Part shown: positions 1 to 64,000 of the stretch, in pieces
Layout: the number at the start of each line of letters is the position of its first letter
Position numbering within the stretch: position 1 is the first letter of the stretch
Made by a program: the position numbers and the translations under genes
The notes under the pieces: generated by a model
Database searches by the model: none
What the model was told of the DNA's origin: nothing
Seen by the model: the letters and a program-made list of their open reading frames with translations, nothing else
Assembly (NCBI RefSeq): GCF_023078475.1
Contig: NZ_CP095741.1
Coordinates: 4,030,001-4,094,000 of the forward strand
Source: Luteibacter aegosomaticola
GTDB lineage: Bacteria; Pseudomonadota; Gammaproteobacteria; Xanthomonadales; Rhodanobacteraceae
Length of the DNA stretch: 64,000 nt
Direction of reading: 5' to 3'

Positions 1-752
1 CAGTGCGGGCAAGGGACGTGATAGCGGCGCTGGTCGCTGGCTTCCCAGCTTTTTTCGATCCTGCTGTAGCCCTTGATCGTCGGCGTACTGCCAAGGCCGA
101 TCTTCCGGTTCCAGAACGTCTCCGTTCGCTTGGCGCCCAGGGCGATCTGGTCGCCTTCGTTGCCTGCCCCGTTGACCGGGTTGCCATCCACCTCATCGAA
201 CAGAGCGATCCGTACTGTGATACGACGGAATCCGGCAGGAGAGTTCGCGCCGACCATCTGCAAGCTTGCGCCGTTGGTCAGCGTCTTCTTGAGAATGGTC
301 TGGTTGCTGTCCTTGGCCTTCGGACTGCCCGCGATCGCCGCAAGCACCGGAGTATCCCGGAGCATGGGGGCAATCTCGGTCTTGCTGTAATCCTCCGCGT
401 CCTCGACGCGAGGCTGCACCACCATGATCGGTGAAGGATCTTGGTGCAGGTAATAGCCGATGACGTGGTCAAGGATCTTCGTGTAACCGACACGGGCCGA
501 CTTCATCACGGTAACCCACGTCACCGACGTATCGGTGAACGCGTCCATGATCCCACGCTGATACGCGAACGCCTCGAACTTGCCTGTCTGCGCGCTGGTC
601 TCTCGCGACAATACCGCGTAGCACTCGGCCCACTGGCTGAGGGTCAGCTTCGGCGGTGGCTGCAGGTTGGCCGAGAGAGCCACGTCGAGGCCAAGTTTCA
701 GCGCCTGGTAGCCGCGCTCGTACCGCCTACCCTCCGACGCCAGCAGGTCCAC
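1..752 (-). CDS. Phage terminase large subunit, GpA family (partial)
   Basis: Packaging ATPase/nuclease that pumps phage DNA into the prohead. About 250 N-terminal residues are visible; the gene runs off the left edge. The segment MKSARVGYTK near residue 85 fits the Walker A region of lambda gpA-type terminases (usually KSAQVGKT), and ALFDEVDG near residue 185 is the Walker B box. YQRGIMDAF is also typical of the family. The start is GTG at 752, because an in-frame stop lies two codons upstream. It overlaps the small subunit by 26 bases, as expected for a coupled terS-terL pair. Confidence 0.9.
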   Translation of the reverse strand, partial: MDLLASEGRRYERGYQALKLGLDVALSANLQPPPKLTLSQWAECYAVLSRETSAQTGKFEAFAYQRGIMDAFTDTSVTWVTVMKSARVGYTKILDHVIGYYLHQDPSPIMVVQPRVEDAEDYSKTEIAPMLRDTPVLAAIAGSPKAKDSNQTILKKTLTNGASLQMVGANSPAGFRRITVRIALFDEVDGNPVNGAGNEGDQIALGAKRTETFWNRKIGLGSTPTIKGYSRIEKSWEASDQRRYHVPCPH

Positions 753-1311
753 GCGTCAGTTCCTCGAGCGCCTTGGTGATCATTTCCAAGAGCGCGTCCT
801 GTACCTCGTTGACAGTCTTGAGCCGATGGAGCTTCGGAGCCTGCTCGGCCGGAATAGCCAGTAGGCGTGTGCGCACCCGGGCGTAGCTCGCCCCGACCGC
901 CGCGGCGACTTCGTCCACGGCAACGACAGCCCCGGACTTCTGGTCGTATTCGAGCTGGTTGAGCAGTGCGAGATAGTTCTCCTTGATCCGGATCGCTTCT
1001 TCACGTGAATGCGGTGCAGCACTGAGCGCAATCCGCTCAGCGGCCTGCGCAGGTGTCTCGCCAGGCTTCCGTTCGGCTTTGACCCTTGGCTTGACCGTTA
1101 CCTGGTCCGGCGCGTTACCCGAGTTACCCGAATCGTTACCCTCGTCGTTGGGTAACCCATCCCGTCGGTACTTTTTCAGCAGCGCATTCGACGCCTTGAC
1201 GTCGACCCCGCCATCGGCCAGAACCAGCCAATCACGGGCCTTCCAGGTCGTAACGGTCTTCTTGCTGACGCCGTGCATCCGGGCGAACTCGGCCTGGCTG
1301 ACGACGGTCAT
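727..1311 (-). CDS. Phage terminase small subunit (Nu1-like)
   Basis: DNA-recognition subunit of the packaging terminase. The 194-residue protein starts with a helix-turn-helix of the Nu1/MerR type (VSQAEFARMHGVSKKTVTTWK), followed by a charged linker and a helical C-terminus that should form the oligomerisation and large-subunit contact region. It directly precedes and overlaps the large subunit gene. The family call rests on the N-terminal DNA-binding motif, the size and the position; the exact recognition site (cos or pac) cannot be told from the window. Confidence 0.85.
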   Translation of the reverse strand: MTVVSQAEFARMHGVSKKTVTTWKARDWLVLADGGVDVKASNALLKKYRRDGLPNDEGNDSGNSGNAPDQVTVKPRVKAERKPGETPAQAAERIALSAAPHSREEAIRIKENYLALLNQLEYDQKSGAVVAVDEVAAAVGASYARVRTRLLAIPAEQAPKLHRLKTVNEVQDALLEMITKALEELTRGPAGVGG

Positions 1312-1451
1312 GCGTTACCCAAATTTCAAAAGTTCAAAGCTAGAGAACCATCGCGGCGCGCAATGCCCACGATGCCCGACGGGCCAGGAGGGACCCATTC
1401 AAATTTCACACTAGCTTAACATATCGTTCAGGTTCAGGCTGGTGACCGGGG

Positions 1452-2075
1452 TCACCGTGCGGTCGCCAGCGCGCGGGCCATCGCGCGGTCGAAGGCTGGC
1501 TTCCACCCCGCATCGATGACGTCGCGGGCCCGATCGCCGTACCCCAGGCGCTTCTTCACCGGAAGGGCATCGCCAAATCGGATCAGAAGCTTGAGCCCAG
1601 CGGGTTGGCCGCGGCGCGCTCGCACTCGCTGCCACACGCCATTGACCGCACCGTTCTTCGTGTTCACAGGTCCGATGAATACGTCACTTCGCGCCTTAAG
1701 GCGCGCGAGCGTTGCTCGGGTCAGCTGGCCGTACTGGTCGAGCCGGATGTTCTTCGGGTTGAGCAGTGCCCGGCCAGGCAGCTTATGTGCCCCGCCCTCT
1801 TCGTACGGCGCCAAGTATTTCGCCGCTACTGGCCGAACGAATACAACGGCCGTCAGGTTTCGCTTATTCGAACCCTTCACGCCTACCGCATTGATGGTGA
1901 ACGGCTTAGGCTTTTCGAACGTCGCCTTGATGTTTTCCTTTTCCGCTGCAGCTACTTGCTTGGCGAGGTCGTTGATCGCCTGAGATGCCGCGAAATCGAG
2001 CTGCTTGTACGCCAACGCCGAGAGCTGCTTACTCACCTGTTTCAGGTTCGATCGAACAGAGATCTCGATCGGCAT
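1452..2075 (-). CDS. Phage protein, possibly minor tail (gpZ-like)
   Basis: A 207-residue basic protein with no recognisable catalytic motif. The start chosen is the ATG at 2075, whose methionine begins MPIEISV; the longer frame upstream is low-complexity and overlaps the neighbouring gene. Size, basicity and the pattern of an N-terminal helix followed by a region rich in Ala, Lys and Arg resemble minor tail proteins of the lambda gpZ type, but this is weak. It lies between the lysis genes and the terminase, the place where many Xanthomonadales and Burkholderia phages carry an uncharacterised gene. Confidence 0.6.
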   Translation of the reverse strand: MPIEISVRSNLKQVSKQLSALAYKQLDFAASQAINDLAKQVAAAEKENIKATFEKPKPFTINAVGVKGSNKRNLTAVVFVRPVAAKYLAPYEEGGAHKLPGRALLNPKNIRLDQYGQLTRATLARLKARSDVFIGPVNTKNGAVNGVWQRVRARRGQPAGLKLLIRFGDALPVKKRLGYGDRARDVIDAGWKPAFDRAMARALATAR

Positions 2076-2076
2076 A

Positions 2077-2235
2077 TCAGACGGCCTTGGTGTAGACCGC
2101 TTTCCTGCAAACCGATGCCAGCTTCTCCTGGTCGGGCTCCATACCCGTGAGTGCGACCATGGCTCGCAAGCCGAAAAGATAAGGCCAGAACCACCAGCGA
2201 ACGGTGATAACCACCGCAACCGTCGCCGTAGTCAT
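2077..2235 (-). CDS. Small membrane protein in lysis cassette
   Basis: A 52-residue open frame starting ATG at 2235 and ending TGA at 2077. It overlaps the Rz1-like gene by four bases (ATGA) and stops one base before the next start, so it fits the operon tightly. Residues 4-25 are hydrophobic and could form one membrane span; the rest is charged. No family is recognised. It could be a lysis accessory protein such as a second holin or antiholin. Confidence 0.5.
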   Translation of the reverse strand: MTTATVAVVITVRWWFWPYLFGLRAMVALTGMEPDQEKLASVCRKAVYTKAV

Positions 2236-2498
2236 GGCTTCACCAAATTCCGGATTGCCTGCATCTGTACGTTACAGTTCTGCAGGGCAACCTTTCGAGC
2301 GTTCGCAATGCGTACGACTTCCTCTACCTGAAGCGACGCGGCCTCCGCGATCGGGCAATCCTGCGTCAGCTCCGCAGGTACGGGAACATAGACCGGGACC
2401 TGGACGCGAACCACCTGCGGGACCGGCACGGGCTTCACTGAAGTGTCGCATCCAGCGAGAAATGCCAAGATGATCAGTAGCCAGACAGCGCGGGGCAT
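2232..2498 (-). CDS. Rz1-like outer-membrane spanin lipoprotein
   Basis: Likely o-spanin, which joins the Rz partner to fuse inner and outer membranes at the end of lysis. The 88-residue protein has a hydrophobic signal with the lipobox LAGC (Cys at residue 17), then a proline/valine-rich segment, as in lambda Rz1. Unlike lambda Rz1, which is nested inside Rz, this gene overlaps the end of the Rz-like gene by only 25 bases. Its length is also greater than lambda Rz1 (60 residues before processing). Confidence 0.75.
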   Translation of the reverse strand: MPRAVWLLIILAFLAGCDTSVKPVPVPQVVRVQVPVYVPVPAELTQDCPIAEAASLQVEEVVRIANARKVALQNCNVQMQAIRNLVKP

Positions 2499-2845
2499 AG
2501 CTGTGCCTCCAGTACGGCGTGGCAGTCCGGCGCCTTGGCGCTTTCGGTGACCTTTGCGGCGAACGCAGTTCCGACGGTGTTGTTCTTGGCCTTCTGGCCG
2601 GCGGAGTCGTCAATAAGCGCCTGCGCCTGGCCCTGCATCAGTTTCCACTTGGCCTCAGCAGCCGCGGTGGCGTCGTTGGCCTGCGTTAGGGCAAGCGCGC
2701 AGCGGTCGGTATTACCTTGCACGGTGCTCAGGTCACGCCTTGCATCGGCAAGATCGGTCTGCAGGCTATCCACATACCACCATTCGCAACCGACAGCGAT
2801 GACGGCCAGCAGGCCGCCAATGGCATAGGCGTAGATCTTGTTCAT
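2474..2845 (-). CDS. Rz-like inner-membrane spanin
   Basis: Likely i-spanin. The 123-residue protein has a single N-terminal membrane span (residues 5-25) and then a long helical, coiled-coil-like periplasmic part rich in Ala, Gln, Asp and Lys. This is the usual architecture of lambda Rz. It contacts the lipoprotein encoded by the overlapping downstream gene. The upstream holin-like gene overlaps it by four bases, giving a compact endolysin-holin-Rz-Rz1 order. Confidence 0.75.
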   Translation of the reverse strand: MNKIYAYAIGGLLAVIAVGCEWWYVDSLQTDLADARRDLSTVQGNTDRCALALTQANDATAAAEAKWKLMQGQAQALIDDSAGQKAKNNTVGTAFAAKVTESAKAPDCHAVLEAQLCPALSGY

Positions 2846-3093
2846 GCCGGCGGCAACCTCTCGTCACGCGGGACCGTCGGCCGGGGCGGTGGCACCTTCT
2901 GGCCTTGCGCGCGGATGCGAAGGAAGAATCCAAGACCGGCGATCACCGGCGCGATCTTCGCCACAAGCCCAACCGGTAGCATCGACTGCAATTCCGGCGA
3001 ATTAAGCCAGACCTCCGGCAGAACAGCCAGGACAGCGAACACGTAGGTGCTGTGCCACTTCCACCAGTTGCGGGCATCATCGACAAGCTTCAT
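2842..3093 (-). CDS. Putative holin
   Basis: An 83-residue protein with a hydrophobic segment at about residues 13-30 and a second at about 37-55, then a basic, proline-rich C-terminus. Size, membrane spans and position between endolysin and spanin genes fit a phage holin that opens the inner membrane to release the endolysin. The start at 3093 overlaps the upstream gene by ATGA and the gene overlaps the Rz-like gene the same way. No specific holin family is claimed. Confidence 0.6.
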   Translation of the reverse strand: MKLVDDARNWWKWHSTYVFAVLAVLPEVWLNSPELQSMLPVGLVAKIAPVIAGLGFFLRIRAQGQKVPPPRPTVPRDERLPPA

Positions 3094-3434
3094 TTCAGAT
3101 GCCTCACCTGCTGGAGCTCGTGGATGTCCTGCGTGTTTCGATCGGTCTGCACCTTCAGCTCCGCCATCTGCCGCGTGAGGCTTGGGATGTCGGAGAGCTG
3201 CTGGCTCAGGGTTTGCAGCTGCGCGTTTGTGACAGCCTGCTGCGTCTTTATCTCGCCGATCTGGGCGGTCTGGCTCGACAGGCCCTGAGCCTGCTTCTCC
3301 AGGTTTCCCGTGATCGACATGAAGATGTACGCGGACGCCCCAAGGAGGAGCGTGACGACGAATCCCGCAACCCATCGCTCGACCGGGCCGAGCTTCAGGT
3401 GGGTGACGCCGTCATTGCCGCGCGTGATGTCCAT
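3090..3434 (-). CDS. Phage membrane protein with coiled coil
   Basis: About 114 residues: a single membrane span (GFVVTLLLGASAYIFM) followed by a long predicted coiled coil with regular Leu, Ile and Gln positions. The ATG at 3434 is preferred over the GTG at 3446 because GGATGA lies at proper distance upstream. Such proteins sit beside holin genes in many phages and may be holin modulators; this role is inferred from place only. Confidence 0.6.
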   Translation of the reverse strand: MDITRGNDGVTHLKLGPVERWVAGFVVTLLLGASAYIFMSITGNLEKQAQGLSSQTAQIGEIKTQQAVTNAQLQTLSQQLSDIPSLTRQMAELKVQTDRNTQDIHELQQVRHLK

Positions 3435-3449
3435 GGGCTCATCCACTCG

Positions 3450-3998
3450 CTATACACCCAGCGCCTTGATTGCCCGCGCATAGCGCGCCTGGCGGTCCTC
3501 CCACCCATTGGGTAGGCCGGTCTTCTTGTTCCTTCCATTGATGCGCACCGAGACCTCAAGGAGGTCGCCGGCATCAGCCCATGTGTTCAGTTCCTCGGAT
3601 GCCCAGAACCAGCCGGCAGAGCGCGCGGCAAGCTCGTCGGCCTCAAGCAACTGAGGGTTCGCCACCAGGTCGATACCCAACGCGCGACTGGCGCGCATGT
3701 AGTTCGTTCGTCCGGTGATCTGGATCAGGCCTCGGCCACGGAATGTCGAGCCATCGCCATGTTGCAGATTTCCGAGATCGGCCCTGCCTTCGTACCCAAT
3801 CTGGGCGGCCGTCGGTCCCCAGATTTCACGTGTCAGCGAGAAGCCCATGGATTCGTGGCCGCACTGCGCCAAGAATGCCGCTTGCCGCCTAGCGGTTCCG
3901 ATGTCGAACTCTTCCATCGCCGCGGTCAAAATCCCGGCCCAACGCGTAGCACGCGGCATCGAAACACCGGTCGCCAACTGAAAGGTTATGGCGTCCAT
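3450..3998 (-). CDS. Phage endolysin, glycoside hydrolase family 19
   Basis: Cell-wall lytic enzyme of the chitinase-like GH19 fold, expected to cut the glycan strands of peptidoglycan. The 182-residue protein contains the family signatures AAFLAQCGHESMGF (with the catalytic Glu), FRGRGLIQITGRTNY and the C-terminal RYARAIKALGV. No signal peptide or membrane segment is seen, so export depends on the neighbouring holin. Start at 3998 has GGAG six bases upstream. It opens the lysis cassette. Confidence 0.92.
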   Translation of the reverse strand: MDAITFQLATGVSMPRATRWAGILTAAMEEFDIGTARRQAAFLAQCGHESMGFSLTREIWGPTAAQIGYEGRADLGNLQHGDGSTFRGRGLIQITGRTNYMRASRALGIDLVANPQLLEADELAARSAGWFWASEELNTWADAGDLLEVSVRINGRNKKTGLPNGWEDRQARYARAIKALGV

Positions 3999-4170
3999 GG
4001 CTACTCCGATGCGCCAGCACCGAAGTGCTGGTTGATAAGTGATCAGGTTCAGCGAGCCGGGACCACCAGGGGAAGTGGTCAGGCGTAAGGGGAGGAACGC
4101 TTAGCGGCAGCACCGTAACGGCTCACGCCGTGGTCCTCTGGTGCATGTAGCGGACCTGATCTGGTGAAAC

Positions 4171-4246
4171 TGGAGCGGGTCGCCGGATTCGAACCGGCAC
4201 CTCCAACCTTGGAAGGGTTGCACTCTGCCCGTTGAGCTAGACCCGC
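4171..4246 (-). tRNA. tRNA-Gly (anticodon TCC), phage-borne
   Basis: A 76-base cloverleaf on the minus strand: acceptor GCGGGTC paired with GACCCGC, T arm GCCGG-TTCGAAT-CCGGC, anticodon loop TTCCAAG giving anticodon TCC, discriminator T and an encoded CCA end. These are the usual traits of bacterial tRNA-Gly(UCC). It starts directly after the T-run of an intrinsic terminator and precedes the lysis genes, so it is probably carried by the late transcript. Confidence 0.93.
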
Positions 4247-4277
4247 AAATAAAAAAGCCCAGCGCAATGGCTGGGCT
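4247..4277 (-). terminator. Intrinsic terminator before late genes (tR'-like)
   Basis: On the minus strand AGCCCAG and CTGGGCT form a 7-bp stem with an 8-base loop, followed by TTTTTATTT that runs straight into the tRNA-Gly. Placed between the Q-like gene region and the lysis genes, it matches the position of lambda tR'. Confidence 0.8.
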
Positions 4278-4321
4278 AAATCGTTCGGTCGCACGAAGCG
4301 GCAGGAGCATTGTACAAATCA

Positions 4322-4349
4322 AAATTGAGGTCCGATACCTCAATTTTTT
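4322..4349. terminator. Bidirectional hairpin at end of GIY-YIG gene
   Basis: AAATTGAGGT and ACCTCAATTT form a perfect 10-bp stem around CCGAT. T-rich tracts follow on both strands (TTT on plus, TTTTGATTT on minus). It contains the stop codon of the GIY-YIG gene. Confidence 0.65.
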
Positions 4350-4879
4350 GGCCTTCGCCTTCCGCGGTATATGGCGTTGATAGCGGCGGCGCTTGTCACC
4401 TGTGACGCCTCGACCGCGCGGAGCCTATCCGCTTCCTCCCGATCCGCTTCTCTTTGCGCCGCTGCAGCCCTGGCCGACACGTCACGTGCGTGTAGGCTTC
4501 TCGATCGCTCGATGGCCTGGGAGGTGGTTGTCCCGACGAACGAGACGTCCCTCCAACCATCAGCAATGCCAAGGGCACCCACCGCCGCGTTTATCCGCGC
4601 CAGCACTTCCGGACTTAGCGATCCGACGAACCATTCCCCTGCGTGTCGCAGATCTTCGAGGGCCATATGGATCGCAGTTTCAGCCTCGACCGCTCGCGAG
4701 GGCTCGGTCATGTCCATCACGAGCATTCTTCGATATCTGACCGGGCTACCGGTCTGAAGCGCCGACAGGCGCGAGCGAAAGTGAGTAGCGGATCCCACCT
4801 TGAACCAAGCGTCGTCGGCGTGCTCAAACTCTACGATGTAGATTCCGCCCCTACCTGCGGACGACTCGGATAAACGCAC
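4340..4879 (-). CDS. GIY-YIG (T5orf172-type) nuclease-like protein
   Basis: About 179 residues. GGIYIVEFE followed by WFKVGSAT and a helix with Arg (FRSRLSALQTGSP) is the start of a T5orf172/GIY-YIG domain, and ETAIHMALEDLRHAGEWFVGS is its second half with the conserved Glu. The C-terminal 60 residues are a charged helix. The start chosen is GTG at 4879, six bases after GAGG; the ATG at 4948 would give 202 residues and a 98-base overlap with the upstream gene. Such proteins are common phage accessory nucleases; substrate unknown. Confidence 0.75.
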   Translation of the reverse strand: MRLSESSAGRGGIYIVEFEHADDAWFKVGSATHFRSRLSALQTGSPVRYRRMLVMDMTEPSRAVEAETAIHMALEDLRHAGEWFVGSLSPEVLARINAAVGALGIADGWRDVSFVGTTTSQAIERSRSLHARDVSARAAAAQREADREEADRLRAVEASQVTSAAAINAIYRGRRRPKN

Positions 4880-5549
4880 GCTCAGCCTCGGCGAGTTGTT
4901 CTGCGACCAGGTTGTAGAGCCAATCATATGGCCCCAGCCATCGTTCATTGAACGACGCCTCTTTCATGCCGAGCTTAGCAGCACGCCAGGACGGCCCGAA
5001 GCGCACCGTGCCGGTACCCGCGCAGCGCGGGCAAACCTCATGGCCCTCACGCTTGTTAAGGTTTCCGTGGCCGTTGCACTCCCTGCACTGCCTGGGGTGC
5101 CTGACCTCTTCAAGCACTGCCTCTCGGATCGCGTAATACGCCTTGGCGATAACTACCGGCTCCGTCTTCACGCACCACTTGGGCCAACGGCTGGAGCATG
5201 CCTTGGAATAGGCTGCCGTGGCCGCGCTACGGTTGTCGTTGAACTCCAGCGATGCCACGCCGGCGAGCGCCCGATACATGGCCGTCTCGCGCGCGGTCCA
5301 TTCGGCCAGCTGGGCGTCAAGCAGGAGTCGGTGCAACCGCGCCTCGGAGCGCCTTGATCCATCTGGCCAGTGGATGCGGCAGAGCAGTTCCCTGCCAAGT
5401 CCATCAGGAACCATAGCGACTGCGGCGGCGATGTCCTGGGGCGTGAGCTCGGGAATCCCTCCCCTGCCCACGTCATAGCGCACGGTCGAGGCGTTCAGCC
5501 TCGCGAGAAGATCGGCGGATCGCTCGGCTGTGTGTTCGGAGGCGTACAT
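4851..5549 (-). CDS. Putative Q-like late antiterminator with zinc finger
   Basis: A 232-residue protein whose C-terminal half has a DnaJ-type zinc motif, CRECNGHG-N13-CPRCAGTG (residues about 162-190). Lambda Q-type antiterminators carry a similar CxxCxGxG zinc module. Its place, last in the leftward early block and just before a terminator and the late genes, is exactly that of Q. The N-terminal 150 residues show no clear family signature. Start at 5549 is preceded by AAGGGGA. Q function is an inference from motif plus position. Confidence 0.6.
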   Translation of the reverse strand: MYASEHTAERSADLLARLNASTVRYDVGRGGIPELTPQDIAAAVAMVPDGLGRELLCRIHWPDGSRRSEARLHRLLLDAQLAEWTARETAMYRALAGVASLEFNDNRSAATAAYSKACSSRWPKWCVKTEPVVIAKAYYAIREAVLEEVRHPRQCRECNGHGNLNKREGHEVCPRCAGTGTVRFGPSWRAAKLGMKEASFNERWLGPYDWLYNLVAEQLAEAERAFIRVVRR

Positions 5550-5559
5550 GGGGTTCCCC

Positions 5560-5787
5560 TTACTGCTTGATGTGGTCGGCGCCCGGCGGGACGCCCTTCT
5601 TCTTGTGCCTTCCCATCCGGCGAAGGAGCGCGGCGGCGCTCACTAGGCCTGATGCGGCGGTGCTTACGCGAACCGCCAGTTTTTCGAGCTCCGTTGGTCC
5701 CATCAGCGGCAACCACTTCACTTCGTCGTTAAGGTCTGACGCCGCCTTCAGCTTCGCCTCGACCTGGTCGTCCAGTCGCTTCTTCAT
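5560..5787 (-). CDS. Small phage protein, unknown
   Basis: 75 residues, helical and basic with a hydrophobic middle (VSTAASGLVSAAALLRRMG). It overlaps the VRR-NUC gene upstream by four bases and is followed ten bases later by the Q-like gene. No family recognised. Confidence 0.5.
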   Translation of the reverse strand: MKKRLDDQVEAKLKAASDLNDEVKWLPLMGPTELEKLAVRVSTAASGLVSAAALLRRMGRHKKKGVPPGADHIKQ

Positions 5788-6188
5788 GGCGGTTCAGGCG
5801 CTCGCTCCGGCCAGGGCGCGCCAGCCAGATAGGCTTCGATGACTTCGCGCGCCTCGTCCCACCCGTGGCAGCACTCCGCCTGGTAGCCGTTGTCGTTGAG
5901 GTCAGCGATCCACTGGCGCTGCGCCGGCGAGAGCGAGCCACCATCACGGCGCTTCATCTCAATGTAGAGGCCATGGAACTCACCCCGTGCGACGGGCAGG
6001 CACGTGTCCGGCACGCCAGGCTTTACGCCCTCGGCCGCAAGCTTCCCAGCCACGGCCTTGTGCCGGTGGCCACCGTTGGGGATGGCATACATCAAGCGGA
6101 GAGACGGGTGCTTGCCAGCAGCGAGTGAGGCCCAGCGAAACAGCGCTGCCTGCTCTTCGTGCTCAGTGGGAATGCGTGCGCCCATCAT
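5784..6188 (-). CDS. VRR-NUC domain nuclease
   Basis: A 134-residue protein that is one VRR-NUC (PD-(D/E)XK-like) domain: MYAIPNGGHRH near the start, GVKPGVPDTCLPV with the catalytic Asp, and GLYIEMKRRDGGSLSPAQRQW with Glu-x-Lys. Stand-alone VRR-NUC proteins of phages cut branched or single-strand-flanked DNA and are thought to resolve replication or recombination intermediates. It lies in a cluster with a Ref-like nuclease and overlaps both neighbours by four bases. Confidence 0.88.
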   Translation of the reverse strand: MMGARIPTEHEEQAALFRWASLAAGKHPSLRLMYAIPNGGHRHKAVAGKLAAEGVKPGVPDTCLPVARGEFHGLYIEMKRRDGGSLSPAQRQWIADLNDNGYQAECCHGWDEAREVIEAYLAGAPWPERAPEPP

Positions 6189-6469
6189 TCGCCCTCTCCC
6201 GGCAGTCGGAAGACCGTGACGATCGCGTTCCGTGCCCCATCAACGACGAACACGACGCGTGCCTTGCTTACACCGTACCAGTAGCCCAGGTACTGGCGGC
6301 CCACCATCAGATGGGCGTGCCCCGGGCAGCGGTCGCGGATCTTCTGCTTCGTCTTCTTACCGGCGCGGCGCGAGCCGTACCACTCCGCACCGATGTCCAG
6401 ACCGCCACACCGCTCGGCGAAGCGCTGAGCGGCATGGCGCGTGATGTGCGGCATGTCGGCGGTGTTCAT
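6185..6469 (-). CDS. Conserved phage protein, unknown
   Basis: 94 residues beginning with a segment of the type HAAQRFAERCGG and ending in a beta-rich VVFVVDGARNAIVTVFRLP. This resembles small BrnT/DUF4258-like alpha-beta folds found in phages and toxin systems, but the match is not strong enough to name it. ATGA overlaps tie it to the nuclease genes on both sides. Confidence 0.5.
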   Translation of the reverse strand: MNTADMPHITRHAAQRFAERCGGLDIGAEWYGSRRAGKKTKQKIRDRCPGHAHLMVGRQYLGYWYGVSKARVVFVVDGARNAIVTVFRLPGEGE

Positions 6470-7026
6470 ACGTCACCCGACTGGGCGAAGGTCGGCAGGT
6501 CCGACCGCTCCAGCATCAGGTTCTGGTACTCGAGCAGCTGGTCATCGGTTCCGTAGAACTCGCGGAATCGGCGCGGCTCGCGCTCAAGGCTCGGGCCGAA
6601 CTTCTCGGCGTGCGCCTGGTAGCCGTGATCCGGGTACGGAAGGAACTTGCCCTGGTGATGTAGGTGACAGAGACACACGGTGAAGTCGTGCCCGCGGCGC
6701 CGTCCGCCCGACAGGAGATGGTGGATTTCGAGGTCCCGGCCGAAGCTCGCGCGCGCCAGCCCGTGGTCCACCCCATTGAGGTGGCAGGCGACACAGCCCT
6801 TCACGCGCATCGCGTCCCAGCGGACCACCTGCGCCTTCGTCGGCTTGCCAGTGCTGCGGTTCTGGCGAAGCTTCGGTTTAATTTTTACCGCTTTAAGACA
6901 CTCTGGGTGACCCTTTTTGCCATTCGATAAACCGCGCGCCGTCACACCCTGACGGGCAGCGGTCATGGCAACGAAACCATGGTGGGACGGCAGCGGCGCC
7001 TTGCGATTTAGGGGGGTGCGTTTCAC
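6466..7026 (-). CDS. Ref-like RecA-dependent nuclease
   Basis: 186 residues. The basic N-terminus (KRTPLNRKAPL) and an HNH-like zinc module (CVACH...EIHHLLSGGRRRGHDF...CLCHLHHQG) match the phage P1 Ref/RecA_dep_nuc family, which makes RecA-directed double-strand breaks in D-loops. The GTG start at 7026 overlaps the upstream stop (GTGA), supporting translational coupling; a longer upstream frame lacks family similarity. It probably serves phage recombination beside the VRR-NUC gene. Confidence 0.8.
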   Translation of the reverse strand: MKRTPLNRKAPLPSHHGFVAMTAARQGVTARGLSNGKKGHPECLKAVKIKPKLRQNRSTGKPTKAQVVRWDAMRVKGCVACHLNGVDHGLARASFGRDLEIHHLLSGGRRRGHDFTVCLCHLHHQGKFLPYPDHGYQAHAEKFGPSLEREPRRFREFYGTDDQLLEYQNLMLERSDLPTFAQSGDV

Positions 7027-7418
7027 GCCGATTTCGACCCCTCGGCGGCGGCCATACGGTCCAGTTCGGCGGCGATAAGAGCACCAGCACGAATAAGGTT
7101 TTCCCGACGGTCTCTGGGCTTCCACCAACTGAGATGCCAAGGCCAGAGCGAGTCGGCCACCAATGCGAGATCGCGAAAATCGGTGTTGTACAGCGCGTAG
7201 CAGGCTGCGGCCCGCACAAGCTCGTCGTTACGGTAGGTGCTATCGCCTTCGGCAGTCCAACCTTCGCAGGCCTTCTGGCGATCGCGCTCCAGCCGAATCA
7301 ACCCAATGCCGTCAAGCGCGGACGGCGCGGGGGTATCTGGGCCAGGCGGAATCTTCGGCGAGTTCGTCGGCATGGGCTGATAGCCGTTACCGTTCGTGCC
7401 GTCATATCGATTGTTCAT
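7023..7418 (-). CDS. Conserved phage protein with WPW/WWKP motif
   Basis: 131 residues. After a low-complexity start the protein has ERDRQKACEGWTAEGD, AAACYALY and LWPWHLSWWKP followed by a helix ending in LDRM. This arrangement recurs in many Pseudomonas and Xanthomonadales phages near replication genes, function unknown. The start MNNRYDG at 7418 overlaps the upstream stop by ATGA. Confidence 0.65.
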   Translation of the reverse strand: MNNRYDGTNGNGYQPMPTNSPKIPPGPDTPAPSALDGIGLIRLERDRQKACEGWTAEGDSTYRNDELVRAAACYALYNTDFRDLALVADSLWPWHLSWWKPRDRRENLIRAGALIAAELDRMAAAEGSKSA

Positions 7419-7783
7419 GCGGCTTTGGCTCCTTCGTTCGGCAGCGCCAGCACGTGGCACCGGATATCGGCCAGCAGCGCCACGTCGTTCGTATCGGTAA
7501 CTTTTCCGCTGGCCGACAGCTCGTAGACGCCCACAAGGCTGACGGCGTGCTTGCGGCAATGGCGGTCGTAGTCGACATGGCGGTAGCTGTAGGCAGCTGC
7601 TTCTCCGTTGGCGCCAATGAAGATCGCAATTCGGCCATGGTCGAGCACGGCAGTACGAGCGGCTCGATGCACCGCCGTCACACCCTGACGATGCACATTG
7701 CCGAGATAGATCTGGTGCTGGGCGCTGACGATGACGTAATTCACACGACGTATCGCGGGCCGCTGGTGGGTGGATGCGGTCAT
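7415..7783 (-). CDS. Phage protein, unknown
   Basis: 122 residues, mostly beta-strand-like with several His residues; no motif or family recognised. It overlaps the DnaB gene upstream and the next gene downstream by four bases each, so it belongs to the replication operon. Confidence 0.5.
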   Translation of the reverse strand: MTASTHQRPAIRRVNYVIVSAQHQIYLGNVHRQGVTAVHRAARTAVLDHGRIAIFIGANGEAAAYSYRHVDYDRHCRKHAVSLVGVYELSASGKVTDTNDVALLADIRCHVLALPNEGAKAA

Positions 7784-9243
7784 CCCTTGAATCCTCGGGG
7801 CATGAATTTCTCGATGCTGGACGGTGCCGGATCGAACGGCGGCTCCCAGCTGCTGTATTCGTCCAGGCGCATCTGGTCGAATCGGTTCACCAGCTCGATG
7901 CTCTGGCCCACCTTGATGTTTCTGCCCTTGCCCTTGATCACGTCCACGAGGCCTCGCCTCGCGCTGGTCGGGTCGTAATAGTCGTCGCGGTGCAGGAACA
8001 GGATCACGTCAGCCTTCTGCTCGATCTCTCCCGACTCGCGCAGGTCGGACATCACCGGTCGAGGATCCTTGCGCTTGCTCACCTCGCGGTTCAGCTGCGC
8101 CAGCAGGACGACCGGAATGCGCAGTTCCTTCGCCAGCGTCTTCGCGCCCTGGGCGATACGGCCGTACTCGTGGCGGGCCTCCTTCCTCGGGTCGACCCAC
8201 ATGTCGTGCATGTGATCGATGACGATCATGTCCAGCGGTCGCTGGATGTGGGCGCGGCGCGCGCGGGCCATGAGCTGGTCGATGCTGATGCCAGGCGTCT
8301 CGTCGATCAGCAGCGGCGCATCGATGAGTCTGCTGGTCGCCGCGGTGAGGCGCGGCCAATAGTCTTCGGCGTTCGGATCGTGCGGCGTCGGGCTCTCTAC
8401 CCAGTCGTGCGCGATATGTCCCTCGCACGCGACGGCCCGCGCCATTACCTCGTCGGCGGTCATCTCGACGGTGAAGAACGCGACGTTCTTGCCGTGCAGC
8501 GCGTTGTGGATGGCGATCTGCAGGGCAAACACGGTCTTGCCCATGCTGGGACGGGCGCCGACGACGTACAGCACGCCAGGTCGAAGGCCCTTCGTGTCAC
8601 GGTTTAGGTCGGCCCATGGCCACGGCAGACCGAGAAGGCGCACGGGAGCGCCAGCCGGTGCCGCCTCGGCTTCCAGATAGCGGGCCATCAGGGTGTTCTG
8701 CATGCGCGTCATCGCTGGCCGCGCGGACTCCAGACCGCCGCGCATCCGGCTCGCGTGCATGCCGGACAGTTGGTGCACGGCATCGCCCACGATCGCGTCA
8801 GACGCGGCGCCCGGCCTGTTGGCCTGCTGCTGGATCCGGGCGCCAATGTACGCGGCGCGGCGCAGGCGCGAACGCTCCACCACGATTTCCGCATGGGCCA
8901 CGACGTTCGCGGCGCTGGGCGTGGTGTTCGCCAGGTGCAGCAGGTAGCCGGGACCGCCAGCCTCCTCGCCGATCCCGTGGGCCTCGAACCAGTCGCCCAT
9001 CGTGATGGGGTCGCACGGTGCGTTGCGTTCGGCCAGGCCACACACGGCCCGGTAGATCAGCTGGTGATCGGTGCGCAGGAAGTCCTCAGCCGTCAGCCAG
9101 TCGCTCACCTTCACTAGGCTCTCGGGCACCAGCATCAGGCTGCCCAGCACGGCCTGCTCGGCCTCGATCGACGCGATGGGCATGCGCTCGTCGAAACGGG
9201 CGAAATCGTCCATGCCGGGGAAATCGTTGGGCTGAGCGCTCAT
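7780..9243 (-). CDS. Replicative DNA helicase, DnaB family
   Basis: Hexameric helicase that unwinds the phage replication fork. The 487-residue protein has the DnaB N-terminal domain (SIEAEQAVLGSLML at residue 25) and the RecA-like core with Walker A GARPSMGKT, Walker B (DMIVIDHMHDM), VVLLAQLNREVSKR and DLRESGEIEQKADVILFLHR. Encoding its own DnaB, rather than a P-type helicase loader, groups this phage with P22-like replication modules. It overlaps the initiator gene by four bases. Confidence 0.95.
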   Translation of the reverse strand: MSAQPNDFPGMDDFARFDERMPIASIEAEQAVLGSLMLVPESLVKVSDWLTAEDFLRTDHQLIYRAVCGLAERNAPCDPITMGDWFEAHGIGEEAGGPGYLLHLANTTPSAANVVAHAEIVVERSRLRRAAYIGARIQQQANRPGAASDAIVGDAVHQLSGMHASRMRGGLESARPAMTRMQNTLMARYLEAEAAPAGAPVRLLGLPWPWADLNRDTKGLRPGVLYVVGARPSMGKTVFALQIAIHNALHGKNVAFFTVEMTADEVMARAVACEGHIAHDWVESPTPHDPNAEDYWPRLTAATSRLIDAPLLIDETPGISIDQLMARARRAHIQRPLDMIVIDHMHDMWVDPRKEARHEYGRIAQGAKTLAKELRIPVVLLAQLNREVSKRKDPRPVMSDLRESGEIEQKADVILFLHRDDYYDPTSARRGLVDVIKGKGRNIKVGQSIELVNRFDQMRLDEYSSWEPPFDPAPSSIEKFMPRGFKG

Positions 9244-10217
9244 GCGGCCATAGCCCTCTTCTCCTGCTCACCCACGGTCGTCAGGCGGCACTCGCCATCG
9301 GGGTCGAACCACCAGAGCTTGAGGTAATTGCCCTCGACGTAGTTGCGGTAGGTCTGCCGCCAGTCCTTCTGCCGCTTGCCGCTGGCCCGGGCCTTGCGCA
9401 GGAAGACGCGCCAGCTGAGCTCGAGGAACTCGGGCGGGATGCCAGCGCTCTCGGCGTAGGCGAACACGGTGTCGGTCGGCGGGATTGCGTCAGCGCCGTC
9501 CAGGGTCGCCAGCCACGTGTCGATCGTGACTGATCCCTTGGACTTCTTCCCACCCGAAGGCGGGTCCGACTTGTTCGGACCCGGTTTCTCTTGATCTTCT
9601 TCTTTCCCTGTCCCTGTCCCTGTCCCTGTCTTAGCCGTGACAGGTGCGTGACCTGTCACGGTGACAGGTGCGTGACAGGTCACATGCGCATCAATGTGAC
9701 TAGTCAGACCGTGCTCGGAGATCATGGCGCGGAGCACTGACGTTTTCACGTTCCACTCCGGGACCACGTTAATGGACCTCAGGGCTTCGAACGCCTGCTT
9801 TCGCCACTCGCGCTCACGATCCTTGCGGGCCTTCTCGTTTTCCTTGCCCTCTCGGTATTCCTGGCGCTCTGACCAAGCCTCAATAGCTTTCTCAGCGACG
9901 ACGGGGTGATACCAACGCCCGTCAGCACACATGACAAAACCCCGCATTGCGCCGTCGCGCACCTTGCGCCAGCCCTTCACATCGCGCGCATAACCGGCGT
10001 ACGCCGCGAGTGATTTCTCGTCGTCAGGTAGGCTGGCTGCCGGAACCTGGTTCCAGGACGCGCACCAGAGCAGCACAGCCGCACGGAACTCGTCCCCGCT
10101 GGCACTGATTGACAGTTGGCTGTCACGAAGACGGTTAACGTCCAGAGGCATGAACGGCAAGCCTCGGAGATCTACGTCAGCAGGGACGAGAGGATCCATT
10201 GTGACGGTCTCACTCAT
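9240..10217 (-). CDS. Phage replication initiator, DUF1376 type
   Basis: 325 residues. The N-terminal part (PFMPLDVNRLRDSQL, then LLWCASWNQVPAASLPDDEKSLAAYAGY, then RGFVMCADGRWYHPVVAEKA) is a DUF1376 domain, seen in phage and plasmid replication proteins next to DnaB. The middle is low-complexity and coded by tandem DNA repeats; the C-terminal domain (WRVFLRKARASGKRQKDWRQTYRNYVEGNY) resembles the end of O/DnaT-like initiators. The gene likely holds the origin it acts on, as lambda O does. Confidence 0.8.
   Translation of the reverse strand: MSETVTMDPLVPADVDLRGLPFMPLDVNRLRDSQLSISASGDEFRAAVLLWCASWNQVPAASLPDDEKSLAAYAGYARDVKGWRKVRDGAMRGFVMCADGRWYHPVVAEKAIEAWSERQEYREGKENEKARKDREREWRKQAFEALRSINVVPEWNVKTSVLRAMISEHGLTSHIDAHVTCHAPVTVTGHAPVTAKTGTGTGTGKEEDQEKPGPNKSDPPSGGKKSKGSVTIDTWLATLDGADAIPPTDTVFAYAESAGIPPEFLELSWRVFLRKARASGKRQKDWRQTYRNYVEGNYLKLWWFDPDGECRLTTVGEQEKRAMAA
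9605..9684. repeat. Iteron-like repeats in initiator gene; candidate phage origin
   Basis: Four CCCTGT units in tandem (about 9606-9630) are followed by two tandem 24-bp repeats, 9637-9660 and 9661-9684, each starting GTGACAGGTGCGTGAC. The first is also a dyad: GTGACAGGT and ACCTGTCAC around 5 bases. A polypyrimidine tract flanks them. Position inside the initiator gene recalls lambda ori in gene O. Confidence 0.6.
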
Positions 10218-10450
10218 CAGTGCACCAGCTTCACGGGGTCGCTAGATGTCTTGGCGAGAAGTTCAGTGGCCTTGGCCATCACCGCAACGTCGGCGATGCC
10301 GGCAGCTGCACAGAGGACCACCATCGACGCAGCGGAGATATTCACGATCGACTCGGCCGCAGCGGTATCGCCTTTTTCGCGAGCACGAAGAAAAAGGCGG
10401 TGGTGGCATGCGGCAACCATTGCGAGGTCGTCCAGATCTTTCTCGTACAT
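10217..10450 (-). CDS. Small phage protein, unknown
   Basis: 77 residues, start MYEKDL at 10450. An acidic start is followed by a hydrophobic Ala/Val-rich stretch (residues about 35-60) that may be a membrane segment or packed helix. Sits between CII-proximal genes and the initiator; its stop overlaps the initiator start by one base. No family recognised. Confidence 0.5.
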   Translation of the reverse strand: MYEKDLDDLAMVAACHHRLFLRAREKGDTAAAESIVNISAASMVVLCAAAGIADVAVMAKATELLAKTSSDPVKLVH

Positions 10451-10452
10451 AT

Positions 10453-10686
10453 TCACTCCGGCTTCCGGGAAAGCGCAGGCACGCAACCGGCCGGATCCGG
10501 CTGTCCCGGGGGAGCTACTCCCCGGTAAGCGTGCTGCGGGTCGAACAAGGGCATCTGCGGCGCGGGCCGCAGCGATGAGAGGTGCATTTCGGCAGCGACG
10601 AGCTGCTCAGGCGTCGCCCCATGCGCCAGCACGCCAGGCAGTAAAGCCTTTGCGCGAAGGTAGCCTGGAGACGACAGGCGGTTCAT
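10453..10686 (-). CDS. Small phage protein, unknown
   Basis: 77 residues, proline-rich C-terminal half, helix with TPEQLVAAEMHLSSL in the middle. It overlaps the CII gene stop by one base and ends two bases before the next start. No family recognised. Confidence 0.5.
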   Translation of the reverse strand: MNRLSSPGYLRAKALLPGVLAHGATPEQLVAAEMHLSSLRPAPQMPLFDPQHAYRGVAPPGQPDPAGCVPALSRKPE

Positions 10687-11147
10687 CAGGCGGTCTGCTC
10701 AGCCTTGGCGGCGCGCAGGCGGTTAATCAGCCCGATGAGTGCCGACTGATGGGCATGGCCCGCTGCAGCGATCGCGTTCATCTCGTTTGCCGTGATGACG
10801 TTGTCGGCGAGGGCGTCGTGGATCGTCATCGAGAGCTTGCCCTCGGTCATACCGAGGCCGAGCACGTGGCTGACGATCGACTTGCCGTCGGTCTGCTCCT
10901 CGACCTTCGTGAGGGCGAACCCGTGTTCCTGTGCCAGCGCCTGGAGGATGCGCATATCGCCCGTGGCGCTCATGATCGCGTCCGCCTCCACCAGGGTCAG
11001 GTGGTTCGTCGCGTTGTTGGCGTTGACCTTGTTGCGCAGGATGCCGGCCGACACGCCAATGCGCGGCGCAAGCGATTCGGCACCGCCTGGGTAGGCGTGG
11101 ACGGTCTGGGCGGCGGCGTCGAGAACATGCATGGTCGTCTCACTCAC
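10686..11147 (-). CDS. Phage regulatory protein CII (CP76 family)
   Basis: 153 residues of the Phage_CP76 family: VLDAAAQTVHAYPGGAESLAPRIGVSAGILRNKVN is the helix-turn-helix region, followed by LTLVEADAIMSATGDMRILQALAQEHGF. Members are thought to control the lysis/lysogeny decision, as lambda and P22 CII do, by activating repressor and integrase promoters. It is the first substantial gene leftward of the Cro region. The C-terminal helical part probably mediates oligomerisation. Confidence 0.88.
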   Translation of the reverse strand: MSETTMHVLDAAAQTVHAYPGGAESLAPRIGVSAGILRNKVNANNATNHLTLVEADAIMSATGDMRILQALAQEHGFALTKVEEQTDGKSIVSHVLGLGMTEGKLSMTIHDALADNVITANEMNAIAAAGHAHQSALIGLINRLRAAKAEQTA

Positions 11148-11220
11148 ATGAAGATTTGGCTTCAGATCGGGCGTACATTTCTCACCACGGCAGCAGTGAG
11201 CCGGTCTGCAGGGGATGTGG

Positions 11221-11301
11221 TTAGCGGCGATGCGCGCGGCGGCGCAGGGGCCAGAAAGCGGTAACGGTGAAGATCAACAGAGCAAGGAGATCACGAGTCA
11301 T
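11221..11301 (-). CDS. 26-residue hydrophobic peptide
   Basis: A short open frame with ATG at 11301 and TAA at 11221. GGGGAG lies at good distance before the start. Residues 4-18 are hydrophobic (LLALLIFTVTAFWPL) and the C-terminus is a run of Arg and His, typical of a small inner-membrane peptide. Its place between CII and the switch region would suit a superinfection-exclusion or lysis-timing peptide; this is conjecture. Confidence 0.4.
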   Translation of the reverse strand: MTRDLLALLIFTVTAFWPLRRRAHRR

Positions 11302-11382
11302 GGGCGGCTCCCCGGAGGGGTGAATCGCTCCGAGCGGTAAGATGGGTGAGCGACCACACCACTCACCAACTCGGAGCGATTC

Positions 11383-11622
11383 ATGAGCGAGGAAACAACG
11401 GGATTCGATGGATTCAACATGGGCGAATTGCTTGCCCAGCGGGCCGTGCTACTCGCACTCATCGCGACCCATCCCGATAAGGAACTACTGCGTAAAGCCA
11501 TCCACGAAGCTTCGCTAGGACTGTCCGCAACGGCCCTACAGGGGAATCAACCGGATGGCGCTCAACAGCGGTTCGATCGGTCGATTGATCACTTCCTGCG
11601 GACGACCGAGTTGAGCTTCTGA
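11383..11622 (+). CDS. Small phage protein, unknown (plus strand)
   Basis: 79 residues, helical (LLAQRAVLLALIATHPDKELLRKAI), acidic start. CGGAG precedes the ATG by a suitable distance. It reads against the surrounding leftward genes and overlaps the end of the converging membrane-protein gene by 164 bases, so one of the two frames is probably shorter in life. Composition looks like a true protein rather than an antisense shadow. Confidence 0.5.
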   Translation: MSEETTGFDGFNMGELLAQRAVLLALIATHPDKELLRKAIHEASLGLSATALQGNQPDGAQQRFDRSIDHFLRTTELSF

Positions 11623-11911
11623 AAGAAGCGATGAAGTCGGCCCCGTCCTGTTCTACACCAGCGCGGAACGCAGAACGTGTGGAAGCGTAAGGCTCTGAAC
11701 CGGCGGCGGCCGCTTGAGCATACGTGCCTCCAAGGGATTCGATGCTGTCACCGAACGCGATGCGAACCTCGGTAGCGCGTGCCATTCGCTCGTGCTTTTC
11801 AACCAAGTCGCGCAGTCGGTAAATCTGGAAGGAGGCGGCGAGCATCCAACCCAGCGATGAGATGGACAACACGAGCGCCAGGATGGCGAGGGGGAATGCG
11901 GCTTCACTCAT
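11459..11911 (-). CDS. Phage membrane protein, unknown
   Basis: 150 residues from MSEAAFPLAIL (start 11911, overlapping the end of the Cro-like gene). Residues 5-30 form one membrane span followed by a charged helix (YRLRDLVEKHERMARATEVR). The last ~60 residues are Ser/Arg-rich and lie opposite the convergent gene, so the true end may be nearer 11640. No family recognised. Confidence 0.45.
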   Translation of the reverse strand: MSEAAFPLAILALVLSISSLGWMLAASFQIYRLRDLVEKHERMARATEVRIAFGDSIESLGGTYAQAAAAGSEPYASTRSAFRAGVEQDGADFIASFRSSTRSSAGSDQSTDRTAVERHPVDSPVGPLRTVLAKLRGWLYAVVPYRDGSR

Positions 11912-12158
11912 TGGCAGCGGCCTCATGGGCAGTATTCGGCGCGCCGAAGACATCGGGGCGGAGCGCTTCGCGAGGGACGGCGCCGTGGGTGCTATCGCTG
12001 ATCCGGCGAGCAAGCAGCGAGCTGGGCTGCTTGTGTCCCTTGGCCACCATGTAGAGCGTCTCGGCGCTGCACTTGGCCTCATCCGCGATTCGGGCGAGCA
12101 CCGGGCAGCCTCGGAGTCCTGTCCCGCCGGAGTTTTCGCAGTACGTGGTCAGCTTCAT
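11904..12158 (-). CDS. Cro-like repressor (YdaS/Cro family)
   Basis: About 84 residues from MKLTTYCENSGG. LARIADEAKCSAETLYMVAKGHKQPSSLLARRI is a helix-turn-helix, and REALRPDVFG near the end is a common tail of Cro-type phage repressors. Being divergent from the CI-like gene, it should act as the lytic switch partner. An upstream ATG at 12170 lies inside the promoter -10 box, so the ATG at 12158 is preferred; transcription predicted from the promoter would then start only a few bases before it. Confidence 0.75.
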   Translation of the reverse strand: MKLTTYCENSGGTGLRGCPVLARIADEAKCSAETLYMVAKGHKQPSSLLARRISDSTHGAVPREALRPDVFGAPNTAHEAAANE

Positions 12159-12166
12159 GGTCACCG

Positions 12167-12195
12167 ACATTACCGTTTCGATAATGCCTAGTCAA
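12167..12195 (-). promoter_or_regulatory. Leftward early promoter (cro)
   Basis: On the minus strand TTGACT (12190-12195) and TAATGT (12167-12172) are separated by 17 bp. Both operator palindromes overlap it. Confidence 0.7.
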
Positions 12196-12225
12196 TACCG
12201 TTTCGGTCATTTACCACTTAGGTAA
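12169..12225. promoter_or_regulatory. Repressor operators at the switch
   Basis: ATTACCGTTTCGATAAT (12169-12185) and AATACCGTTTCGGTCAT (12194-12210) are 17-bp pseudo-palindromes with centres 25 bp apart. A third weaker dyad TTACC-N5-GGTAA lies at 12211-12225, nearest the CI-like gene. Consensus: ATTACCG-N3-CGGTAAT. Confidence 0.8.
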
Positions 12226-12245
12226 CGAATGGGAGCATCCCCGCC

Positions 12246-12788
12246 ATGGACGTAGCTGAAATCCGACGCCGCAACATAAGCCTACTTATCGAGCAATCCG
12301 GTGGGCCGACGGAGTTTGGGCGCCGCATCGAGCGCGACCAAGCGCAGGTCAGCCAGTGGACCTCGGCGACGAAGCCAAAGCCGGTCGGTGGCCGCCTGGC
12401 CCGCCACATAGAAGAAAAGCTGGGTCATCCGAATGGGTGGATGGACGCTCCCCAGTGGGAGGCGCAACCCGCGTCACAAAGCCACTCGCAGCCCGTGCGA
12501 CTGGACCCTGAAATAGTCCGTGACGTGGCACGCGCATTGCAGGAGGTCTATAGAGACGAGCTTGGGCGCGTCTACGACATAGTCGAGGAACCGGAGCTCT
12601 TCGCAGAGATGTATGAGCGCACGGTAGCCCTTGGTCAGGTAGAGACCAGGAGCAACCTCATCTGGCTTGGCACACGGATTCGTAAGGTGGCGTCACTGGG
12701 GGCGCCTAGGGATGAGCGAAGTAAGGGTACACATGATCAAGGGGCTGGTCCGGGATCGTCTCGGCCTCGCCACGCAAAAAAGGGCTGA
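12246..12788 (+). CDS. CI-like phage repressor without peptidase domain
   Basis: 180 residues. The N-terminus (IRRRNISLLIEQSGGPTEFGRRIERDQAQVSQW) is an XRE-type helix-turn-helix. The rest is helical (RLDPEIVRDVARALQEVY...) and there is no S24/LexA self-cleavage domain with its Ser and Lys. It therefore cannot be inactivated by RecA-stimulated self-cleavage in the lambda way. It is divergent from the Cro-like gene and GGGAG precedes the start. The final 30 residues are low-complexity and overlap another frame. Confidence 0.8.
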   Translation: MDVAEIRRRNISLLIEQSGGPTEFGRRIERDQAQVSQWTSATKPKPVGGRLARHIEEKLGHPNGWMDAPQWEAQPASQSHSQPVRLDPEIVRDVARALQEVYRDELGRVYDIVEEPELFAEMYERTVALGQVETRSNLIWLGTRIRKVASLGAPRDERSKGTHDQGAGPGSSRPRHAKKG

Positions 12789-12939
12789 ACCCGACGCAGC
12801 GACGGGCGGTAACTGTGTCAAGTTCCCGGCACCGCTTGTTGAATGCCAGATTCGGGCACCAGCGATGCGTCCTCTCCTCCGGCGGCAGATGATCGAAAAG
12901 CTACGGCGCAATGCCGCGGAGCTACAAAGCACTGGGTAG
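12712..12939 (+). CDS. Possible small gene after repressor
   Basis: A 75-residue frame starting ATG at 12712, overlapping the repressor end by 77 bases and ending before the terminator. It is basic, with two Cys and a helical C-terminus (RPLLRRQMIEKLRRNAAELQ). No family recognised; ribosome site is poor. It could be an antirepressor-like cotranscribed gene or a non-coding remnant. Confidence 0.35.
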   Translation: MSEVRVHMIKGLVRDRLGLATQKRAEPDAATGGNCVKFPAPLVECQIRAPAMRPLLRRQMIEKLRRNAAELQSTG

Positions 12940-12965
12940 TAGTCCCACTTCAGCAAGACCCGCAT

Positions 12966-12990
12966 AAGCCCGCCTCGAGCGGGCTTTTTT
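12966..12990 (+). terminator. Intrinsic terminator after repressor gene
   Basis: AAGCCCGC and GCGGGCTT form an 8-bp stem around CTCGA, followed by a run of T. It insulates the repressor transcript from the promoter at 13044. Confidence 0.85.
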
Positions 12991-13028
12991 ACGCCCATTT
13001 GTGAAGGTCTGGTCTCACCTATAAAAAG

Positions 13029-13070
13029 ATTACCGAAACGGTATTGCATACCCATAACCTTTTCGGTAAT
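13029..13070. promoter_or_regulatory. Second pair of repressor operators
   Basis: ATTACCGAAACGGTATT (13029-13045) and ATAACCTTTTCGGTAAT (13054-13070) match the switch operators, again with centres 25 bp apart. They flank and overlap the promoter of the block that carries the DGR. Confidence 0.82.
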
Positions 13071-13072
13071 GT
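13044..13072 (+). promoter_or_regulatory. Rightward early promoter of the DGR block
   Basis: TTGCAT (13044-13049) and TAATGT (13067-13072) with 17-bp spacing; the -10 box is identical to that of the cro promoter and overlaps the second operator. Confidence 0.7.
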
Positions 13073-13110
13073 TCTTCCCATCGCCCCACCCCGGGGCAGG
13101 GAGGACCTCG

Positions 13111-13326
13111 ATGGCCACCACTACCTGGACGTCGCCGCGTATCCAGCTGACCGACACCGTCTACGTTGACGTCAGCGCCAGCGCCGATGGCGTCACCCTC
13201 GGCGAATCCGCCAACCACACCATCGCGTCGGACATGCACCTGTCCCCGCGTAACGCACGCCTTCTGGCTATCGCCCTGCTCCAGGGCGCCGAAGAGTGCG
13301 AGAAGGCACAGGCGGTGCAGCCGTGA
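13111..13326 (+). CDS. Phage protein, unknown (first gene of rightward block)
   Basis: 71 residues; start ATG 13111 after GGGAGG. Beta-rich N-terminus (YVDVSASADGVTL) and a helical end (PRNARLLAIALLQGAEECEKA). It is about 40 bases downstream of the operator-covered promoter. No family recognised. Confidence 0.6.
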   Translation: MATTTWTSPRIQLTDTVYVDVSASADGVTLGESANHTIASDMHLSPRNARLLAIALLQGAEECEKAQAVQP

Positions 13327-13646
13327 GCCGCGGGAATGCCGATCACATCACCGCGCCTCTCACCGAAGCTATCGAGCTCCTGCGGGTTGGCACGGAAAAC
13401 GGCACCTTCGATGCCGAAGATCTGATCGCAAAACTGCTCGTTGCGAAGTCCCGTAGCGAGCGCGCAGCCACCGCAGTTCACCTCGCTGAGAAGTTCGAGC
13501 ACCTGGTGCGTACCGCGCCGCTCGATGCCTGTACCGGCGTGCTCGGCCGGGATCTCGCGCGCGCCATCGCTTCGGCCAAGGGCATCCCCTCGGTCCTCGT
13601 CCACTACCAGCAGATGGCGCGTGATGCGCAGCCGGTGGCGGCATGA
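13323..13646 (+). CDS. Phage protein, unknown
   Basis: 107 residues, almost fully helical, starting GTG at 13323 that overlaps the previous stop (GTGA). No motif recognised. It ends with an ATGA overlap to the next gene, so the first four genes of the block look translationally coupled. Confidence 0.55.
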   Translation: MSRGNADHITAPLTEAIELLRVGTENGTFDAEDLIAKLLVAKSRSERAATAVHLAEKFEHLVRTAPLDACTGVLGRDLARAIASAKGIPSVLVHYQQMARDAQPVAA

Positions 13647-13924
13647 ACCAGTCCCTGCACCAGCGCCAGGCCCTCACGGCCTACAACATCGTCCAGGCTT
13701 CGAAGCGGCACGATTTGCGCGTGGCCGAGGCTGAGTACCGCCGTCCGGCACGCCCTAACGTCAAGGTTCGCGGCGTCGTTTCGAAGCCGCGCCGCGCTGC
13801 CCGCACGATGGACCGCATCCGCGCTTTCTGCGACTGGTTCGCCGACAACGGTTGGGTGTTGATCGTTGGACTTTGCCTCGCGGTTGCCCTGCTCTTCGGC
13901 CGCGCCAATGGGGTGATCCAGTGA
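13643..13924 (+). CDS. Small membrane protein
   Basis: 93 residues: a basic N-terminal half and one C-terminal membrane span (GWVLIVGLCLAVALLF) near residues 69-85. ATGA overlap upstream and GTGA overlap downstream. No family recognised. Confidence 0.55.
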   Translation: MNQSLHQRQALTAYNIVQASKRHDLRVAEAEYRRPARPNVKVRGVVSKPRRAARTMDRIRAFCDWFADNGWVLIVGLCLAVALLFGRANGVIQ

Positions 13925-14082
13925 GCCGAATCGAGCGGCGCATCGCAGGCGCCATCACCTGGTGGCAGTCCGCGCCCATCGACGAGAAAGCCGCCGTGGC
14001 GCTCTTGGTCCTGCCGCTCGTCCTCGTCCTGATCTTCGCCTCTGTCGCTCCAGCGCATCCCCTCCCTGCCCCCGTGCGCTGA
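13921..14082 (+). CDS. Small membrane protein
   Basis: 53 residues from GTG 13921. An amphipathic basic start (RIERRIAGAITWWQS) is followed by a strong hydrophobic span (VALLVLPLVLVLIFASVA) and a short proline-rich tail. Paired with the previous membrane protein; possibly a two-component membrane system, which is speculative. Confidence 0.5.
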   Translation: MSRIERRIAGAITWWQSAPIDEKAAVALLVLPLVLVLIFASVAPAHPLPAPVR

Positions 14083-14156
14083 GCGGCTTCACCCGAGCCC
14101 GGCGGCCTATCCGGGCACCCATTCAACAACGCCGGCACGGCCGGCAAGGAATCTCC

Positions 14157-14561
14157 ATGGACCGTTTCGACACCAGCACGACCGGCATCACCACCGACGC
14201 CGTCAGCGGCCTCATCTGGACGCGTGGCTACGCTACCGAGGGTGAGGTGAATTACGAGGACGCTGAAGCCGCCGTTGCCAAGCTCAACGAGCAGCAGTTC
14301 GGTGGCTTCTCCGATTGGCGCCTGCCGACGGTCAAGGAGCTCTTCGCCCTAGTCGACCACGAGCGCTTCAAGCCTGCGATCGACACCAACGCGTTTGAGT
14401 CGGGCGAGTACGACTGGGTGTGGTCCAGCACGCCCGTCGCGTCGGCTCCGGCCTTCGCCTGGGTCGTCGGCTTCTACCTCGGCGACGTCGGCTACGGCCA
14501 CCGTGGCTACGGCAACGCGTTCGTGCGCGCGGTGCGGTCGTCGTCGCCGGCCGGTCAGTAA
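14157..14561 (+). CDS. DGR variable protein 1 (DUF1566/Lcl domain)
   Basis: Target protein of the diversity-generating retroelement. All 134 residues form one Lcl (DUF1566) domain with the C-type-lectin/FGE fold used by DGR receptors: GLIWTRG, YEDAEAAVAKLN, GFSDWRLPTVKELFALVD, WVWSST. Residues 95-133 are coded by variable repeat VR1. Substituted positions are Gly, Tyr, Leu, Asp, Val and Phe, spaced as expected for a ligand surface. No signal peptide. AAGGA precedes the start. Unlike most phage DGR targets it is not visibly fused to a tail-fibre domain, and it is coded in the early block near the switch. Confidence 0.9.
   Translation: MDRFDTSTTGITTDAVSGLIWTRGYATEGEVNYEDAEAAVAKLNEQQFGGFSDWRLPTVKELFALVDHERFKPAIDTNAFESGEYDWVWSSTPVASAPAFAWVVGFYLGDVGYGHRGYGNAFVRAVRSSSPAGQ
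14439..14555 (+). repeat. DGR variable repeat 1 (VR1)
   Basis: 117 bp aligned without gaps to the template repeat at 19546-19662. It differs at 17 template adenines and one template T (AAT to GGC). The last ~40 bp (from GCGTTCGTGCG on) are identical. It encodes the C-terminal 39 codons before CAG-TAA. Confidence 0.95.
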
Positions 14562-14579
14562 TCGAACTTCGTACTGACC
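14553..14579 (+). promoter_or_regulatory. Hairpin at 3' end of VR1 (candidate IMH cruciform)
   Basis: GGTCAGTA (14553-14560) and TACTGACC (14572-14579) form a perfect 8-bp dyad around 11 bases, inside which CGA and TCG can also pair. In the Bordetella phage DGR a similar DNA hairpin just after VR aids retrohoming. Confidence 0.7.
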
Positions 14580-14584
14580 CTCTC

Positions 14585-14785
14585 ATGCCGCGCACACCCG
14601 ACATGTTCTCCGGCTGGTTCGACAACCAGTCCACCCAGCAGCGCGAGCACTGGGACAACGGGGTGCGCGGCCGCTTCGCCCACCGGCGCTGCATCGAGAC
14701 AAGCAACCCGTGGCCCGAGCTTCGCCCCGCATGGGGCACCAATCCCGACCTTCCGACTAACGCAGGAGCGCCAGCAACCGCATGA
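14585..14785 (+). CDS. Phage protein, unknown
   Basis: 66 residues, Trp/Pro-rich (MFSGWFDNQSTQQREHW, NPWPELRPAWG). It follows VR1 by 23 bases, so its leader includes the VR1 hairpin, and overlaps the methyltransferase start by ATGA. No family recognised. Confidence 0.5.
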   Translation: MPRTPDMFSGWFDNQSTQQREHWDNGVRGRFAHRRCIETSNPWPELRPAWGTNPDLPTNAGAPATA

Positions 14786-16152
14786 AAGCCACGATCCTCA
14801 CCGGTGATTGCCGCGAAGTCCTGCGCACTCTGGCGGAGAACAGCGTGGACGCGGTAGTTACCGATCCGCCCTACGGCCTCGAGTTTATGGGGAAGGACTG
14901 GGATGCCCCGTGGAAAGAGCAGGATTCAGCGGGTGGAAAAGTCTCAGGTTTTGGCCAGCCGGATGGCACGCCTTTTCGACATAAGCGCGGAACGCCCGCA
15001 TTCGGTGCAAACGGAAATCCCACGTGCGAAAACTGCGGAGGCGATAAGTATCGCAACGGACCGCGAAAATGCTCCTGCGAGCATCCATCTTTCCCTAACC
15101 ACGCTGCAGTCCAAATGCGAGCGTTCCAGGCGTGGTGCCAGGTATGGGCAACCGAATTGCTAAGGGTCGCCAAGCCAGGCGCGTATCTACTCGCTTTCGG
15201 CGGATCCCGTACGTATCACCGACTCACCGCAGCGCTCGAGGATTCCGGTTGGGAGATCCGCGACACGATCATGTGGATCTACGGCTCGGGCTTCCCTAAG
15301 TCGAAGAACGGCGAATGGGGTGGCACGGCGCTGAAGCCTGCGCACGAGCCGATAATCATGGCCCGAAAGCCGCTAATCGGGACCCAAGCGGCCAACTTCG
15401 AGGCTCATGGGACAGGCGGTCTGAACATCGCCGCGTGCCGCGTTCCGACCAGCGAGGACCTCTCTGGTGGCGCGTACAACAGCAAGGGCGCCCGCTCCAC
15501 CTCGCCCGCGATGAGCCCGACTGGAATGAATCGGCCTGGGGCAACGGCCGCGGGCGAGTTCGTGCAGCCGCCCGGACGCTGGCCAGCAAACGTCATCCAC
15601 GATGGCAGCGATGTGATCGTGGGTGCATTTCCCGATGCACCAGGTCAACAAGGCGACCTCTCAAATCACGCAGCATGCCGCCAAAGCCCCAATGGCATCT
15701 TCGGAGGAATGCGTCCGGCGCTCGACCACAAGGCGCGCAGCGACGCCGGCAGCGCGGCTCGCTTCTTCTATTGCGCTAAGACCACTCGGGCCGACCGAAA
15801 TGCCGGGCTGGGCGCCAGCGCCACGCTGGCCGTCGGCACGAACGCGACAATGCGCGATTGCGAGGACGCCGACTGGGAGGCGCGGAACGGAAACTTCCAT
15901 CCGACCGTCAAGCCGACCGAACTGATGCGGTACTTGTGCCGCCTGGTGACTCCGGCCGGTGGCACGGTTCTAGATCCGTTCATGGGATCCGGAAGCACTG
16001 GACGCGGCGCCGTGCTCGAAAACCGCCGCTTCATAGGCATCGAGATGGACCGAGCCTATGCCGCGATTGCGGCTGCACGTATTGCCTCAGCCGAAAGTGA
16101 TGTGGCCCAGGGCGCCGCCCAGGCCGACCTGTTCAAGGAATCTGCGGCATGA
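14782..16152 (+). CDS. Phage DNA methyltransferase (N6-adenine/N4-cytosine type)
   Basis: 456 residues. Motif IV DPPY (TDPPYGLEFMGKDW) near residue 28 comes first and motif I (DPFMGSGSTG, then RRFIGIEMD) near residue 400 comes last, the beta-class order. Target-recognition sequence lies between, with a zinc-like CENC...CSC segment at about 81-98. No restriction partner is adjacent, so it is an orphan enzyme likely protecting phage DNA or tuning expression. The next gene, overlapping by four bases, resembles the Mom DNA-modification family. Confidence 0.92.
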   Translation: MKATILTGDCREVLRTLAENSVDAVVTDPPYGLEFMGKDWDAPWKEQDSAGGKVSGFGQPDGTPFRHKRGTPAFGANGNPTCENCGGDKYRNGPRKCSCEHPSFPNHAAVQMRAFQAWCQVWATELLRVAKPGAYLLAFGGSRTYHRLTAALEDSGWEIRDTIMWIYGSGFPKSKNGEWGGTALKPAHEPIIMARKPLIGTQAANFEAHGTGGLNIAACRVPTSEDLSGGAYNSKGARSTSPAMSPTGMNRPGATAAGEFVQPPGRWPANVIHDGSDVIVGAFPDAPGQQGDLSNHAACRQSPNGIFGGMRPALDHKARSDAGSAARFFYCAKTTRADRNAGLGASATLAVGTNATMRDCEDADWEARNGNFHPTVKPTELMRYLCRLVTPAGGTVLDPFMGSGSTGRGAVLENRRFIGIEMDRAYAAIAAARIASAESDVAQGAAQADLFKESAA

Positions 16153-16652
16153 CGGCGAGCATGTTCCCCGCCGCTTCGTTCGAGACCGTGCCGCTGGCCA
16201 AGGCCAACGAGCTGCTCGAGGCATGGGGCCACAAGATGGGAGCGCTCCTGCGCGGCAACAGCGCAGCGCTCCACTGTCACGCCCTGTTCGTGCACGGGGA
16301 GCCGGTGGCGATCGCCTGCACGTCGAGCCTCATCCGTGAGCGCGTGGGCGGGGGACTCGGTCACCTGACCCGGGCCAATGCGGTCGAACTGAGCCGCCTC
16401 TGCGCTCGTGAGCCGTGGGCGTGCCGCGTAGCCCTGCGCCTATGGCGCGAGGTGGTCTTCCCCGGCCTCGGCGTTGCGGCAGCCATCAGCTACCAGGACG
16501 CGGATCTCCACACGGGCAATACCTACCGTTTCGACGGCTGGGCCCGCGCTGGCTACTCGCACAGCGGGAACGACAAACGCACCGGCCGCCAAGGTCGGGA
16601 CAAGTACATCTGGGTATGGCCGCCGCACGCGGCCTCAGGAATCGCAGCATGA
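16149..16652 (+). CDS. Mom-like GNAT acetyltransferase (putative DNA modification)
   Basis: 167 residues. The segment ANAVELSRLCAREP, a helix, and AISYQDADLHTGNTYRFDGWARAGYS follow the pattern of phage Mu Mom and related GNAT proteins (ELxRL, then SYxD...HxGxxYxxxxW). Mom converts adenine in phage DNA to an acetamido derivative and blocks restriction. Adjacent to a DNA methyltransferase, so the two may form an anti-restriction pair. The match is by eye; a general GNAT enzyme is the alternative. Confidence 0.6.
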   Translation: MTASMFPAASFETVPLAKANELLEAWGHKMGALLRGNSAALHCHALFVHGEPVAIACTSSLIRERVGGGLGHLTRANAVELSRLCAREPWACRVALRLWREVVFPGLGVAAAISYQDADLHTGNTYRFDGWARAGYSHSGNDKRTGRQGRDKYIWVWPPHAASGIAA

Positions 16653-17233
16653 CCACCACCATTTCCCCCGAAGACTTCGAGAAGGCCGTGCGCCGCGCGT
16701 GCGTGCGTGCCATCGCGCGCGCCGTAGCCAGCGAGCCACTGCGTGCCGGCGACCGAACCGCGGTGCAGCACGGCGCCGTGCTGAAGGACATTGCCGACGA
16801 GGCCGACCTGTCCATCCCGCAGACCAGGCGCCACATGCGAGTTCTGCAGGACGCCGGCAAGGCCATCCGCGACGATCGCCGCGGCGGTTCCACTGCCTGG
16901 TGGCTGGTCGGGTTGGCTGCCGAGCTCAAGGGCCCGGATCCGGTGTGCGCGCCTCGTCAGGGTGTGACGGCTATGCCCGTCGCCGCGCCGCCTGCGCATG
17001 CCGTGCCTTCGACCATAGCCGCGCGTCAGACCGTGACGACCCAGCGCGACAACTGGTGGGAAGTCCTCGGCGTCAACCAGGACGACTCGTTCCGTGACTG
17101 CACCGCCGCCTACCGCGAAGCCCATGCGCGCCTGCTTTCCGACGAAAGCCCCGAAGCGCCAGCCCTTATCGACCGCCTGAAGACCGCCTACGACGGCGCA
17201 GCCAAGGCCCACGAAGTACAGGTGACCGAATGA
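16649..17233 (+). CDS. Winged-helix protein with degenerate J domain
   Basis: 194 residues. The N-terminal half looks like a winged helix (GAVLKDIADEADLSIPQTRRHMRVLQDAGKAIRDDRRGGSTAWWL). A proline/alanine linker leads to NWWEVLGVNQDDSFRDCTAAYREAHARLLSDE, which has the shape of a DnaJ domain but lacks the HPD tripeptide. It overlaps the Mom-like gene by ATGA. Role unknown; it might recruit replication or chaperone machinery without activating DnaK. Confidence 0.6.
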   Translation: MTTTISPEDFEKAVRRACVRAIARAVASEPLRAGDRTAVQHGAVLKDIADEADLSIPQTRRHMRVLQDAGKAIRDDRRGGSTAWWLVGLAAELKGPDPVCAPRQGVTAMPVAAPPAHAVPSTIAARQTVTTQRDNWWEVLGVNQDDSFRDCTAAYREAHARLLSDESPEAPALIDRLKTAYDGAAKAHEVQVTE

Positions 17234-17520
17234 AACAGGTGATCGTTTTCCCTCGCGGGCAGCTGTCTCCCGAGGACCGCCGCCACATGTACGAGGCAGG
17301 CTTCGTTGCCGTCGAAGCCGACGACCCTTCAAAGGTGGTTCTGGCCGTGCCGCTCGCTGTCTCGGCGCCGACGCTTGGCACCGACGAACTGACGATGGCA
17401 CTGCTGCATGCCGTCGGCACGACGACTTGGGAGGAGCCGAAGCGGCTCTTCGCCGAAGAGATGCACCGCCGAGCCGTCGCGCGCGAGAAGTCCCTCGCAT
17501 CGTCGAAGACAGGAGACTGA
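17230..17520 (+). CDS. Phage protein, unknown
   Basis: 96 residues, ATGA overlap with the previous gene. Contains a beta-alpha pattern (QVIVFPRGQLSPEDRRHMYEAGFVAVEAD) and a charged helical end. No family recognised. Confidence 0.55.
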   Translation: MKQVIVFPRGQLSPEDRRHMYEAGFVAVEADDPSKVVLAVPLAVSAPTLGTDELTMALLHAVGTTTWEEPKRLFAEEMHRRAVAREKSLASSKTGD

Positions 17521-17522
17521 CG

Positions 17523-18140
17523 ATGGACATCAAGGACTATTTCCTGCGGGACGTTGCGTCTCACACCATGGAGGTGGTACGCGTGGATGGTGTGCATCGC
17601 CACCTGCGCTTCCGTCGCGGCGGGGAGTCGTACATCAACGGCTTCGACGTGATCACCTGGCCCGGCACGCTGTGCATCCAGGGAGACTGCGGAACGTACG
17701 TCTTCTCTCGGCTAACCGACATGTTCCAGTTCTTCCGCAGCCCTGATGGGCGGATCAATCCGTCGTACTGGCAAGAAAAGGTCGAGGCGCAAGATCGGAC
17801 GGGAGGCATCAAGGAATGGGATGAGCGATCGTTCCGTCAGAACGTAGTTCAGCGGTTCAGGGACTGGTGGCGTGAAAGCTATGAGTTCGGGGCAAGGCGA
17901 AAGTGCTGGCAGGAGCTTCGCACGCAGGTGCTGGAATGCAGCGAAAGCGAGTATGAAGCCATGCCCGCCGCCTACGCCTTCGAGTTCAGTGATGACGGAA
18001 TTTCCCCGACATTTCGCCTTGAAGACGCCTATGAGCTGGCAGGTGAGCGATACACCCGTCGCTTCCTCTGGAACTGCCACGCCATCGTCTGGGCAATCCA
18101 GCAGTTCGACGCCTCCAACTACTCGAACGAGGCTGCCTGA
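17523..18140 (+). CDS. Conserved phage protein, unknown
   Basis: 205 residues from MDIKDYFLRD at 17523. Beta-rich first half with WPGTLCIQGDCGTYVFSR and a Trp/Phe-rich second half (FRDWWRESYEFG, FLWNCHAIVWAIQQFD). Proteins with this outline occur in early regions of tailed phages of several proteobacteria; no function is known to me. Confidence 0.6.
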   Translation: MDIKDYFLRDVASHTMEVVRVDGVHRHLRFRRGGESYINGFDVITWPGTLCIQGDCGTYVFSRLTDMFQFFRSPDGRINPSYWQEKVEAQDRTGGIKEWDERSFRQNVVQRFRDWWRESYEFGARRKCWQELRTQVLECSESEYEAMPAAYAFEFSDDGISPTFRLEDAYELAGERYTRRFLWNCHAIVWAIQQFDASNYSNEAA

Positions 18141-18142
18141 CC

Positions 18143-18331
18143 ATGGACCAGCCCATCCGTCCCAGGTCGAGCAGCACGCGGAAGACTCGTATCCGCATGA
18201 TCCGCGACCAGCATGGCTTCACCCGGTATCAGCTGTCACACGACGGCGGCGTTGTTGTCGAGTCGTTGACCCTGGCCGGCGCGTGGAAATGGGCGAAGCA
18301 CGTCTGCAAGGCCAGGGGCATTACGCGATGA
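18143..18331 (+). CDS. Small basic phage protein
   Basis: 62 residues, Arg/Ser-rich start, then a short alpha-beta segment (GGVVVESLTLAGAWKWAKHVC). Overlaps the next gene by ATGA. No family recognised. Confidence 0.45.
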   Translation: MDQPIRPRSSSTRKTRIRMIRDQHGFTRYQLSHDGGVVVESLTLAGAWKWAKHVCKARGITR

Positions 18332-18495
18332 CGCCCGAGACATTCCGACCCGCTGTCGCCATCAGCGGCGATCGCATCCTCGTCTTCGTCGGCGCGGCTT
18401 ACCAGCCCATGTCCCTCGAAGCAGCTGAAACCCTATACGCCAAGCTCGGCGCCGCTATCGAGCAGGCAAAGCAGCAAACGGCCGATCAGGCCTGA
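18328..18495 (+). CDS. Small phage protein
   Basis: 55 residues; ATG 18328 overlaps the previous stop. Two short strands (PAVAISGDRILVFVG) and a helix (EAAETLYAKLGAAIEQAKQQ). No family recognised. Confidence 0.45.
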   Translation: MTPETFRPAVAISGDRILVFVGAAYQPMSLEAAETLYAKLGAAIEQAKQQTADQA

Positions 18496-18526
18496 CCCTC
18501 ACAGCCACGCACGAAAGGAACCCTGC

Positions 18527-19033
18527 ATGTCTTCCGTCAACATCCACACGCTCAACATCCATATCGGCTCGCCGCGCGCCCTTCTCAGCGTCCTTCCGGC
18601 CGACCTGCAGTACGCAACTGGCTTCGCACCTCACGCCGACGACGCCACCCGTTTTTCCGTCTCTGAGGATGGATCGATCGTCACCGATTCGAAGACCGGA
18701 CTGATGTGGTCCCAGGCGAACGTCGGCGCCAAGGGCAACTTCGAGAAGGCCGAGAAGGCCGTGGCGGAATGCCGCCTTGGTGGCCACGCCGATTGGCGCA
18801 TGCCGACCCGCGAAGAGCTCGAATCGATCCTCGACCTGACCCGTAGCGATCCGGCCATCGATCCTGTATTCGCGTGCGACTCGTCCTGGTACTGGAGCAG
18901 CACGGCTGTCGCGTCGGCTCCGGCCTACGCCTGGTTCGTCCTCTTCGCCTACGGCGACGTCAACGGCCTCCACCGTGGCAGCGGCGGCGCGTTCGTGCGC
19001 GCGGTGCGGTCGTCGTCGCCGGCCGGTCAGTAA
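18527..19033 (+). CDS. DGR variable protein 2 (DUF1566/Lcl domain)
   Basis: Second DGR target, 168 residues. A ~40-residue N-terminal extension is followed by the Lcl domain (GLMWSQAN, FEKAEKAVAECRLGGHADWRMPTREELESILD, WYWSST). Residues 129-167 are coded by VR2. Apart from the shared VR frame the two target proteins are clearly diverged, so the duplication is old or the VR cassette was moved between genes. AAAGGA precedes the start. It lies 22 bases before avd. Confidence 0.92.
   Translation: MSSVNIHTLNIHIGSPRALLSVLPADLQYATGFAPHADDATRFSVSEDGSIVTDSKTGLMWSQANVGAKGNFEKAEKAVAECRLGGHADWRMPTREELESILDLTRSDPAIDPVFACDSSWYWSSTAVASAPAYAWFVLFAYGDVNGLHRGSGGAFVRAVRSSSPAGQ
18911..19027 (+). repeat. DGR variable repeat 2 (VR2)
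   Basis: 117 bp, gapless against the template repeat; 17 adenine positions and one T position changed. The pattern of changes differs from VR1. The 12 bases after it (CAGTAATCGAAC) are shared with VR1 but not with the template. A dyad at its end (GGTCA / TGATCC, 19025-19050) is imperfect. Confidence 0.95.
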
Positions 19034-19054
19034 TCGAACCTTGGTGATCCTCCC

Positions 19055-19489
19055 ATGAGCTTCGTCCTCCCTCCCGTTATCAAGCTAGCCGAGCGCATGC
19101 TCGCCGACACGGAGCTTGCCGTGGCCACGTTCCCGCGTGCGCACCGGTATTCGTTCGGCAATGAGCTGCGCACGCAGGCAAGGGCCGTCTATCGCGTCGC
19201 GCTCGATGCGTGGCGATACAAGGCGACCCGTGCCCGCGCACTGGCCAATCTGGTACGGGAGGTGGACAACCTCAAGGGCGAGTTGCAGATCGGTCAGCGT
19301 ATCCGCGCATTCCGGAGCCTCGGACAGTTCGAGGCTCTGTTCCTCGTGGCGCGCGACCTAGGCAAGCAGGTTGGCGGATGGAACCGCCAATTTCACCCTC
19401 AAGGGCAGAATTCGCCGTCCACAGGACAGGCGAAGCGTTCCCAGATACTGAGTACCCGTCCCACCTCGAAACGGGAGGTCAATCGATGA
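19055..19489 (+). CDS. avd: DGR accessory variability determinant Avd
   Basis: 144-residue basic protein of the Avd/S23-like four-helix-bundle family. It forms a pentamer that binds template RNA and reverse transcriptase in known DGRs. Diagnostic features are the helix with FPRAHRYSFGNELR near residue 26, AYR-type helix VYRVALDAWRY, LVREVDNLKGELQIG, and the terminal GKQVGGWNRQ. It is slightly longer than the Bordetella protein (128) because of a Ser/Arg-rich tail. Its stop overlaps the start of the frame containing the template and reverse transcriptase (ATGA). Confidence 0.88.
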   Translation: MSFVLPPVIKLAERMLADTELAVATFPRAHRYSFGNELRTQARAVYRVALDAWRYKATRARALANLVREVDNLKGELQIGQRIRAFRSLGQFEALFLVARDLGKQVGGWNRQFHPQGQNSPSTGQAKRSQILSTRPTSKREVNR

Positions 19490-20871
19490 GGAAGTCGCGC
19501 TACCACCAGAACGGATGCTCGACCGGCTCGCAAGCGGATGGGGATGCGTCGGCTCCGGCCTACGCCTGGATCGTCAATTTCAACAACGGCAACGTCAACA
19601 ACAACCACCGTGACAACAACAACGCGTTCGTGCGCGCGGTGCGGTCGTCGTCGCCGGCCGGTGAGTGTCGGGGTGTCCGACATGGCAAGGATGCCGCCAC
19701 CTTCAGCGATATGTTCCACGCCCATAAGGCCGCTCGTCGTAACAAGCGCGCCAGCACCAACCAGATGCGTTTCGAGGCCAATTGGGCCGATGGCCTATTG
19801 AACCTCGCCCACCAGATCAACGCTTGTACCTGGTCGCCCGCACCAGCAGCCTGCTTCATCGCGAAGCGGCCGAAGGCGCGTGAGATCCACGCTCCCGACT
19901 TCGGCGACAGGATCGTTCACCACTGGCTCGTCCCTCAGATCGAGCGCATCTACGAGCCTACGTTCATCCATGACAGCTATGCCAACCGGCGCGGCAAGGG
20001 CACGCATGCGGCCATCGAACGGGTGAAGTCCATGGTCCGCGCCGTTCACAGCGGCCAGGGCGGTGGCTGGTATCTACAGCTCGACGTGCACAACTTCTTC
20101 AACTCGATCCACCGGCCGACGCTATACCGAATGCTCAAGGCGCGGCTTCAGCGTGCCGGCATATCCGCCTCGGCCATGCACGTGGTGCACGCCCTGCTCC
20201 GCCAGCCGGTATCGCGGCAGGGCATCGTGCATCAGGCCAGCCGGGCCGACCGCGAACTCGTTCCGCCGCACAAGCGGCTGGAGAACGCGCCGCCAGGCTG
20301 TGGGCTCCCGATCGGCAACCTGTCGTCCCAGTTTTTCGCCAACGTCTACCTCGACCGGCTGGACCAGTTCGTGAAGCACACCCTCAAGGCGCCGCGGTAC
20401 GTGCGCTATGTGGACGACTTCGTTCTGGTCCACCGCGATCGCTCGGTGTTGGAAGGCTGGAAGAGGGACATCGAGGAATTTCTCGGGAAGGAACTGCGCC
20501 TTTCCCTCAAGGCCGACGTGCGCCTCCGCCCACTGACCACCGGCATCGACTTTCTCGGGTACGTGATCTACCCGACCCATACCCGGGTCCGGGCACGCGT
20601 ACTGGCTCATGCCAACGAAGCACTGAGCGCCTGGGCTGCCCGACGCGTGCGCGAAGGTAACGTCACAGCGACGCCTGAGGAATTCCGGGGAGCGCGGTCG
20701 ATCTGGGCCAGCTACGAAGGGCATATGCGGCATGCGAACACGCACCGTCTCAGAGAGCGCTTCCTGCGGCGCTATACATGGCTTGCTGCTGTTGGCCGAC
20801 CCATTCGATTTGCCGTGGCGCTCGAAGGGCGATCGGTAGCGATACAAACGAAGGAGGTGAGTCGTGGGTGA
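19486..20871 (+). CDS. DGR reverse transcriptase
   Basis: Copies the template RNA with adenine infidelity to mutate the target genes. Core motifs: KAREIHAPDFGDRIVHHWLV, DSYANRRGKGTHAA, WYLQLDVHNFFNSI, GLPIGNLSSQFFANVYLDRLD (the DGR-specific motif 4), catalytic YVRYVDDFVLVH and GIDFLGYVI. The frame is open from ATG 19486, which overlaps the avd stop and follows GGGAGG, through the template repeat into the enzyme, giving 461 residues. A start at ATG 19711 would give 386 residues, closer to the usual size, but has no good ribosome site. Confidence 0.95.
   Translation: MRKSRYHQNGCSTGSQADGDASAPAYAWIVNFNNGNVNNNHRDNNNAFVRAVRSSSPAGECRGVRHGKDAATFSDMFHAHKAARRNKRASTNQMRFEANWADGLLNLAHQINACTWSPAPAACFIAKRPKAREIHAPDFGDRIVHHWLVPQIERIYEPTFIHDSYANRRGKGTHAAIERVKSMVRAVHSGQGGGWYLQLDVHNFFNSIHRPTLYRMLKARLQRAGISASAMHVVHALLRQPVSRQGIVHQASRADRELVPPHKRLENAPPGCGLPIGNLSSQFFANVYLDRLDQFVKHTLKAPRYVRYVDDFVLVHRDRSVLEGWKRDIEEFLGKELRLSLKADVRLRPLTTGIDFLGYVIYPTHTRVRARVLAHANEALSAWAARRVREGNVTATPEEFRGARSIWASYEGHMRHANTHRLRERFLRRYTWLAAVGRPIRFAVALEGRSVAIQTKEVSRG
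19546..19662 (+). repeat. DGR template repeat (TR)
   Basis: 117-bp adenine-rich template between avd and the reverse transcriptase core. It contains ten Asn codons (nine AAC, one AAT); randomised AAC (NNC) cannot become a stop. The last ~40 bp equal the VRs, after which TR reads GAG where both VRs read CAG. Confidence 0.95.
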
Positions 20872-21154
20872 AGCCAAGCGCCGTGGACCGCGTGAGCAGC
20901 GCGTGGCCTCTGCCATAGAGGCCATTGCTCAGGAGCGGGCGGAAGCGATTCGGCGCGCAGAGGAAGCTGAAACGCTGCGTCAGCAGCGGATTGCGGAGCG
21001 CTGGGCGAAGCTGTCGCCAGAGGAGAAGCAACGAAGGATCGCTATCGCGCAAGGCGAAGCCGCCTTGCTCGGGCACTTAGTTTCTATCCCCGGAAGTGGT
21101 GTGCTGGCTGCCGCCGGCGCACTCGGTGTTTTCTTTCGCAAGGGAGATCGGTGA
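20864..21154 (+). CDS. Phage protein, charged helix plus hydrophobic end
   Basis: 96 residues from GTG 20864 with AAGGAGGTGA upstream, overlapping the reverse transcriptase stop. Mostly a charged helix rich in Ala, Glu and Arg, then a glycine-rich hydrophobic segment (LVSIPGSGVLAAAGALGVFF) that may insert in membrane. No family recognised; not a known DGR component. Confidence 0.6.
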   Translation: MGEAKRRGPREQRVASAIEAIAQERAEAIRRAEEAETLRQQRIAERWAKLSPEEKQRRIAIAQGEAALLGHLVSIPGSGVLAAAGALGVFFRKGDR

Positions 21155-21501
21155 TGGGCTGGTCTATCGGCTACGACGACGAGTGGAAGCGCGACATCGG
21201 TTACGGCGTGCCGGCGATATGCGACCACCCAGGCTGTGGCGCCAGCATCGACCGTGGGCTGTCGTTCGTGTGCGGAAGCGAACCCTACGGCGGCGAGCAC
21301 GGCTGCGGCTTGTACTTCTGCGACGAGCACCGGATGTACGCGGGCGATCGCCGCGGCGACGCCCGGCTATGCGCTAAGTGCTACTGGAACCACGGTGGCA
21401 CCTTCATGCCCACGCCGGACACACCGGAATGGCTGAACCACAAATCCACCCACCCGAGCTGGGCGGAGTGGCGAGCAGGACAGGAGGCGGCTAAGTCGTG
21501 A
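21154..21501 (+). CDS. Cys-rich phage protein, zinc ribbon-like
   Basis: 115 residues with CDHPGC, CGSEPYGGEHGCGLYFCDEH and CAKCYWNH, enough Cys and His for two zinc sites. ATG 21154 is preferred; a GTG three bases earlier is also possible. Function unknown. Confidence 0.6.
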   Translation: MGWSIGYDDEWKRDIGYGVPAICDHPGCGASIDRGLSFVCGSEPYGGEHGCGLYFCDEHRMYAGDRRGDARLCAKCYWNHGGTFMPTPDTPEWLNHKSTHPSWAEWRAGQEAAKS

Positions 21502-21713
21502 GCGTAAATCACCACATCATCGACGCGGCGGAACTTCGGCGCCTGTCCGGGCTTCAGCAGCCGGCAGCGGTGAAGCGGTGGGCAAGTGCGCAAGGCATCC
21601 GTGTCAAGGATGGTGCCGAGGGTCCCTGGACCACTCTGGAGGCGCTCAACGCCTCGATGGGCGTAGGATCGGCCGGAAACGATGACGCCTACCGGCCAGA
21701 GGATCTGCTGTGA
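21498..21713 (+). CDS. DUF4224-like protein, candidate excisionase
   Basis: 71 residues from GTG 21498. DAAELRRLSGLQQPAAVKRWASAQGI with a following beta strand fits the DUF4224 family found directly upstream of phage integrases and probably acts as a DNA-binding directionality factor. It overlaps the integrase start by four bases. Confidence 0.65.
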   Translation: MSVNHHIIDAAELRRLSGLQQPAAVKRWASAQGIRVKDGAEGPWTTLEALNASMGVGSAGNDDAYRPEDLL

Positions 21714-22864
21714 CGCGAGGTCGCCCCCGCAAGAAAGACCGCACCATCCCCGAGCACATCGACCAGGCGAAGCTGCCGGTAGGGTGTTACTGGGACGCCC
21801 GCGATCGCGTCTGGTACACGATCCACCGTGCGCCCAAGCCGAGGCGTCAGAAGGTCGCCGGCGCCGATGCGCTGATGTCCGACCTTCATTTGGCAATGGA
21901 GACGATTCGTGGTGTCGATCGAAAAGCGCTCAACTGGCTCCTCGATCAGTACCACACCAGCCATGTGTTCACCGCCCTGTCGATACGGACACAGTCCGAT
22001 TACGGGCGCCAGCGAGAACTAGTTCGCACGCTAGCCCTCAAGGATGGGAGCACCCTGGGTGCCTTGGACTATGGTCGCCTGAATACCGCGTTCTTCCAGC
22101 GCCTGGTCGACAAGATCGCTGGAGAGGGTACTCCAACGAAGGCGAACCACCTGATGCGCTACCTTCGTCTGGTCTACTCCTGGGCAGTCCGCCGCGGTTT
22201 CGTGGCGGTGAACCCAGTTAAGGGAACAGCCCAGGCGACGGAGCGAAAGCAACGCAGGCTCCCGCGCCCCGAAGTTATGGCCGCGCTCGTCAGGATGGCC
22301 TACGAAGGCGGACAACTACAGGCACGCATTAAGGGAAGCTGTCCGCCCTATCTCTGGGCGATCGCCGACATTGCTTACCTGTGCCGCCTCCGTGGTATCG
22401 AGGTGGTCACGCTTCCAGAGAGCCATGGTCTCGAGGCAGGGATCCAGACCAATCGGCGTAAGGGCAGCCGAGACAACATCGTTGCCTGGACTCCGCGGCT
22501 ACGCATGGCCTGGGACGCACTCATTCGCTACCGGGACGCCATCTGGAAAGCTGCGGGAATGCCTGTGCCGATCCGAGCCGAAAACCGCCCGCTAGTCGTG
22601 GCAGAGCATGGCGGCGCGCTGAAGAAAAGCAGCCTCGACTCGGCGTGGCAGCGCATCAAGAAGCGCGCTATCCGCGAGAATGTAATCACCGAGGAAGACT
22701 GGTTTGGCCTCCACGATCTGAAACGCCGCGGCGTGACGGACACGGCGGGGAATCGCGCTGATAAACAGGAAGGTAGCGGGCATCGCACAGAATCGATGAT
22801 GGACGTCTACGACCTCAGTCTACCGATCGTTCCAGCCGCTGGATCTGCCAAAATCGCCCCGTAA
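21710..22864 (+). CDS. int: Phage tyrosine integrase
   Basis: 384 residues starting GTG at 21710. N-terminal arm-binding part (GRPRKKDRTIPEHIDQAKLPVGCYWDARDRVWYT), core-binding helices, then the catalytic domain: first Arg in LCRLRGIEVVTLP, HDLKRRGVTD, and GHRTESMMDVYD with the Tyr nucleophile. It inserts the phage at the 3' end of tRNA-Lys; the matching fragment lies 96 bases downstream. The close relation of the DGR block and int suggests one long rightward transcript. Confidence 0.93.
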   Translation: MTRGRPRKKDRTIPEHIDQAKLPVGCYWDARDRVWYTIHRAPKPRRQKVAGADALMSDLHLAMETIRGVDRKALNWLLDQYHTSHVFTALSIRTQSDYGRQRELVRTLALKDGSTLGALDYGRLNTAFFQRLVDKIAGEGTPTKANHLMRYLRLVYSWAVRRGFVAVNPVKGTAQATERKQRRLPRPEVMAALVRMAYEGGQLQARIKGSCPPYLWAIADIAYLCRLRGIEVVTLPESHGLEAGIQTNRRKGSRDNIVAWTPRLRMAWDALIRYRDAIWKAAGMPVPIRAENRPLVVAEHGGALKKSSLDSAWQRIKKRAIRENVITEEDWFGLHDLKRRGVTDTAGNRADKQEGSGHRTESMMDVYDLSLPIVPAAGSAKIAP

Positions 22865-22959
22865 AAGTCGCCGCCAAGCGATTGAAAAAGTTGAATCGCT
22901 TCCGGGGAAAATCCGTAAAATTAATTACTGTAAGTACTCGGAATCGTTGAAGACTACAC

Positions 22960-23008
22960 CGGACTTTTAATCCGTAGGTCGACGGTTCGAATCCGTCACG
23001 ACCCACCA
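22960..23008 (+). other. attR: 3' fragment of tRNA-Lys (anticodon TTT)
   Basis: From the anticodon stem on the sequence is a tRNA: loop CTTTTAA, T arm GACGG-TTCGAAT-CCGTC, acceptor ACGACCC, ACCA end. The 5' acceptor strand and D arm are absent upstream, so it is a displaced 3' end created by integration. Confidence 0.88.
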
Positions 23009-23123
23009 TTTTGCATCGGAGCCTGGCGCGCCGAGGCTGTTGCCTCCTTCTTGCGCTCCCGCCCTCTGACACTCGCTCTTACGCCACCTCCTTTCCTAAC
23101 GAGCTCTCGTCGGGGAGGTCTTC

Positions 23124-23345
23124 GTGTGCATCGATTGCACTGACTCTAAGGTGATTCTCACGCCAAGCGTTGGCACGAAGATCCTTGGTGCCAGAACCGT
23201 GGGCGCAAGGGTCGATGCAGATGCTGGTGAAATCATTGGCTTAGGCGAGTTCGTGAACTTACCCCCCGACGGACTACGTGACGTTCATCGCGCACGCCAA
23301 GTAGCCTCTATTCAATCACCACCCCACACGGAGACCTCAGCATGA
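23124..23345 (+). CDS. Possible small gene beside attR
   Basis: 73-residue frame from GTG 23124 with a very strong ribosome site GGGGAGG six bases before. Two Cys at the start (CIDC), otherwise beta-rich. No family recognised. Its stop overlaps an ATG that opens an eight-codon frame (23342-23368, ending in Gly-Gly) just before a terminator. Confidence 0.4.
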   Translation: MCIDCTDSKVILTPSVGTKILGARTVGARVDADAGEIIGLGEFVNLPPDGLRDVHRARQVASIQSPPHTETSA

Positions 23346-23370
23346 TCAACAGCACGAGAGGCGGATAAAT

Positions 23371-23395
23371 AAGGGGCCCTAGGGCCCTTTTTTTA
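23371..23395 (+). terminator. Intrinsic terminator
   Basis: A GC-rich dyad (AAGGG paired with CCCTT, with CCC/GGG inside) followed by seven T (23388-23394). Confidence 0.7.
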
Positions 23396-23544
23396 TGGCC
23401 ATGACATCGACGCTCGTTGTGGCATTAAACGGTTCGCCTACAACGCGTGCGGAAGCTACCCACATGCGGTCGCGGCGTTGGCGCACGAAGCGCCCACTGG
23501 AACAGGTAGTAGTGTGAAATCCCACGCAGCGATGGAGATCACAC

Positions 23545-23700
23545 ATGATGTTTCGCGACAAAGGCAGGTACGCCTGGAACGCATTCAGCGGCATGTTTGT
23601 CGGACTGATCTACGGCATGGTCCTCATCCTGGCGATCGCCGGGTGGTTCAGCGCCGTCATCAGCATGACTCTTCGCGCCACGTCCGATTGCGCCACTTGA
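23545..23700 (+). CDS. Small membrane protein
   Basis: 51 residues (start 23545, or 23548 for a second ATG). GGAG lies upstream. A long hydrophobic segment (MFVGLIYGMVLILAIAGWF) forms one membrane span, with a basic N-terminus. It is 16 bases before the coiled-coil membrane protein gene. Function unknown. Confidence 0.55.
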   Translation: MMFRDKGRYAWNAFSGMFVGLIYGMVLILAIAGWFSAVISMTLRATSDCAT

Positions 23701-23716
23701 TCACTACGGAGTCCTT

Positions 23717-24139
23717 ATGCCCATGAATCGCCGGGAATCCTTCGTCACGCACTCCGACCTTCGCAAGACCATCAGCAAGCTGGTGACGCGCGCGGAGTTC
23801 CACGAAGTCGTGAAGCGCCTCGATGGCCGAATCACAGAAGTAAAGAGTGAAGTCGCCGCGTTATCGGCGAGGAACGATGAGCAGTTCAAGCGTATCGACG
23901 AACGCTTCATACGTATCGACGAACGCTTCACACGAATCGACGAACGCTTCATACGAATCGACGATTCGATTTCGATGATTGGACGAGCCGTCGCTCGGAT
24001 CGAAGAGAAGTTGCTTCAACGCGCCTCCAAGGACTACGTCTCCAATCTGGTGCTCGCGGCCCTGGCCACGATCATCGGTCTTCTTTGCTGGCTGCTAAAG
24101 CCCGTCATCGCCAACGCGCTACACGCTGGTATGCAGTAG
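23717..24139 (+). CDS. Coiled-coil membrane protein with RIDERF repeats
   Basis: 140 residues. The middle holds three seven-residue units of the type RIDERFI, then RIDDSIS, coded by 21-bp tandem DNA repeats at about 23890-23966. This gives a perfect heptad coiled coil. The C-terminus has one membrane span (LVLAALATIIGLLCWLL). Proteins of this outline occur in accessory regions and phages (XhlA- or DUF1640-like), function uncertain. The repeat number may vary by slippage. Confidence 0.65.
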   Translation: MPMNRRESFVTHSDLRKTISKLVTRAEFHEVVKRLDGRITEVKSEVAALSARNDEQFKRIDERFIRIDERFTRIDERFIRIDDSISMIGRAVARIEEKLLQRASKDYVSNLVLAALATIIGLLCWLLKPVIANALHAGMQ

Positions 24140-24213
24140 CTCACCCTGCGTACGCGTGACCGCGACAGATAAGGTATGTTCCGAACGGACCAACGCTAGG
24201 TCGAGGACGCCCC

Positions 24214-24669
24214 ATGACACGCATCGAAAAGCTCCGCGAGTTGGGCTACACCTTGCCGCCGCCGTTCCCGGCACTCGGCTCGTACGCTGTGGTGACCACC
24301 GAGGGACCCCAGGTCTTTGTCTCAGGCCTGGGGCCAGTCAAGGATGGCAAGCTCGTACGCGGGCTCGTCGGGGATGACATGACCTTGGCCGAGGCTCAGG
24401 ATGCGGCCAGGCTCACCATGCTGATGATCCTGGCGAGTCTTGAGAAAGAGTGCGGCCTTGATCGCATTGCACGCTGTCTTCGCCTGACTGTCTACGTCCG
24501 TGCCGTTCCTTCCTTTGAAGCCCATCCGAAGGTGGCTGACGGCGCTAGCGATCTGGTCCGCGATCTCTTCGGCGCCGACGTGTTGCCGGCGCGAAGTGCG
24601 CTCGGCGTGCATTCCCTACCGATGGGGATACCTGTCGAGATCGACAGCATCTTTAGCCTTACCGGCTGA
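24214..24669 (+). CDS. RidA/YjgF-family protein
   Basis: 151 residues of the RidA fold: LPPPFPALGSYAVVTTEGPQVFVSGLGP and the C-terminal PARSALGVHSLPMGIPVEIDSIF. The Arg of the usual R-x-V/A motif is present (ARSALGV), which in RidA binds the substrate carboxylate, so imine/enamine deaminase activity is possible. It belongs to the longer YjgF subgroup typical of stand-alone copies. No operon partner is evident. Confidence 0.85.
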   Translation: MTRIEKLRELGYTLPPPFPALGSYAVVTTEGPQVFVSGLGPVKDGKLVRGLVGDDMTLAEAQDAARLTMLMILASLEKECGLDRIARCLRLTVYVRAVPSFEAHPKVADGASDLVRDLFGADVLPARSALGVHSLPMGIPVEIDSIFSLTG

Positions 24670-24928
24670 GGCACGAGACAAGGCGGTCGGGAAGAACTCC
24701 GGTTGCGTACGCAGGTGATGATTGAGACGCCAGAATGTAACGGATGCTGCCCGGTGCTCCCGCCGGCGTCTGCCTTTCGGCGCCCGGCTAGTTCACTGCG
24801 ATCTTGAGTCAGAAAAGGACTACGCGCGCCATGGAATCGCACCGTCACAAATCACTGGCATACGCTGCTTAGAACGGCACAGCTCCCTCCATAGCATGGC
24901 TGATACGTCACACAACAAGGGAGGACGT

Positions 24929-25873
24929 ATGTCAGCTGTAAATCTATCGCCCGTACCGGTTTTCGGTTTCACGCACGATCCGTACTACGGACTTGGCGAC
25001 AATGCGAGCTACAACAACAAGCTGTTCAATCCGGGTCCGGTTACGCCGCCTGGCGTTCCAGGCCTCCCGCCGCAGAATCCAGAGTTCTTCGGGCAAGCCG
25101 CCATGACGAATGGCCCAAAGGTTTTTGCGGCCGCTCAGACCGGCGATCCAATCGCTACGGCAGAGGCTTTCTTTCAGGGTCTGAGCGCCCGCACCGGAAA
25201 TTTCGTGCTTGGACAGTTGTCAATCTGGAAGGATTTTCAGGTCGTTCTGAGTGAAGGCTACAACCGCCCCATATCCTGCAACGATGGCGGCCTCATCGGC
25301 CCGGATGGTCGATTGTCGATCACAGCACTTGCGGGGCTCTACGTCACACACGCCGGAAACTACCCTATTCGAGTCGAAGACCCTTCGTACGACTTCTGGG
25401 GTACACCGCTCATGTTTGCGTCTGGGATGTACTACTACGTAGCCGGTGGCGGCAAGAAGCGTCGCGTTCGCATCAGCTCGCTGGGCCTTCACCTTGTTCC
25501 GAGGGATTTCGAACCGGTCGATGAGATTTTGAAGAATGCTCTCAACGGCCCCGGGAACTACGTCATCTCTGGCCCATTCGAGCACAACATCTTTGACCGT
25601 GGCGTGGCCGATGTATGGGCTGCCGGCCTTCTTGGGCGTGTTCGTGGCTGGGTGAACGGCGATCTAGAGATCCGAGCGGACCATTCGTACCACTTTCGTG
25701 GCTCGTTCTCGCTCGCTGAGGACACTTATGACGTCGGAGCAAGCAACCGGCCGTTTATCCAGGAGGCACTGACAAGCTTTCTGGAGGGCGTCGGGAACAC
25801 GTTGGGCCACACAAACTATCAGATCGAGATCGTTGGCTCAGAGCCAGTCGAAGGGGGAGGTGTTCGTTGGTAG
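24929..25873 (+). CDS. Colicin M-like bacteriocin
   Basis: 314 residues; ATG 24929 follows GGGAGG. The C-terminal ~180 residues align by eye with colicin M: SYDFWGTPLMF, KRRVRISSLGLHLVPRDFEPVDEIL, GPFEHNIFDRG, and AEDTYDVGASNRPFIQEALTSF against the active-site stretch DKYDFNASTHRG. Colicin M cuts lipid II and kills related bacteria. The first Asp, Tyr, second Asp and Arg of the active site are present, but the catalytic His is missing because the loop is one residue shorter with Asn. The N-terminal ~130 residues, Pro/Asn-rich, would be receptor-binding and translocation regions. Confidence 0.78.
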   Translation: MSAVNLSPVPVFGFTHDPYYGLGDNASYNNKLFNPGPVTPPGVPGLPPQNPEFFGQAAMTNGPKVFAAAQTGDPIATAEAFFQGLSARTGNFVLGQLSIWKDFQVVLSEGYNRPISCNDGGLIGPDGRLSITALAGLYVTHAGNYPIRVEDPSYDFWGTPLMFASGMYYYVAGGGKKRRVRISSLGLHLVPRDFEPVDEILKNALNGPGNYVISGPFEHNIFDRGVADVWAAGLLGRVRGWVNGDLEIRADHSYHFRGSFSLAEDTYDVGASNRPFIQEALTSFLEGVGNTLGHTNYQIEIVGSEPVEGGGVRW

Positions 25874-26184
25874 TACGGTGTGCTCTAGCGGTTGGCTCCG
25901 CACTCATCGCGCTCATCCCGTCTTGCACGCCGTCGCCAGCGGTGACCGCCGAATGTAGGGCATGGACATCTGATCAGCTCAAGGGGCACGTACTAGCCCA
26001 TATGCGAGTTAACGATCCACTGGGCACCAAGCCAGCAGCATCGCTTACCGAAGACGACATCGAGCTCGTTGGGGCTCCCCAACTTGGGAGTTCGATGTGG
26101 ATGGTTCCGTTTAAGGTCCCCGGAAGCAACACCTACACCGCGCTTGTCGAATGCGACGGATACACCGAGCTATCTGGCGGATAG
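25867..26184 (+). CDS. Putative immunity lipoprotein (Cmi-like)
   Basis: 105 residues from TTG 25867 after GGGGGAGG, overlapping the bacteriocin stop. A hydrophobic signal ends at a lipobox-like IPSC (Cys 20). The mature part has just two more Cys, at 30 and 96, comparable to the single disulfide of the E. coli colicin M immunity protein Cmi, and a similar size. Role as immunity protein is inferred from coupling, export and the Cys pair; sequence identity to Cmi is not obvious. Confidence 0.55.
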   Translation: MVVRCALAVGSALIALIPSCTPSPAVTAECRAWTSDQLKGHVLAHMRVNDPLGTKPAASLTEDDIELVGAPQLGSSMWMVPFKVPGSNTYTALVECDGYTELSGG

Positions 26185-26214
26185 CGCTCTTCCTGGTGAT
26201 TTTTCCAACTGCGC

Positions 26215-26242
26215 AAAAAAAGGGCCCTTCCGGGCCCTTTTT
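26215..26242. terminator. Bidirectional terminator
   Basis: GGGCCC-TTCC-GGGCCC with a run of A before and T after serves both the immunity gene (plus) and queC (minus). Confidence 0.9.
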
Positions 26243-26273
26243 CTTAACGAAGCTTATTGGCTTCTGGAGCGCG

Positions 26274-26957
26274 TCAGACGTAGCGGGTGTTGTCCGGTAC
26301 GCCCGCCTTGGCGAAACCTTCCGCGCGCAGGCGGCAGGCGTCGCAGTGGCCGCAGGCGCGGCCCTGGGCGTCGGCCTGGTAGCAGCTGACGGTTTCCGAG
26401 AAGTCGACGCCGAGGCGGACGCCTTCGGTGACGATGTCACCCTTGCCCATCTTCATCAGCGGGGCGTGGATGCGGATACCGGCGCCTTCGACGCCTGCCT
26501 TCGTCGCCACGTTGGCGAGGGTTTCGAACGCTTCGATGAAGGCCGGGCGGCAGTCGGGGTAGCCGGAGTAATCGACGGCGTTCACACCGCAGAAGATGTC
26601 ATTGGAACCGAGTACTTCGGCCCAGCCCAGTGCGATCGAGAGCATGATGGTGTTGCGCGCCGGCACGTAGGTGACCGGGATGCCTTCCCCACCCTCTTCC
26701 GGCACGTCGATGTCGGCGGTGAGTGCCGAACCACCGATGCTGCGCAGGTCGACGACGACGGTCTTATGGGCAACGGCACCGAGCAGCTTCGATACGCGCT
26801 CGGAGGCTTCCAGCTCGGAGCTATGGCGCTGGCCGTACGCGACGCTGAGCGCATACACGTCGAAGCCCTGCTCACGCGCCATGGCGATCGTGACAGCGGA
26901 ATCCATACCGCCCGACACGAGGATGACGGCCTTGCGGGGGGTGTTCGAAGCGTTCAT
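26274..26957 (-). CDS. queC: 7-cyano-7-deazaguanine synthase QueC
   Basis: Makes preQ0 from carboxy-deazaguanine in queuosine synthesis. 227 residues with the PP-loop [12 protein letters not shown] at residue 10 and the four-Cys zinc site [21 protein letters not shown] near the C-terminus. Last gene of the leftward tol-pal-queE-queC run, 15 bases after queE. Confidence 0.97.
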
Positions 26958-26972
26958 GCGGTTACCTTGGAA

Positions 26973-27665
26973 TCAATGGCCCTGGGCGTCGTTCCACAGC
27001 AGCTTGTGCAGCTGCAGCTGGAAACGCACCGGCAGGCGTTCGGCGAGGATCCATTCGGCCAGCTCACGCGGACCGACCTTGCCCCACACCGGGGAGAACA
27101 ACACCATGGCCTTGCTATCGAGGCCATGCTCGCGGACGACATCGCGCGACCACTCGAAATCGCCGCGGCTGGCGATGACAAACTTGACCTGGTCGTGCGG
27201 CAACAGGTGATCGAGGTTGGACCACAGGTTGCGGGCGCTCTCGCCCGAATCCGGTGCCTTGAGGTCCATGACCTTGCGGACACGCGGATCCACCTGGGAG
27301 ACATCGAGGGCGCCCGAGGTCTCGAGCGAAACCTCGTGGCCGGCATCGCACAGCTTGCGCAGCAGGATATGGCAGCGCTTCTGCGAGAGCGGTTCGCCAC
27401 CGGTGACGCAGACGTGTTTCGCCCCGTGGCTGGCCACCTCGGCGACGATGGCATCGATATCGTGCCACTGCCCACCGTGGAAGGAGTATTCGGTATCGCA
27501 CCAGACGCAGCGTAGCGGGCAGCCGGTAAGGCGCACGAACACGGTGGGCCAGCCGATGGCATCGGCCTCACCCTGCACGGAGTGGAAGATCTCGGTGATC
27601 CGCAGGCGTTCCCGGACGGGAGCAGCCGGCGGAACATCCGCCGGAATTGCGGTGTTGCCGTTCAT
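26973..27665 (-). CDS. queE: 7-carboxy-7-deazaguanine synthase QueE
   Basis: Radical SAM enzyme making the deazapurine ring. 230 residues; LTGCPLRCVWCDTEY holds the C-x3-C-x2-C cluster motif and VCVTGGEPL the SAM-binding region. Start 27665 lies four bases after the cpoB stop, so it is co-transcribed with the Tol-Pal genes. Confidence 0.96.
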   Translation of the reverse strand: MNGNTAIPADVPPAAPVRERLRITEIFHSVQGEADAIGWPTVFVRLTGCPLRCVWCDTEYSFHGGQWHDIDAIVAEVASHGAKHVCVTGGEPLSQKRCHILLRKLCDAGHEVSLETSGALDVSQVDPRVRKVMDLKAPDSGESARNLWSNLDHLLPHDQVKFVIASRGDFEWSRDVVREHGLDSKAMVLFSPVWGKVGPRELAEWILAERLPVRFQLQLHKLLWNDAQGH

Positions 27666-27669
27666 ACGC

Positions 27670-28515
27670 TTAGTTTGCCGTCTGGCGCTGCAGGCGACGC
27701 AGGCGTTCCTGTGCGAGGCCAGCGGCCTTGGTACCCGGATACTTGGCCGAGACCTGCTTCAGGGTGGCCACGGCCGCGTCCTGCTGCTTCAGTTCGATCT
27801 GGCAGTAGCCGACCTTGAGCAGGCCATCGGAGACCTTGTCGCTCTGGGGATAATTCTTCACCAGGCGCTGGAAGGCTTCGATAGCCACCTGATAGTTCAT
27901 GGTGACGTAGTAGGACTCACCCAGCCAGTAATAGGCGTTGGGTGCGAGCGGGCTCTCCGGGTACTTCACCAGGAAGTCGCGGAAGCCACGCGAGGCCGTA
28001 ACGTAGTCGCCACCGCGAAGCGATTTGAACGCCGCATCGTAGGCAGCCTGTTCGGCCGGTGAGGCGGCGCCCGGGTTGTTGCCACCCGTGCTGGCGGCCG
28101 GCGCCGGGGCGGCAGCCTGCTGCGATGCAGCCGCGGCGGGCGCAGGCTGCTGAGGTGCCGGACCGGCAGCCGCGGCCGGCTGGCCGGCGGGCGCACCACC
28201 TTTTTCAAGACGACCCAGCCGCGAATCGACATCCGCGTACTGCGCCTTCTGGGAATCCTGGAGTTGCTGGTTCTGGTGCTGCAGCTCTTCGATCTGGCCC
28301 TGGAGCTGGGCCACCTGCTGCTGCAGGTCGTTGACCTGGTTCACCAGTTGCGTCGTGCCCGAATTGGCCTGGTTCTGCTGCTCGAGCCGCGCGACGCGGT
28401 CGGCGAGGCTGAGGCGATCCTGAGCCGGGGCCACAGACGCAAAAAGCGTGGCGGACGCAATTGCGCCCGCCACGCCAAGCCTGGCCGTGAAACTTTTAGC
28501 CAGAGACTTCTTCAT
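27670..28515 (-). CDS. cpoB: Cell division coordinator CpoB (YbgF)
   Basis: Periplasmic TPR protein that couples Tol with peptidoglycan synthesis. 281 residues: signal peptide, N-terminal trimerising coiled coil (LEQQNQANSGTTQLVNQVNDLQQQ), an Ala/Pro linker and TPR repeats (FLVKYPESPLAPNAYYWLGESYY). It overlaps pal by one base. Confidence 0.95.
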   Translation of the reverse strand: MKKSLAKSFTARLGVAGAIASATLFASVAPAQDRLSLADRVARLEQQNQANSGTTQLVNQVNDLQQQVAQLQGQIEELQHQNQQLQDSQKAQYADVDSRLGRLEKGGAPAGQPAAAAGPAPQQPAPAAAASQQAAAPAPAASTGGNNPGAASPAEQAAYDAAFKSLRGGDYVTASRGFRDFLVKYPESPLAPNAYYWLGESYYVTMNYQVAIEAFQRLVKNYPQSDKVSDGLLKVGYCQIELKQQDAAVATLKQVSAKYPGTKAAGLAQERLRRLQRQTAN

Positions 28516-29024
28516 TACTTCGCGGTGTAGACGATCTCAACGCGACGGTTCTTGGCCCAGCAATCCTCGTTGTGCTCCTTGCACACCGGCTTTTCCTTGC
28601 CGTACGAGGTCACGTTGACCTGGCCAGCCGAACCACCAGCAGCCTGGAGGGCGCTGGAGACGGCATTGCCACGGCGCTCGCCGAGGCCCAGGTTGTACTC
28701 GCGGGTGCCGCGCTCGTCGGTGTTACCCTCGAGGGTCATGGCCGACTGCGGACGATCCTGCAGGTACTTGGCGTGGCAAGCGATGATCTGCTGGAATTCC
28801 GGCTTCACTTCGTTCTTATCGAAGTCGAAGTAAACGACGCGCTGACGCAGGCAAGCGTCGGTGTCGAGGTCTTCCGGCTTGTACTTGCCGTCGTTGGTCG
28901 GCGCAGTCTGGGTAGCCATCGGCTGGGCTTCCGGCTGCGGAGCCGGCTTGGTGTTCTTCTTGGAGCACGCGGCAGCACCCACGCAAAGCAGGGCAGCCAG
29001 GGCGACGGTAACGGTCTTATTCAT
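28515..29024 (-). CDS. pal: Peptidoglycan-associated lipoprotein Pal
   Basis: Outer-membrane lipoprotein that binds diaminopimelate and TolB. 169 residues; lipobox VGAAAC, then an OmpA-like domain with VVYFDFDKNEV, GNTDERGTREYNLGLGERR and NRRVEIVY. Start MNKTVT at 29024 is chosen because it gives a normal signal peptide. Confidence 0.97.
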   Translation of the reverse strand: MNKTVTVALAALLCVGAAACSKKNTKPAPQPEAQPMATQTAPTNDGKYKPEDLDTDACLRQRVVYFDFDKNEVKPEFQQIIACHAKYLQDRPQSAMTLEGNTDERGTREYNLGLGERRGNAVSSALQAAGGSAGQVNVTSYGKEKPVCKEHNEDCWAKNRRVEIVYTAK

Positions 29025-29279
29025 GGGACGTTCCTTCAACAGTTGAGTTCCGACAGTTTTTTACGGTTTCGGGACAGACACCGCCGGTTGTCCGGCTGTT
29101 TTTCTACTTGCATCCACGTCGACGGGGCGCTGTCCCGCACCCTTCGCCTGCGCTCCGTCGGCCACCTTGAAGGGCGATCGCCGGGTGTTCCTTTATTCTC
29201 TCGCCCGCAGGAAAGGCGCGGAACATGCCGCGCCCTCCCGGGACGTTGCCGATGTCGCGGCCCCTTTCAGGGCGCGCCA

Positions 29280-30608
29280 TCAACGCTGTCGATACGGTCC
29301 CCAGGACGGCTCACGAACGTCGCCATCCGACAGGACCAGGCGCTGGCGCACCGCGCCATCCGCCGAAACCGCGTACAGGACGCCGCGCGTGCCCTGCGAT
29401 GCGGCGTACAGCAGCATGCTGGCGTTGGGCGCGAAGCTGGGCGAATCGTCCACGTTACCCGGGGAGACGAAGCGCACCTGGTTGCCCAGACTCTGGTCCA
29501 TGATAGCGATACGATACACGTTCCCGTTGCCCTGCACCATCGCAATCTGCTTGCCATCGAAGCTTACCGAGGCGCTGGCGTTGAAGCCGCCCTGGAAGGT
29601 GATGCGGGTGGCGTTACCGCCCGAAATGGAGGTCTTGTAGAGCTGGGGCTTGCCGGAGCGATCGGAGGTAAAGATCAGGCTCTGGCCATCCGGGGTGAAG
29701 GTGGGCTCGGTATCGATCGCGAAGTTGTTGGTAACCCGCGTTTCGGTACGGCTGGCGACGTCGATGATGAAGATCTCCGGGTTACCCACGTAGGACAGGC
29801 TCACCGCGAGCTTGCTGCCGTCCGGCGACCAGGCCGGGGCGGAGTTGATGCCCTTGGGATGCGAGGCCACGAGGCTACGCGAACCAGTGGAGATGTTCTG
29901 CACATACACGGCCGAATTGCCGCTTTCGAACGAGACGTAGGCGAGCTTGCTGCCATCCGGCGACCAGGCCGGCGAAAGCAGCGATTCGCGCGAGCGGGCC
30001 ACGACCTGCGGATTGAAGCCATCCGAGTCGGCCACGATCAGCGAATAGGTGGTGTTGTTACCGGTACCCACCGCCGTGACGTAGGCGATACGGGTCCAGA
30101 ACGCGCCGCGAACGCCGGTGATCTTTTCATAGATCTGGTCGGCGATCTGGTGGGCGACGCCGCGCAGGTCGCCAGAGGGGGCGGTGAACGACTGGGCCAG
30201 CAGGCTCTGCTGGCGGTTCACGTCCCACAGCTCGTAATCGACCTTGACCATGCCGCCGCCCGCATCGCTGATGCGGCCGATGGTGAGGTAATCCTGCTTG
30301 AGCAGGCGCCAGGTGGCGAACTTGATGTCCGAACCCTGCGACGGGGTCTCGACGATGTCGGCCTTATCGAGCGAGCGGAACTTGCCCGAACGGTTGAAAT
30401 CGGCGCGGATCACATCGGCCACGTCCGTGGGCAGCGGCGCACCGCCTGCCTGGGCGAAAGGCACCACCGCGATCGGGGTGGCCGTGGCAACGCCCTTGGC
30501 GATATCCACGTTGAGCGACTGGGCGGCGGCGGGGCCGGCCACGAGGGCTGCCAGCGCCACGAGGGCGGCAGCGAAGCGGAATATCGTCTTGCGCATGGGC
30601 TGATTCAT
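29280..30608 (-). CDS. tolB: Tol-Pal beta-propeller TolB
   Basis: Periplasmic partner of Pal and TolA. 442 residues with a signal peptide ending AAAQS and WD-like PD40 repeats (SPAWSPDGSKLAYVSFE and similar, five copies). The start MNQPMRKT at 30608 is chosen since the longer frame lacks a signal. A 255-base gap separates it from pal, with no clear gene. Confidence 0.96.
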   Translation of the reverse strand: MNQPMRKTIFRFAAALVALAALVAGPAAAQSLNVDIAKGVATATPIAVVPFAQAGGAPLPTDVADVIRADFNRSGKFRSLDKADIVETPSQGSDIKFATWRLLKQDYLTIGRISDAGGGMVKVDYELWDVNRQQSLLAQSFTAPSGDLRGVAHQIADQIYEKITGVRGAFWTRIAYVTAVGTGNNTTYSLIVADSDGFNPQVVARSRESLLSPAWSPDGSKLAYVSFESGNSAVYVQNISTGSRSLVASHPKGINSAPAWSPDGSKLAVSLSYVGNPEIFIIDVASRTETRVTNNFAIDTEPTFTPDGQSLIFTSDRSGKPQLYKTSISGGNATRITFQGGFNASASVSFDGKQIAMVQGNGNVYRIAIMDQSLGNQVRFVSPGNVDDSPSFAPNASMLLYAASQGTRGVLYAVSADGAVRQRLVLSDGDVREPSWGPYRQR

Positions 30609-30723
30609 TGCGACCTGTGGAGATGTAGTGGCGACCGCATGGTAAGCGGCCCCCGGGGAACCTGAATGACCCGCATCTGAACCGCCCTCGGACCCGGAAG
30701 GGTTTCCGAGGGCGAATCCATCA

Positions 30724-31662
30724 TTACGGCCTGAACGTGAAGGTGAGGTTTCGTTCGAAAACGTCCTCGAAGCCCTGGTACGGGAGCGGCTGGGCACGCA
30801 GCACCGCATTTTCCAGCGAGGCGCGGCCCGGTCCGTCAAACGGGCAGCTCGAATCGACCTTGGCGCTCAGTACCTGGCCGCCGGGAATCTGGACGACGTG
30901 GACGATGCACGCGCCGTTGCCAATATTCTCCGGGCGCAACCAGTTCTGCGTCACCGCGTTCTGGATCGCGGCGATGTAAGCCGCCCGCTTGCTGTCGTCC
31001 TTGCCGTTCTGACCCGTCTGCGGGTTCTCGGCGAACGGCAGGTCTTCGCGACCGTTGTCCTTGGCCTTCGCCAGATCTTTCAGCTGCTGCTCGGCCTGCT
31101 TCTTCGCGGAATCGGCCTTCTTCGTGTTCTGGGACGCGGCGTCCAGCTGCTTGAAGATGTCGTCGATCTGCTTCTGCTTCTCTTTGCGCTTCTCTTCCTG
31201 CTGCGCATCGATCTCGGCCTGGCGCTGGCGCTGCTTCTCTTCCTGGATCTGCTTGGCGTCCTCGGCCTTTTGCACGGCATCGTCCACCACCTTCTCCTGA
31301 TCCTTCAGGTCAGGCTGCTTGGGCGGCGGCGGCAGGGTCGGCACGGGCACTTTCTGCTCAGGCGGCGTCGGCGGCGGCGTGACCGGCGGCGGCGGGACGG
31401 TATCGGGCACCGGCTTGGCCTTGGTGGCCTTGGGCGGCGGCGCGCCCGTGGGACCGACCAGCGAGGCCTCGATGATCTCGCCTGGCAGCAGGATCGGGGC
31501 CGGGCACTTCATCGGGTTCCATTCAGCGGGCACGCCAATGGCATCAGCCCACTTTTCGTAGTCCGAGCAGGGGATCACCGCGATGGCCAGGAAGGCCACG
31601 ATGCCCAGATGCAGGAGCGCGGCCAGGAAGACCGCGCGAGGCGTGCCGTTATGGTTTTCCAT
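30724..31662 (-). CDS. tolA: Tol-Pal protein TolA
   Basis: Inner-membrane protein that spans the periplasm. 312 residues: one membrane span near residue 10-28, a proline-rich part, a long Lys/Glu/Gln helical domain (residues ~120-220) and the C-terminal TolA/TonB-C domain ending NLTFTFRP. Overlaps tolR by 14 bases. Confidence 0.93.
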   Translation of the reverse strand: MENHNGTPRAVFLAALLHLGIVAFLAIAVIPCSDYEKWADAIGVPAEWNPMKCPAPILLPGEIIEASLVGPTGAPPPKATKAKPVPDTVPPPPVTPPPTPPEQKVPVPTLPPPPKQPDLKDQEKVVDDAVQKAEDAKQIQEEKQRQRQAEIDAQQEEKRKEKQKQIDDIFKQLDAASQNTKKADSAKKQAEQQLKDLAKAKDNGREDLPFAENPQTGQNGKDDSKRAAYIAAIQNAVTQNWLRPENIGNGACIVHVVQIPGGQVLSAKVDSSCPFDGPGRASLENAVLRAQPLPYQGFEDVFERNLTFTFRP

Positions 31663-32098
31663 TCTGGGCCGACTGGGGCTGGCTCATCAGGCCGATCTTG
31701 GAAATGCCGGCGGTCTGCAGGATCGGGAGGATCTGGTAGACCTTGCCGTAGCCCACGCGCTCGTCGCCGGCCAGGAGCACCTGGATTTCCGGGTTGGCAT
31801 CGTGGAACGCGGTGATCTTCTTCGTGAACTCGTCCACGCTCACCGGCTCGCGCTTGGTGCCCTCGGCGGTGAGGTAGATCTGGCCCTGCTCGTCCACGGA
31901 GACGACGATCGGATCCTTCTTGTCCTTCAGGGACTTGGCATTGGTCTGCGGCAGCTGGATATCCACGCCGAGGTTCATCATGGGCGTGGTGACCATGAAG
32001 ATGATCAGCAGCACGAGCATCACGTCGATGTACGGCACGACGTTGATCTCGGATTTCAGCTTCCGCTTGTGACGGCGGTAGACGTTACGCGTGGCCAT
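31649..32098 (-). CDS. tolR: Tol-Pal protein TolR
   Basis: Proton-channel partner of TolQ. 149 residues from MATRNVYRRH at 32098; membrane span with the conserved Asp (INVVPYIDVMLVLLIIFMVT) and a periplasmic ExbD-like domain. Confidence 0.96.
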   Translation of the reverse strand: MATRNVYRRHKRKLKSEINVVPYIDVMLVLLIIFMVTTPMMNLGVDIQLPQTNAKSLKDKKDPIVVSVDEQGQIYLTAEGTKREPVSVDEFTKKITAFHDANPEIQVLLAGDERVGYGKVYQILPILQTAGISKIGLMSQPQSAQNGKP

Positions 32099-32108
32099 GG
32101 CGGCGGGC

Positions 32109-32792
32109 TCAGGCGACGTCGTCGGCGTGGATCTGGCGCTGCAGCACCGACGAGAATTCTTCCTGGAACACCTCGTAACGGGACGCGACGCGCTCCACGC
32201 GGGTGGCGAAACGGTTGTAAGCCCACACGGCCGGGATAGCGGCAAACAGGCCCATGGCCGTGGCGATCAGGGCTTCGGAAATGTGCGGGGCAACCACCGA
32301 AATGGTCACATCCTTCATCTCGCCCAGGCCCTGGAAGGCGCCCATGATGCCCCACACCGTGCCGAACAGGCCGATATACGGGCTGATCGAACCGACGTTG
32401 GCCAGGAATTCGAGGTTCTGCTCGAGCTTGCCGATCTCACGGGTACCGGCCACGCGCATGGCGCGCTCGGTGCCTTCCATGATGCGGTCGCTATCGGACA
32501 CGCGGCGCTGGCGCTGGCGGGCGAACTCGCGGAAGCCGGCCTCGAAGATGTTCTCGATGCCGTGCTTGCCATCGCGGTTGCCCACTTCACGGAACAGGGC
32601 GGCCAGGTCGGCACCCGACCAGAAGCGGTCTTCGAAGGTCTCGGCGTTGTTATGCGCTTCCTTCAGCTGGCCGTACTTGCGGATGATGATCACCCACGAC
32701 ATGAACGAGAAGGCCAGGAGGAGCAGCATGACAAGCTGCACGGGCAGGCTGGCTTCCGTCACCAGCTTGAAAATATTGAGTCCACCGTTCAT
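32109..32792 (-). CDS. tolQ: Tol-Pal protein TolQ
   Basis: Inner-membrane energy-transducing protein of the MotA/TolQ/ExbB family. 227 residues with three membrane spans and the typical ISPYIGLFGTVWGIMGAF motif. Ten bases upstream of tolR. Confidence 0.97.
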   Translation of the reverse strand: MNGGLNIFKLVTEASLPVQLVMLLLLAFSFMSWVIIIRKYGQLKEAHNNAETFEDRFWSGADLAALFREVGNRDGKHGIENIFEAGFREFARQRQRRVSDSDRIMEGTERAMRVAGTREIGKLEQNLEFLANVGSISPYIGLFGTVWGIMGAFQGLGEMKDVTISVVAPHISEALIATAMGLFAAIPAVWAYNRFATRVERVASRYEVFQEEFSSVLQRQIHADDVA

Positions 32793-32831
32793 CGCTTGAA
32801 GGCTCTCCGCCAGGTATCTATAGGCTTGGTA

Positions 32832-33230
32832 TTAAAGGAATTCGGGGCGGAACAGATCCGCGGGGATCTGGGCCGGGCGCATCGCGTCGAGGTTTACGCA
32901 GGCCACGCGCACCGTGGCGCGCAACAGCGTGGTATCCCCCCGCACGATCTCCTGACCGAACAGCATACTTGCTGAACGCCGTTCTTTGACGGCCAGCGTC
33001 ACCAGGAGTTCATCATCCAGACGGGCCGGGCGCAGGAAATCCAGGCCCATCTCCCGGACGACGAAGCCCAGGCCGGTGGCCTGGCGCAGCGCGAACTGGT
33101 CAATGCCCTGGGCCCGCAGCCATTCGGTGCGGCAGCGCTCCATGAAGCGGACGTAGTTGGCGTGGTAGACCACCCCACCCGCGTCGGTATCTTCCCAGTA
33201 GATCCGGACCGGCCACGAAAACACGCTCAT
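32832..33230 (-). CDS. ybgC: Acyl-CoA thioesterase YbgC
   Basis: Hot-dog fold thioesterase commonly opening tol-pal operons. 132 residues; [31 protein letters not shown] carries the conserved Asp and YHANY motif. Start overlaps the ruvB stop by four bases, so ruvB and the tol operon are linked. Confidence 0.95.
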
Positions 33231-34267
33231 GGGGCGTCCTGGAACAGGTCGGGCGTACCCGAGGCGCGCGGCGGCGGGTTCAGGCCCAGGTGCCGCCAGG
33301 CCTTGGCCGAGGCCATGCGGCCGCGGGCCGTACGGATCAGGTAGCCCTGCTGGATCAGGTAGGGCTCGACCACGTCTTCCAGGGTGCCTCGATCCTCGCT
33401 GAGGGCCGCGGCCAGGGATTCGACGCCGACCGGGCCGCCATCGAAGCTCTCGATGATGGTGCCGAGCAGGCGGCGGTCGAGGTCATCGAAACCCTGCGCA
33501 TCCACCTTCAGCATGTCGGTCGCCGCGCGGGCGAGCTCATGGGTGATCCGGCCATCGCCACGCACTTCCGCGAAATCACGGACCCGGCGGAGCAGGCGGT
33601 TGGCGATACGCGGGGTACCACGCGAGCGCCGGGCGATCTCGGTGGCGCCTTCGATATCGCACTCGATGCCAAAGATCTTCGCCGCGCGGCGCACGATGGC
33701 CGTGAGCTCGTCGACGCTGTAGAACTCAAGGCGCTGGATGATGCCGAAGCGGTCGCGCAGCGGGCCGGTGAGCAGGCCGGCGCGGGTCGTGGCACCGATC
33801 AGGGTAAACGGCGGCAGATCGAGCTTGATCGAACGAGCCGCGGGGCCCTCGCCGATCATGATGTCGATCTGGAAATCTTCCATCGCCGGGTAGAGCACTT
33901 CCTCCACCACGGGCGACAGGCGGTGGATTTCATCCACGAAGAGGACGTCGTTGGCCTCGAGGTTGGTGAGCAACGCGGCGAGGTCGCCTGCGCGCTCCAA
34001 CACGGGGCCCGAGGTGGAGCGGACGTTCACGCCAAGCTCGTTGGCGATGACGTGGGAAAGCGTGGTCTTGCCGAGGCCGGGTGGGCCAAAGATCAGGACG
34101 TGGTCGAGCGCGCCGCCGCGGCGGCGGGCCGCCTCGATATAGATGGCCATCTGCTCGCGCACCGTCGGCTGGCCGAGGTACTCGGCGAGGCGTTTCGGGC
34201 GGATGCTGGCTTCCAGCGCCTCGTCATCCATGGCGGCGGCGGAAGAGATGATGCGGTGCTCGGACAT
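33227..34267 (-). CDS. ruvB: Holliday junction helicase RuvB
   Basis: AAA+ motor for branch migration. 346 residues from MSEHRI; FIG-type Walker [17 protein letters not shown], Walker B LFVDEIHR, sensor GATTRAGLL and the C-terminal winged helix ([15 protein letters not shown]). Confidence 0.98.
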
Positions 34268-34304
34268 GGGGCGCATTATGGCATGCCCCGCGACCCCTAC
34301 CCCC

Positions 34305-36203
34305 TCAGATCTCGACCTGCGCGCCCAGTTCGATCAGGCGATTGCCCGGAATCTGGAAGAACGCCGTCGCCGGCAGCGCATTGCGGGCCAGGAAGGCGAA
34401 CAGCTTGTCACGCCACAAGGCCATGCCCGGCCGGCGCACATCGGCCACGATGGTTTCGCGCGACAGGAAGAACGTGGTGTCCATCATGTCGAAATCGACA
34501 CCCAGCGAGCTGGCGCGCGTGAGCGTGAGCGGGATGTTCGGATCCTCGGCAAAACCGTAGCGCAGCTGCAGGCCATAGAAGCCGTTGCCGTACTCGATGA
34601 GTTCCATCCGCTCTTCGTAATCCGCCACCGGCGTCTCGAGCATTTCCACGGTAAGCAGCACGTTCCGCTCGTGCAGCACCTTGTTGTGCTTGAGATTGTG
34701 CAGCATGGCGTGCGGCACGCTGTTCTGGTTGGCGGTGAGGAACACGGCCGTGCCCGGCACGATCAGCGGCGGGTGGTCGGCGATATTGGCCACGAAGGGC
34801 TCCAGCGCCAGGCCACTCTGCTTGATCTCGCGGACCACCAGGTCCCTGCCCCGCCGCCAGGTGGTCATCATGGTGAAGATCACCACGCCCAGCACCAGCG
34901 GGAACCAGCCGCCATGGGCGATCTTCAGGGCGTTGGCGCCAAAGAACGACAGATCGGTGACCAGGAAGATGATGCCGACGGTGATGACCGCCGACCAGTG
35001 CCAGTTCCACCGGCGTTTGGCCACCACCAGCGCCAGCAGCGTGGTCATGGTCATGGTGCCCGTCACAGCGATACCGTAGGCCGCGCCCAGGTTGTTCGAG
35101 GAGCGGAAGAAGATGACCGCCACGAACACCAGCACCAGGAGCAGACGGTTGATCCACGGCACGAAGATCTGCCCCGACATCTCGCGTGAGGTATGCACCA
35201 CCGCCATGCGCGGCGAGTAGCCCAGCGACATGGCCTCGCGGGTCATGGAGAACGCACCCGAGATCACCGCCTGCGACGCGATCACGGCCGCCGCGGTGGA
35301 GAGCGCGATCATCGGGTACAGGAGATTCTCCGGCACCATCTTGTAGAACGGATTTTCGATCGCGGTCTGGTCGTGCAGCAGCAGCGCGCCCTGGCCGAAA
35401 TAGTTGATGAGCAGCGCCGGCAGCACGAAGAAGAACCAGGCCATGCGGATCGGCTTCTTGCCGAAGTGGCCCATGTCCGCATACAGCGCCTCACCCCCGG
35501 TGAGCGCCAGCACCACGCCACCCAGGGCGATGAAGGCCTGCATGCCGTGCTCGGTGAAAAACTTCACGGCGTAATACGGGTTCAGCGCGAACAGCACCTG
35601 CGGATGCTGGACGATCTGGCGCACGCCCAGCACCGCCAGCACGACGAACCACGCCACCATGACCGGGGCGAAGGCCTTGCCGACCAGATCGGTGCCGTGC
35701 CGCTGGATCGCGAACAGCACGAACAGGATCACCAGGCAGATGGGCAGCACGTAGGTGTCCAGCGTCGGCGCAGCCACTTCCAGGCCCTCCACCGCGGAAA
35801 GCACCGACATGGCAGGCGTAATCACGCCATCACCGTAGAACAGGGATGCGCCGAAGATACCAATGGCCGCGAGCACCCAACGGGTACGCGGCGAGCCCGC
35901 GACGCTGCGCTGCGCCAGGGCCATGAGCGCCATGATGCCGCCCTCGCCTTTGTTATCCGCGCGCATCACGAAGGTGACGTACTTGAGCGAGATCACCATC
36001 AACAGCGACCAGAAGATGAGCGAGAGCACGCCCAGCACCGCGAGCGGCTGCGGCGTCATGCCGTGCGTGCCCAGGGTCTCCTTCATGGTGTACAGCGGGC
36101 TCGTGCCGATATCGCCGAACACGACGCCGATGGCACCCAGGGCCAGCTTCGCGAGCTTCTTGCCATGGGCGTTGCGTAATTCTTCTGCGTGGGACATGCC
36201 CAT
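34305..36203 (-). CDS. kup: Potassium uptake protein Kup
   Basis: Low-affinity K+/H+ symporter of the KUP family. 632 residues; starts near [20 protein letters not shown] and has about twelve membrane spans, [18 protein letters not shown], and a soluble C-terminal part. It separates ruvA from ruvB, an arrangement known in Xanthomonadales. GGAAG precedes the ATG at 36203; MSHAEE two codons later is an alternative. Confidence 0.96.
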
Positions 36204-36205
36204 GA

Positions 36206-36799
36206 TCAGCTTCCCAGCGCGGCGCGGAGCGCCTTGCGGATGATGGCTTCGGCGGTATCGCCATCGGCGGCCACCTTACTGACGAGGCGCGTGGCCTCGG
36301 GCGGCTTGTAGCCGAGTTGTTGCAGGGCCACCGTGGCCTCGCCCACCGGATCGACCGGGGCGGCAACACCGCTGGCGGCCGGCAGGCGCACGCCGGTGGC
36401 ATCCACGCGATCACGCAGCTCCACCACCATGCGCTCGGCGGTCTTCTTGCCGATACCGGGGATCTTTGTCAGCGCGACCACGTCGCCGGCGTGGACCAGG
36501 CGCGAAAGCTCCTCGGTGGAAACGCCAGAGAGCACGGCCAGCGCGATCTTCGCGCCAATGCCACTCACCTTGAGCAGGTTGCGGAACATGGCACGCTCGG
36601 TTTCCCGGAGGAAACCGTAGAGCGACACGCCATCTTCGCGCACCGCGTAATGGATGAGCAGGATCACTTCCTGGCCCGTGGCCGGGAGGTCATAGATGGT
36701 CGACATCGGTGCATCGACGTCATAACCCACGCCACCGACCTCGATGAGGAGCGACGGCGGCTGCTTGCTGATCAGGGTCCCACGCAGGCGGCCGATCAT
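36206..36799 (-). CDS. ruvA: Holliday junction protein RuvA
   Basis: Junction-binding tetramer. 197 residues from MIGRLRGTL; HhH motifs ([37 protein letters not shown]) and the C-terminal RuvB-binding domain. Overlaps ruvC by four bases. Confidence 0.98.
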
Positions 36800-37317
36800 C
36801 GGCGACGTCTCCATGCCGTGCGCGGGATACCCACGCGTTCAATACTGGAACGGGTATGCGCATGGGCGATAGCGATCGCCAGTGCGTCGGCCGCGTCCGC
36901 CTGCAGCGGACCCTTCAGGCCGAGGATCATCCCGATCATGTGCTGGACCTGGGTCTTGTCGGCACGGCCGGTACCGACCACCGCCTGCTTGACCTCGGTC
37001 GCTGCATATTCGTGCACGACGATTCCCTGGCTGACCACGGCACACACGGCCGCGCCACGCGCCTGGCCCAGCTTGAGGGCCGAATCCGCGTTGCGCGCCA
37101 TGAACACGCGCTCGATCGCGGCTTCCGCCGGACCGTGCGCGCCAATGATGGCGCAGAGTTCGTCAAAGATGCGTTTCAGCCGCAGCGGGAAGGTAGCCTC
37201 CCCGCCGATGACCAGCGCGCCATGCCATACATGGGTCAGGCCGCCATTGTCGGCCACGTCGATGATCCCGACGCCCGTGCGCTGGCTGCCCGGGTCGATG
37301 CCTAGGATGCGTGTCAT
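36796..37317 (-). CDS. ruvC: Holliday junction resolvase RuvC
   Basis: 173-residue endonuclease; [16 protein letters not shown] holds the first catalytic Asp, AIERVF the Glu, and [13 protein letters not shown] the last Asp pair. First of the ruvC-ruvA-kup-ruvB run. Confidence 0.98.
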
Positions 37318-37361
37318 GGCGGTAACGCGGATCGGGTGCGGTGCGGGTAAGGCCGGTGGCC

Positions 37362-38108
37362 TTACTCGTCGTCCGCTTCCTGCGGCAGCACGGCGTTGTG
37401 GTAGACCTCATCAACGTCGTCGAGGCTATCCAGGCGCGCGAGCAGCTTCTGGAACTGCTCGAGGGCTTCGCCGGTGGGCGTAACCAGCGGGCCGTTCGGG
37501 TGCATGACCACGTCGGAGCTATCCACGTCGAAGCCGGCGGCGACCAGCGCCTTGCGCATAGCTTCCACGGCGATCGGGTCGGCAGCCAGCAACACCGTGC
37601 CCACGCCATCGGCGATCACGATGTCTTCGGCATTGTTCTCGATCGCTGCTTCTTCCAGCTTCGCTTCCACGTCGGCGTCGCCACCGGTGTGGATGACGAC
37701 CTGGCCCACGCGGGTGAACTGGAACGCCACCGAATTGGTGGTGCCCATGTTGCCGCCGAGCTTGGTCAGCGCGGCGCGCACATCGGCCACGGTGCGGGTC
37801 TGGTTGTCGGTGACGCAATCGATGATGAGCGCGGTACCCGCCGGGCCGTAGCCCTCGTAGCGGATCTCGTGCATATCGGCACCGCCATCGGCACCCGAGC
37901 CGCGCTTGATGGCGCGCTCGATGGTGTCCTTGGTCATGTTGGCGGCCAGGGCCTTATCCACGGCCGCGCGCAGGCGCGGATTGCCGTTGGGGTCGGGCAC
38001 GCCGCCACGGGTGGCGATGGTGATTTCGCGGATCAGCTTGGTGAATACCTTGGCGCGCTTGGCGTCTTCGGCATTCTTGCGACCTTCGATGGACGGGCCT
38101 CTACCCAT
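37362..38108 (-). CDS. yebC: YebC/TACO1 family regulator
   Basis: 248 residues starting [20 protein letters not shown], the family hallmark, with [21 protein letters not shown]. Family members bind DNA or act on ribosomes at polyproline stretches. Located upstream of ruvC as in many proteobacteria. Confidence 0.96.
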
Positions 38109-38191
38109 GTGCGTTTCCTGGTGCTACCGGATGGACAGGGGCGGGATTCTAACGGAACTGGGGCGGAACGGGGGCAATCGGCGAACGGCGA

Positions 38192-38215
38192 ATCGCGCGC
38201 AAGCGCGCTCCTACA
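38192..38215. repeat. REP element
   Basis: Complement of TGTAGGAGCGCGCTTGCGCG; same family as those at 40754, 44643, 52904 and 60115-60925. Confidence 0.85.
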
Positions 38216-38241
38216 GGGGTTCGCGTTCGTTGGCGGTGGCG

Positions 38242-38886
38242 CTAGGGCACTGGGGCCGGCGCCTGGTCGAAGCGGCCTTCCTTCAGGAAAAACGCGGCCT
38301 GGCGGGCCACATCGGCGGAGACGAGCATGCCGGTGTGGCTGGTTTCGAGGATGCAGTGCGCCGTGAGGCCGGGCAGCCGGGTCTCTTCCACACCCACCGA
38401 GCCATCGTGCTCGGTTCCTACATCACCGACCAGCGAGCCCAGGCCCACCTGCTGGCGGCCGGCGATCATGCCAACCTCGCGGGGACCATCCCAGTGGTCA
38501 AGGCCATGCGACAACAGTTCGCGGGACCGCCCCAGCAAGACATCACCGCCCCAGTGGTGGGTAAGGCCGCGAGCGGCACCGCTACCATTCAAGGGTGAGC
38601 CCAGGCAGACGATGCGCCCGCCCGGCTCATCCATATCCCGGCAAGCCAGCAGGGCGAGAATGCCGCCCAGGCTGTGGCCCACCACATGGACCGGGCCAGG
38701 TGACAGCGCGCGAATCCGCTTTCGTAGCCGCGCGATCGCCTGTTCGGGCGGCGCGGCCACGCTCATGTATTCGAACTGATGGACCCGGAAACCTTCCTCG
38801 CGCAGCCGACGATGAAGCATGGCCATGGCGAACCCGCGCATCCACAGGCCGTGGAGCAGGATGACATCGGGCGACATGGCATTCAT
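38242..38886 (-). CDS. Alpha/beta hydrolase
   Basis: 214 residues. VILLHGLWMRG is the oxyanion loop, VHVVGHSLGG the nucleophile elbow with Ser near residue 73, Asp and His (LETSHTGML) follow. Resembles lipase-like hydrolases annotated as permease or PGAP1-type; substrate unknown. Ends 20 bases from aspS on the other side of an intergenic space, same strand. Confidence 0.85.
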   Translation of the reverse strand: MNAMSPDVILLHGLWMRGFAMAMLHRRLREEGFRVHQFEYMSVAAPPEQAIARLRKRIRALSPGPVHVVGHSLGGILALLACRDMDEPGGRIVCLGSPLNGSGAARGLTHHWGGDVLLGRSRELLSHGLDHWDGPREVGMIAGRQQVGLGSLVGDVGTEHDGSVGVEETRLPGLTAHCILETSHTGMLVSADVARQAAFFLKEGRFDQAPAPVP

Positions 38887-38906
38887 CGGCTTGTCGGGTA
38901 CGGCTA

Positions 38907-40679
38907 TCAGGCCTTCAGCGGCTCCGCGGCATCGACGCGGACGTGCAGTTCCTTCAGCTGCGGAGCCGAAACCGGCGACGGGGCGTCGGTCATCAGATCC
39001 TGCGCGCTGGTGGTCTTCGGGAACGCAATGACGTCACGGATCGACTCGGTGCCGGCCATGATGGCGGCGATGCGGTCGATACCGCAGGCCAGGCCACCGT
39101 GGGGCGGCGCGCCCATGCGCAGCGCCTTCAGCAGGAAGCCGAACTTGGCCTCGGCTTCGTCCGGGCCAATGCCGAGCAGCTCGAACACGGCACTCTGCAT
39201 CTCGGGGCGGTGGATACGGATGGAACCACCACCGATCTCGCTACCGTTGAGGACGATGTCGTAGCCGCGGCTCAGCGCCACGGCGGCGTTGGCGCGCAGA
39301 TCGGCGATGTCATCGATATTCGGGGCGGTGAACGGGTGATGCAGCGCCACGAAGCGCTTCTCTTCCTCGTCGTACTCGAACATCGGGAAATCGGTGACCC
39401 ACAGCGGCTTCCAGCTGTTTTCCACCAGACCGCGGTCGCGGCCCAGCTTCAGGCGCAGGGCGCCCATGAAATCGGTCACGACCTTCCAGGCGCCGGCGCC
39501 GAAGAAGACGATATCGCCGTTGGCGGCACCGGTGAGCTCCAGGACCTTGTTGAGCGCGGCGTCGTCGAGGAACTTGGCCACCGGCGAGTTGATGCCTTCA
39601 CGGCCCTTGGCCAGGTCATCGACCTTCAGCCAGGCCAGGCCCTTGGCGCCGTAGCGACCGGCGTACTCGGTCAGGCCGTCGATGTCCTTGCGGGAAAGGT
39701 CAGCGGCACCCGGGACGCGCAGGGCGGCCACGCGGCCGGCCGGATCGTTCGCCGGGTCGGCAAACACCTTGAACTCCACGTGCTTCACCGCCTCGGCGAT
39801 GTCGGTGAGTTCCAGGGCGATACGTAGGTCGGGCTTATCCGAGCCGAAGCGGCGCATGGCCTCTTCGTAGGTCATGCGCGGGAACGTGGCATCGAGCTCG
39901 ACGCCGCGCACTTCGCGGAAGACGTGGCGGATCATGTTCTCGACGAAATCCTGCACATCGCGTTCTTCGACGAAGGCGAACTCAAGGTCGAGCTGGGTGA
40001 ATTCCGGCTGGCGGTCGGCGCGGAGATCTTCGTCGCGGAAGCAGCGGGCGATCTGATAGTAGCGGTCGAAACCGGCCATCATCAGGATCTGCTTGAACAA
40101 CTGCGGCGACTGCGGCAGCGCGTAGAACTGGCCCGGGTGCACGCGGCTGGGCACCAGGTAATCGCGCGCGCCTTCCGGCGTGGCCTTGGTCAGGATCGGG
40201 GTTTCGATGTCCTGGAAGCCAGCGGCATCCAGGTAGCGGCGCAGCTCGCGGACCAGCGCGGTACGCGTGCGCATCATCTTCTGCATTTCCGGGCGGCGCA
40301 GGTCGAGGTAGCGGTAGGTCATCCGCATGTCCTCGTTCGGGTTCTCATGCAGCGCGAACGGCAGGTCGCGCGCGGCGTTGAGGATCTCGACCTTGCTGGC
40401 CAGCAGCTCGACCGTACCGGTCTTGAGCTTGTCGTTCACCGACAGGCGCTTGCGGATCTGGCCGGTGACCTTGATCACGTACTCGTAGCCCAGCTCGCCA
40501 GCGACGGCAAAGGCATCGGCGTTTTCGCGCTCGATCACGACCTGGGCGATGCCCTCGTGGTCGCGCAGGTCGACGAAGGCCACGTGGCTCTGCAGGCGCA
40601 GGGTGTTGACCCAGCCACACAGGGTGACTTCCTGGCCGACCAGGGACTCGTCGATGAGGCCGCAAAAATGGGTGCGCAT
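38907..40679 (-). CDS. aspS: Aspartyl-tRNA synthetase
   Basis: 590-residue class II synthetase from [18 protein letters not shown]-fold anticodon domain, motif 2 [21 protein letters not shown] insertion, motif 3 [13 protein letters not shown]. The longer upstream frame has no synthetase similarity. Bacterial-type, discriminating or not cannot be judged by eye. Confidence 0.98.
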
Positions 40680-40753
40680 GCGCTTGGGGCTCCGCGGTGC
40701 AATGCAAAAGAAAAGACCCCGGATCGTACCACGACCCGGGGCCCTCATTACCC

Positions 40754-40777
40754 TGTAGGAGCGCGCTTGCGCGCGAA
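40754..40777. repeat. REP element
   Basis: TGTAGGAGCGCGCTTGCGCG-type copy between aspS and the DUF3011 gene. Confidence 0.85.
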
Positions 40778-40821
40778 AAGCCAACGGAGCGGAACGCCGC
40801 AGCGGCCCACCCGGCCGGCCG

Positions 40822-41367
40822 TCAACGCCCGATATCGAACCGCCCGCGGCAGCCGCGATCGGCCCAGATGCCATCCCGGGTGAAGCCGTAGGTGTAGCCC
40901 TCGCGGCACTCGGTCTTCGAGGTCTGTTCGTACAGGCGGGCGCCACGGCCGATCGGCCAGCGGCAGAACACCCGCTTGTTGTCGTTGGAGTCGCAGCTCA
41001 CGATCTGGCCGCCACCACCGCCGTAACCCGGACGGCCACCGCCGCCATAACCCGGGCGGTCATCGCCCCAGCCCGGCCTGCCACCGCCACCCCAACCACC
41101 GGCTTCCTGGAAAATGCCACGACAGCCGTCATCGACCCACAGCGTGCCGCGATCGATATCCCAGTTGCGGCCGCGGACGCAGGTGGTTTTCGAGTCCTGA
41201 CGGACCAGCCGGGCCTCGCGCCACGGCACCCGGCAGATCGTGCGGCGGCCATCGACGCTGCCGCAGCTAACGGTATCGCCGCCACGCTGGGCGTGGGCGG
41301 CCGGCGGGGCCATGAACAGGCCCGCGCCAAGCGCGAGCATTGCAACCATTCCAAGCAGGCGTTTCAC
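40822..41367 (-). CDS. Secreted DUF3011 protein
   Basis: 181 residues from GTG 41367 with AAGGACG upstream; signal peptide ending AHAQ. Two DUF3011 units ([17 protein letters not shown]..., [18 protein letters not shown]...), each with paired Cys and a [17 protein letters not shown] end, are joined by a Gly-rich linker ([12 protein letters not shown]). Function of the family is unknown; likely a disulfide-bonded envelope protein. Confidence 0.85.
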
Positions 41368-41470
41368 GGCCGGTACGTCCTTTCGATCGAGGTGTCGCAA
41401 AAACTATCGGAAGGATCCGCAACGCTGATTGAACAGATCGCAGGAAATCGTTGCCACCGCATACCGCCCC

Positions 41471-41498
41471 TGTAGGAGCTCACCCTGTGAGCGACGCC
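41471..41498. repeat. REP-like element, second type
   Basis: TGTAGGAGCTCACCCTGTGA followed by GCGACGCC; same head as the REP family but with another stem, similar to the pair at 49743-49837. Confidence 0.7.
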
Positions 41499-41521
41499 TT
41501 TCGCGCCACCCCCGCAACACT

Positions 41522-41806
41522 TCACTCCCCCGACTTAGCCACCGGCGCAGGCGCAGGCGCCGGGCTTGCCGCCGGCGCGGCCGCCCCCGAAGACCCCTCG
41601 GCCAGGTTCCTCTTCTTATCGCCGTCTTTCTTGAAATCCGTCTCGTACCAGCCACCACCAGCAAGACGGAACTGCGGCGCGCTCAGCATGCGGCCCACAC
41701 GCGGCTCGCCGCAGTTCGGGCAGGTCTCCGGATCCGGGTCGGACATCTTCTGCAGGCGGTCGAAGCGATGGCCGCAGGCCTGGCACTGGAATTCGTAGAT
41801 GGGCAT
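41522..41806 (-). CDS. FmdB-family zinc ribbon protein
   Basis: 94 residues: MPIYEFQCQACGHRF, then CPNCG, a four-Cys zinc ribbon, followed by a Ser/Ala/Pro tail. FmdB-type regulators are frequently adjacent to aspS. Regulatory role is family-based only. Confidence 0.88.
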   Translation of the reverse strand: MPIYEFQCQACGHRFDRLQKMSDPDPETCPNCGEPRVGRMLSAPQFRLAGGGWYETDFKKDGDKKRNLAEGSSGAAAPAASPAPAPAPVAKSGE

Positions 41807-42136
41807 GGGTGGGACTCGTGATGCGCTAGCCCGCCATTATCGGGGGGATTGGCGCCTTTTCAATGCCGGCCCGGATGTCGCGGGACACCCTCGCGCGCAC
41901 GCGAGGTCCACGCGTTTACGGCATTGCACCACGATGGCGAAAATTAGCCAGTTTCATGCCAAGCCCTTATTTAATGGCATAAAACGCCATTACTTTCACC
42001 GGTTTGGCGCAAAAGAAAGAGTCGCATTGACGCGCTGCAAAATCCCCACCTAGCGTCATTGCCAGCACGGCCGCCGGCCGCGCCGCGGGGTGTGCCGCGC
42101 CCCGCAAGCCACTAGCTCGCCCCGGGGAACCCATCG
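41807..42136 (+). promoter_or_regulatory. Leader of TonB receptor gene with a dyad
   Basis: 330 bases without a gene. An AT-rich stretch holds the dyad TAATGGC-N7-GCCATTA (41972-41992), a likely operator. TTGACG near 42026 with TAGCGT 18 bases on is a possible promoter. Confidence 0.5.
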
Positions 42137-44623
42137 ATGACGACAGGCAAGACCCTACGACGCAAGCCCGCATGCCGTTGGCTTCCCGCCCTCGGCCTCA
42201 TGATTGTCCTGCCCGCCTATGCCGAGGACACCGCACCGCCGGATGCCAAACAGGCCCGGCAGCTCGATCAGGTGGTGGTGACCGGCACCCGCTCCACGAA
42301 CCGTACCGAAGCCAGCTCGCTCTCACCCATCGACGTGCTCTCGCCGAAGGACCTGACCGCCACCGGCAGCACCGAACTGGCGACCGCGCTGGGCAGGCTC
42401 CTGCCTTCGCTCGACTTCCCCCGCCCCGCCATCAACGACGGCAACGACGCCATCCGCCCCGCCAGCCTGCGCGGGTTGTCGCCCGACGCCACGCTCGTGC
42501 TCGTCGACGGCAAGCGTTACCACACCTCCGCGCTGGTCAATTACAACGCCTCCGTCGGCCGCGGCTCCGCGCCTGCCGATCTCAACTCCATTCCGATTTC
42601 CGCGATCGACCATATCGAAGTGCTGCGTGATGGCGCCGCCGCGCAATACGGCTCCGACGCGATCGCCGGCGTGATCAACATCGTGCTCAAGCACGGTGCC
42701 ACGAAGGGTGGCAACAGCATCACCGTCAACGGCGGCACGATGGACAAGGGCGATGGCGACACCAACGGCATCGACGGCTCCATGGGGATCGACCTCGGTG
42801 GCAAGGGCGATGACGCGAAGGGCTGGCTGCGCGTGGCCTGGAACTACCAGAACTCGATGAACACCAACCGCGCCTCGCCGGTGAGCCTGTTCACGCCCGA
42901 GGAAGCCGCCGACGGCAACGTGGCACACCAGCGCTACGGCGATCCGGCGGTGAAGACCTACCAGGCCCTCACCAACTTCCAGTACTCGCTCGCGCACAAT
43001 GTCGACGTGTACGGCGTGCTCAGTCTCAGCCGCCGCGACGTCACCTCCAATGGCTACTACCGTGGCGCCACGAACGCGCGCAACGTCCCCGAGGTGTATC
43101 CCGACGGCTTCCTGCCGCAGATCATCAATCACACCAACGACACCACCGCTATCCTCGGCGTGAAGGGCGTGACGGATAGCGGTTGGCGTTGGGATGCGTC
43201 GGGGAACTACGGCATCAACTCGCTGGTGTTCGACGTCGGCAACAGCATCAATACCAACCTGTACTACACCACCGGCGCGTCACCGACCTATTTCAACGCG
43301 GGCACGTTCAAGAACTCGCAGGCGCTAGCGAACATCGATATCGGCAAGGACTTCAGCGTGGGCTGGCTGCCTAACCCGTTGACGCTCGCCTTCGGTGCCG
43401 AGTACCGGAAGGAGAAGTACCAGATCGACGCAGGCGATCCGGATTCGTACTACTTCAACCAGGACACCCTGATCCCCGGCACCGATGCGCCCTATGCCGG
43501 CGGAGCGCAGGTGTTCCCTGGCCTCTCGCCTTCCGCCGCTGGCAGTTTCACGCGCCATAGCGAGGCCGCGTACGTCGATCTGGAAACCGACGTCACCGAC
43601 AAGTTCTCGGCGGGCGTGGCCGGACGCTACGAGCACTACAGCGATTCTGGCTCCACACGCTCGGGCAAGCTCTCTGCCCGTTACCAGTTCACGCCCACGT
43701 TCGCCTTGCGTGGCACGATTTCGAACGGCTTCCGCGCGCCGTCACTCGCCCAGCAGAATTACCAGTCGGTGGTGACGATCATCGACCCGAGCACCGGGCA
43801 GCTCGCCCAGACCGGCACCTACCGCACCTCCGACCCGGCGGCGATCGCCCTGGGCGCCAAGGCGCTGAAGCCGGAGAAATCCGCCAATTACAGCCTTGGC
43901 GCGGTGTGGGAGCCCATCGACAACCTCAGCGCCACGCTCGATGTGTACCAGATCCGCATCTGGCACCAGATCCTCTACTCCGACACGATCAGCCTGACCG
44001 ATCCGGTGCTTGCGGCGTACTTCAACAGCGTGGTGCCGGGCCAGCAGGTGACGGCCGTGCAGTACTTCGCCAATGCGGCCACGACGCGCACGCGCGGCGC
44101 GGACCTGGTGCTGAACTACCGCATCCCGACGACCAGCGCGGGCGAGTTCAACCTCATGGCCAGCGGCAACTACAACAAGGTGAAGATCCTGGATGTGGCG
44201 GCGACGCCGACCATCCTGCAGGACAACACATCGGGCCCGATCGAGCTGTTTGGCCGCGCCAGCCAGGGCTTGCTGACCAAGGCCACGCCGCGGACGAAGT
44301 TCGTAGTGGGTGGTGACTGGGCGCTTGCGGGGTTCAATGCGCATGCGGATCTGACCCGTTACGGCTCCGTCGAGCGTGTCACGCCGGATCCCTCGACGGA
44401 TCAGTCGTTCTCGGCGCGATGGTTATTGAACACGTCGGTGGGATACACGCTGGAGCAGTGGAACTTCACGCTTGGCGTGGACAACGTCACCAATCAGTAC
44501 CCGACGCGAGTGAGTCCGACGGATGCGGGCGAAGATTATTTCAGCGGGTTGCAGTATTCGGCGCTGTCGCCGTTTGGGTTTAACGGGCGGTACTACTACG
44601 CGAAGGTGGGGTTCCGGTTCTGA
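42137..44623 (+). CDS. TonB-dependent receptor
   Basis: 828-residue outer-membrane transporter: signal peptide ending AYAE, TonB box-like region (LDQVVVTGTR), plug domain (LRGLSPDATLVLVDGKR, VEVLRDGAAAQYGSDAIAGVINI) and a 22-strand barrel ending in KVGFRF with terminal Phe. Ligand is unknown; no regulator gene adjoins. Confidence 0.93.
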   Translation: MTTGKTLRRKPACRWLPALGLMIVLPAYAEDTAPPDAKQARQLDQVVVTGTRSTNRTEASSLSPIDVLSPKDLTATGSTELATALGRLLPSLDFPRPAINDGNDAIRPASLRGLSPDATLVLVDGKRYHTSALVNYNASVGRGSAPADLNSIPISAIDHIEVLRDGAAAQYGSDAIAGVINIVLKHGATKGGNSITVNGGTMDKGDGDTNGIDGSMGIDLGGKGDDAKGWLRVAWNYQNSMNTNRASPVSLFTPEEAADGNVAHQRYGDPAVKTYQALTNFQYSLAHNVDVYGVLSLSRRDVTSNGYYRGATNARNVPEVYPDGFLPQIINHTNDTTAILGVKGVTDSGWRWDASGNYGINSLVFDVGNSINTNLYYTTGASPTYFNAGTFKNSQALANIDIGKDFSVGWLPNPLTLAFGAEYRKEKYQIDAGDPDSYYFNQDTLIPGTDAPYAGGAQVFPGLSPSAAGSFTRHSEAAYVDLETDVTDKFSAGVAGRYEHYSDSGSTRSGKLSARYQFTPTFALRGTISNGFRAPSLAQQNYQSVVTIIDPSTGQLAQTGTYRTSDPAAIALGAKALKPEKSANYSLGAVWEPIDNLSATLDVYQIRIWHQILYSDTISLTDPVLAAYFNSVVPGQQVTAVQYFANAATTRTRGADLVLNYRIPTTSAGEFNLMASGNYNKVKILDVAATPTILQDNTSGPIELFGRASQGLLTKATPRTKFVVGGDWALAGFNAHADLTRYGSVERVTPDPSTDQSFSARWLLNTSVGYTLEQWNFTLGVDNVTNQYPTRVSPTDAGEDYFSGLQYSALSPFGFNGRYYYAKVGFRF

Positions 44624-44642
44624 TGGGGGGTATCGCAGCGTG

Positions 44643-44705
44643 ATCGCGCGCAAGCGCGCTCCTACAGGGGTACGGCAGCTTTGTAGGAGCGTGCTTGCAC
44701 GCGAT
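44643..44705. repeat. Inverted pair of REP elements (REPIN-like)
   Basis: Copies at 44643-44666 and 44682-44705 in opposite orientation, with 15 bases between, follow the receptor gene and end just before the clpB stop. Confidence 0.85.
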
Positions 44706-44716
44706 GGTTCTTGCGG

Positions 44717-47299
44717 TTACGCCGCGGAGAACTTCAGGTGGTTGCCGTCGGAATCCACGCGCACCGTCTGGCCCGGCGAGAACTCACCGCGCAGGATCGC
44801 CTGCGCCAGCGGGTTCTCCAGCTGCTGCTGGATCGCGCGCTTGAGCGGCCGTGCACCGTACACCGGATCGAACCCGGCGCTGCCGAGCTGGTCCAGCGCC
44901 GCATCGCTCAGCTCGAAGCCAAGCTGGCGTTCGGCCAGGCGCTTCGACAGGTAGTTCAGCTGGATACGCGCGATGGAACGGATCTGCTTCTTGTCGAGCG
45001 GGCGGAACACCACGAGATCGTCGAGGCGGTTGATGAACTCTGGACGGAAGTGCGCCTGCACTACGCCCAGCACCGAGGCCTTCATCTGCAGGTAATCCGC
45101 CTCGCTATCGCCGGCCTGCTCCTGGATCAGGTTCGAACCCAGGTTGGAGGTCATGACGATGACGGTATTGCGGAAATCCACGGTACGGCCCTGGCCATCG
45201 GTAAGGCGGCCATCGTCCAGCACCTGCAACAGGATGTTGAACACATCGGGATGCGCCTTTTCCACCTCGTCCAGCAGGATCACGCTGTACGGACGGCGGC
45301 GAACGGCCTCGGTGAGATAACCGCCCTCTTCGTAACCGACATAGCCCGGAGGCGCGCCGACCAGACGGCTCACGGAATGCTTCTCCATGAACTCGCTCAT
45401 GTCGATGCGCACCATCGCATCCTGCGTATCGAACAGGAAATCAGCCAACGCCTTGCACAGCTCGGTTTTGCCCACGCCCGTCGGGCCGAGAAACAGGAAC
45501 GAACCGTAGGGGCGGTTCGGATCGGACAGGCCCGCGCGCGCGCGACGGATCGCATCGGATACCGCGCGCACCGCCTCGTCCTGGCCGACCACGCGCGAGT
45601 GCAGCGCGTCTTCCATGTGCAGCAGCTTCTCGCGCTCGCCTTCCAGCATCTTCGAGACGGGAATACCCGTCCAGCGCGCGACCACCTCGGCGATTTCCTC
45701 CGCGGTGACGCGATCCTGCAACAGGGTGAAGTCCTGGCGCTCGACCTTCTGCGCATCCGCGAGCTGCGTTTCGAGCGCAGGCAGGCGGCCGTACTGGATT
45801 TCGCTCATCTTCGCGAAATCCTGGCGGCGCTGCGCGGCTTCCAGTTCGACGCGGGCCGCCTCGATCTGCTCCTTGATCTTCGTGGCGCCCTGCAGGGTGG
45901 CCTTCTCCGACTTCCACACCTCGTTAAGGTCCGAGAACTCGCGATCGAGCTTCTCAATATCCGCTTCGAGCGTGGCCAGGCGCTGCTTCGATTCGTCGTC
46001 CTGCTCTTTCTTCAGCATCTCGCGCTGGATCTTGAGCTGGATGAGGCGGCGCTCCAGGCGATCGAGCTCCTCCGGCTTGGAGTCGATCTCCATGCGGATA
46101 CGCGAAGCGGCCTCGTCCATCAGATCGATGGCTTTGTCGGGCAACTGACGATCAGGGATGTAGCGCGACGACAACGTGGCGGCGGCGACGATCGCAGGAT
46201 CGGTGATCTCCACGCCGTGGTGCACGGCGTAGCGCTCCTTCAGGCCGCGCAGGATCGCGATGGTGTCTTCCACGCTCGGCTCACCCACGAACACCTTCTG
46301 GAAGCGGCGCTCGAGCGCAGCATCCTTTTCGACGTACTTGCGGTATTCATCGAGCGTGGTGGCACCGATGCAATGCAGCTCGCCGCGAGCCAGCGCCGGC
46401 TTCAGCATGTTGCCGGCATCCATGGCGCCATCGGCCTTGCCGGCACCCACCATGGTGTGCAGCTCGTCGATGAACAGGATGACCCGGCCTTCCTGCTTGG
46501 AAAGGTCGTTGAGCACGGCTTTCAGCCGCTCTTCGAACTCGCCGCGGAATTTCGCGCCAGCAATGAGCGCGCCCATGTCGAGCGACAGCACGCGCTTGTC
46601 ACGCAGGCCTTCCGGCACCTCGCCGTTGACGATGCGCTGCGCGAGGCCTTCGACAATCGCGGTCTTGCCGACACCCGGCTCACCGATGAGCACGGGGTTG
46701 TTCTTGGTACGACGCTGCAGCACCTGGATGGTGCGGCGGATTTCCTCGTCGCGACCGATCACCGGATCGAGCTTGCCGATCTCGGCGCGTTCGGTCAGGT
46801 CGATCGTGTATTTCTCCAGCGCCTGGCGCTGCTCTTCGGCGTTCTCCGATTGCACCTTCTCACCGCCGCGCAGTTTGTCGATGGCGGTTTCAATTCGCTC
46901 CTTCGTGGCGCCCGCGCCCTTCAGCGCGCCGCCCAGCTCGCCGCGATCTTCCAGCGCCGCGAGCACGAACAGCTCGCTGGCGATGAACTGGTCGCCACGC
47001 TGCTGCGCGAGCTTGTCGGTGAGGTTGAGCACCCGGTTCAGATCGTTGCCGACGCTGATGTTGCCTTCCTGCCCGCTGACCCGCGGCAGGCGGTCGACCA
47101 GCTCGGCCACGCGCTGGCGCAGGGCCGGTACGTTGACCTGGGCTTGCGTGAGCAGCGGGCCGGTGGAACCGCCCTGCTGGTCGAGCAGGGCCAGCATCAC
47201 GTGCGCCGGCTCGAGGATATTGTTGTCGCGGCCCACGGCCAGCGACTGCGCGTCAGCCAGCGCCTGCTGGAAACGCGACGTGAGTTTGTCCATTCGCAT
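44717..47299 (-). CDS. clpB: Disaggregase ClpB
   Basis: 860-residue AAA+ chaperone that rescues aggregates with DnaK. N-terminal repeats, first Walker [14 protein letters not shown], middle coiled coil, second Walker [14 protein letters not shown] and Walker B ([11 protein letters not shown]). [10 protein letters not shown] matches the E. coli start. Confidence 0.98.
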
Positions 47300-47471
47300 C
47301 GATGGTATCTCCCAAAGGTTTTGGCGTGCCCCGGGCCCTCCCCGCAGCCGCCTCTGGTGTCACAGATGCGGGTGAGATCATGCGCCTTCAACGGTTCAGC
47401 CGCCGTGTTCGTCGCCGTATTTTTACTTCCGTACAGGCATGCTCGGGGGATTCCCGCCGGATGGAGCCCCT

Positions 47472-48236
47472 GTGACTGATCGCCTCACCTTGCTGCCCTC
47501 GCCGCCGCCCGAGCAGGTCGATAGCGCCTCGGCGCTGTTCCTCGATGCCGATGGCACCCTGCTGGCGTTCGCCGACGACCCCGAGGGCGTCGTGGTCCCC
47601 GAGGGCCTGATCGCCACGCTGGATACCCTGCGCGCCGCGCTAGGCGGCGCCCTCGCCCTGGTGAGCGGCCGCCCCATCGAGGGACTGGACCGCCTTTTCG
47701 GCCGCCCGGCCTGGGCCGCCGCTGGCCAGCACGGCCTGGAACGGCGTACCGCCACGGGTACCGTCATCACCTCCCCGGTCGACCACGATGAGCTCGCCCG
47801 CCTGCGCGAGGCGGTGCATGCGGCCGCCCGGGACGTGCCCGGCCTGCGCGTGGAAGACAAGAGCTGGTCAGTGGCGCTGCACTGGCGCGAACACCCCGAA
47901 CTGGGGCCCGAGGTGGCCCGCGTGGCACCGGAGATCGCCGAGGCCTACCCGGGGTTCGAGCTCCAGCCGGGCAACCACGTCTGCGAGTTCAAGCCGCGCG
48001 GCATGGACAAGGGTGTCGCCATCGCGAAATTTCTTGATGAGCCGCCGTTTCGGGGCCGGAAGCCTGTGTACCTTGGCGATGACCTGACCGACGAACACGC
48101 GTTCGTCGTCGTCAACGCGCTCGGCGGCATGTCAGTGCGTATTGGTACAAGAACGCCGTCACACGCCGCGTTCACATTGTCTAGCCCGAGGGATGTTCAT
48201 GCTTGGCTGGATAAAGTGAAAACCACGTTGACATAG
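47472..48236 (+). CDS. otsB: Trehalose-6-phosphate phosphatase
   Basis: HAD phosphatase making trehalose. 254 residues; FLDADGTLLAF has the nucleophile Asp, VSGRPI the second motif, GDDLTDEHAF the last. The GTG at 47472 is preferred because GGAG lies six bases before; ATG 47439 would add 11 residues. Confidence 0.94.
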   Translation: MTDRLTLLPSPPPEQVDSASALFLDADGTLLAFADDPEGVVVPEGLIATLDTLRAALGGALALVSGRPIEGLDRLFGRPAWAAAGQHGLERRTATGTVITSPVDHDELARLREAVHAAARDVPGLRVEDKSWSVALHWREHPELGPEVARVAPEIAEAYPGFELQPGNHVCEFKPRGMDKGVAIAKFLDEPPFRGRKPVYLGDDLTDEHAFVVVNALGGMSVRIGTRTPSHAAFTLSSPRDVHAWLDKVKTTLT

Positions 48237-48253
48237 GGAGCCGCAAGCAAACG

Positions 48254-49669
48254 ATGAGCCGACTGGTCGTCATTTCGAACCGCGTGGCGCTGCCGAAGCA
48301 GACGCAAACCGGCGGCCTCGCTTCAGCGATGAACGCGGCGCTGCAGGAAATGGGGGGGCTGTGGTTCGGCTGGAGCGGCAATATCGCGGCCGAAACGGGG
48401 AAGGAACTGCACGAGGTGGAGGAAGGCAACATTGCCTACGCCACCATCGACATGTCGAAGGCGGACCACGACGAGTATTACAGCGGCTTCGCCAACCGCG
48501 CCCTGTGGCCCCTGTTCCACTACCGCGCCGACCTGGTGGATTACCGCCGTGACCATCTGGAGGGTTACCTCCGGGTCAACCGCATCTTTGCGAAGCGCGT
48601 GGCGAAGTTGCTGAAGAAGGACGATATCGTCTGGGTGCACGATTACCACCTGATCCCGCTGGCAGCGATGCTGCGCGAGCTGGGCGTGGAAAATCGCATC
48701 GGCTTCTTCCTGCATACGCCGCTCCCGGCGGCCGGGTTGTTGATTACCCTGCCCCGCCACCGCGAGCTGCTCGAGCCACTGGCCTCGTACGACCTCGTGG
48801 GCCTGCATACCCAGCGCGACCTGCGTGCGCTCGAGGATTACTTCCTCCACGAACTGGGCGCCGCCATGCGCACGGGCGGGCGGATCCGCGCCGCCAATGG
48901 GCGCATCTTCCGCGCGGGCGTGTTCCCCATCAGCATCGATACGGCGGAAGCCGTGGAACTGGCTCATCGCGCCGAAGACAGTGGCGCGGTCTCCAAGCTG
49001 AAGGCCTCGATCGACGACCGCGCCCTGATCATCGGCGTGGACCGTCTCGACTACTCAAAAGGCCTGCCGGAACGTTTCGAAGGCTTCGCCCGGCTGCTCC
49101 GCGACCATAAGGAGATGCGCGGCCGGGTCTCGCTGCTGCAGATCGCCCCGCCCTCGCGCTCCGATGTGCCGGAGTACCGCTCGCTGCGCCGCGAGCTGGA
49201 ACGTAGCGCTGGCCACATCAACGGCCAGTACGCCGAGCCGGACTGGGTGCCGATCCGTTATGTGAACAAGTCCTTCGGCCATAAGGTGCTCGCTGGGTAC
49301 TTCCGCGTCGCGAAGGTGGGCCTGGTGACGCCGCTACGCGATGGCATGAACCTGGTGGCCAAGGAGTACGTGGCCTGCCAGGACCCGCAGGACCCCGGTG
49401 TGCTGGTGCTTTCGCGCTTTGCCGGCGCGGCCCAGGAGCTGGATGCCGCGTTGCTGGTGAACCCGTCGGACCTGGACGAGGTGTCCGAGGCGCTGAAGCG
49501 GGCGCTGGAAATGCCGCTGAAGGAACGCCGGATGCGCTGGCAGTCGATGATGGACGTGCTCGAACGCAACGACATCACCCACTGGCGGAACCTGTTCATC
49601 CACGCATTGATGGAGCCGCCGAAGGTGAAACCGGAGATCTACGTGCCCTCGCCGATGACGGCACCCTGA
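48254..49669 (+). CDS. otsA: Trehalose-6-phosphate synthase
   Basis: GT20 glycosyltransferase, 471 residues. LVVISNRVALP start, WVHDYHLIPLA, GVDRLDYSKGLPERF and the DGMNLVAKEYVACQ nucleotide-binding motif. 17 bases after otsB; together an osmoprotection operon. Its last codons are triplicated in DNA beyond the stop. Confidence 0.97.
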   Translation: MSRLVVISNRVALPKQTQTGGLASAMNAALQEMGGLWFGWSGNIAAETGKELHEVEEGNIAYATIDMSKADHDEYYSGFANRALWPLFHYRADLVDYRRDHLEGYLRVNRIFAKRVAKLLKKDDIVWVHDYHLIPLAAMLRELGVENRIGFFLHTPLPAAGLLITLPRHRELLEPLASYDLVGLHTQRDLRALEDYFLHELGAAMRTGGRIRAANGRIFRAGVFPISIDTAEAVELAHRAEDSGAVSKLKASIDDRALIIGVDRLDYSKGLPERFEGFARLLRDHKEMRGRVSLLQIAPPSRSDVPEYRSLRRELERSAGHINGQYAEPDWVPIRYVNKSFGHKVLAGYFRVAKVGLVTPLRDGMNLVAKEYVACQDPQDPGVLVLSRFAGAAQELDAALLVNPSDLDEVSEALKRALEMPLKERRMRWQSMMDVLERNDITHWRNLFIHALMEPPKVKPEIYVPSPMTAP

Positions 49670-49738
49670 TCACGTACGTGCCTTCGCCGATGACGGCACC
49701 CTGATCACGTACGTGCCTTCGCCGATGACGGCCCCTGA
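49641..49738 (+). repeat. Tandem repeat of the otsA 3' end
   Basis: Three copies of a 34-35 bp unit (containing GTGCCTTCGCCGATGACGGC and CCCTGA): a partial first copy inside otsA ending at its stop, then 49670-49704 and 49705-49738. Confidence 0.9.
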
Positions 49739-49742
49739 TCAC

Positions 49743-49837
49743 GTAGGAGCCCACCCTGTGGGCGACATCTTTCGCAGAAGAGCTACAGGTCCTGTGGCTG
49801 CTGTACGAAAGGCGTCGCCCACAGGGTGGGCTCCTAC
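49743..49837. repeat. Inverted pair of REP-like elements
   Basis: GTAGGAGCCCACCCTGTGGG at 49743 and its complement ending at 49837 flank a 47-base spacer. The right copy contains the pgeF stop codon (49834-49836). Confidence 0.88.
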
Positions 49838-50625
49838 GCTTGGGTCCAGATGAGGCTGGCGAAACGGCCGCTCCGGGCGCCATCGCGCCGGTAGGAATAC
49901 AGACGGTCGTCGGTGAGGGTATCGAAGCCGCCGCCACTGACCTGGGTGACCCCCACGGCCGCAAGGCGGCGGCGGGCCAGGGCGTAGAGGTCGCACAGCC
50001 AATGGCCGGGCCGGGTCGCCACGAAAGCATCGGCTCCGCCGGCATCATGGGCCACGAAGGCCTCGCGGACTTCATCGCCCACTTCATACGAACCGCCACC
50101 GATCGCCGGACCGAGCCAGGCCTGGATACCGTCGGCGTCCATCGCCTTCACCGTGTTCTCGAGCACACCGGCCGCCAACCCACGCCAGCCGGCATGGGCC
50201 GCGCCGATCGTCTGGCCATCGGCCGAAACGAACAGTACTGGCAGGCAATCGGCGGTGAGGATGGCCAGCACCTGGCCCGGACCACGGGCCACGGCGGCGT
50301 CGGCCACGGGCTCGTCATCACCCGCAGCACCCGCCACGCCAACGGCGCCGGCTCCACGAGCCGCGGCACCCGTTGCCATGTCAGGCCCCAGAGCCACGTC
50401 CGTGCCATGGACCTGGCGCAGCCACAACGGCTCCGCCGGCAGGGCCAGGGCCGTGACCAGCGAAGCGCGATTGGCAGCCACGGCCCCCAGATCGTCCCCC
50501 GAACGCAGGCCCAGGTTCAGCCGGCCATAGGGGCCGGCCGAGACGCCGGGGCCCTGGCGGGTCGATACCGCCGACCCGATGCCCTCGGGGGCGGCCCAGT
50601 CCGGGCGGATCCACGGTTCGGCCAT
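49834..50625 (-). CDS. pgeF: Peptidoglycan editing factor PgeF
   Basis: 263 residues of the YfiH/DUF152 family: LRSGDDLGAVAANRASLV, LRQVHGTDV, LAILTADCLPVLF and IGAAHAGWRGLAAGVLENT with the His/Cys metal site. Family hydrolyses misincorporated L-Ser-containing muropeptides. Start overlaps none; five bases after rluD. Confidence 0.93.
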   Translation of the reverse strand: MAEPWIRPDWAAPEGIGSAVSTRQGPGVSAGPYGRLNLGLRSGDDLGAVAANRASLVTALALPAEPLWLRQVHGTDVALGPDMATGAAARGAGAVGVAGAAGDDEPVADAAVARGPGQVLAILTADCLPVLFVSADGQTIGAAHAGWRGLAAGVLENTVKAMDADGIQAWLGPAIGGGSYEVGDEVREAFVAHDAGGADAFVATRPGHWLCDLYALARRRLAAVGVTQVSGGGFDTLTDDRLYSYRRDGARSGRFASLIWTQA

Positions 50626-50630
50626 GCCGC

Positions 50631-51608
50631 TCAGTCCTCGATCGGGTTGATCGCCGTATCGGCGCGCAGGGCCTCGATCAGCGCCTCCTGGTCGGCCGGG
50701 CGCGGCGAGCTGAATTCGAGGTACTCACCCGTCACCGGGTGCTCGAAGGCCAGCTTCTCGGCGTGCAGGGCCTGACGGCGGAACCCGCGCAGGGCATCGA
50801 TCAGCTCCTGGCTGGCACTGCGCGGCAGGCGCAGGCCGTTGCCATAGAGCTGGTCGCCGACCAGCGGGTGGCCGATATGCGCCATGTGCACGCGGATCTG
50901 ATGGGTACGGCCCGTCTCCAGCTGGCACTGCAGCACGCTATGGGCGCGGAAGCGCTCACGGACGCGGTAATGGGTCACCGCCGACTTGCCGCCCTGCTCC
51001 TCATCACGGATGCCCTGCTTCAGGCGATCGTGCTGGTGGCGACCAATGGCCTCGTCCACCGTGCCGCCGGCCACCATGGTGCCCAGCACCACGGCCTCGT
51101 ACTGGCGATGGACGTCGTGGCGGGACAGCATGGCCACCAGCGCCGTCTGGGCGGCGATGGTCTTGGCCACGACCATCAGGCCCGAGGTGTCCTTGTCCAG
51201 GCGGTGGACGATACCGGCGCGCGGCAGCTGGGCCAGGGCCGGCAGCCGGTGCAGCAAGGCATTCAGCATGGTCCCCGCCGGGTTGCCCGCGCCCGGATGG
51301 ACCACCAGGCCCACCGGTTTGTCGATCACCATCAGGTCGTCGTCCTCGTAGACGACGTTCAGGGCGATGTCCTCGGGCTGGGCATCGCCCACTTCCACGG
51401 CCAGTTCGGCCTCCAGCACCACGGTTTCACCGCCGTGCAGCAGGGTGCGCGGGGCCGCGGGGGCCCCGTCCAGCAACACCTTACCCTCCTTGATCCACGC
51501 GGTAAGCCGGGATCGGGAGTAATCGGGGAACATCTCGGCCAAAGACTGGTCGAAACGCCGTCCAGCGGCCGTCAGCGGCACCGTGGCCTCATGTTTTAAC
51601 GTTGTCAT
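50631..51608 (-). CDS. rluD: 23S rRNA pseudouridine synthase RluD
   Basis: 325 residues: S4 domain, then [19 protein letters not shown] with the catalytic Asp, and [22 protein letters not shown]. Upstream of pgeF and divergent from bamD, the common gammaproteobacterial order. Confidence 0.97.
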
Positions 51609-51677
51609 ACTGCTCCGCCCGGCCGGGGGCCAGTTTCAGCTATCATGCCCATTCGCTCAAGCATCCGAACTCTCTCA

Positions 51678-52508
51678 ATGCGTGCAACCAAGATCACCAT
51701 TCTGCTCGTCCTCGCCCTGTCGATGAGCGCCTGCTCGATGTTCCGCAGCAAGAAGGAAACGATCGACACGATGCCGATCGACCGCCTCTATGCGAATGCG
51801 CACGACTCGCTGGAGCACGCTGACTACGCCGCGGCCGAGAAGGCCTACCAGCGCCTTATCGCGCGCTTCCCGTCCGGCGATATCAACGAGCAGAGCCAGA
51901 TCGAACTGGCCTACGCCCAGTACAAGGACAACAAGCCGGATGATGCGTACTCCACCATCAACCGCTTCCTGAAGACGTTTCCGACCCACAAGCATGCAGA
52001 TTATGCCTATTACCTGCGTGGTCTGATCAATTTTGATCGCACGGGCGGGTTCCTGGAGCGTTATTTCCAGAAGGGCGACAACACGGGTGCCACCCGCCGC
52101 GACCAGGGTTTCAACCTGACCGCGTTCGACGATTTCAGCCAGCTGACCCGTCGTTACCCCAACAGCGCCTATGCCACCGACGCCCGCCAGCGCATGATTT
52201 ACCTGCGTAACCAGCTGGCCCGCTTCGAAATCAACGTGGCTGAGTACTACCTGCGGACCAAGTCGTATATCGCCTCGGCCGACCGCTCGCAGTACGTGGT
52301 CGAGCATTACCAGCAGTCGCCGGAAACGGCCGACGCCCTGGCCATCCTCACCCGCAGCTACATTGCCCTGGATCGCCAGCCGCTGGCCGACCAGACCCGC
52401 AAGGTGCTGGCCCTGAACTACCCGGACCACCCGTACCTCACGGACCCGAACTGGCCGCACCACCCGTCGATCTGGCGCAAGGCCATCCCGTTCTCGGGAC
52501 ACCACTAA
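51678..52508 (+). CDS. bamD: Outer membrane assembly lipoprotein BamD
   Basis: 276 residues from MRATKITIL; lipobox LSMSAC, then five TPR-like repeats. Essential part of the Bam machine with BamA. The ATG at 51645 would lengthen the signal and is less likely. Confidence 0.96.
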   Translation: MRATKITILLVLALSMSACSMFRSKKETIDTMPIDRLYANAHDSLEHADYAAAEKAYQRLIARFPSGDINEQSQIELAYAQYKDNKPDDAYSTINRFLKTFPTHKHADYAYYLRGLINFDRTGGFLERYFQKGDNTGATRRDQGFNLTAFDDFSQLTRRYPNSAYATDARQRMIYLRNQLARFEINVAEYYLRTKSYIASADRSQYVVEHYQQSPETADALAILTRSYIALDRQPLADQTRKVLALNYPDHPYLTDPNWPHHPSIWRKAIPFSGHH

Positions 52509-52510
52509 GA

Positions 52511-52538
52511 AAAAAGCCGGCGAAAGCCGGCTTTTTTT
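52511..52538. terminator. Bidirectional terminator
   Basis: AGCCGGC-GAAA-GCCGGCT with A-run before and T-run after; ends bamD and the convergent small gene. Confidence 0.92.
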
Positions 52539-52544
52539 ATCGCG

Positions 52545-52877
52545 TCAGCCCCCGGGGCTGGTGACTAAAAGGACCGGCGGATCGCTGAAAATAGACATCG
52601 TGCCAGCAGCCAGGTGGATGAACGTGGTCCCCCGCCGCCTGGCCGGCGCCCAATCGGAGATATTTCCGAACCTGGCGTGCTCCGCCTGGCGTTTGAAATC
52701 GACGACGTTGGAGAACGAGGTCACGTTGGCGAAAGTGAGGGTCGCTTCCGAACGCTTACGTTCGTTCGGGTTCTCGTAGAACGAAAGCATGATGACGATG
52801 CTCGTGCTCTCGCCCATTTCAACGTGGATGGAGTGCAGGTTTCCGTCGTGCAGGTTGGCGTGCGTATCCATGGCCAT
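52545..52877 (-). CDS. Unknown protein
   Basis: 110 residues from MAMDTHAN after AGGAGAG. Beta-rich (IHVEMGESTSIVIMLSFYEN, TLTFANVTSF) with an N-terminal His-rich segment; no signal peptide. Not recognised. Lies between convergent bamD and the nadE gene. Confidence 0.65.
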   Translation of the reverse strand: MAMDTHANLHDGNLHSIHVEMGESTSIVIMLSFYENPNERKRSEATLTFANVTSFSNVVDFKRQAEHARFGNISDWAPARRRGTTFIHLAAGTMSIFSDPPVLLVTSPGG

Positions 52878-52903
52878 CGTTACTCTCCTTCCAATATGCG
52901 TCG

Positions 52904-52970
52904 TGTAGGAGCGCGCTTGCGCGCGATGGAGTGCGCGGCAAGTGCCATCGCGCACAAGCGCGCTCCTACA
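52904..52970. repeat. Inverted pair of REP elements
   Basis: Copies at 52904-52927 and 52947-52970 in opposite orientation, 19 bases apart; the whole can fold as a long hairpin between nadE and the unknown gene. Confidence 0.88.
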
Positions 52971-52997
52971 ACGGCGTTGCGACCGACGGCGGAGGTC

Positions 52998-54614
52998 TTA
53001 CCGCCAGCCGGAGGTGATGGGGTAGCGGCGTTCGCGGCCGAAGGCTTTGGTGGTGACGCGGGGCCCCGGGGCGGCCTGGCGGCGCTTGAATTCGTTGACG
53101 AAGACCAGCCGGATGACGCGGCGGACGGTGGCGTCGTCGAAGCCGGCGGCAATGATGTCTTCGGCCGACGCTTCACCTTCGATGAAGTGCTCGAGGATCG
53201 CATCGAGGACGTCGTACGGCGGGAGCGAATCCTGGTCGGTCTGGTCATGGCGCAGTTCGGCCGAGGGTGGGCGCTCGATCACGGCTTCCGGGATGCCGCC
53301 GTCGATGGCCGCGCGGTAGCGCGAGAGGTTGTACACGACGGTCTTGTAGACGTCCTTCAGCGGGGCGTAGGCACCGCACATATCGCCGTACAGCGTGGCG
53401 TAACCGACGGCCATTTCGCTCTTGTTGCCGGTGGACAGCAACAGGCGGCCGAACTTGTTCGACATGGCCATCAGCAGCACACCACGCGAGCGCGACTGCA
53501 GGTTTTCTTCGGTGATATCCGGCTTGCGGCCCGCGAACACGGGATCAAGCGCGCCGGTAAAGGCCTCGTAGATGCCTTCGATCGGCAGCACGTGGTACTC
53601 GACGCCGAGGTGTTCAGCCTGGGCCTTGGCTTCGCGCAATGAGAGGTCGGAGGTGTACTTGGTCGGCATCATCACCGCCGTGACCTTGTCCTTGCCCAGC
53701 GCATCCACCGCCATGACCAGGGTCAGGGCCGAGTCGATACCGCCGGAGAGGCCGAGCAACACGCCTTCGAAATGGTTCTTGCCGACGTAATCGCGGATGC
53801 CACGGACGATGCCGTCATACATCACGGCCTCGGCGGTGCGGGTATCCGGGGCCGGCCAATCGAGCGCCGTCAGCTGCTTCGTGGCGCTGTCGTATTCCAC
53901 GCCAAGCAGCAGGTCTTCGAAGAACGGGGCACGGGCAGCGATGCTGCCATCGGGCTGGACCAGCAGCGAATGGCCGTCGAACAGCAGGTCGTCCTGGCCG
54001 CCAACGAGGTTCACGTAGGCGATGGCCACGTTGTTCTCGGTGGCGCGCTGGCGCAGCAGGGCTTCGCGGGTGGCGGCCTGGCGCTGGTCGTAAGGCGAGG
54101 CGTTGATGACGAGGATCAGCTCGGCACCCGCCTGGGCCGCGTGGGCGGCAGGTTCCGCTTCCCAGATGTCCTCGCAGATCAGCATGCCGACGCGGACGCC
54201 TTCGATGTTGAAGACGTGGGTCTGCTCGCCGGCGCGGAAGTAGCGCTTCTCGTCGAACACCGTGTAATTCGGCAGCGCCTGCTTGTGGTACGTCCACTCC
54301 ACCTGGCCATCGCGGATGAGCGAGGCGGCGTTGAAGACCTCGCCCCGGGTATCCGGGTAACCGACGATCGCGGCGATCCCCTTCAGATCCGGCGCCAGGG
54401 CTTCCAGCTCGCGGCCACACGCCTGCAGGAAGCTGGGACGCTGGAGCAGGTCCTCCGGCGGGTAGCCCGAGAGGGTGAGCTCCGGGAACGCGATGAGCTT
54501 GGCACCCAGGCGGTCACGCGCCTCGGCAGCAAGGGCCCTTACCCGGCGCGCATTGTCGGCGGTGGCGCCGACCGGAAAGTCGTGCTGGGCCAGGGCGAAG
54601 CGGAAGGTGGACAT
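52998..54614 (-). CDS. nadE: Glutamine-dependent NAD+ synthetase
   Basis: 538 residues from MSTFRFALAQ. N-terminal nitrilase-type glutaminase (FPELTLSGYPPEDLL, Lys YHKQALPNY, Cys LICEDIWE) and C-terminal synthetase with PP-loop LLGLSGGIDSALTL. Makes NAD from deamido-NAD. Confidence 0.96.
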   Translation of the reverse strand: MSTFRFALAQHDFPVGATADNARRVRALAAEARDRLGAKLIAFPELTLSGYPPEDLLQRPSFLQACGRELEALAPDLKGIAAIVGYPDTRGEVFNAASLIRDGQVEWTYHKQALPNYTVFDEKRYFRAGEQTHVFNIEGVRVGMLICEDIWEAEPAAHAAQAGAELILVINASPYDQRQAATREALLRQRATENNVAIAYVNLVGGQDDLLFDGHSLLVQPDGSIAARAPFFEDLLLGVEYDSATKQLTALDWPAPDTRTAEAVMYDGIVRGIRDYVGKNHFEGVLLGLSGGIDSALTLVMAVDALGKDKVTAVMMPTKYTSDLSLREAKAQAEHLGVEYHVLPIEGIYEAFTGALDPVFAGRKPDITEENLQSRSRGVLLMAMSNKFGRLLLSTGNKSEMAVGYATLYGDMCGAYAPLKDVYKTVVYNLSRYRAAIDGGIPEAVIERPPSAELRHDQTDQDSLPPYDVLDAILEHFIEGEASAEDIIAAGFDDATVRRVIRLVFVNEFKRRQAAPGPRVTTKAFGRERRYPITSGWR

Positions 54615-54658
54615 GGGGTATCCGTGGGATCGCGGGGATCGCCCATGATACCGCGCTC

Positions 54659-55363
54659 CTACAATATCGGGACGTCGTAGACGGCGGGAGGCGCCGCTGC
54701 GGGAAGCGTGTAGTGCCACCATTCCTGGGGGTAGTTGGTGAAGCCTTCGGCGGCCATGGCTTTCAGGAGGCGTGCGCGGTTGGCCTTTTGCTTGGGGGTG
54801 ATGCGTGGGTCGGCGGTGTGGGCGAGTGGGTCGAAGAAGTCGAAGGGCGTGCCCATGTCGAGCGGCTTGCACTGGCCTGCGGTGCATTTCATCAGGGTGA
54901 GGTCTACCGTGGCCCCGCGGCTATGGCCGGAGACCGGAGCGATGTACTCGCCGAGGAGTTTGTCTTTGCCGAGGTTGGGATAGTGCGCGGCTTTGGTCGA
55001 GGCCTCGGAGAGATCACTGGCCCAGCGGACGAACGCCGCGACGGCGCGGGCTGGGCGGTAGCAGTCCCATAGTTGCAGGGCATAGCCCTGCTTCTGCAGC
55101 GAAGCTTCGACCTTAGCCAGTGCCTGCGCCGCTTGCGTGCGCAGGAAGCACTTCGGTGCGCCATACCCTTCGACCACCTTGCCGGTGAAGTTATCCGTGC
55201 CGGCGTATTTCATGTCTTCGGAAATCGCTGGTGCAAGCGAACGAATGTCGACCATGCCTGCGTCGCTCATGGTTCGCGCGGGCGACAACGGCGGCGGTGC
55301 GTCAGTGGCGACGGCGCCGAACGACAGAATGAAGACGAGCAAGCCCAACGTTTTCAATGGCAC
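54659..55363 (-). CDS. ddpX: D-Ala-D-Ala dipeptidase (VanX/DdpX-like)
   Basis: 234 residues with signal peptide. GHSRGATVDLTLM (zinc His and Asp) and PQEWWHYTL (catalytic Glu, zinc His) are VanX signatures. Exported, so it probably cuts D-Ala-D-Ala from cell-wall turnover and not antibiotic targets in the cytosol. Divergent from the murein-peptide operon to its right. Confidence 0.9.
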   Translation of the reverse strand: MPLKTLGLLVFILSFGAVATDAPPPLSPARTMSDAGMVDIRSLAPAISEDMKYAGTDNFTGKVVEGYGAPKCFLRTQAAQALAKVEASLQKQGYALQLWDCYRPARAVAAFVRWASDLSEASTKAAHYPNLGKDKLLGEYIAPVSGHSRGATVDLTLMKCTAGQCKPLDMGTPFDFFDPLAHTADPRITPKQKANRARLLKAMAAEGFTNYPQEWWHYTLPAAAPPAVYDVPIL

Positions 55364-55485
55364 GATGAAAACCCGCGTGAGGAAAACGAGACATATCCTG
55401 CCACGGTAGCCCGGGTTGCATTGGCTGGGCGTTATTTTATGCTCCAGAGGAACACGTCAGGCGTGCCTGGCCCTGGAGGGGTTGC

Positions 55486-56634
55486 GTGATCGAATCGGTG
55501 TGGCCTTACCTGGCCGTCATGCTGCTAGCCGCCGGCTTCTGGCCCGCCATCGAGCGACGCTTTGGCTGGAAGGTGTTCGAGATCCTGCCGCCCATCGTAC
55601 TCACCTACCTCACCGTCACCGCGCTTTCGGTGGGCGGGCTATGGACCGCCTCCCCGGAGATCCATGCCGCGCAAGAGATGCTGGTGAAGCGGATGGTGCC
55701 CGCCCTGCTCTTCCTGCTGATGATCAACTGCGACCTGCGCGCGATCCTGGCCCTGGGGCCACGCGTGCTCGGCGTGTTCGCCTGCACCTCGATCAGCCTG
55801 TTCGCCGCGTTCGTGCTCGCCTACCTGCTTTACCGCCACTGGATGCCAGGCAACGGCTGGATGCCGCTGGCTTCGCTTTCGGGAAGTTGGGTGGGCGGCA
55901 CCGCCAACATGATCGCGGTCAAGCAAGCGATTGGCATGTCGGATACCGCGCTGGCCACCACATTGCTCACCGATGCGCTGTGCTATTCCATGTGGGTGGT
56001 GGTGCTGTTTGCCGTCGCCCGCCTTGCTCCCGCGTTCAACCGCTGGACGAAGGCCACATCGAGCGCCGACATGGCCGTCGCCGAAACGGCCGTGCGCGCT
56101 CCCGCTACCGGCGATAGCGTGCTGTTGTGGCTCGGCCTGGCGCTGGGCGTTGCTGCGCTGGCTGCCGTGGTCGGTGAACGGCTTCCCGTGGGTAACATGG
56201 TTTCCTCGACCACGTGGACCATCCTCATCGCCACCTTTGCGGGCCTTATCGCCGCGCACACGCGCCTGGCCCGTCTGCCAGGCGCGCAGGCCGTCTCCAG
56301 TGCCATGTTGATCTCGGTCGTCGCCGTGCTCGCCTCGCAAAGCAGCTTCGCCGGCATCGCCGCCGCGCCGCTCTATCTGCTATGCGGTGTCACCATCATC
56401 GCCCTGCACGCTATTTTCCTTTGCGGCTTCGCGCGACTGTTTCATTTCGACCTGTACCTTTGCGGGATCAGCTCGCTCGCCCATATCGGCGGCGTGGCAG
56501 CCACCCCGGTGCTGGCAGCCACCTATTCACGCTCGCTGGTGCCGGTAGGCATCCTGCTGGCGTTGCTCGGCTATATCCTCGGCACGGGCTATGGCCTGGT
56601 TGTCGCTTCCGTCCTTTCCAAGCTGGCTTCCTGA
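55486..56634 (+). CDS. DUF819 membrane protein
   Basis: 382 residues with about ten membrane spans; SLSGSWVGGTANMIAVKQAIG and CGISSLAHIGGVAATPVLAATYS are the two inverted DUF819 signatures. Its place in a murein-peptide cluster suggests transport of muropeptide products, an inference. The next gene starts about 14 bases after the stop. Confidence 0.85.
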   Translation: MIESVWPYLAVMLLAAGFWPAIERRFGWKVFEILPPIVLTYLTVTALSVGGLWTASPEIHAAQEMLVKRMVPALLFLLMINCDLRAILALGPRVLGVFACTSISLFAAFVLAYLLYRHWMPGNGWMPLASLSGSWVGGTANMIAVKQAIGMSDTALATTLLTDALCYSMWVVVLFAVARLAPAFNRWTKATSSADMAVAETAVRAPATGDSVLLWLGLALGVAALAAVVGERLPVGNMVSSTTWTILIATFAGLIAAHTRLARLPGAQAVSSAMLISVVAVLASQSSFAGIAAAPLYLLCGVTIIALHAIFLCGFARLFHFDLYLCGISSLAHIGGVAATPVLAATYSRSLVPVGILLALLGYILGTGYGLVVASVLSKLAS

Positions 56635-56647
56635 CATGGACCTTGGC

Positions 56648-58051
56648 ATGAACACGCTCCGCCATACCCTGCTTGCCGCCATGCTGGCCGTGGCCGTGGG
56701 GGCCACCATGGCTCGCGCGGCGGACGCACCGCAGGCACCGCCCCCATCAGGCGTGATTGGCACCACCGATGCTCAACTGGATCCCGAATTCTGGATCGCC
56801 CGGCTGTCGGACGCCGACAAGGTCGTGCTGGACACGACCGCCATCACCACGCTCAACGGCAAGGTCATGCGGCTCGACCCGTCAATGCACGACATCCGCC
56901 ACCTCGGCTCCAGCGTGTCGCGCGAGCAGGTGAAGAACTGGATCGGCAAGCTGACAAAAGAACCGTCAACGACGCTATACAACACCGACGGCAAGGAAGT
57001 ACCCGCCAGCACCATCGATGCGGTGATCGCGAATGCGGCGATCGACACGATCCCCGCCAGCGTCGCGCCGAAGTACGGCATGGCCCTGCGCCGAAGCGCC
57101 CTCCGTGGCTACCCGAGCGATCTACGTGTCTTCAGCCACGCGGGTGATACCGATATCGACCGCTTTCAGGAAAGCACGCTTTTCCCGGGCGACCCGCTGG
57201 TCGTGGTGCAGATGAGCGCCGACGCCAAATGGGCGTTCGTGGTGAGCCCGCGCTACGCCGCGTGGATGCATGCCGACGACATTGCCTACGGTGATGCGCA
57301 AGCGATCTTCGCCCATGTCGATGCCACGCCGTACCGCGTCATCACCGGCGCAAAGCCGCTCACGGTCTACACGCCCGAGGAGCCAGCGCTTTCCGAGTTG
57401 CAGCTCGACATGGGCACGCGCGTGCCGCTCGATACCTCGGTGCCGTCCGACCAACCCGTGAATGGCCAGACCGCGTATACGTCGTGGACGCTCAGCCTGC
57501 CCGTTCGCGATGCCAAGGGTGCCCTCGCCTTCCGCCCGGCCCTGCTGCAGCGGAACCAGGATTCGTCAGCGGACTACCTCCCGCTCACCCGCGCCAACAT
57601 CATCCGCCAGGCCTTCAAGTTCCTGGGCGAGCGTTATGGATGGGGGCACGCGTTCAACGGCCGCGATTGCAGCGGGTTCACTTCGGACGTCTACCGGAGC
57701 ATGGGCGTGCAGATGCCCCGCAACACCGGGGACCAGGCGAACAGCCCGGGCTTGAGCCACACGCTTTACACCGACAAGGACAGCCACGATGCCCGGGTGA
57801 GGGCCGCGATGGCGACCGAGGTGGGCGATCTCATCTATATCCCCGGCCACGTCATGATGGTGATCGGCACGATCGACGGACAGCCTTACGTGATCCACGA
57901 CGTGAGCGGCATCAGCTACCGCGAGGCGGACGGCAACATGCGTCGCGTCAAGCTCAACGCCGTCTCCGTCACGCCCTTGCTGCCATTGATGTTCAACGAC
58001 ACGCAAACGTTCGTTGATCGCATGACCAGCATCGTGCGGATCCGCCCATGA
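56648..58051 (+). CDS. NlpC/P60 endopeptidase with SH3 domains
   Basis: About 467 residues with a signal peptide. SH3-like regions, then the catalytic NlpC/P60 domain: RYGWGHAFNGRDCSGFTSDVYRSMG with Cys, VGDLIYIPGHVMMVIG with His. Family members (YkfC) cut the D-Glu-DAP bond in muropeptides, yielding L-Ala-D-Glu for the next gene. Start 56648 (MNTLRHTLL) or 56636. Confidence 0.9.
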   Translation: MNTLRHTLLAAMLAVAVGATMARAADAPQAPPPSGVIGTTDAQLDPEFWIARLSDADKVVLDTTAITTLNGKVMRLDPSMHDIRHLGSSVSREQVKNWIGKLTKEPSTTLYNTDGKEVPASTIDAVIANAAIDTIPASVAPKYGMALRRSALRGYPSDLRVFSHAGDTDIDRFQESTLFPGDPLVVVQMSADAKWAFVVSPRYAAWMHADDIAYGDAQAIFAHVDATPYRVITGAKPLTVYTPEEPALSELQLDMGTRVPLDTSVPSDQPVNGQTAYTSWTLSLPVRDAKGALAFRPALLQRNQDSSADYLPLTRANIIRQAFKFLGERYGWGHAFNGRDCSGFTSDVYRSMGVQMPRNTGDQANSPGLSHTLYTDKDSHDARVRAAMATEVGDLIYIPGHVMMVIGTIDGQPYVIHDVSGISYREADGNMRRVKLNAVSVTPLLPLMFNDTQTFVDRMTSIVRIRP

Positions 58052-59139
58052 AGATCACGGACATCCGCCTCGGCATGCTGCGCGTGCCACTGAAGACTGC
58101 CTTCAAGACCGCGCTCCGCACCGTGGAACGCGTGGAGGACATCGTCGTAATGGTGCACACGGACGATGGACACATCGGCTACGGCGAAGCACCCGCCACC
58201 GCGGTAATTACCGGCGACACGCACGGTTCCATCATCGATGCGATCCGCCACTACATCGCGCCTCGCCTGATCGGCGAAGACATCGCCGACCTCAACCGGA
58301 TCACCCGGCTCATCCAGGGCGCGATGGAACGCAACACCAGTGCCAAGGCGGCCGTGGAGATCGCGATACACGACCTCTGGGGTCAGCTGCACGGTGCACC
58401 GCTCTACAAGCTCTTGGGCGGTGGCCATCCGGCCATCACCACTGACATCACCATCAGCGTCGACGACATCGACAAGATGGTGGCCGACTCCGTCGCCGCG
58501 GTAGAGCGTGGCTTCGAGTCGCTGAAGATCAAGGTCGGCAAGGATATCCGCGTCGATATCGAGCGTGTCCGTGCGATCCATGCCGCCGTAGGGAGCCGGG
58601 CCACGCTACGTCTCGACGCCAATCAGGGCTGGACCGCCAAGGAAGCCGTGTACGCGCTTAACGCGCTGGAAGACGCCGGCGTGCGCCTTGAGCTGGTCGA
58701 ACAACCGGTAAAGGCTCACGATCTCGAAGGCATGCGCTATGTCACCGAGCGCGTACACACACCCGTGATGGCCGACGAAAGCGTCTTCGGCCCGGCCGAG
58801 GTGACGGAGCTGATCCGCATGCGCGCCGCCGACATCATCAACATCAAGCTGATGAAAGCCGGTGGCATCACCAACGCCATCAAGATTGCGGATATCGCCA
58901 GCCTCCACGGTATCGAATGCATGATTGGCTGCATGCTCGAAACCAGCATCAGCGTGGCCGCCGCGGTGCACGTGGCCGTCGCCAAAGCCGATGTGATCAC
59001 CAAGGTGGATCTCGACGGACCCTCGCTGTGCGCCTACGATCCGGTGGACGGCGGGGTCACCTTCAACGATTCGAAAATCGCCATCGCGGAAGCCCCGGGT
59101 CTCGGCATTCGCGGCATTCGCGGTCTGGAACCCATCTAG
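58048..59139 (+). CDS. Dipeptide epimerase (L-Ala-D/L-Glu type)
   Basis: 363-residue enolase-superfamily enzyme. SLKIKVG with the KxK pair, LRLDANQGW, ELVEQPV, MADES and the DxD-like end give the two-lysine epimerase active site. It overlaps the endopeptidase by ATGA, so it likely epimerises L-Ala-D-Glu released upstream. Confidence 0.9.
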   Translation: MKITDIRLGMLRVPLKTAFKTALRTVERVEDIVVMVHTDDGHIGYGEAPATAVITGDTHGSIIDAIRHYIAPRLIGEDIADLNRITRLIQGAMERNTSAKAAVEIAIHDLWGQLHGAPLYKLLGGGHPAITTDITISVDDIDKMVADSVAAVERGFESLKIKVGKDIRVDIERVRAIHAAVGSRATLRLDANQGWTAKEAVYALNALEDAGVRLELVEQPVKAHDLEGMRYVTERVHTPVMADESVFGPAEVTELIRMRAADIINIKLMKAGGITNAIKIADIASLHGIECMIGCMLETSISVAAAVHVAVAKADVITKVDLDGPSLCAYDPVDGGVTFNDSKIAIAEAPGLGIRGIRGLEPI

Positions 59140-59184
59140 CAACTCACCCAGCGACGCTGGAACACTCGCCCCGGAGCCCCACCC

Positions 59185-59937
59185 ATGGCCTTTCTTCCGC
59201 GCCTCGCTGGTCTACTCGCCTTCTCGGCCACGCTATCCGCCAGCGCCTTCGATGCACCCAATGCATGGTCGAGTGCGCGGCAGATGATCGTGGTGACGAC
59301 AGCGGATTGGGATGCCAAGCAGGGCGAGATGCGCACCTACGCCCGCGAGGGCGATACGTGGAAGCCCGTGGGCAAAGCGTCCCCCGTCGTGATCGGCAAG
59401 ACGGGCAGCGCGTGGGGCATGGGCATCTCGCCACCGCAAGCCGATGGCCCGCAGAAGCACGAAGGCGACGGCCGCAGCCCCGCCGGTGTGTTCCGGATCG
59501 GTACGGCGTTCGGCTATGCCGAAACCAACCCCACCGCCCTGCCCTATAAAGGCCTGACCGCCAGCGACTACTGCGTCGACGTCGACGGATCGCCGCTTTA
59601 CAACCAGCTCGTTGACGAAAAGAAAGTCGGCGAGAAGGCCATCGCCGGCGCCACCGAGCCCATGCGCCGCGACCTGCATTTCCAGGGCGACCATGCCTAC
59701 CGCATCGGCTTCGTCATCGAACACAACGTGCAAGGCAAGCAAGGCGGCGGTAGCTGCATCTTCGCCCACCTGTGGCGCACACCGACCACCGGCACAGCCG
59801 GCTGCACCGCCATGGCCGATAACACCATGGAACGCCTGCTCGCCTGGCTGGACCCGTCCAAGAAGCCCGTGTTCGTGCTGCTGCCGAAGGCAGAGTACGC
59901 ACGCCTGCGCAGCGAGTGGAACCTGCCCGCCCTTTGA
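59185..59937 (+). CDS. L,D-transpeptidase (YkuD-like)
   Basis: 250 residues with signal peptide. GDGRSPAGVFRIG, and the end GGSCIFAHLWRTPTTGTAGCTAMADNTM with the Cys nucleophile in an HxxxT/SGCxA context, mark a YkuD family L,D-transpeptidase or carboxypeptidase. Ends the murein gene group. Confidence 0.85.
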   Translation: MAFLPRLAGLLAFSATLSASAFDAPNAWSSARQMIVVTTADWDAKQGEMRTYAREGDTWKPVGKASPVVIGKTGSAWGMGISPPQADGPQKHEGDGRSPAGVFRIGTAFGYAETNPTALPYKGLTASDYCVDVDGSPLYNQLVDEKKVGEKAIAGATEPMRRDLHFQGDHAYRIGFVIEHNVQGKQGGGSCIFAHLWRTPTTGTAGCTAMADNTMERLLAWLDPSKKPVFVLLPKAEYARLRSEWNLPAL

Positions 59938-60948
59938 CTCAATGCGATGAAGTCGCGGCGGAGGCCGCAGCCCATGCTGCTCGCGCCATGCTGGTCACGC
60001 CGTAACCAGCACAACGCAAACCCTCGCCACGCAAGGCGTAACGCGGGTTATCCACATGCTTATGCAGGCGGTATCCACATTCGCTGTGGATGAAGTGCAG
60101 CGGCTACGCCGCTGATCGCGTGCGAGCACGCTCCTACATAAAGCCTTCGTCGCGCTGCTCTTGTAGGAGCGCGCTTGCGCGCGATCCCCCGTCGCAGGTG
60201 GCTACCGATTGACCACCGAAACGCAAGTCGTTGTCGCAGCTTATGAGACGCGAGTTATCCACACTGTTATGCAGTTGATACCCACATGGGCTGTGGATAT
60301 CGGCTGACAGCGTTACAAGGCGGTGGGCAAGAAATAAGCAGTGCAACGCAAGTCGTTGGTGGCGAAGGCCGCCTGCGAGTTATGCACATGCTTATGCAGG
60401 GCGTATCCACATTCGCTGTGGATATCGCGATGTGTTTGCGCTGCGCGCATCGCGCGCAAGCGCGCTCCTACAGGGGTTCGTCTCACTTGGCAGTGGCTCT
60501 TCTGTAGGAGCGTGCTTGCACGCGATAGCCGCACACCATGTGGTCACTCACTGACCACGATGACGCAAGTGCTTGTCGCAGCTTATGAGACGCGACTTAT
60601 CCACACTGTTATGCAGGCGATACCCACATTCCCTGTGGATATCGGCCGACTTATCCACGCGCCGAACTGCTCATGGAATAACCAGCACAACGCAAGTCGT
60701 TGTTGGCGAAGGCCGCGACAGACTTATGCACATGCTTATGCAGTGCGTATCCACACAGGCTGTGGATGAATGCGCGTGGGTGGTGAAGAAGTAAGCAGTA
60801 CAACGCAAGTCGTTGTCGCTTAGGGCCGCATCAGAGTTATGCACATGCTTATGCAAGGCGTATCCACATTCGCTGTGGATATCGAGCGGTGTCGCAAGGA
60901 CATCGCGCGCAAGCGCGCTCCTACCAGCAAGTGACGTGACGTTTCGGC

Positions 60949-61079
60949 TCGGCGGTGGGCAGGCCCTGGCGGCCGACATGAGCGGAGGGCCGCCAAGCGC
61001 ATCGATTTTCGAGAGAGAGGCACTACGGCCCGGTCCGAAGGTCCGCGACTGGCGGCCGCCAGGGCCTGCCCACCGCCGA
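60949..61079. repeat. 27-bp perfect inverted repeat
   Basis: Arm 60949-60975 (begins TCGGCGGTGGGCAGGCCCTG) is the exact complement of 61053-61079; 77 bases lie between. It could form a long hairpin or be the ends of a small element. Confidence 0.9.
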
Positions 61080-61153
61080 CTCCCTCACACATCCAGCCTA
61101 CGGCGGCGAACGCCGCTTGATACACGCATTCGCGCCAGCGAATGAACCTTTTC

Positions 61154-61180
61154 AAAAAAAAAGCCCCGCCGAAGCGGGGC
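61154..61180 (-). terminator. Intrinsic terminator of sucCD
   Basis: GCCCCGC-CGAA-GCGGGGC with a nine-T run on the minus strand, 30 bases after sucD. Confidence 0.93.
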
Positions 61181-61209
61181 CCTTTTCGTTTCGCCGAAGC
61201 GAAGCGGTA

Positions 61210-62082
61210 TTACTTCATCAGACCCGCGAGGGTCTTGCCGAGATCGGCCGGGGACTTCACCGTGGTGACGCCCGCCTTCTCGAGAGCCGCGAACTTGGCT
61301 TCCGCCGTGCCCTTGCCGCCCGAGATGATCGCACCGGCGTGGCCCATGCGCTTGCCCGGAGGAGCCGAAGCGCCAGCGATGAACGACACGACCGGCTTCT
61401 TGACGTACTGGCTGATGAACTCAGCCGCGTCTTCCTCAGCGCTGCCGCCGATTTCGCCGACCATGATGATGCCTTCGGTCTGCGGATCGTCCTGGAACAG
61501 CTTCAGGCAGTCGATGAAGTTCAGGCCGTTGATCGGATCGCCACCGATACCGATGCAGGTCGACTGGCCGAGGCCTTCGTTGGTGGTCTGGAAGACCGCT
61601 TCGTACGTCAGGGTGCCCGAACGCGAAACGATACCGACCTTACCCGGCTTGTGGATGTGGCCCGGCATGATGCCGATCTTGCACTCACCCGGGGTGATGA
61701 CACCCGGGCAGTTCGGACCGACGAGCACGACGTCCGGGTGCGACTTCAGCACGTTCTTCACGCGCATCATGTCGAGGACCGGAATGCCTTCGGTGATCGC
61801 AACGATGACCTTGATGCCGCTATCGATGGCTTCGAGGATCGAATCGGCAGCGAACGGGGGCGGCACGAAGATGACCGAGGCATCAGCCTTGGTCTGGTCG
61901 ACAGCCTGGCGAACGGTGTTGAACACCGGCAGGCCAATGTGCTCGGAACCACCCTTGCCCGGGGTCACGCCACCCACGACCTGGGTACCGTAATCGAGAG
62001 CCTGCTGGGCGTGGAACGTACCCTGCTGGCCGGTGAAGCCCTGGACGAGGACCTTGGTGTTCTTATTGATCAGGACGCTCAT
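61210..62082 (-). CDS. sucD: Succinyl-CoA ligase alpha subunit
   Basis: TCA-cycle enzyme subunit, 290 residues from [11 protein letters not shown]; CoA-binding [10 protein letters not shown] and phospho-His in GHAGAI. 13 bases after sucC. Confidence 0.98.
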
Positions 62083-62095
62083 GTTACTTCGCTCC

Positions 62096-63256
62096 TCAGG
62101 CCGCTGCGGCCACGGCCTTCTGGGCCGCATCGTTGAGATCGTCGGCCGGCGTGATCGCCAGGCCCGAGTTAGCCAGCAGCTCGCGGCCCTGGTCGACGTT
62201 GGTGCCCTGCAGGCGGACGATCACGGGGATCTTCAGGCCCACTTCCTTCACCGCGGCGATGATGCCTTCGGCGATCAGGTCGCAACGCACGATACCGCCG
62301 AAGATGTTGACCAGGATGGCCTTGACCTTGTCGGACGAGAGGATGAGCTTGAACGCCTCGGTGACGCGCTCCTTGGTCGCACCGCCGCCCACGTCGAGGA
62401 AGTTGGCCGGCTCGCCGCCTGCCAGCTTGATCACGTCCATGGTCGCCATGGCGAGACCCGCACCGTTGACCATGCAGCCAATCGTGCCGTCCATCGTGAC
62501 GTAATTGAGGTTGTGCTGCACGGCAGCCGCTTCAGCCGCGTCTTCCTGGGTCAGGTCGCGCATGGCGGCCAGGTCCGGGTGACGGAATTCAGCGTTGTCG
62601 TCCGAGTTCACCTTGCCATCGAGCGCAGCGAGGTTGCCGTCGGCCAGGATGGCGAGCGGGTTCAGCTCGACCAGCGCCAGGTCCTTCTCGTTGAACAGCT
62701 TGTACAGGCCAAGCATGATCTTGACGAGCTGGCCGACCTGCTTGCCTTCCAGGTCCATCTTGAACGCGAGTTCGCGTGCCTGGTACGGCTGCAGGCCTTC
62801 GACGTAATCCACCACGAGCGTGTGGATGTCTTCCGGCGTGTCGTGGGCGACCTGCTCGATATCGACGCCGCCGTGCTTCGAGGCGATGAACGAGATCGAC
62901 TTGGTGTCACGATCGGTGAGGATCGAGAGGTAGAGTTCCTTCGCGATGTCGGTCGCGTCGGTCACCAGCACCAGGTTCACCGGCAGCGCGCGGCCGGCCG
63001 ACTGGTAGGTTTCCATGTTGGTGCCGAGCATGCCCTTGGCGGCATCGCGGACAGCGTCGAGGCTGCGGCAGAACTTAACGCCACCGGCCTTGCCGCGACC
63101 ACCGGCATGGATCTGGGCCTTAACCATCCACTGCGTGCCGCCAAGGTGCTTGGCGGCGTCGACAGCGGCGTCGGGAGAGTTGGCAACCTTGCCCGGGGGC
63201 ACGGCGATGCCGTACTTCGCGAACAGTTCTTTGGCCTGGTACTCGTGGAAATTCAT
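62096..63256 (-). CDS. sucC: Succinyl-CoA ligase beta subunit
   Basis: 386 residues, [12 protein letters not shown] start, ATP-grasp region and [13 protein letters not shown] end. Divergent from the pilS-like gene, as in Xanthomonas. Confidence 0.98.
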
Positions 63257-63477
63257 TCGATACCTCGAGCGAACGGAAAAAAGCGAGGATGGGGGGATAA
63301 CACGCGAACTACGCAAAACCGGCGCAATACGGCCAAGTATTTTCGCGGATGGGGCGCCCAAAGGAAAGGGGCGGCCCTGGCCACCCCTGCCGCCCGAGCG
63401 TGTTGCCGTGTATCAGCCGCGCCCTATACTGGCCGTCATACCCGGCCCCCACGGCCGTCCGGCGGAGATCCCAGAAC

Positions 63478-64000
63478 GTGTCCACGCCCGTGCCGACGAT
63501 GACCGCGACAGCCCGGGCGAACCAGGCCACGGCACGCCACGAACTCTTCTTTTTCAATTACTTCCGGCTGGGCCAGGCCGCGGTCTACACCGCGCTGGCG
63601 TTCCGCCCGGAGCACATGGCGTGGCCCGCCTTGCCCGACCCCGTACTGGCCCGGGTCATGGCCCTGGCCTACCTGTTCGCGGCCCTGGTCATGGTGGCCC
63701 GCACCCGCTCCCTGCTGCACCGGCCCGTCCTGGTGGTCTCCATTGGATTGACCCTGGATATTGCCGCGGCGGTGCTGGCCCTGGTCCTGATGCACGACGT
63801 GCGGATGGGCGTGGCCATGATGCTGGCGGTGAATATCGCCACTGGCGCGCTCCTCCTGCCCTTACGGCTATCCATGTTCTTCGCGGCGCTGGCGACCCTT
63901 TGCATGTTGGGCCACTCCCTGTTCGACGTGGACCAGCCGGGAGCGTCCGATCGCGAGGTGGTGGAATACGGCCTGTTCGGCGCGGCCTACTTCGCCTGCG
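63478..64000 (+). CDS. pilS: PilS-type sensor kinase, N-terminal part
   Basis: About 174 residues visible before the window ends: HELFFFNYFRLGQAAVYTALAF and five to six membrane spans, matching the PilS membrane sensor that controls pilin genes with PilR. The kinase domain lies beyond the edge. GTG 63478 follows GGAG by ten bases. Identification relies on the membrane pattern and on the sucC neighbourhood. Confidence 0.75.
   Translation, partial: MSTPVPTMTATARANQATARHELFFFNYFRLGQAAVYTALAFRPEHMAWPALPDPVLARVMALAYLFAALVMVARTRSLLHRPVLVVSIGLTLDIAAAVLALVLMHDVRMGVAMMLAVNIATGALLLPLRLSMFFAALATLCMLGHSLFDVDQPGASDREVVEYGLFGAAYFAC

Follow-up and report, generated by a model that had tools for sequence, protein, structure and literature searches.

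How can one template keep two genes variable, and which RNA carries it? The question is raised by the diversity-generating retroelement (DGR) of Luteibacter aegosomaticola, a complete element with two DUF1566/Lcl_C targets, located in a 46-kb tRNA-Lys prophage at the end that carries the integrase. Phage BPP-1 is the reference DGR, with template, spacer RNA and reverse transcriptase (RT) gene following one another consecutively. The features of the present element are collected in Table 1; the window is the whole 64-kb stretch of DNA that was analysed.

From the sequence, we give a probability of about 0.8 to a mutagenic-retrohoming DGR of a contractile-tailed temperate phage, whose template RNA is the avd-RT messenger and whose RT is read through the template repeat (TR). 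Avd and RT would reverse-transcribe the TR-containing RNA, inserting random bases at adenines, and the resulting cDNA would replace the 3'-terminal variable repeats (VRs) of two small C-type-lectin-type genes. The template RNA would be the avd-RT messenger itself, with RT translation beginning at a start codon that overlaps the avd stop and continuing through the TR, which would give the enzyme an N-terminal tail. A structured RNA at the avd-RT junction, R1, may serve as scaffold for the Avd-RT complex, and its folding (as template) and translation (as mRNA) would exclude each other, since the RT ribosome-binding site is paired within the fold.

Table 1. Features of the element and its surroundings (window positions, except attL)
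Feature	Position	Strand	Description
Target 1	14157..14561	+	134 aa, stand-alone Lcl_C (DUF1566), Pfam PF07603 109.3 bits
VR1	14439..14555	+	17/24 TR adenines changed, 1 other change
IMH-like junction 3' of VR1	14556..14567	+	CAG TAA TCGAAC; target stop inside
DNA methyltransferase, between both targets	14782..16152	+	PF01555 113.7 bits; PHROG 67
Target 2	18527..19033	+	168 aa, Lcl_C PF07603 95.1 bits, C-terminal to ~40 residues
VR2	18911..19027	+	17/24 TR adenines changed, 1 other change
IMH-like junction 3' of VR2	19028..19039	+	CAG TAA TCGAAC
avd	19055..19489	+	144 aa, PHROG 3206 45 bits
Structured RNA R1	19401..19546	+	RNAalifold, shuffle test, cmsearch; outermost paired bases 19403 and 19542
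Helix 4 hairpin of R1	19463..19479	+	ACCT 19463-19466 pairs with AGGT 19476-19479
RT ORF	19486..20871	+	461 aa = leader + TR peptide + RT
TR	19546..19662	+	inside RT ORF, in the frame used in the targets
Tyrosine-type integrase	21710..22864	+	PHROG 1 integrase 90 bits, PHROG 14425 208 bits
attR	22957..23010	+	54-bp copy of tRNA-Lys 3' end, 98% over 54 bp
attL	C1:4006997-4007050, left of the 64-kb stretch		54-bp repeat partner of attR

The element and its two targets

The preliminary description of a complete, prophage-borne DGR that has edited two targets was upheld by the repeat alignment, the Pfam and PHROG matches and the att repeats; integrase, repressor, structural and lysis genes are also present in the sequence. 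The integrase lies 0.84 kb 3' of the RT gene, near the right end of the prophage, and gave no match in a Pfam search; the tRNA-Lys occupies 16973-17048 of record L058. Targets, Avd, TR and an RT with YVDD and GLPIGNLSSQ had been called intact, and profile matches and an uninterrupted RT frame agree. RT matches RVT_1 (58.9 bits) and PHROG 1423 (326 bits), carries RYVDDF and GLPIGNLSSQ within its frame and, as an AF2 model from an alignment of 26 of the 59 loci, has the BPP-1 DGR RT (8ub7) as top Foldseek match, with a TM of 0.87 by target length. The PHROG match of Avd has an E-value of 1.6e-11, and the Pfam bAvd score of 21.7 bits falls short of that model's cut-off of 40. A DNA search of the whole genome (5.09 Mb) returned VR1, VR2 and the TR as the sole copies of the repeat, and a protein search returned a single RT of DGR kind.

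The element belongs to a group of related DGRs, of which 59 loci (52 distinct) were examined, each with one to three VRs and 53 of them with two or three. A first set of 53 loci supplied 13 as group and 40 as outgroup; from a second set of 98 loci found, 80 were kept, with 45 assigned to the group, 16 to the outgroup and 19 left aside. By tblastn against 58 relatives, the methyltransferase between the targets has a relative in only one, versus 58 of 58 for avd.

The VR is predicted to sit in a C-type-lectin fold, as indicated by Lcl_C in both targets and by the model of target 2, which was built from an alignment of 44 of the 119 VR-bearing targets and in which the ~40 N-terminal residues have low confidence. 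Among solved structures, it best matches the Lcl C-terminal domain 8q4e (E 4e-5); no other PDB entry reached E <=0.001, and C-type lectins followed in the ranking. These targets may act as tail-tip adhesins that set host range, a role played in BPP-1 by Mtd. Indeed, viral DGR targets of several clades are mostly annotated as tail proteins, as stated in PMC8144416, and the seven viral fold matches at E <=0.001 include, besides two DUF1566 proteins, one with a peptidase S74 domain, one with collagen repeats and one named as a virion structural protein. However, the adhesin reading has to accommodate two proteins of 134 and 168 aa in which Pfam shows no further domain and Pfam and PHROGs no tail domain (the preliminary description had likewise seen none), and whose genes lie on the strand opposite to the structural genes, in the company of the integrase and a repressor-like gene. 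The phage also has a separate 288-aa fibre-like gene adjoining a fibre-assembly gene, and of the 20 IMG/VR records in which an integrase was recognised, 18 have it 0.9-6.4 kb downstream of the RT. We therefore regard adhesins as a serious but lesser possibility, and variable binders with an early or lysogenic role as somewhat likelier, with slightly better than even chances.

Adenine-specific edits and concerted evolution of the targets

VR1, VR2 and TR aligned without gaps over 117 nt, and the alignment reproduced the 17 adenines and one other site per VR of the preliminary description, i.e., 18 differences each, of which the only one outside adenines is the same change from T in the TR to C in both VRs. 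That description had staked its case on adenine enrichment and an undisrupted RT; the former is pronounced (hypergeometric P ~5e-14) and the RT frame is undisrupted. It had also regarded the two sets of changes as independent. Their number held, but the sets are not wholly separate, because the T-to-C difference is shared and because 12 adenines are altered in VR1 as well as in VR2, with the two VRs having the same base at four of these.

The shared T-to-C points to an older TR as the last source of both VRs, neither of which would have been rewritten over this site since the TR changed. This is what would be expected if the DGR, intact in its sequence, were no longer active in this prophage, a reading that we consider unlikely: RT, avd and both targets are open, a single synonymous TR change may be very recent, and relatives carry fresh edits. 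L087 and L098 are near-identical phages whose two targets differ within the VR at TR adenines only, which indirectly supports mutagenic homing activity. Across the 59 loci, 1700 of 2772 TR adenines were changed, versus 17 of 10434 other positions (121 VR rows from 120 VRs, one VR of L079 being counted as two pieces).

The targets within a locus evolve in concert. The 68 within-locus target pairs have a median amino acid identity of 38.5% outside the VR, and their VRs are 95.9% identical at non-adenine positions when all rows are counted, including four that are out of register (L008, L010, L014 and L079). Since paralogues so diverged elsewhere are near-identical at these sites, ordinary gene duplication is ruled out as the source of the VR similarity, and retrohoming apparently keeps editing all of them. 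Together with L087 and L098, this strengthens the earlier claim that both targets were truly edited.

The putative recognition sites IMH (in the VR) and IMH* (in the TR) are distinct by sequence, the first base 3' of the repeat being C in 116 of 121 VR rows versus G in 58 of 59 TR rows. BPP-1 has a hairpin after its VR, whereas a search for perfect stems of at least 6 bp within 70 nt 3' of VR1 or VR2 found none here.

A reading frame and a covarying RNA around the template

By sequence, the RT gene most likely starts at ATG 19486, upstream of the TR and not after it. A start of this kind, overlapping the avd stop (ATGA), is present in 57/59 loci, this one included, and the RT frame is open from its start through the TR in all 59, with the TR read in the target frame in 56. 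In L014, L015, L104 and L166 the TR is read in a non-target frame, and therefore the exact TR peptide cannot be essential. In the AF2 model, residues 1-67 have a mean pLDDT of ~31, with most of the core at 85-95, and the TR-encoded tail is probably disordered.

The open frame on both sides of the TR is under coding selection. Over 301 pairs, pN/pS was 0.25 in the leader, 0.30 in the linker and 0.20 in RT (L014, L015, L104 and L108 were left out of the dN/dS and pS analyses), and both leader and linker show codon-position bias. The linker occurs in nine lengths from 27 to 51 nt, the sole one that is not a multiple of three being 46 nt (L015/L104). Four loci (L091, L100, L103 and L107) lack ATG, GTG and TTG throughout the interval that begins 40 nt upstream of the TR 3' end and extends 20 codons into the RT match. 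Because of these four observations, chance openness at high G+C is insufficient for this group, though it may explain the open TR frame in BPP-1 and in the sister phages, of which seven carry the Rfam RNA RT-15 at the position of R1. An internal RT start codon 3' of the TR, e.g., the ATG present at 19711, with the open frame a by-product of high G+C and of TR coding in the targets, would fit the BPP-1 record (brt frame open through the TR, annotated gene beginning after it), the TR frames of the sister phages (different from the targets in 6/6 annotated cases, closed inside the TR in the seventh, L152) and 22 outgroup loci with the TR upstream of RT (open in three, L032, L040 and L056), but is made quite improbable by the ATGA overlap, the start-less loci, the selection on leader and linker and a search that found no Shine-Dalgarno motif before ATG 19711.

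R1 spans the avd 3' end and the RT start (the final ~29 codons of avd plus the initial 19 of the RT gene) and closes 3 nt 5' of the TR. Its fold covaries: in alignments of 30 of the 59 loci, hand-picked for diversity, the RNAalifold consensus has 27 pairs, 20 with compensatory changes, and pairing was 97.3% versus 83.0% in shuffles (0 of 500 shuffles as good). The ends of the model were set by our trimming of the alignment, and its cmsearch score of 129 bits on the window was obtained with the locus itself among the training sequences. Over the last 30 codons of avd, pS drops to 0.065-0.10. Helix 4 covers part of the RT Shine-Dalgarno sequence GGGAGG (19473-19478) and also forms in the minimum-energy fold of the locus, a single-sequence fold that is only slightly better than shuffles (z -1.05, 28/200 as good). 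A 142-nt stretch that includes the surroundings of the TR 3' end and the sequence beyond it gave five pairs and -0.16 kcal/mol in 30 loci. Between 13500 and 21500, Rfam Phage_DGR (RF03022) gave no match and RT-15 (RF03018) none at E up to 5; the sole listed match there is to an unrelated family and scores far below its cut-off.

The junction might be a two-state RNA that balances mutagenesis against RT synthesis: when folded, it would hide the ribosome-binding site and start of RT and present the TR to Avd-RT; when opened by ribosomes finishing avd, it would be a messenger, with the TR translated into RT. We put this forward tentatively as a whole, with its 5' scaffold and its lectins acting outside the virion, and hold it to be rather doubtful.

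Known systems and related elements

With BPP-1 the element shares the RT fold, Avd, adenine-specific copying from TR to VR, a VR at the target 3' end and its carriage by a phage. It differs in having two small targets, encoded apart from the tail genes, instead of one, Mtd, annotated as tail protein; in a TR inside the RT frame and not outside the annotated brt gene; and in a covarying RNA 5' of the TR, where BPP-1 has RF03022 3' of it. The group suggests that protein-coding sequence can contain a DGR RNA and that the covarying fold can be placed on the side of the TR opposite to that in BPP-1. Neither this RNA bordering the TR, nor a TR that is not intergenic, nor RT-15 at the same place in the sister phages had been part of the preliminary description.

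RT-15 is known from DGRs of Pseudomonas, Burkholderia and Shewanella phages and, like R1, lies between avd and TR, with its end 2-3 nt inside the TR. By eye, the order of elements matches: a 3-bp stem, a 5-nt spacer, a hairpin, a 4-nt spacer, a single strand and a multibranch. The phages bearing it also have two VRs each. However, the two models did not recognise each other where this was tried (RT-15 on this locus, R1 on the sister loci), and in the annotated cases avd reaches just 17-18 nt into RT-15, compared with ~29 codons of overlap here. A search for RT-15 in 369 genomes of the class gave 0 matches, as did 14 controls, and is uninformative. The group offers a DGR role for the RT-15 family, and two comparable natural designs make scaffold, priming and RT dosage testable.

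Stenotrophomonas sp. SKA14 belongs to the same bacterial order as this host. As here, its one DGR serves several DUF1566 targets, but it is reported with two TRs and six VRs; the consulted part of that account does not mention TR coding or RNA structure (PMC6642488). Structural group 3 of DiGReF is treated there as a layout class (PMC3521204). The one published precedent that we found for a translated TR is that of the Pseudoalteromonas phages ACA1 and ACA2, in which the TR is stated to be translated as an N-terminal RT extension (section 3.13 of PMC10612066) and has the frame of the target; they differ in having one target, an antireceptor, in the tail module. The ACA-type locus L155 has no RT-15 at gathering score and no R1 match.

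The 59 loci, with their one to three VRs, form a set in which the upkeep of variability in several genes by one element can be studied. Among 398 genomes of the order, the R1 model gave ten matches above 100 bits; two weak ones below 30 bits (L167 and L168) had no RT motif alongside and were taken as chance. Each of the ten strong matches has Avd upstream and, from an ATGA start, an RT frame that stays open through a TR, together with one or more VRs; six of them are new elements.

Template repeat and reverse transcriptase frame

In the group of 59 related diversity-generating retroelement (DGR) loci, window included, the template repeat (TR) lies within the predicted reverse transcriptase (RT) gene. 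In all 59 a start codon lies 54-68 nt upstream of the TR, and from it the RT frame runs open across the TR, which is read in the target frame in 56 (the exceptions being L014, L015 and its duplicate L104). The RT start and the avd stop overlap as ATGA in 57/59 loci, as GTGA in L091 and as GTGG in L014; in L091, L100, L103 and L107, the stretch that begins 40 nt ahead of the TR 3' end and closes at RT-match codon 20 contains neither ATG nor GTG nor TTG. The window ATG at 19486 is preceded by a Shine-Dalgarno-like GGGAGG; none was found ahead of the window ATG at 19711. Differences at codon positions 1, 2 and 3 amounted to 0.059, 0.056 and 0.146 in the leader and 0.054, 0.035 and 0.183 in the linker, with pN/pS of 0.25 and 0.30, respectively, and 0.20 in the RT (301 non-independent pairs from 49 distinct loci). 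As neither leader nor linker belongs to the TR/VR repeat, their codon bias is not inherited from the targets. An AF2 model of the RT shows residues 1-67 as disordered, with pLDDT about 31 on average, and the remainder as a DGR RT fold. L015, L104 and L166 keep the RT frame open across the TR although the TR frame differs from that of the targets; what is kept is the open frame rather than the exact TR peptide.

Among 56 outgroup loci with RT identity of 23-41%, 23 yielded a TR; in 22 of these it precedes the RT, and there the frame was open across it in three (L032, L040, L056) and not in 19. The seven sister phages (L147-L153) have it open in six and closed within the TR in L152, and the six with annotation have the TR out of the target frame, unlike 56/59 group loci. 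BPP-1, the Bordetella phage reference, also has an open frame across the TR, yet its annotated RT gene begins after it; ACA1 has its TR within the RT as annotated and read in the target frame, and phiWae15 has it outside the RT. The TR is reported to be intergenic in most cases (PMC8144416), and the N-terminal extensions treated in PMC10907252 concern targets, not RTs. An arrangement in which template, structured RNA, avd and RT gene overlap within a single coding stretch is new. Our search found no published account of this group-wide arrangement; the paper that named the RT motifs, reportedly Weinberg 2017, may contain one.

Coordinates of the features (window positions unless a record is named; C1 is the window's own genome contig)
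Feature	Position	Remark
VR1	14439-14555	
VR2	18911-19027	
avd	19055-19489	
Structured RNA R1	19401-19546 (+)	spans avd 3' end and RT start
RT frame	19486-20871	
TR	19546-19662	
Two small genes	20864-21154; 21154-21501	between RT and integrase
Attachment repeat, tRNA-Lys 3' end, 54 bp	C1:4006997-4007050; window 22957-23010	98% identity
288-aa glycine-rich protein	L059:1431-2297	between baseplate genes and fibre-assembly gene
RT frame open across TR	L015:9785-11137	TR frame differs from targets'
Hybrid target	L108:6135-6665	compared with L069:3457-4496
Targets flanking RT	L014:342-1991; L014:4180-4704	549 aa; 174 aa
Target with hydrophobic N-terminus	L086:5583-6122	

A structured RNA at the 5' flank of the template

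Outside leader and TR, the RT frame has a synonymous rate of 0.2-0.6; the rate falls in the last 30 avd codons (0.065-0.10, nonsynonymous 0.06-0.15), the leader (0.16-0.23) and the TR (0.004-0.076), as computed from a set of pairs almost the same as the one above, with only 36 loci entering. For BPP-1, a spacer RNA between TR and brt has been reported, along with a motif at the 3' end of avd that terminates cDNA synthesis (PMC12875486); the latter fits the constraint on the avd 3' end here. An alignment of 30 diverse loci, beginning 100 nt ahead of the RT start and including the first 10 nt of the TR, gave a consensus fold of 27 pairs, 20 of them with two-sided compensatory changes. Pairing cells made up 97.3% (83.0% in shuffles), 104 cells were changed on both sides (24.9 in shuffles), and the covariation score was 0.425 (0.159 in shuffles), equalled in 0/500 shuffles, which ignore kinship. 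Sliding the partner columns by 1-3 lowered pairing to 28-50%, a control that flatters the fold, derived as it is from the same alignment. The window RNA alone folds nearly like the consensus, with a z of only -1.05; in the window the outermost paired bases are 19403 and 19542, the latter lying 3 nt before the TR. Helix 5 begins at the G of the RT ATG, and helix 4 pairs part of the RT Shine-Dalgarno, from which we infer a possible messenger/template switch. A 142-nt stretch covering the TR 3' end and the sequence behind it gave no fold.

A covariance model of R1, its ends fixed by manual trimming of the alignment, gave 110.6 bits for the held-out locus L015 and a weak, correctly placed match in L014 (16.4 bits, E 0.076); on 30 sister, BPP-1 and outgroup loci its signals were weak and confined to L017 and L054. 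A search of 398 genomes of the order returned 12 matches, 10 of them above 100 bits. In all 10, window included, Avd lies upstream, the RT begins at an ATGA, its frame stays open across a TR and at least one variable repeat (VR) is present; six are previously unseen elements (L157, L158, L162, L163, L165, L166); the RT motif sought alongside the two weak matches was absent.

The Rfam RNA RT-15 (RF03018) lies between avd and TR in the sister phages Magia, phPA-G, Haboob, QDWS, LPPA56, SC_8 and Cruim01, with its end 2-3 nt into the TR; this position suggests a DGR role for RT-15. By eye, both RNAs share one helix order: a 3-bp stem, a 5-nt spacer, a hairpin, a 4-nt spacer, a closing stem, 13 or 14 unpaired nt and a multibranch. 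The RT-15 model gave no match in the window and the R1 model none in the sister loci (best without filters 6.2 bits in L153, located elsewhere); since neither finds the other's loci, R1 is regarded as an analogue of RT-15, possibly homologous, and not as a member. The avd of the annotated sister phages encodes 118-120 aa and overlaps just the first 17-18 nt of the RNA; the tail of the 144-aa window avd coincides with R1's 5' portion. Extension of both genes into the RNA over time would be the simplest history. In BPP-1 the Rfam RNA is on the 3' side of the TR; in the present group R1 is on the 5' side. A covarying RNA 5' of the TR in this group is new; no account that makes RT-15 the 5' portion of a DGR RNA turned up in our search, although the motif-naming paper may contain one.

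Editing and exchange among targets

Realignment of the three 117-nt repeats was gapless and returned, as the preliminary description had it, 17 changed TR adenines and one other site, a T, in each VR. For each VR, at least 17 adenines among 18 random sites, given 24 TR adenines, has P about 5e-14. The independence claimed for the two change sets stood for the most part, but not wholly, because they share the same T-to-C and carry the same base at 4/12 doubly changed adenines. At window position 19578 (TR index 32) the TR codon is AAT, and both VRs have C as third base. This codon, found in 56/59 TRs, is AAT in 34, AAC in 19 and others in three; as AAT is not listed for the close relatives L004, L016, L066 and L109 and both VRs have C, the window TR probably changed here later than the last writing of both VRs. 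Searches of the 5.09-Mb genome located the TR sequence at these three places only and one RT of DGR kind. Both targets (134 and 168 aa) match Pfam Lcl_C, Avd and RT match PHROG families, and together with the A-specific changes this upholds the earlier reading of a complete DGR with two target genes. By the features open to testing the element is a real DGR, its activity being predicted. About 13% of DGRs have two targets, as cited in PMC10743442; DUF1566 is reported as the commonest Pfam domain among DGR targets, and a Stenotrophomonas DGR has two TRs and six VRs, five of these in DUF1566 proteins (PMC6642488).

Of the close loci that RT searches returned, 13 are in genomes with named records (Dyella, Arenimonas, Stenotrophomonas, Rhodanobacter, Xanthomonas, Luteimonas, Rudaea, Solimonas and other MAGs) and 45 in IMG/VR; with the window, these form the group, with RT DNA distinct in 52. 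TR and VRs were present in 59/59, with two VRs in 44 loci, three VRs in nine (L079 counting a split row) and a single VR in six, some on short contigs. Over 121 VR rows, adenines were changed in 1700/2772 cases against 17/10434 at other positions, with VR bases at TR adenines of A 1072, G 922, T 531 and C 247. In 68 within-locus target pairs, median amino acid identity outside the VR was 38.5%, and VR identity was 35.8% at A sites and 95.9% at non-A sites, the latter counting every row, including the out-of-register ones of L008, L010, L014 and L079. Alike at non-A VR sites and divergent elsewhere, these paralogues strengthen the claim that both targets were really edited, and, judged from the sequences, every target of a locus undergoes editing. 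The targets of L087 and L098 differ by 1.6% and 2.4% over the 250 nt upstream of the VR, and their VRs at 13 and 11 sites, every one a TR adenine; other pairs with at most 5% upstream difference have 0 to 4 non-A differences.

L108 holds a hybrid target with its junction inside the VR, joining the upstream part of L069 target 1 (250/250 nt) to the downstream part of target 2 (500/500 nt), so that VR-VR recombination seems to have removed a target, both being metagenome contigs in which misassembly is possible. After the repeat, most VRs have CAG and a stop codon against GAG and a sense codon in the TR; the base that distinguishes donor from recipient thus adjoins the change abolishing the stop for read-through. 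Read by eye across the group, a motif near CAGTAATTGGCCTTTTGG lies 3' of many VRs, past the repeat itself, as would be the case if the recognition site continued for about 18 nt after the VR. A check for a hairpin of the BPP-1 type (PMC3240598) found no perfect stem of at least 6 bp within 70 nt after either window VR.

Prophage setting and mobility

The 54-bp repeats at both ends delimit a prophage of about 46.0 kb, its left half outside the window. Among 30 of its predicted proteins, terminase, portal, head maturation protease, major head, sheath, tape-measure, baseplate and fibre-assembly proteins were recognised on the minus strand, as were endolysin, DnaB-like, CII-like and Q-like proteins; the plus strand carries the DGR, a repressor-like gene, a methyltransferase and an integrase. 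Judged by position, the 288-aa gene is the likely tail fibre, distinct from the DGR targets. The targets, two small lectin-type proteins, had been described as lacking a visible tail-fibre domain; both lie outside the tail module, the DGR being on the plus strand, the structural genes on the minus strand and the likely fibre gene between the baseplate genes and the fibre-assembly gene. By tblastn against 58 loci, the first of the two small genes downstream of the RT has no relative and the second has relatives in L007/L074 only.

A related Avd is present in 58/58 relatives, but tblastn relatives of the window methyltransferase in 1/58 and of the integrase in 11/58, many contigs being short, and the element therefore seems to pass from one phage backbone to another. 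Of 38 records, 24 have a recognised Pfam integrase and 14 none. Among the 20 IMG/VR records having one, 18 place it 0.9-6.4 kb downstream of the RT, and L080 and L087 at the record's opposite end; four named phages have it about 3 to 12 kb downstream. In L014, a gammaproteobacterial MAG, both targets begin, by eye, with lipoprotein- or signal-like stretches, and the element looks cellular rather than phage-borne. The L086 target N-terminus is possibly signal-like, provided that the start call is right.
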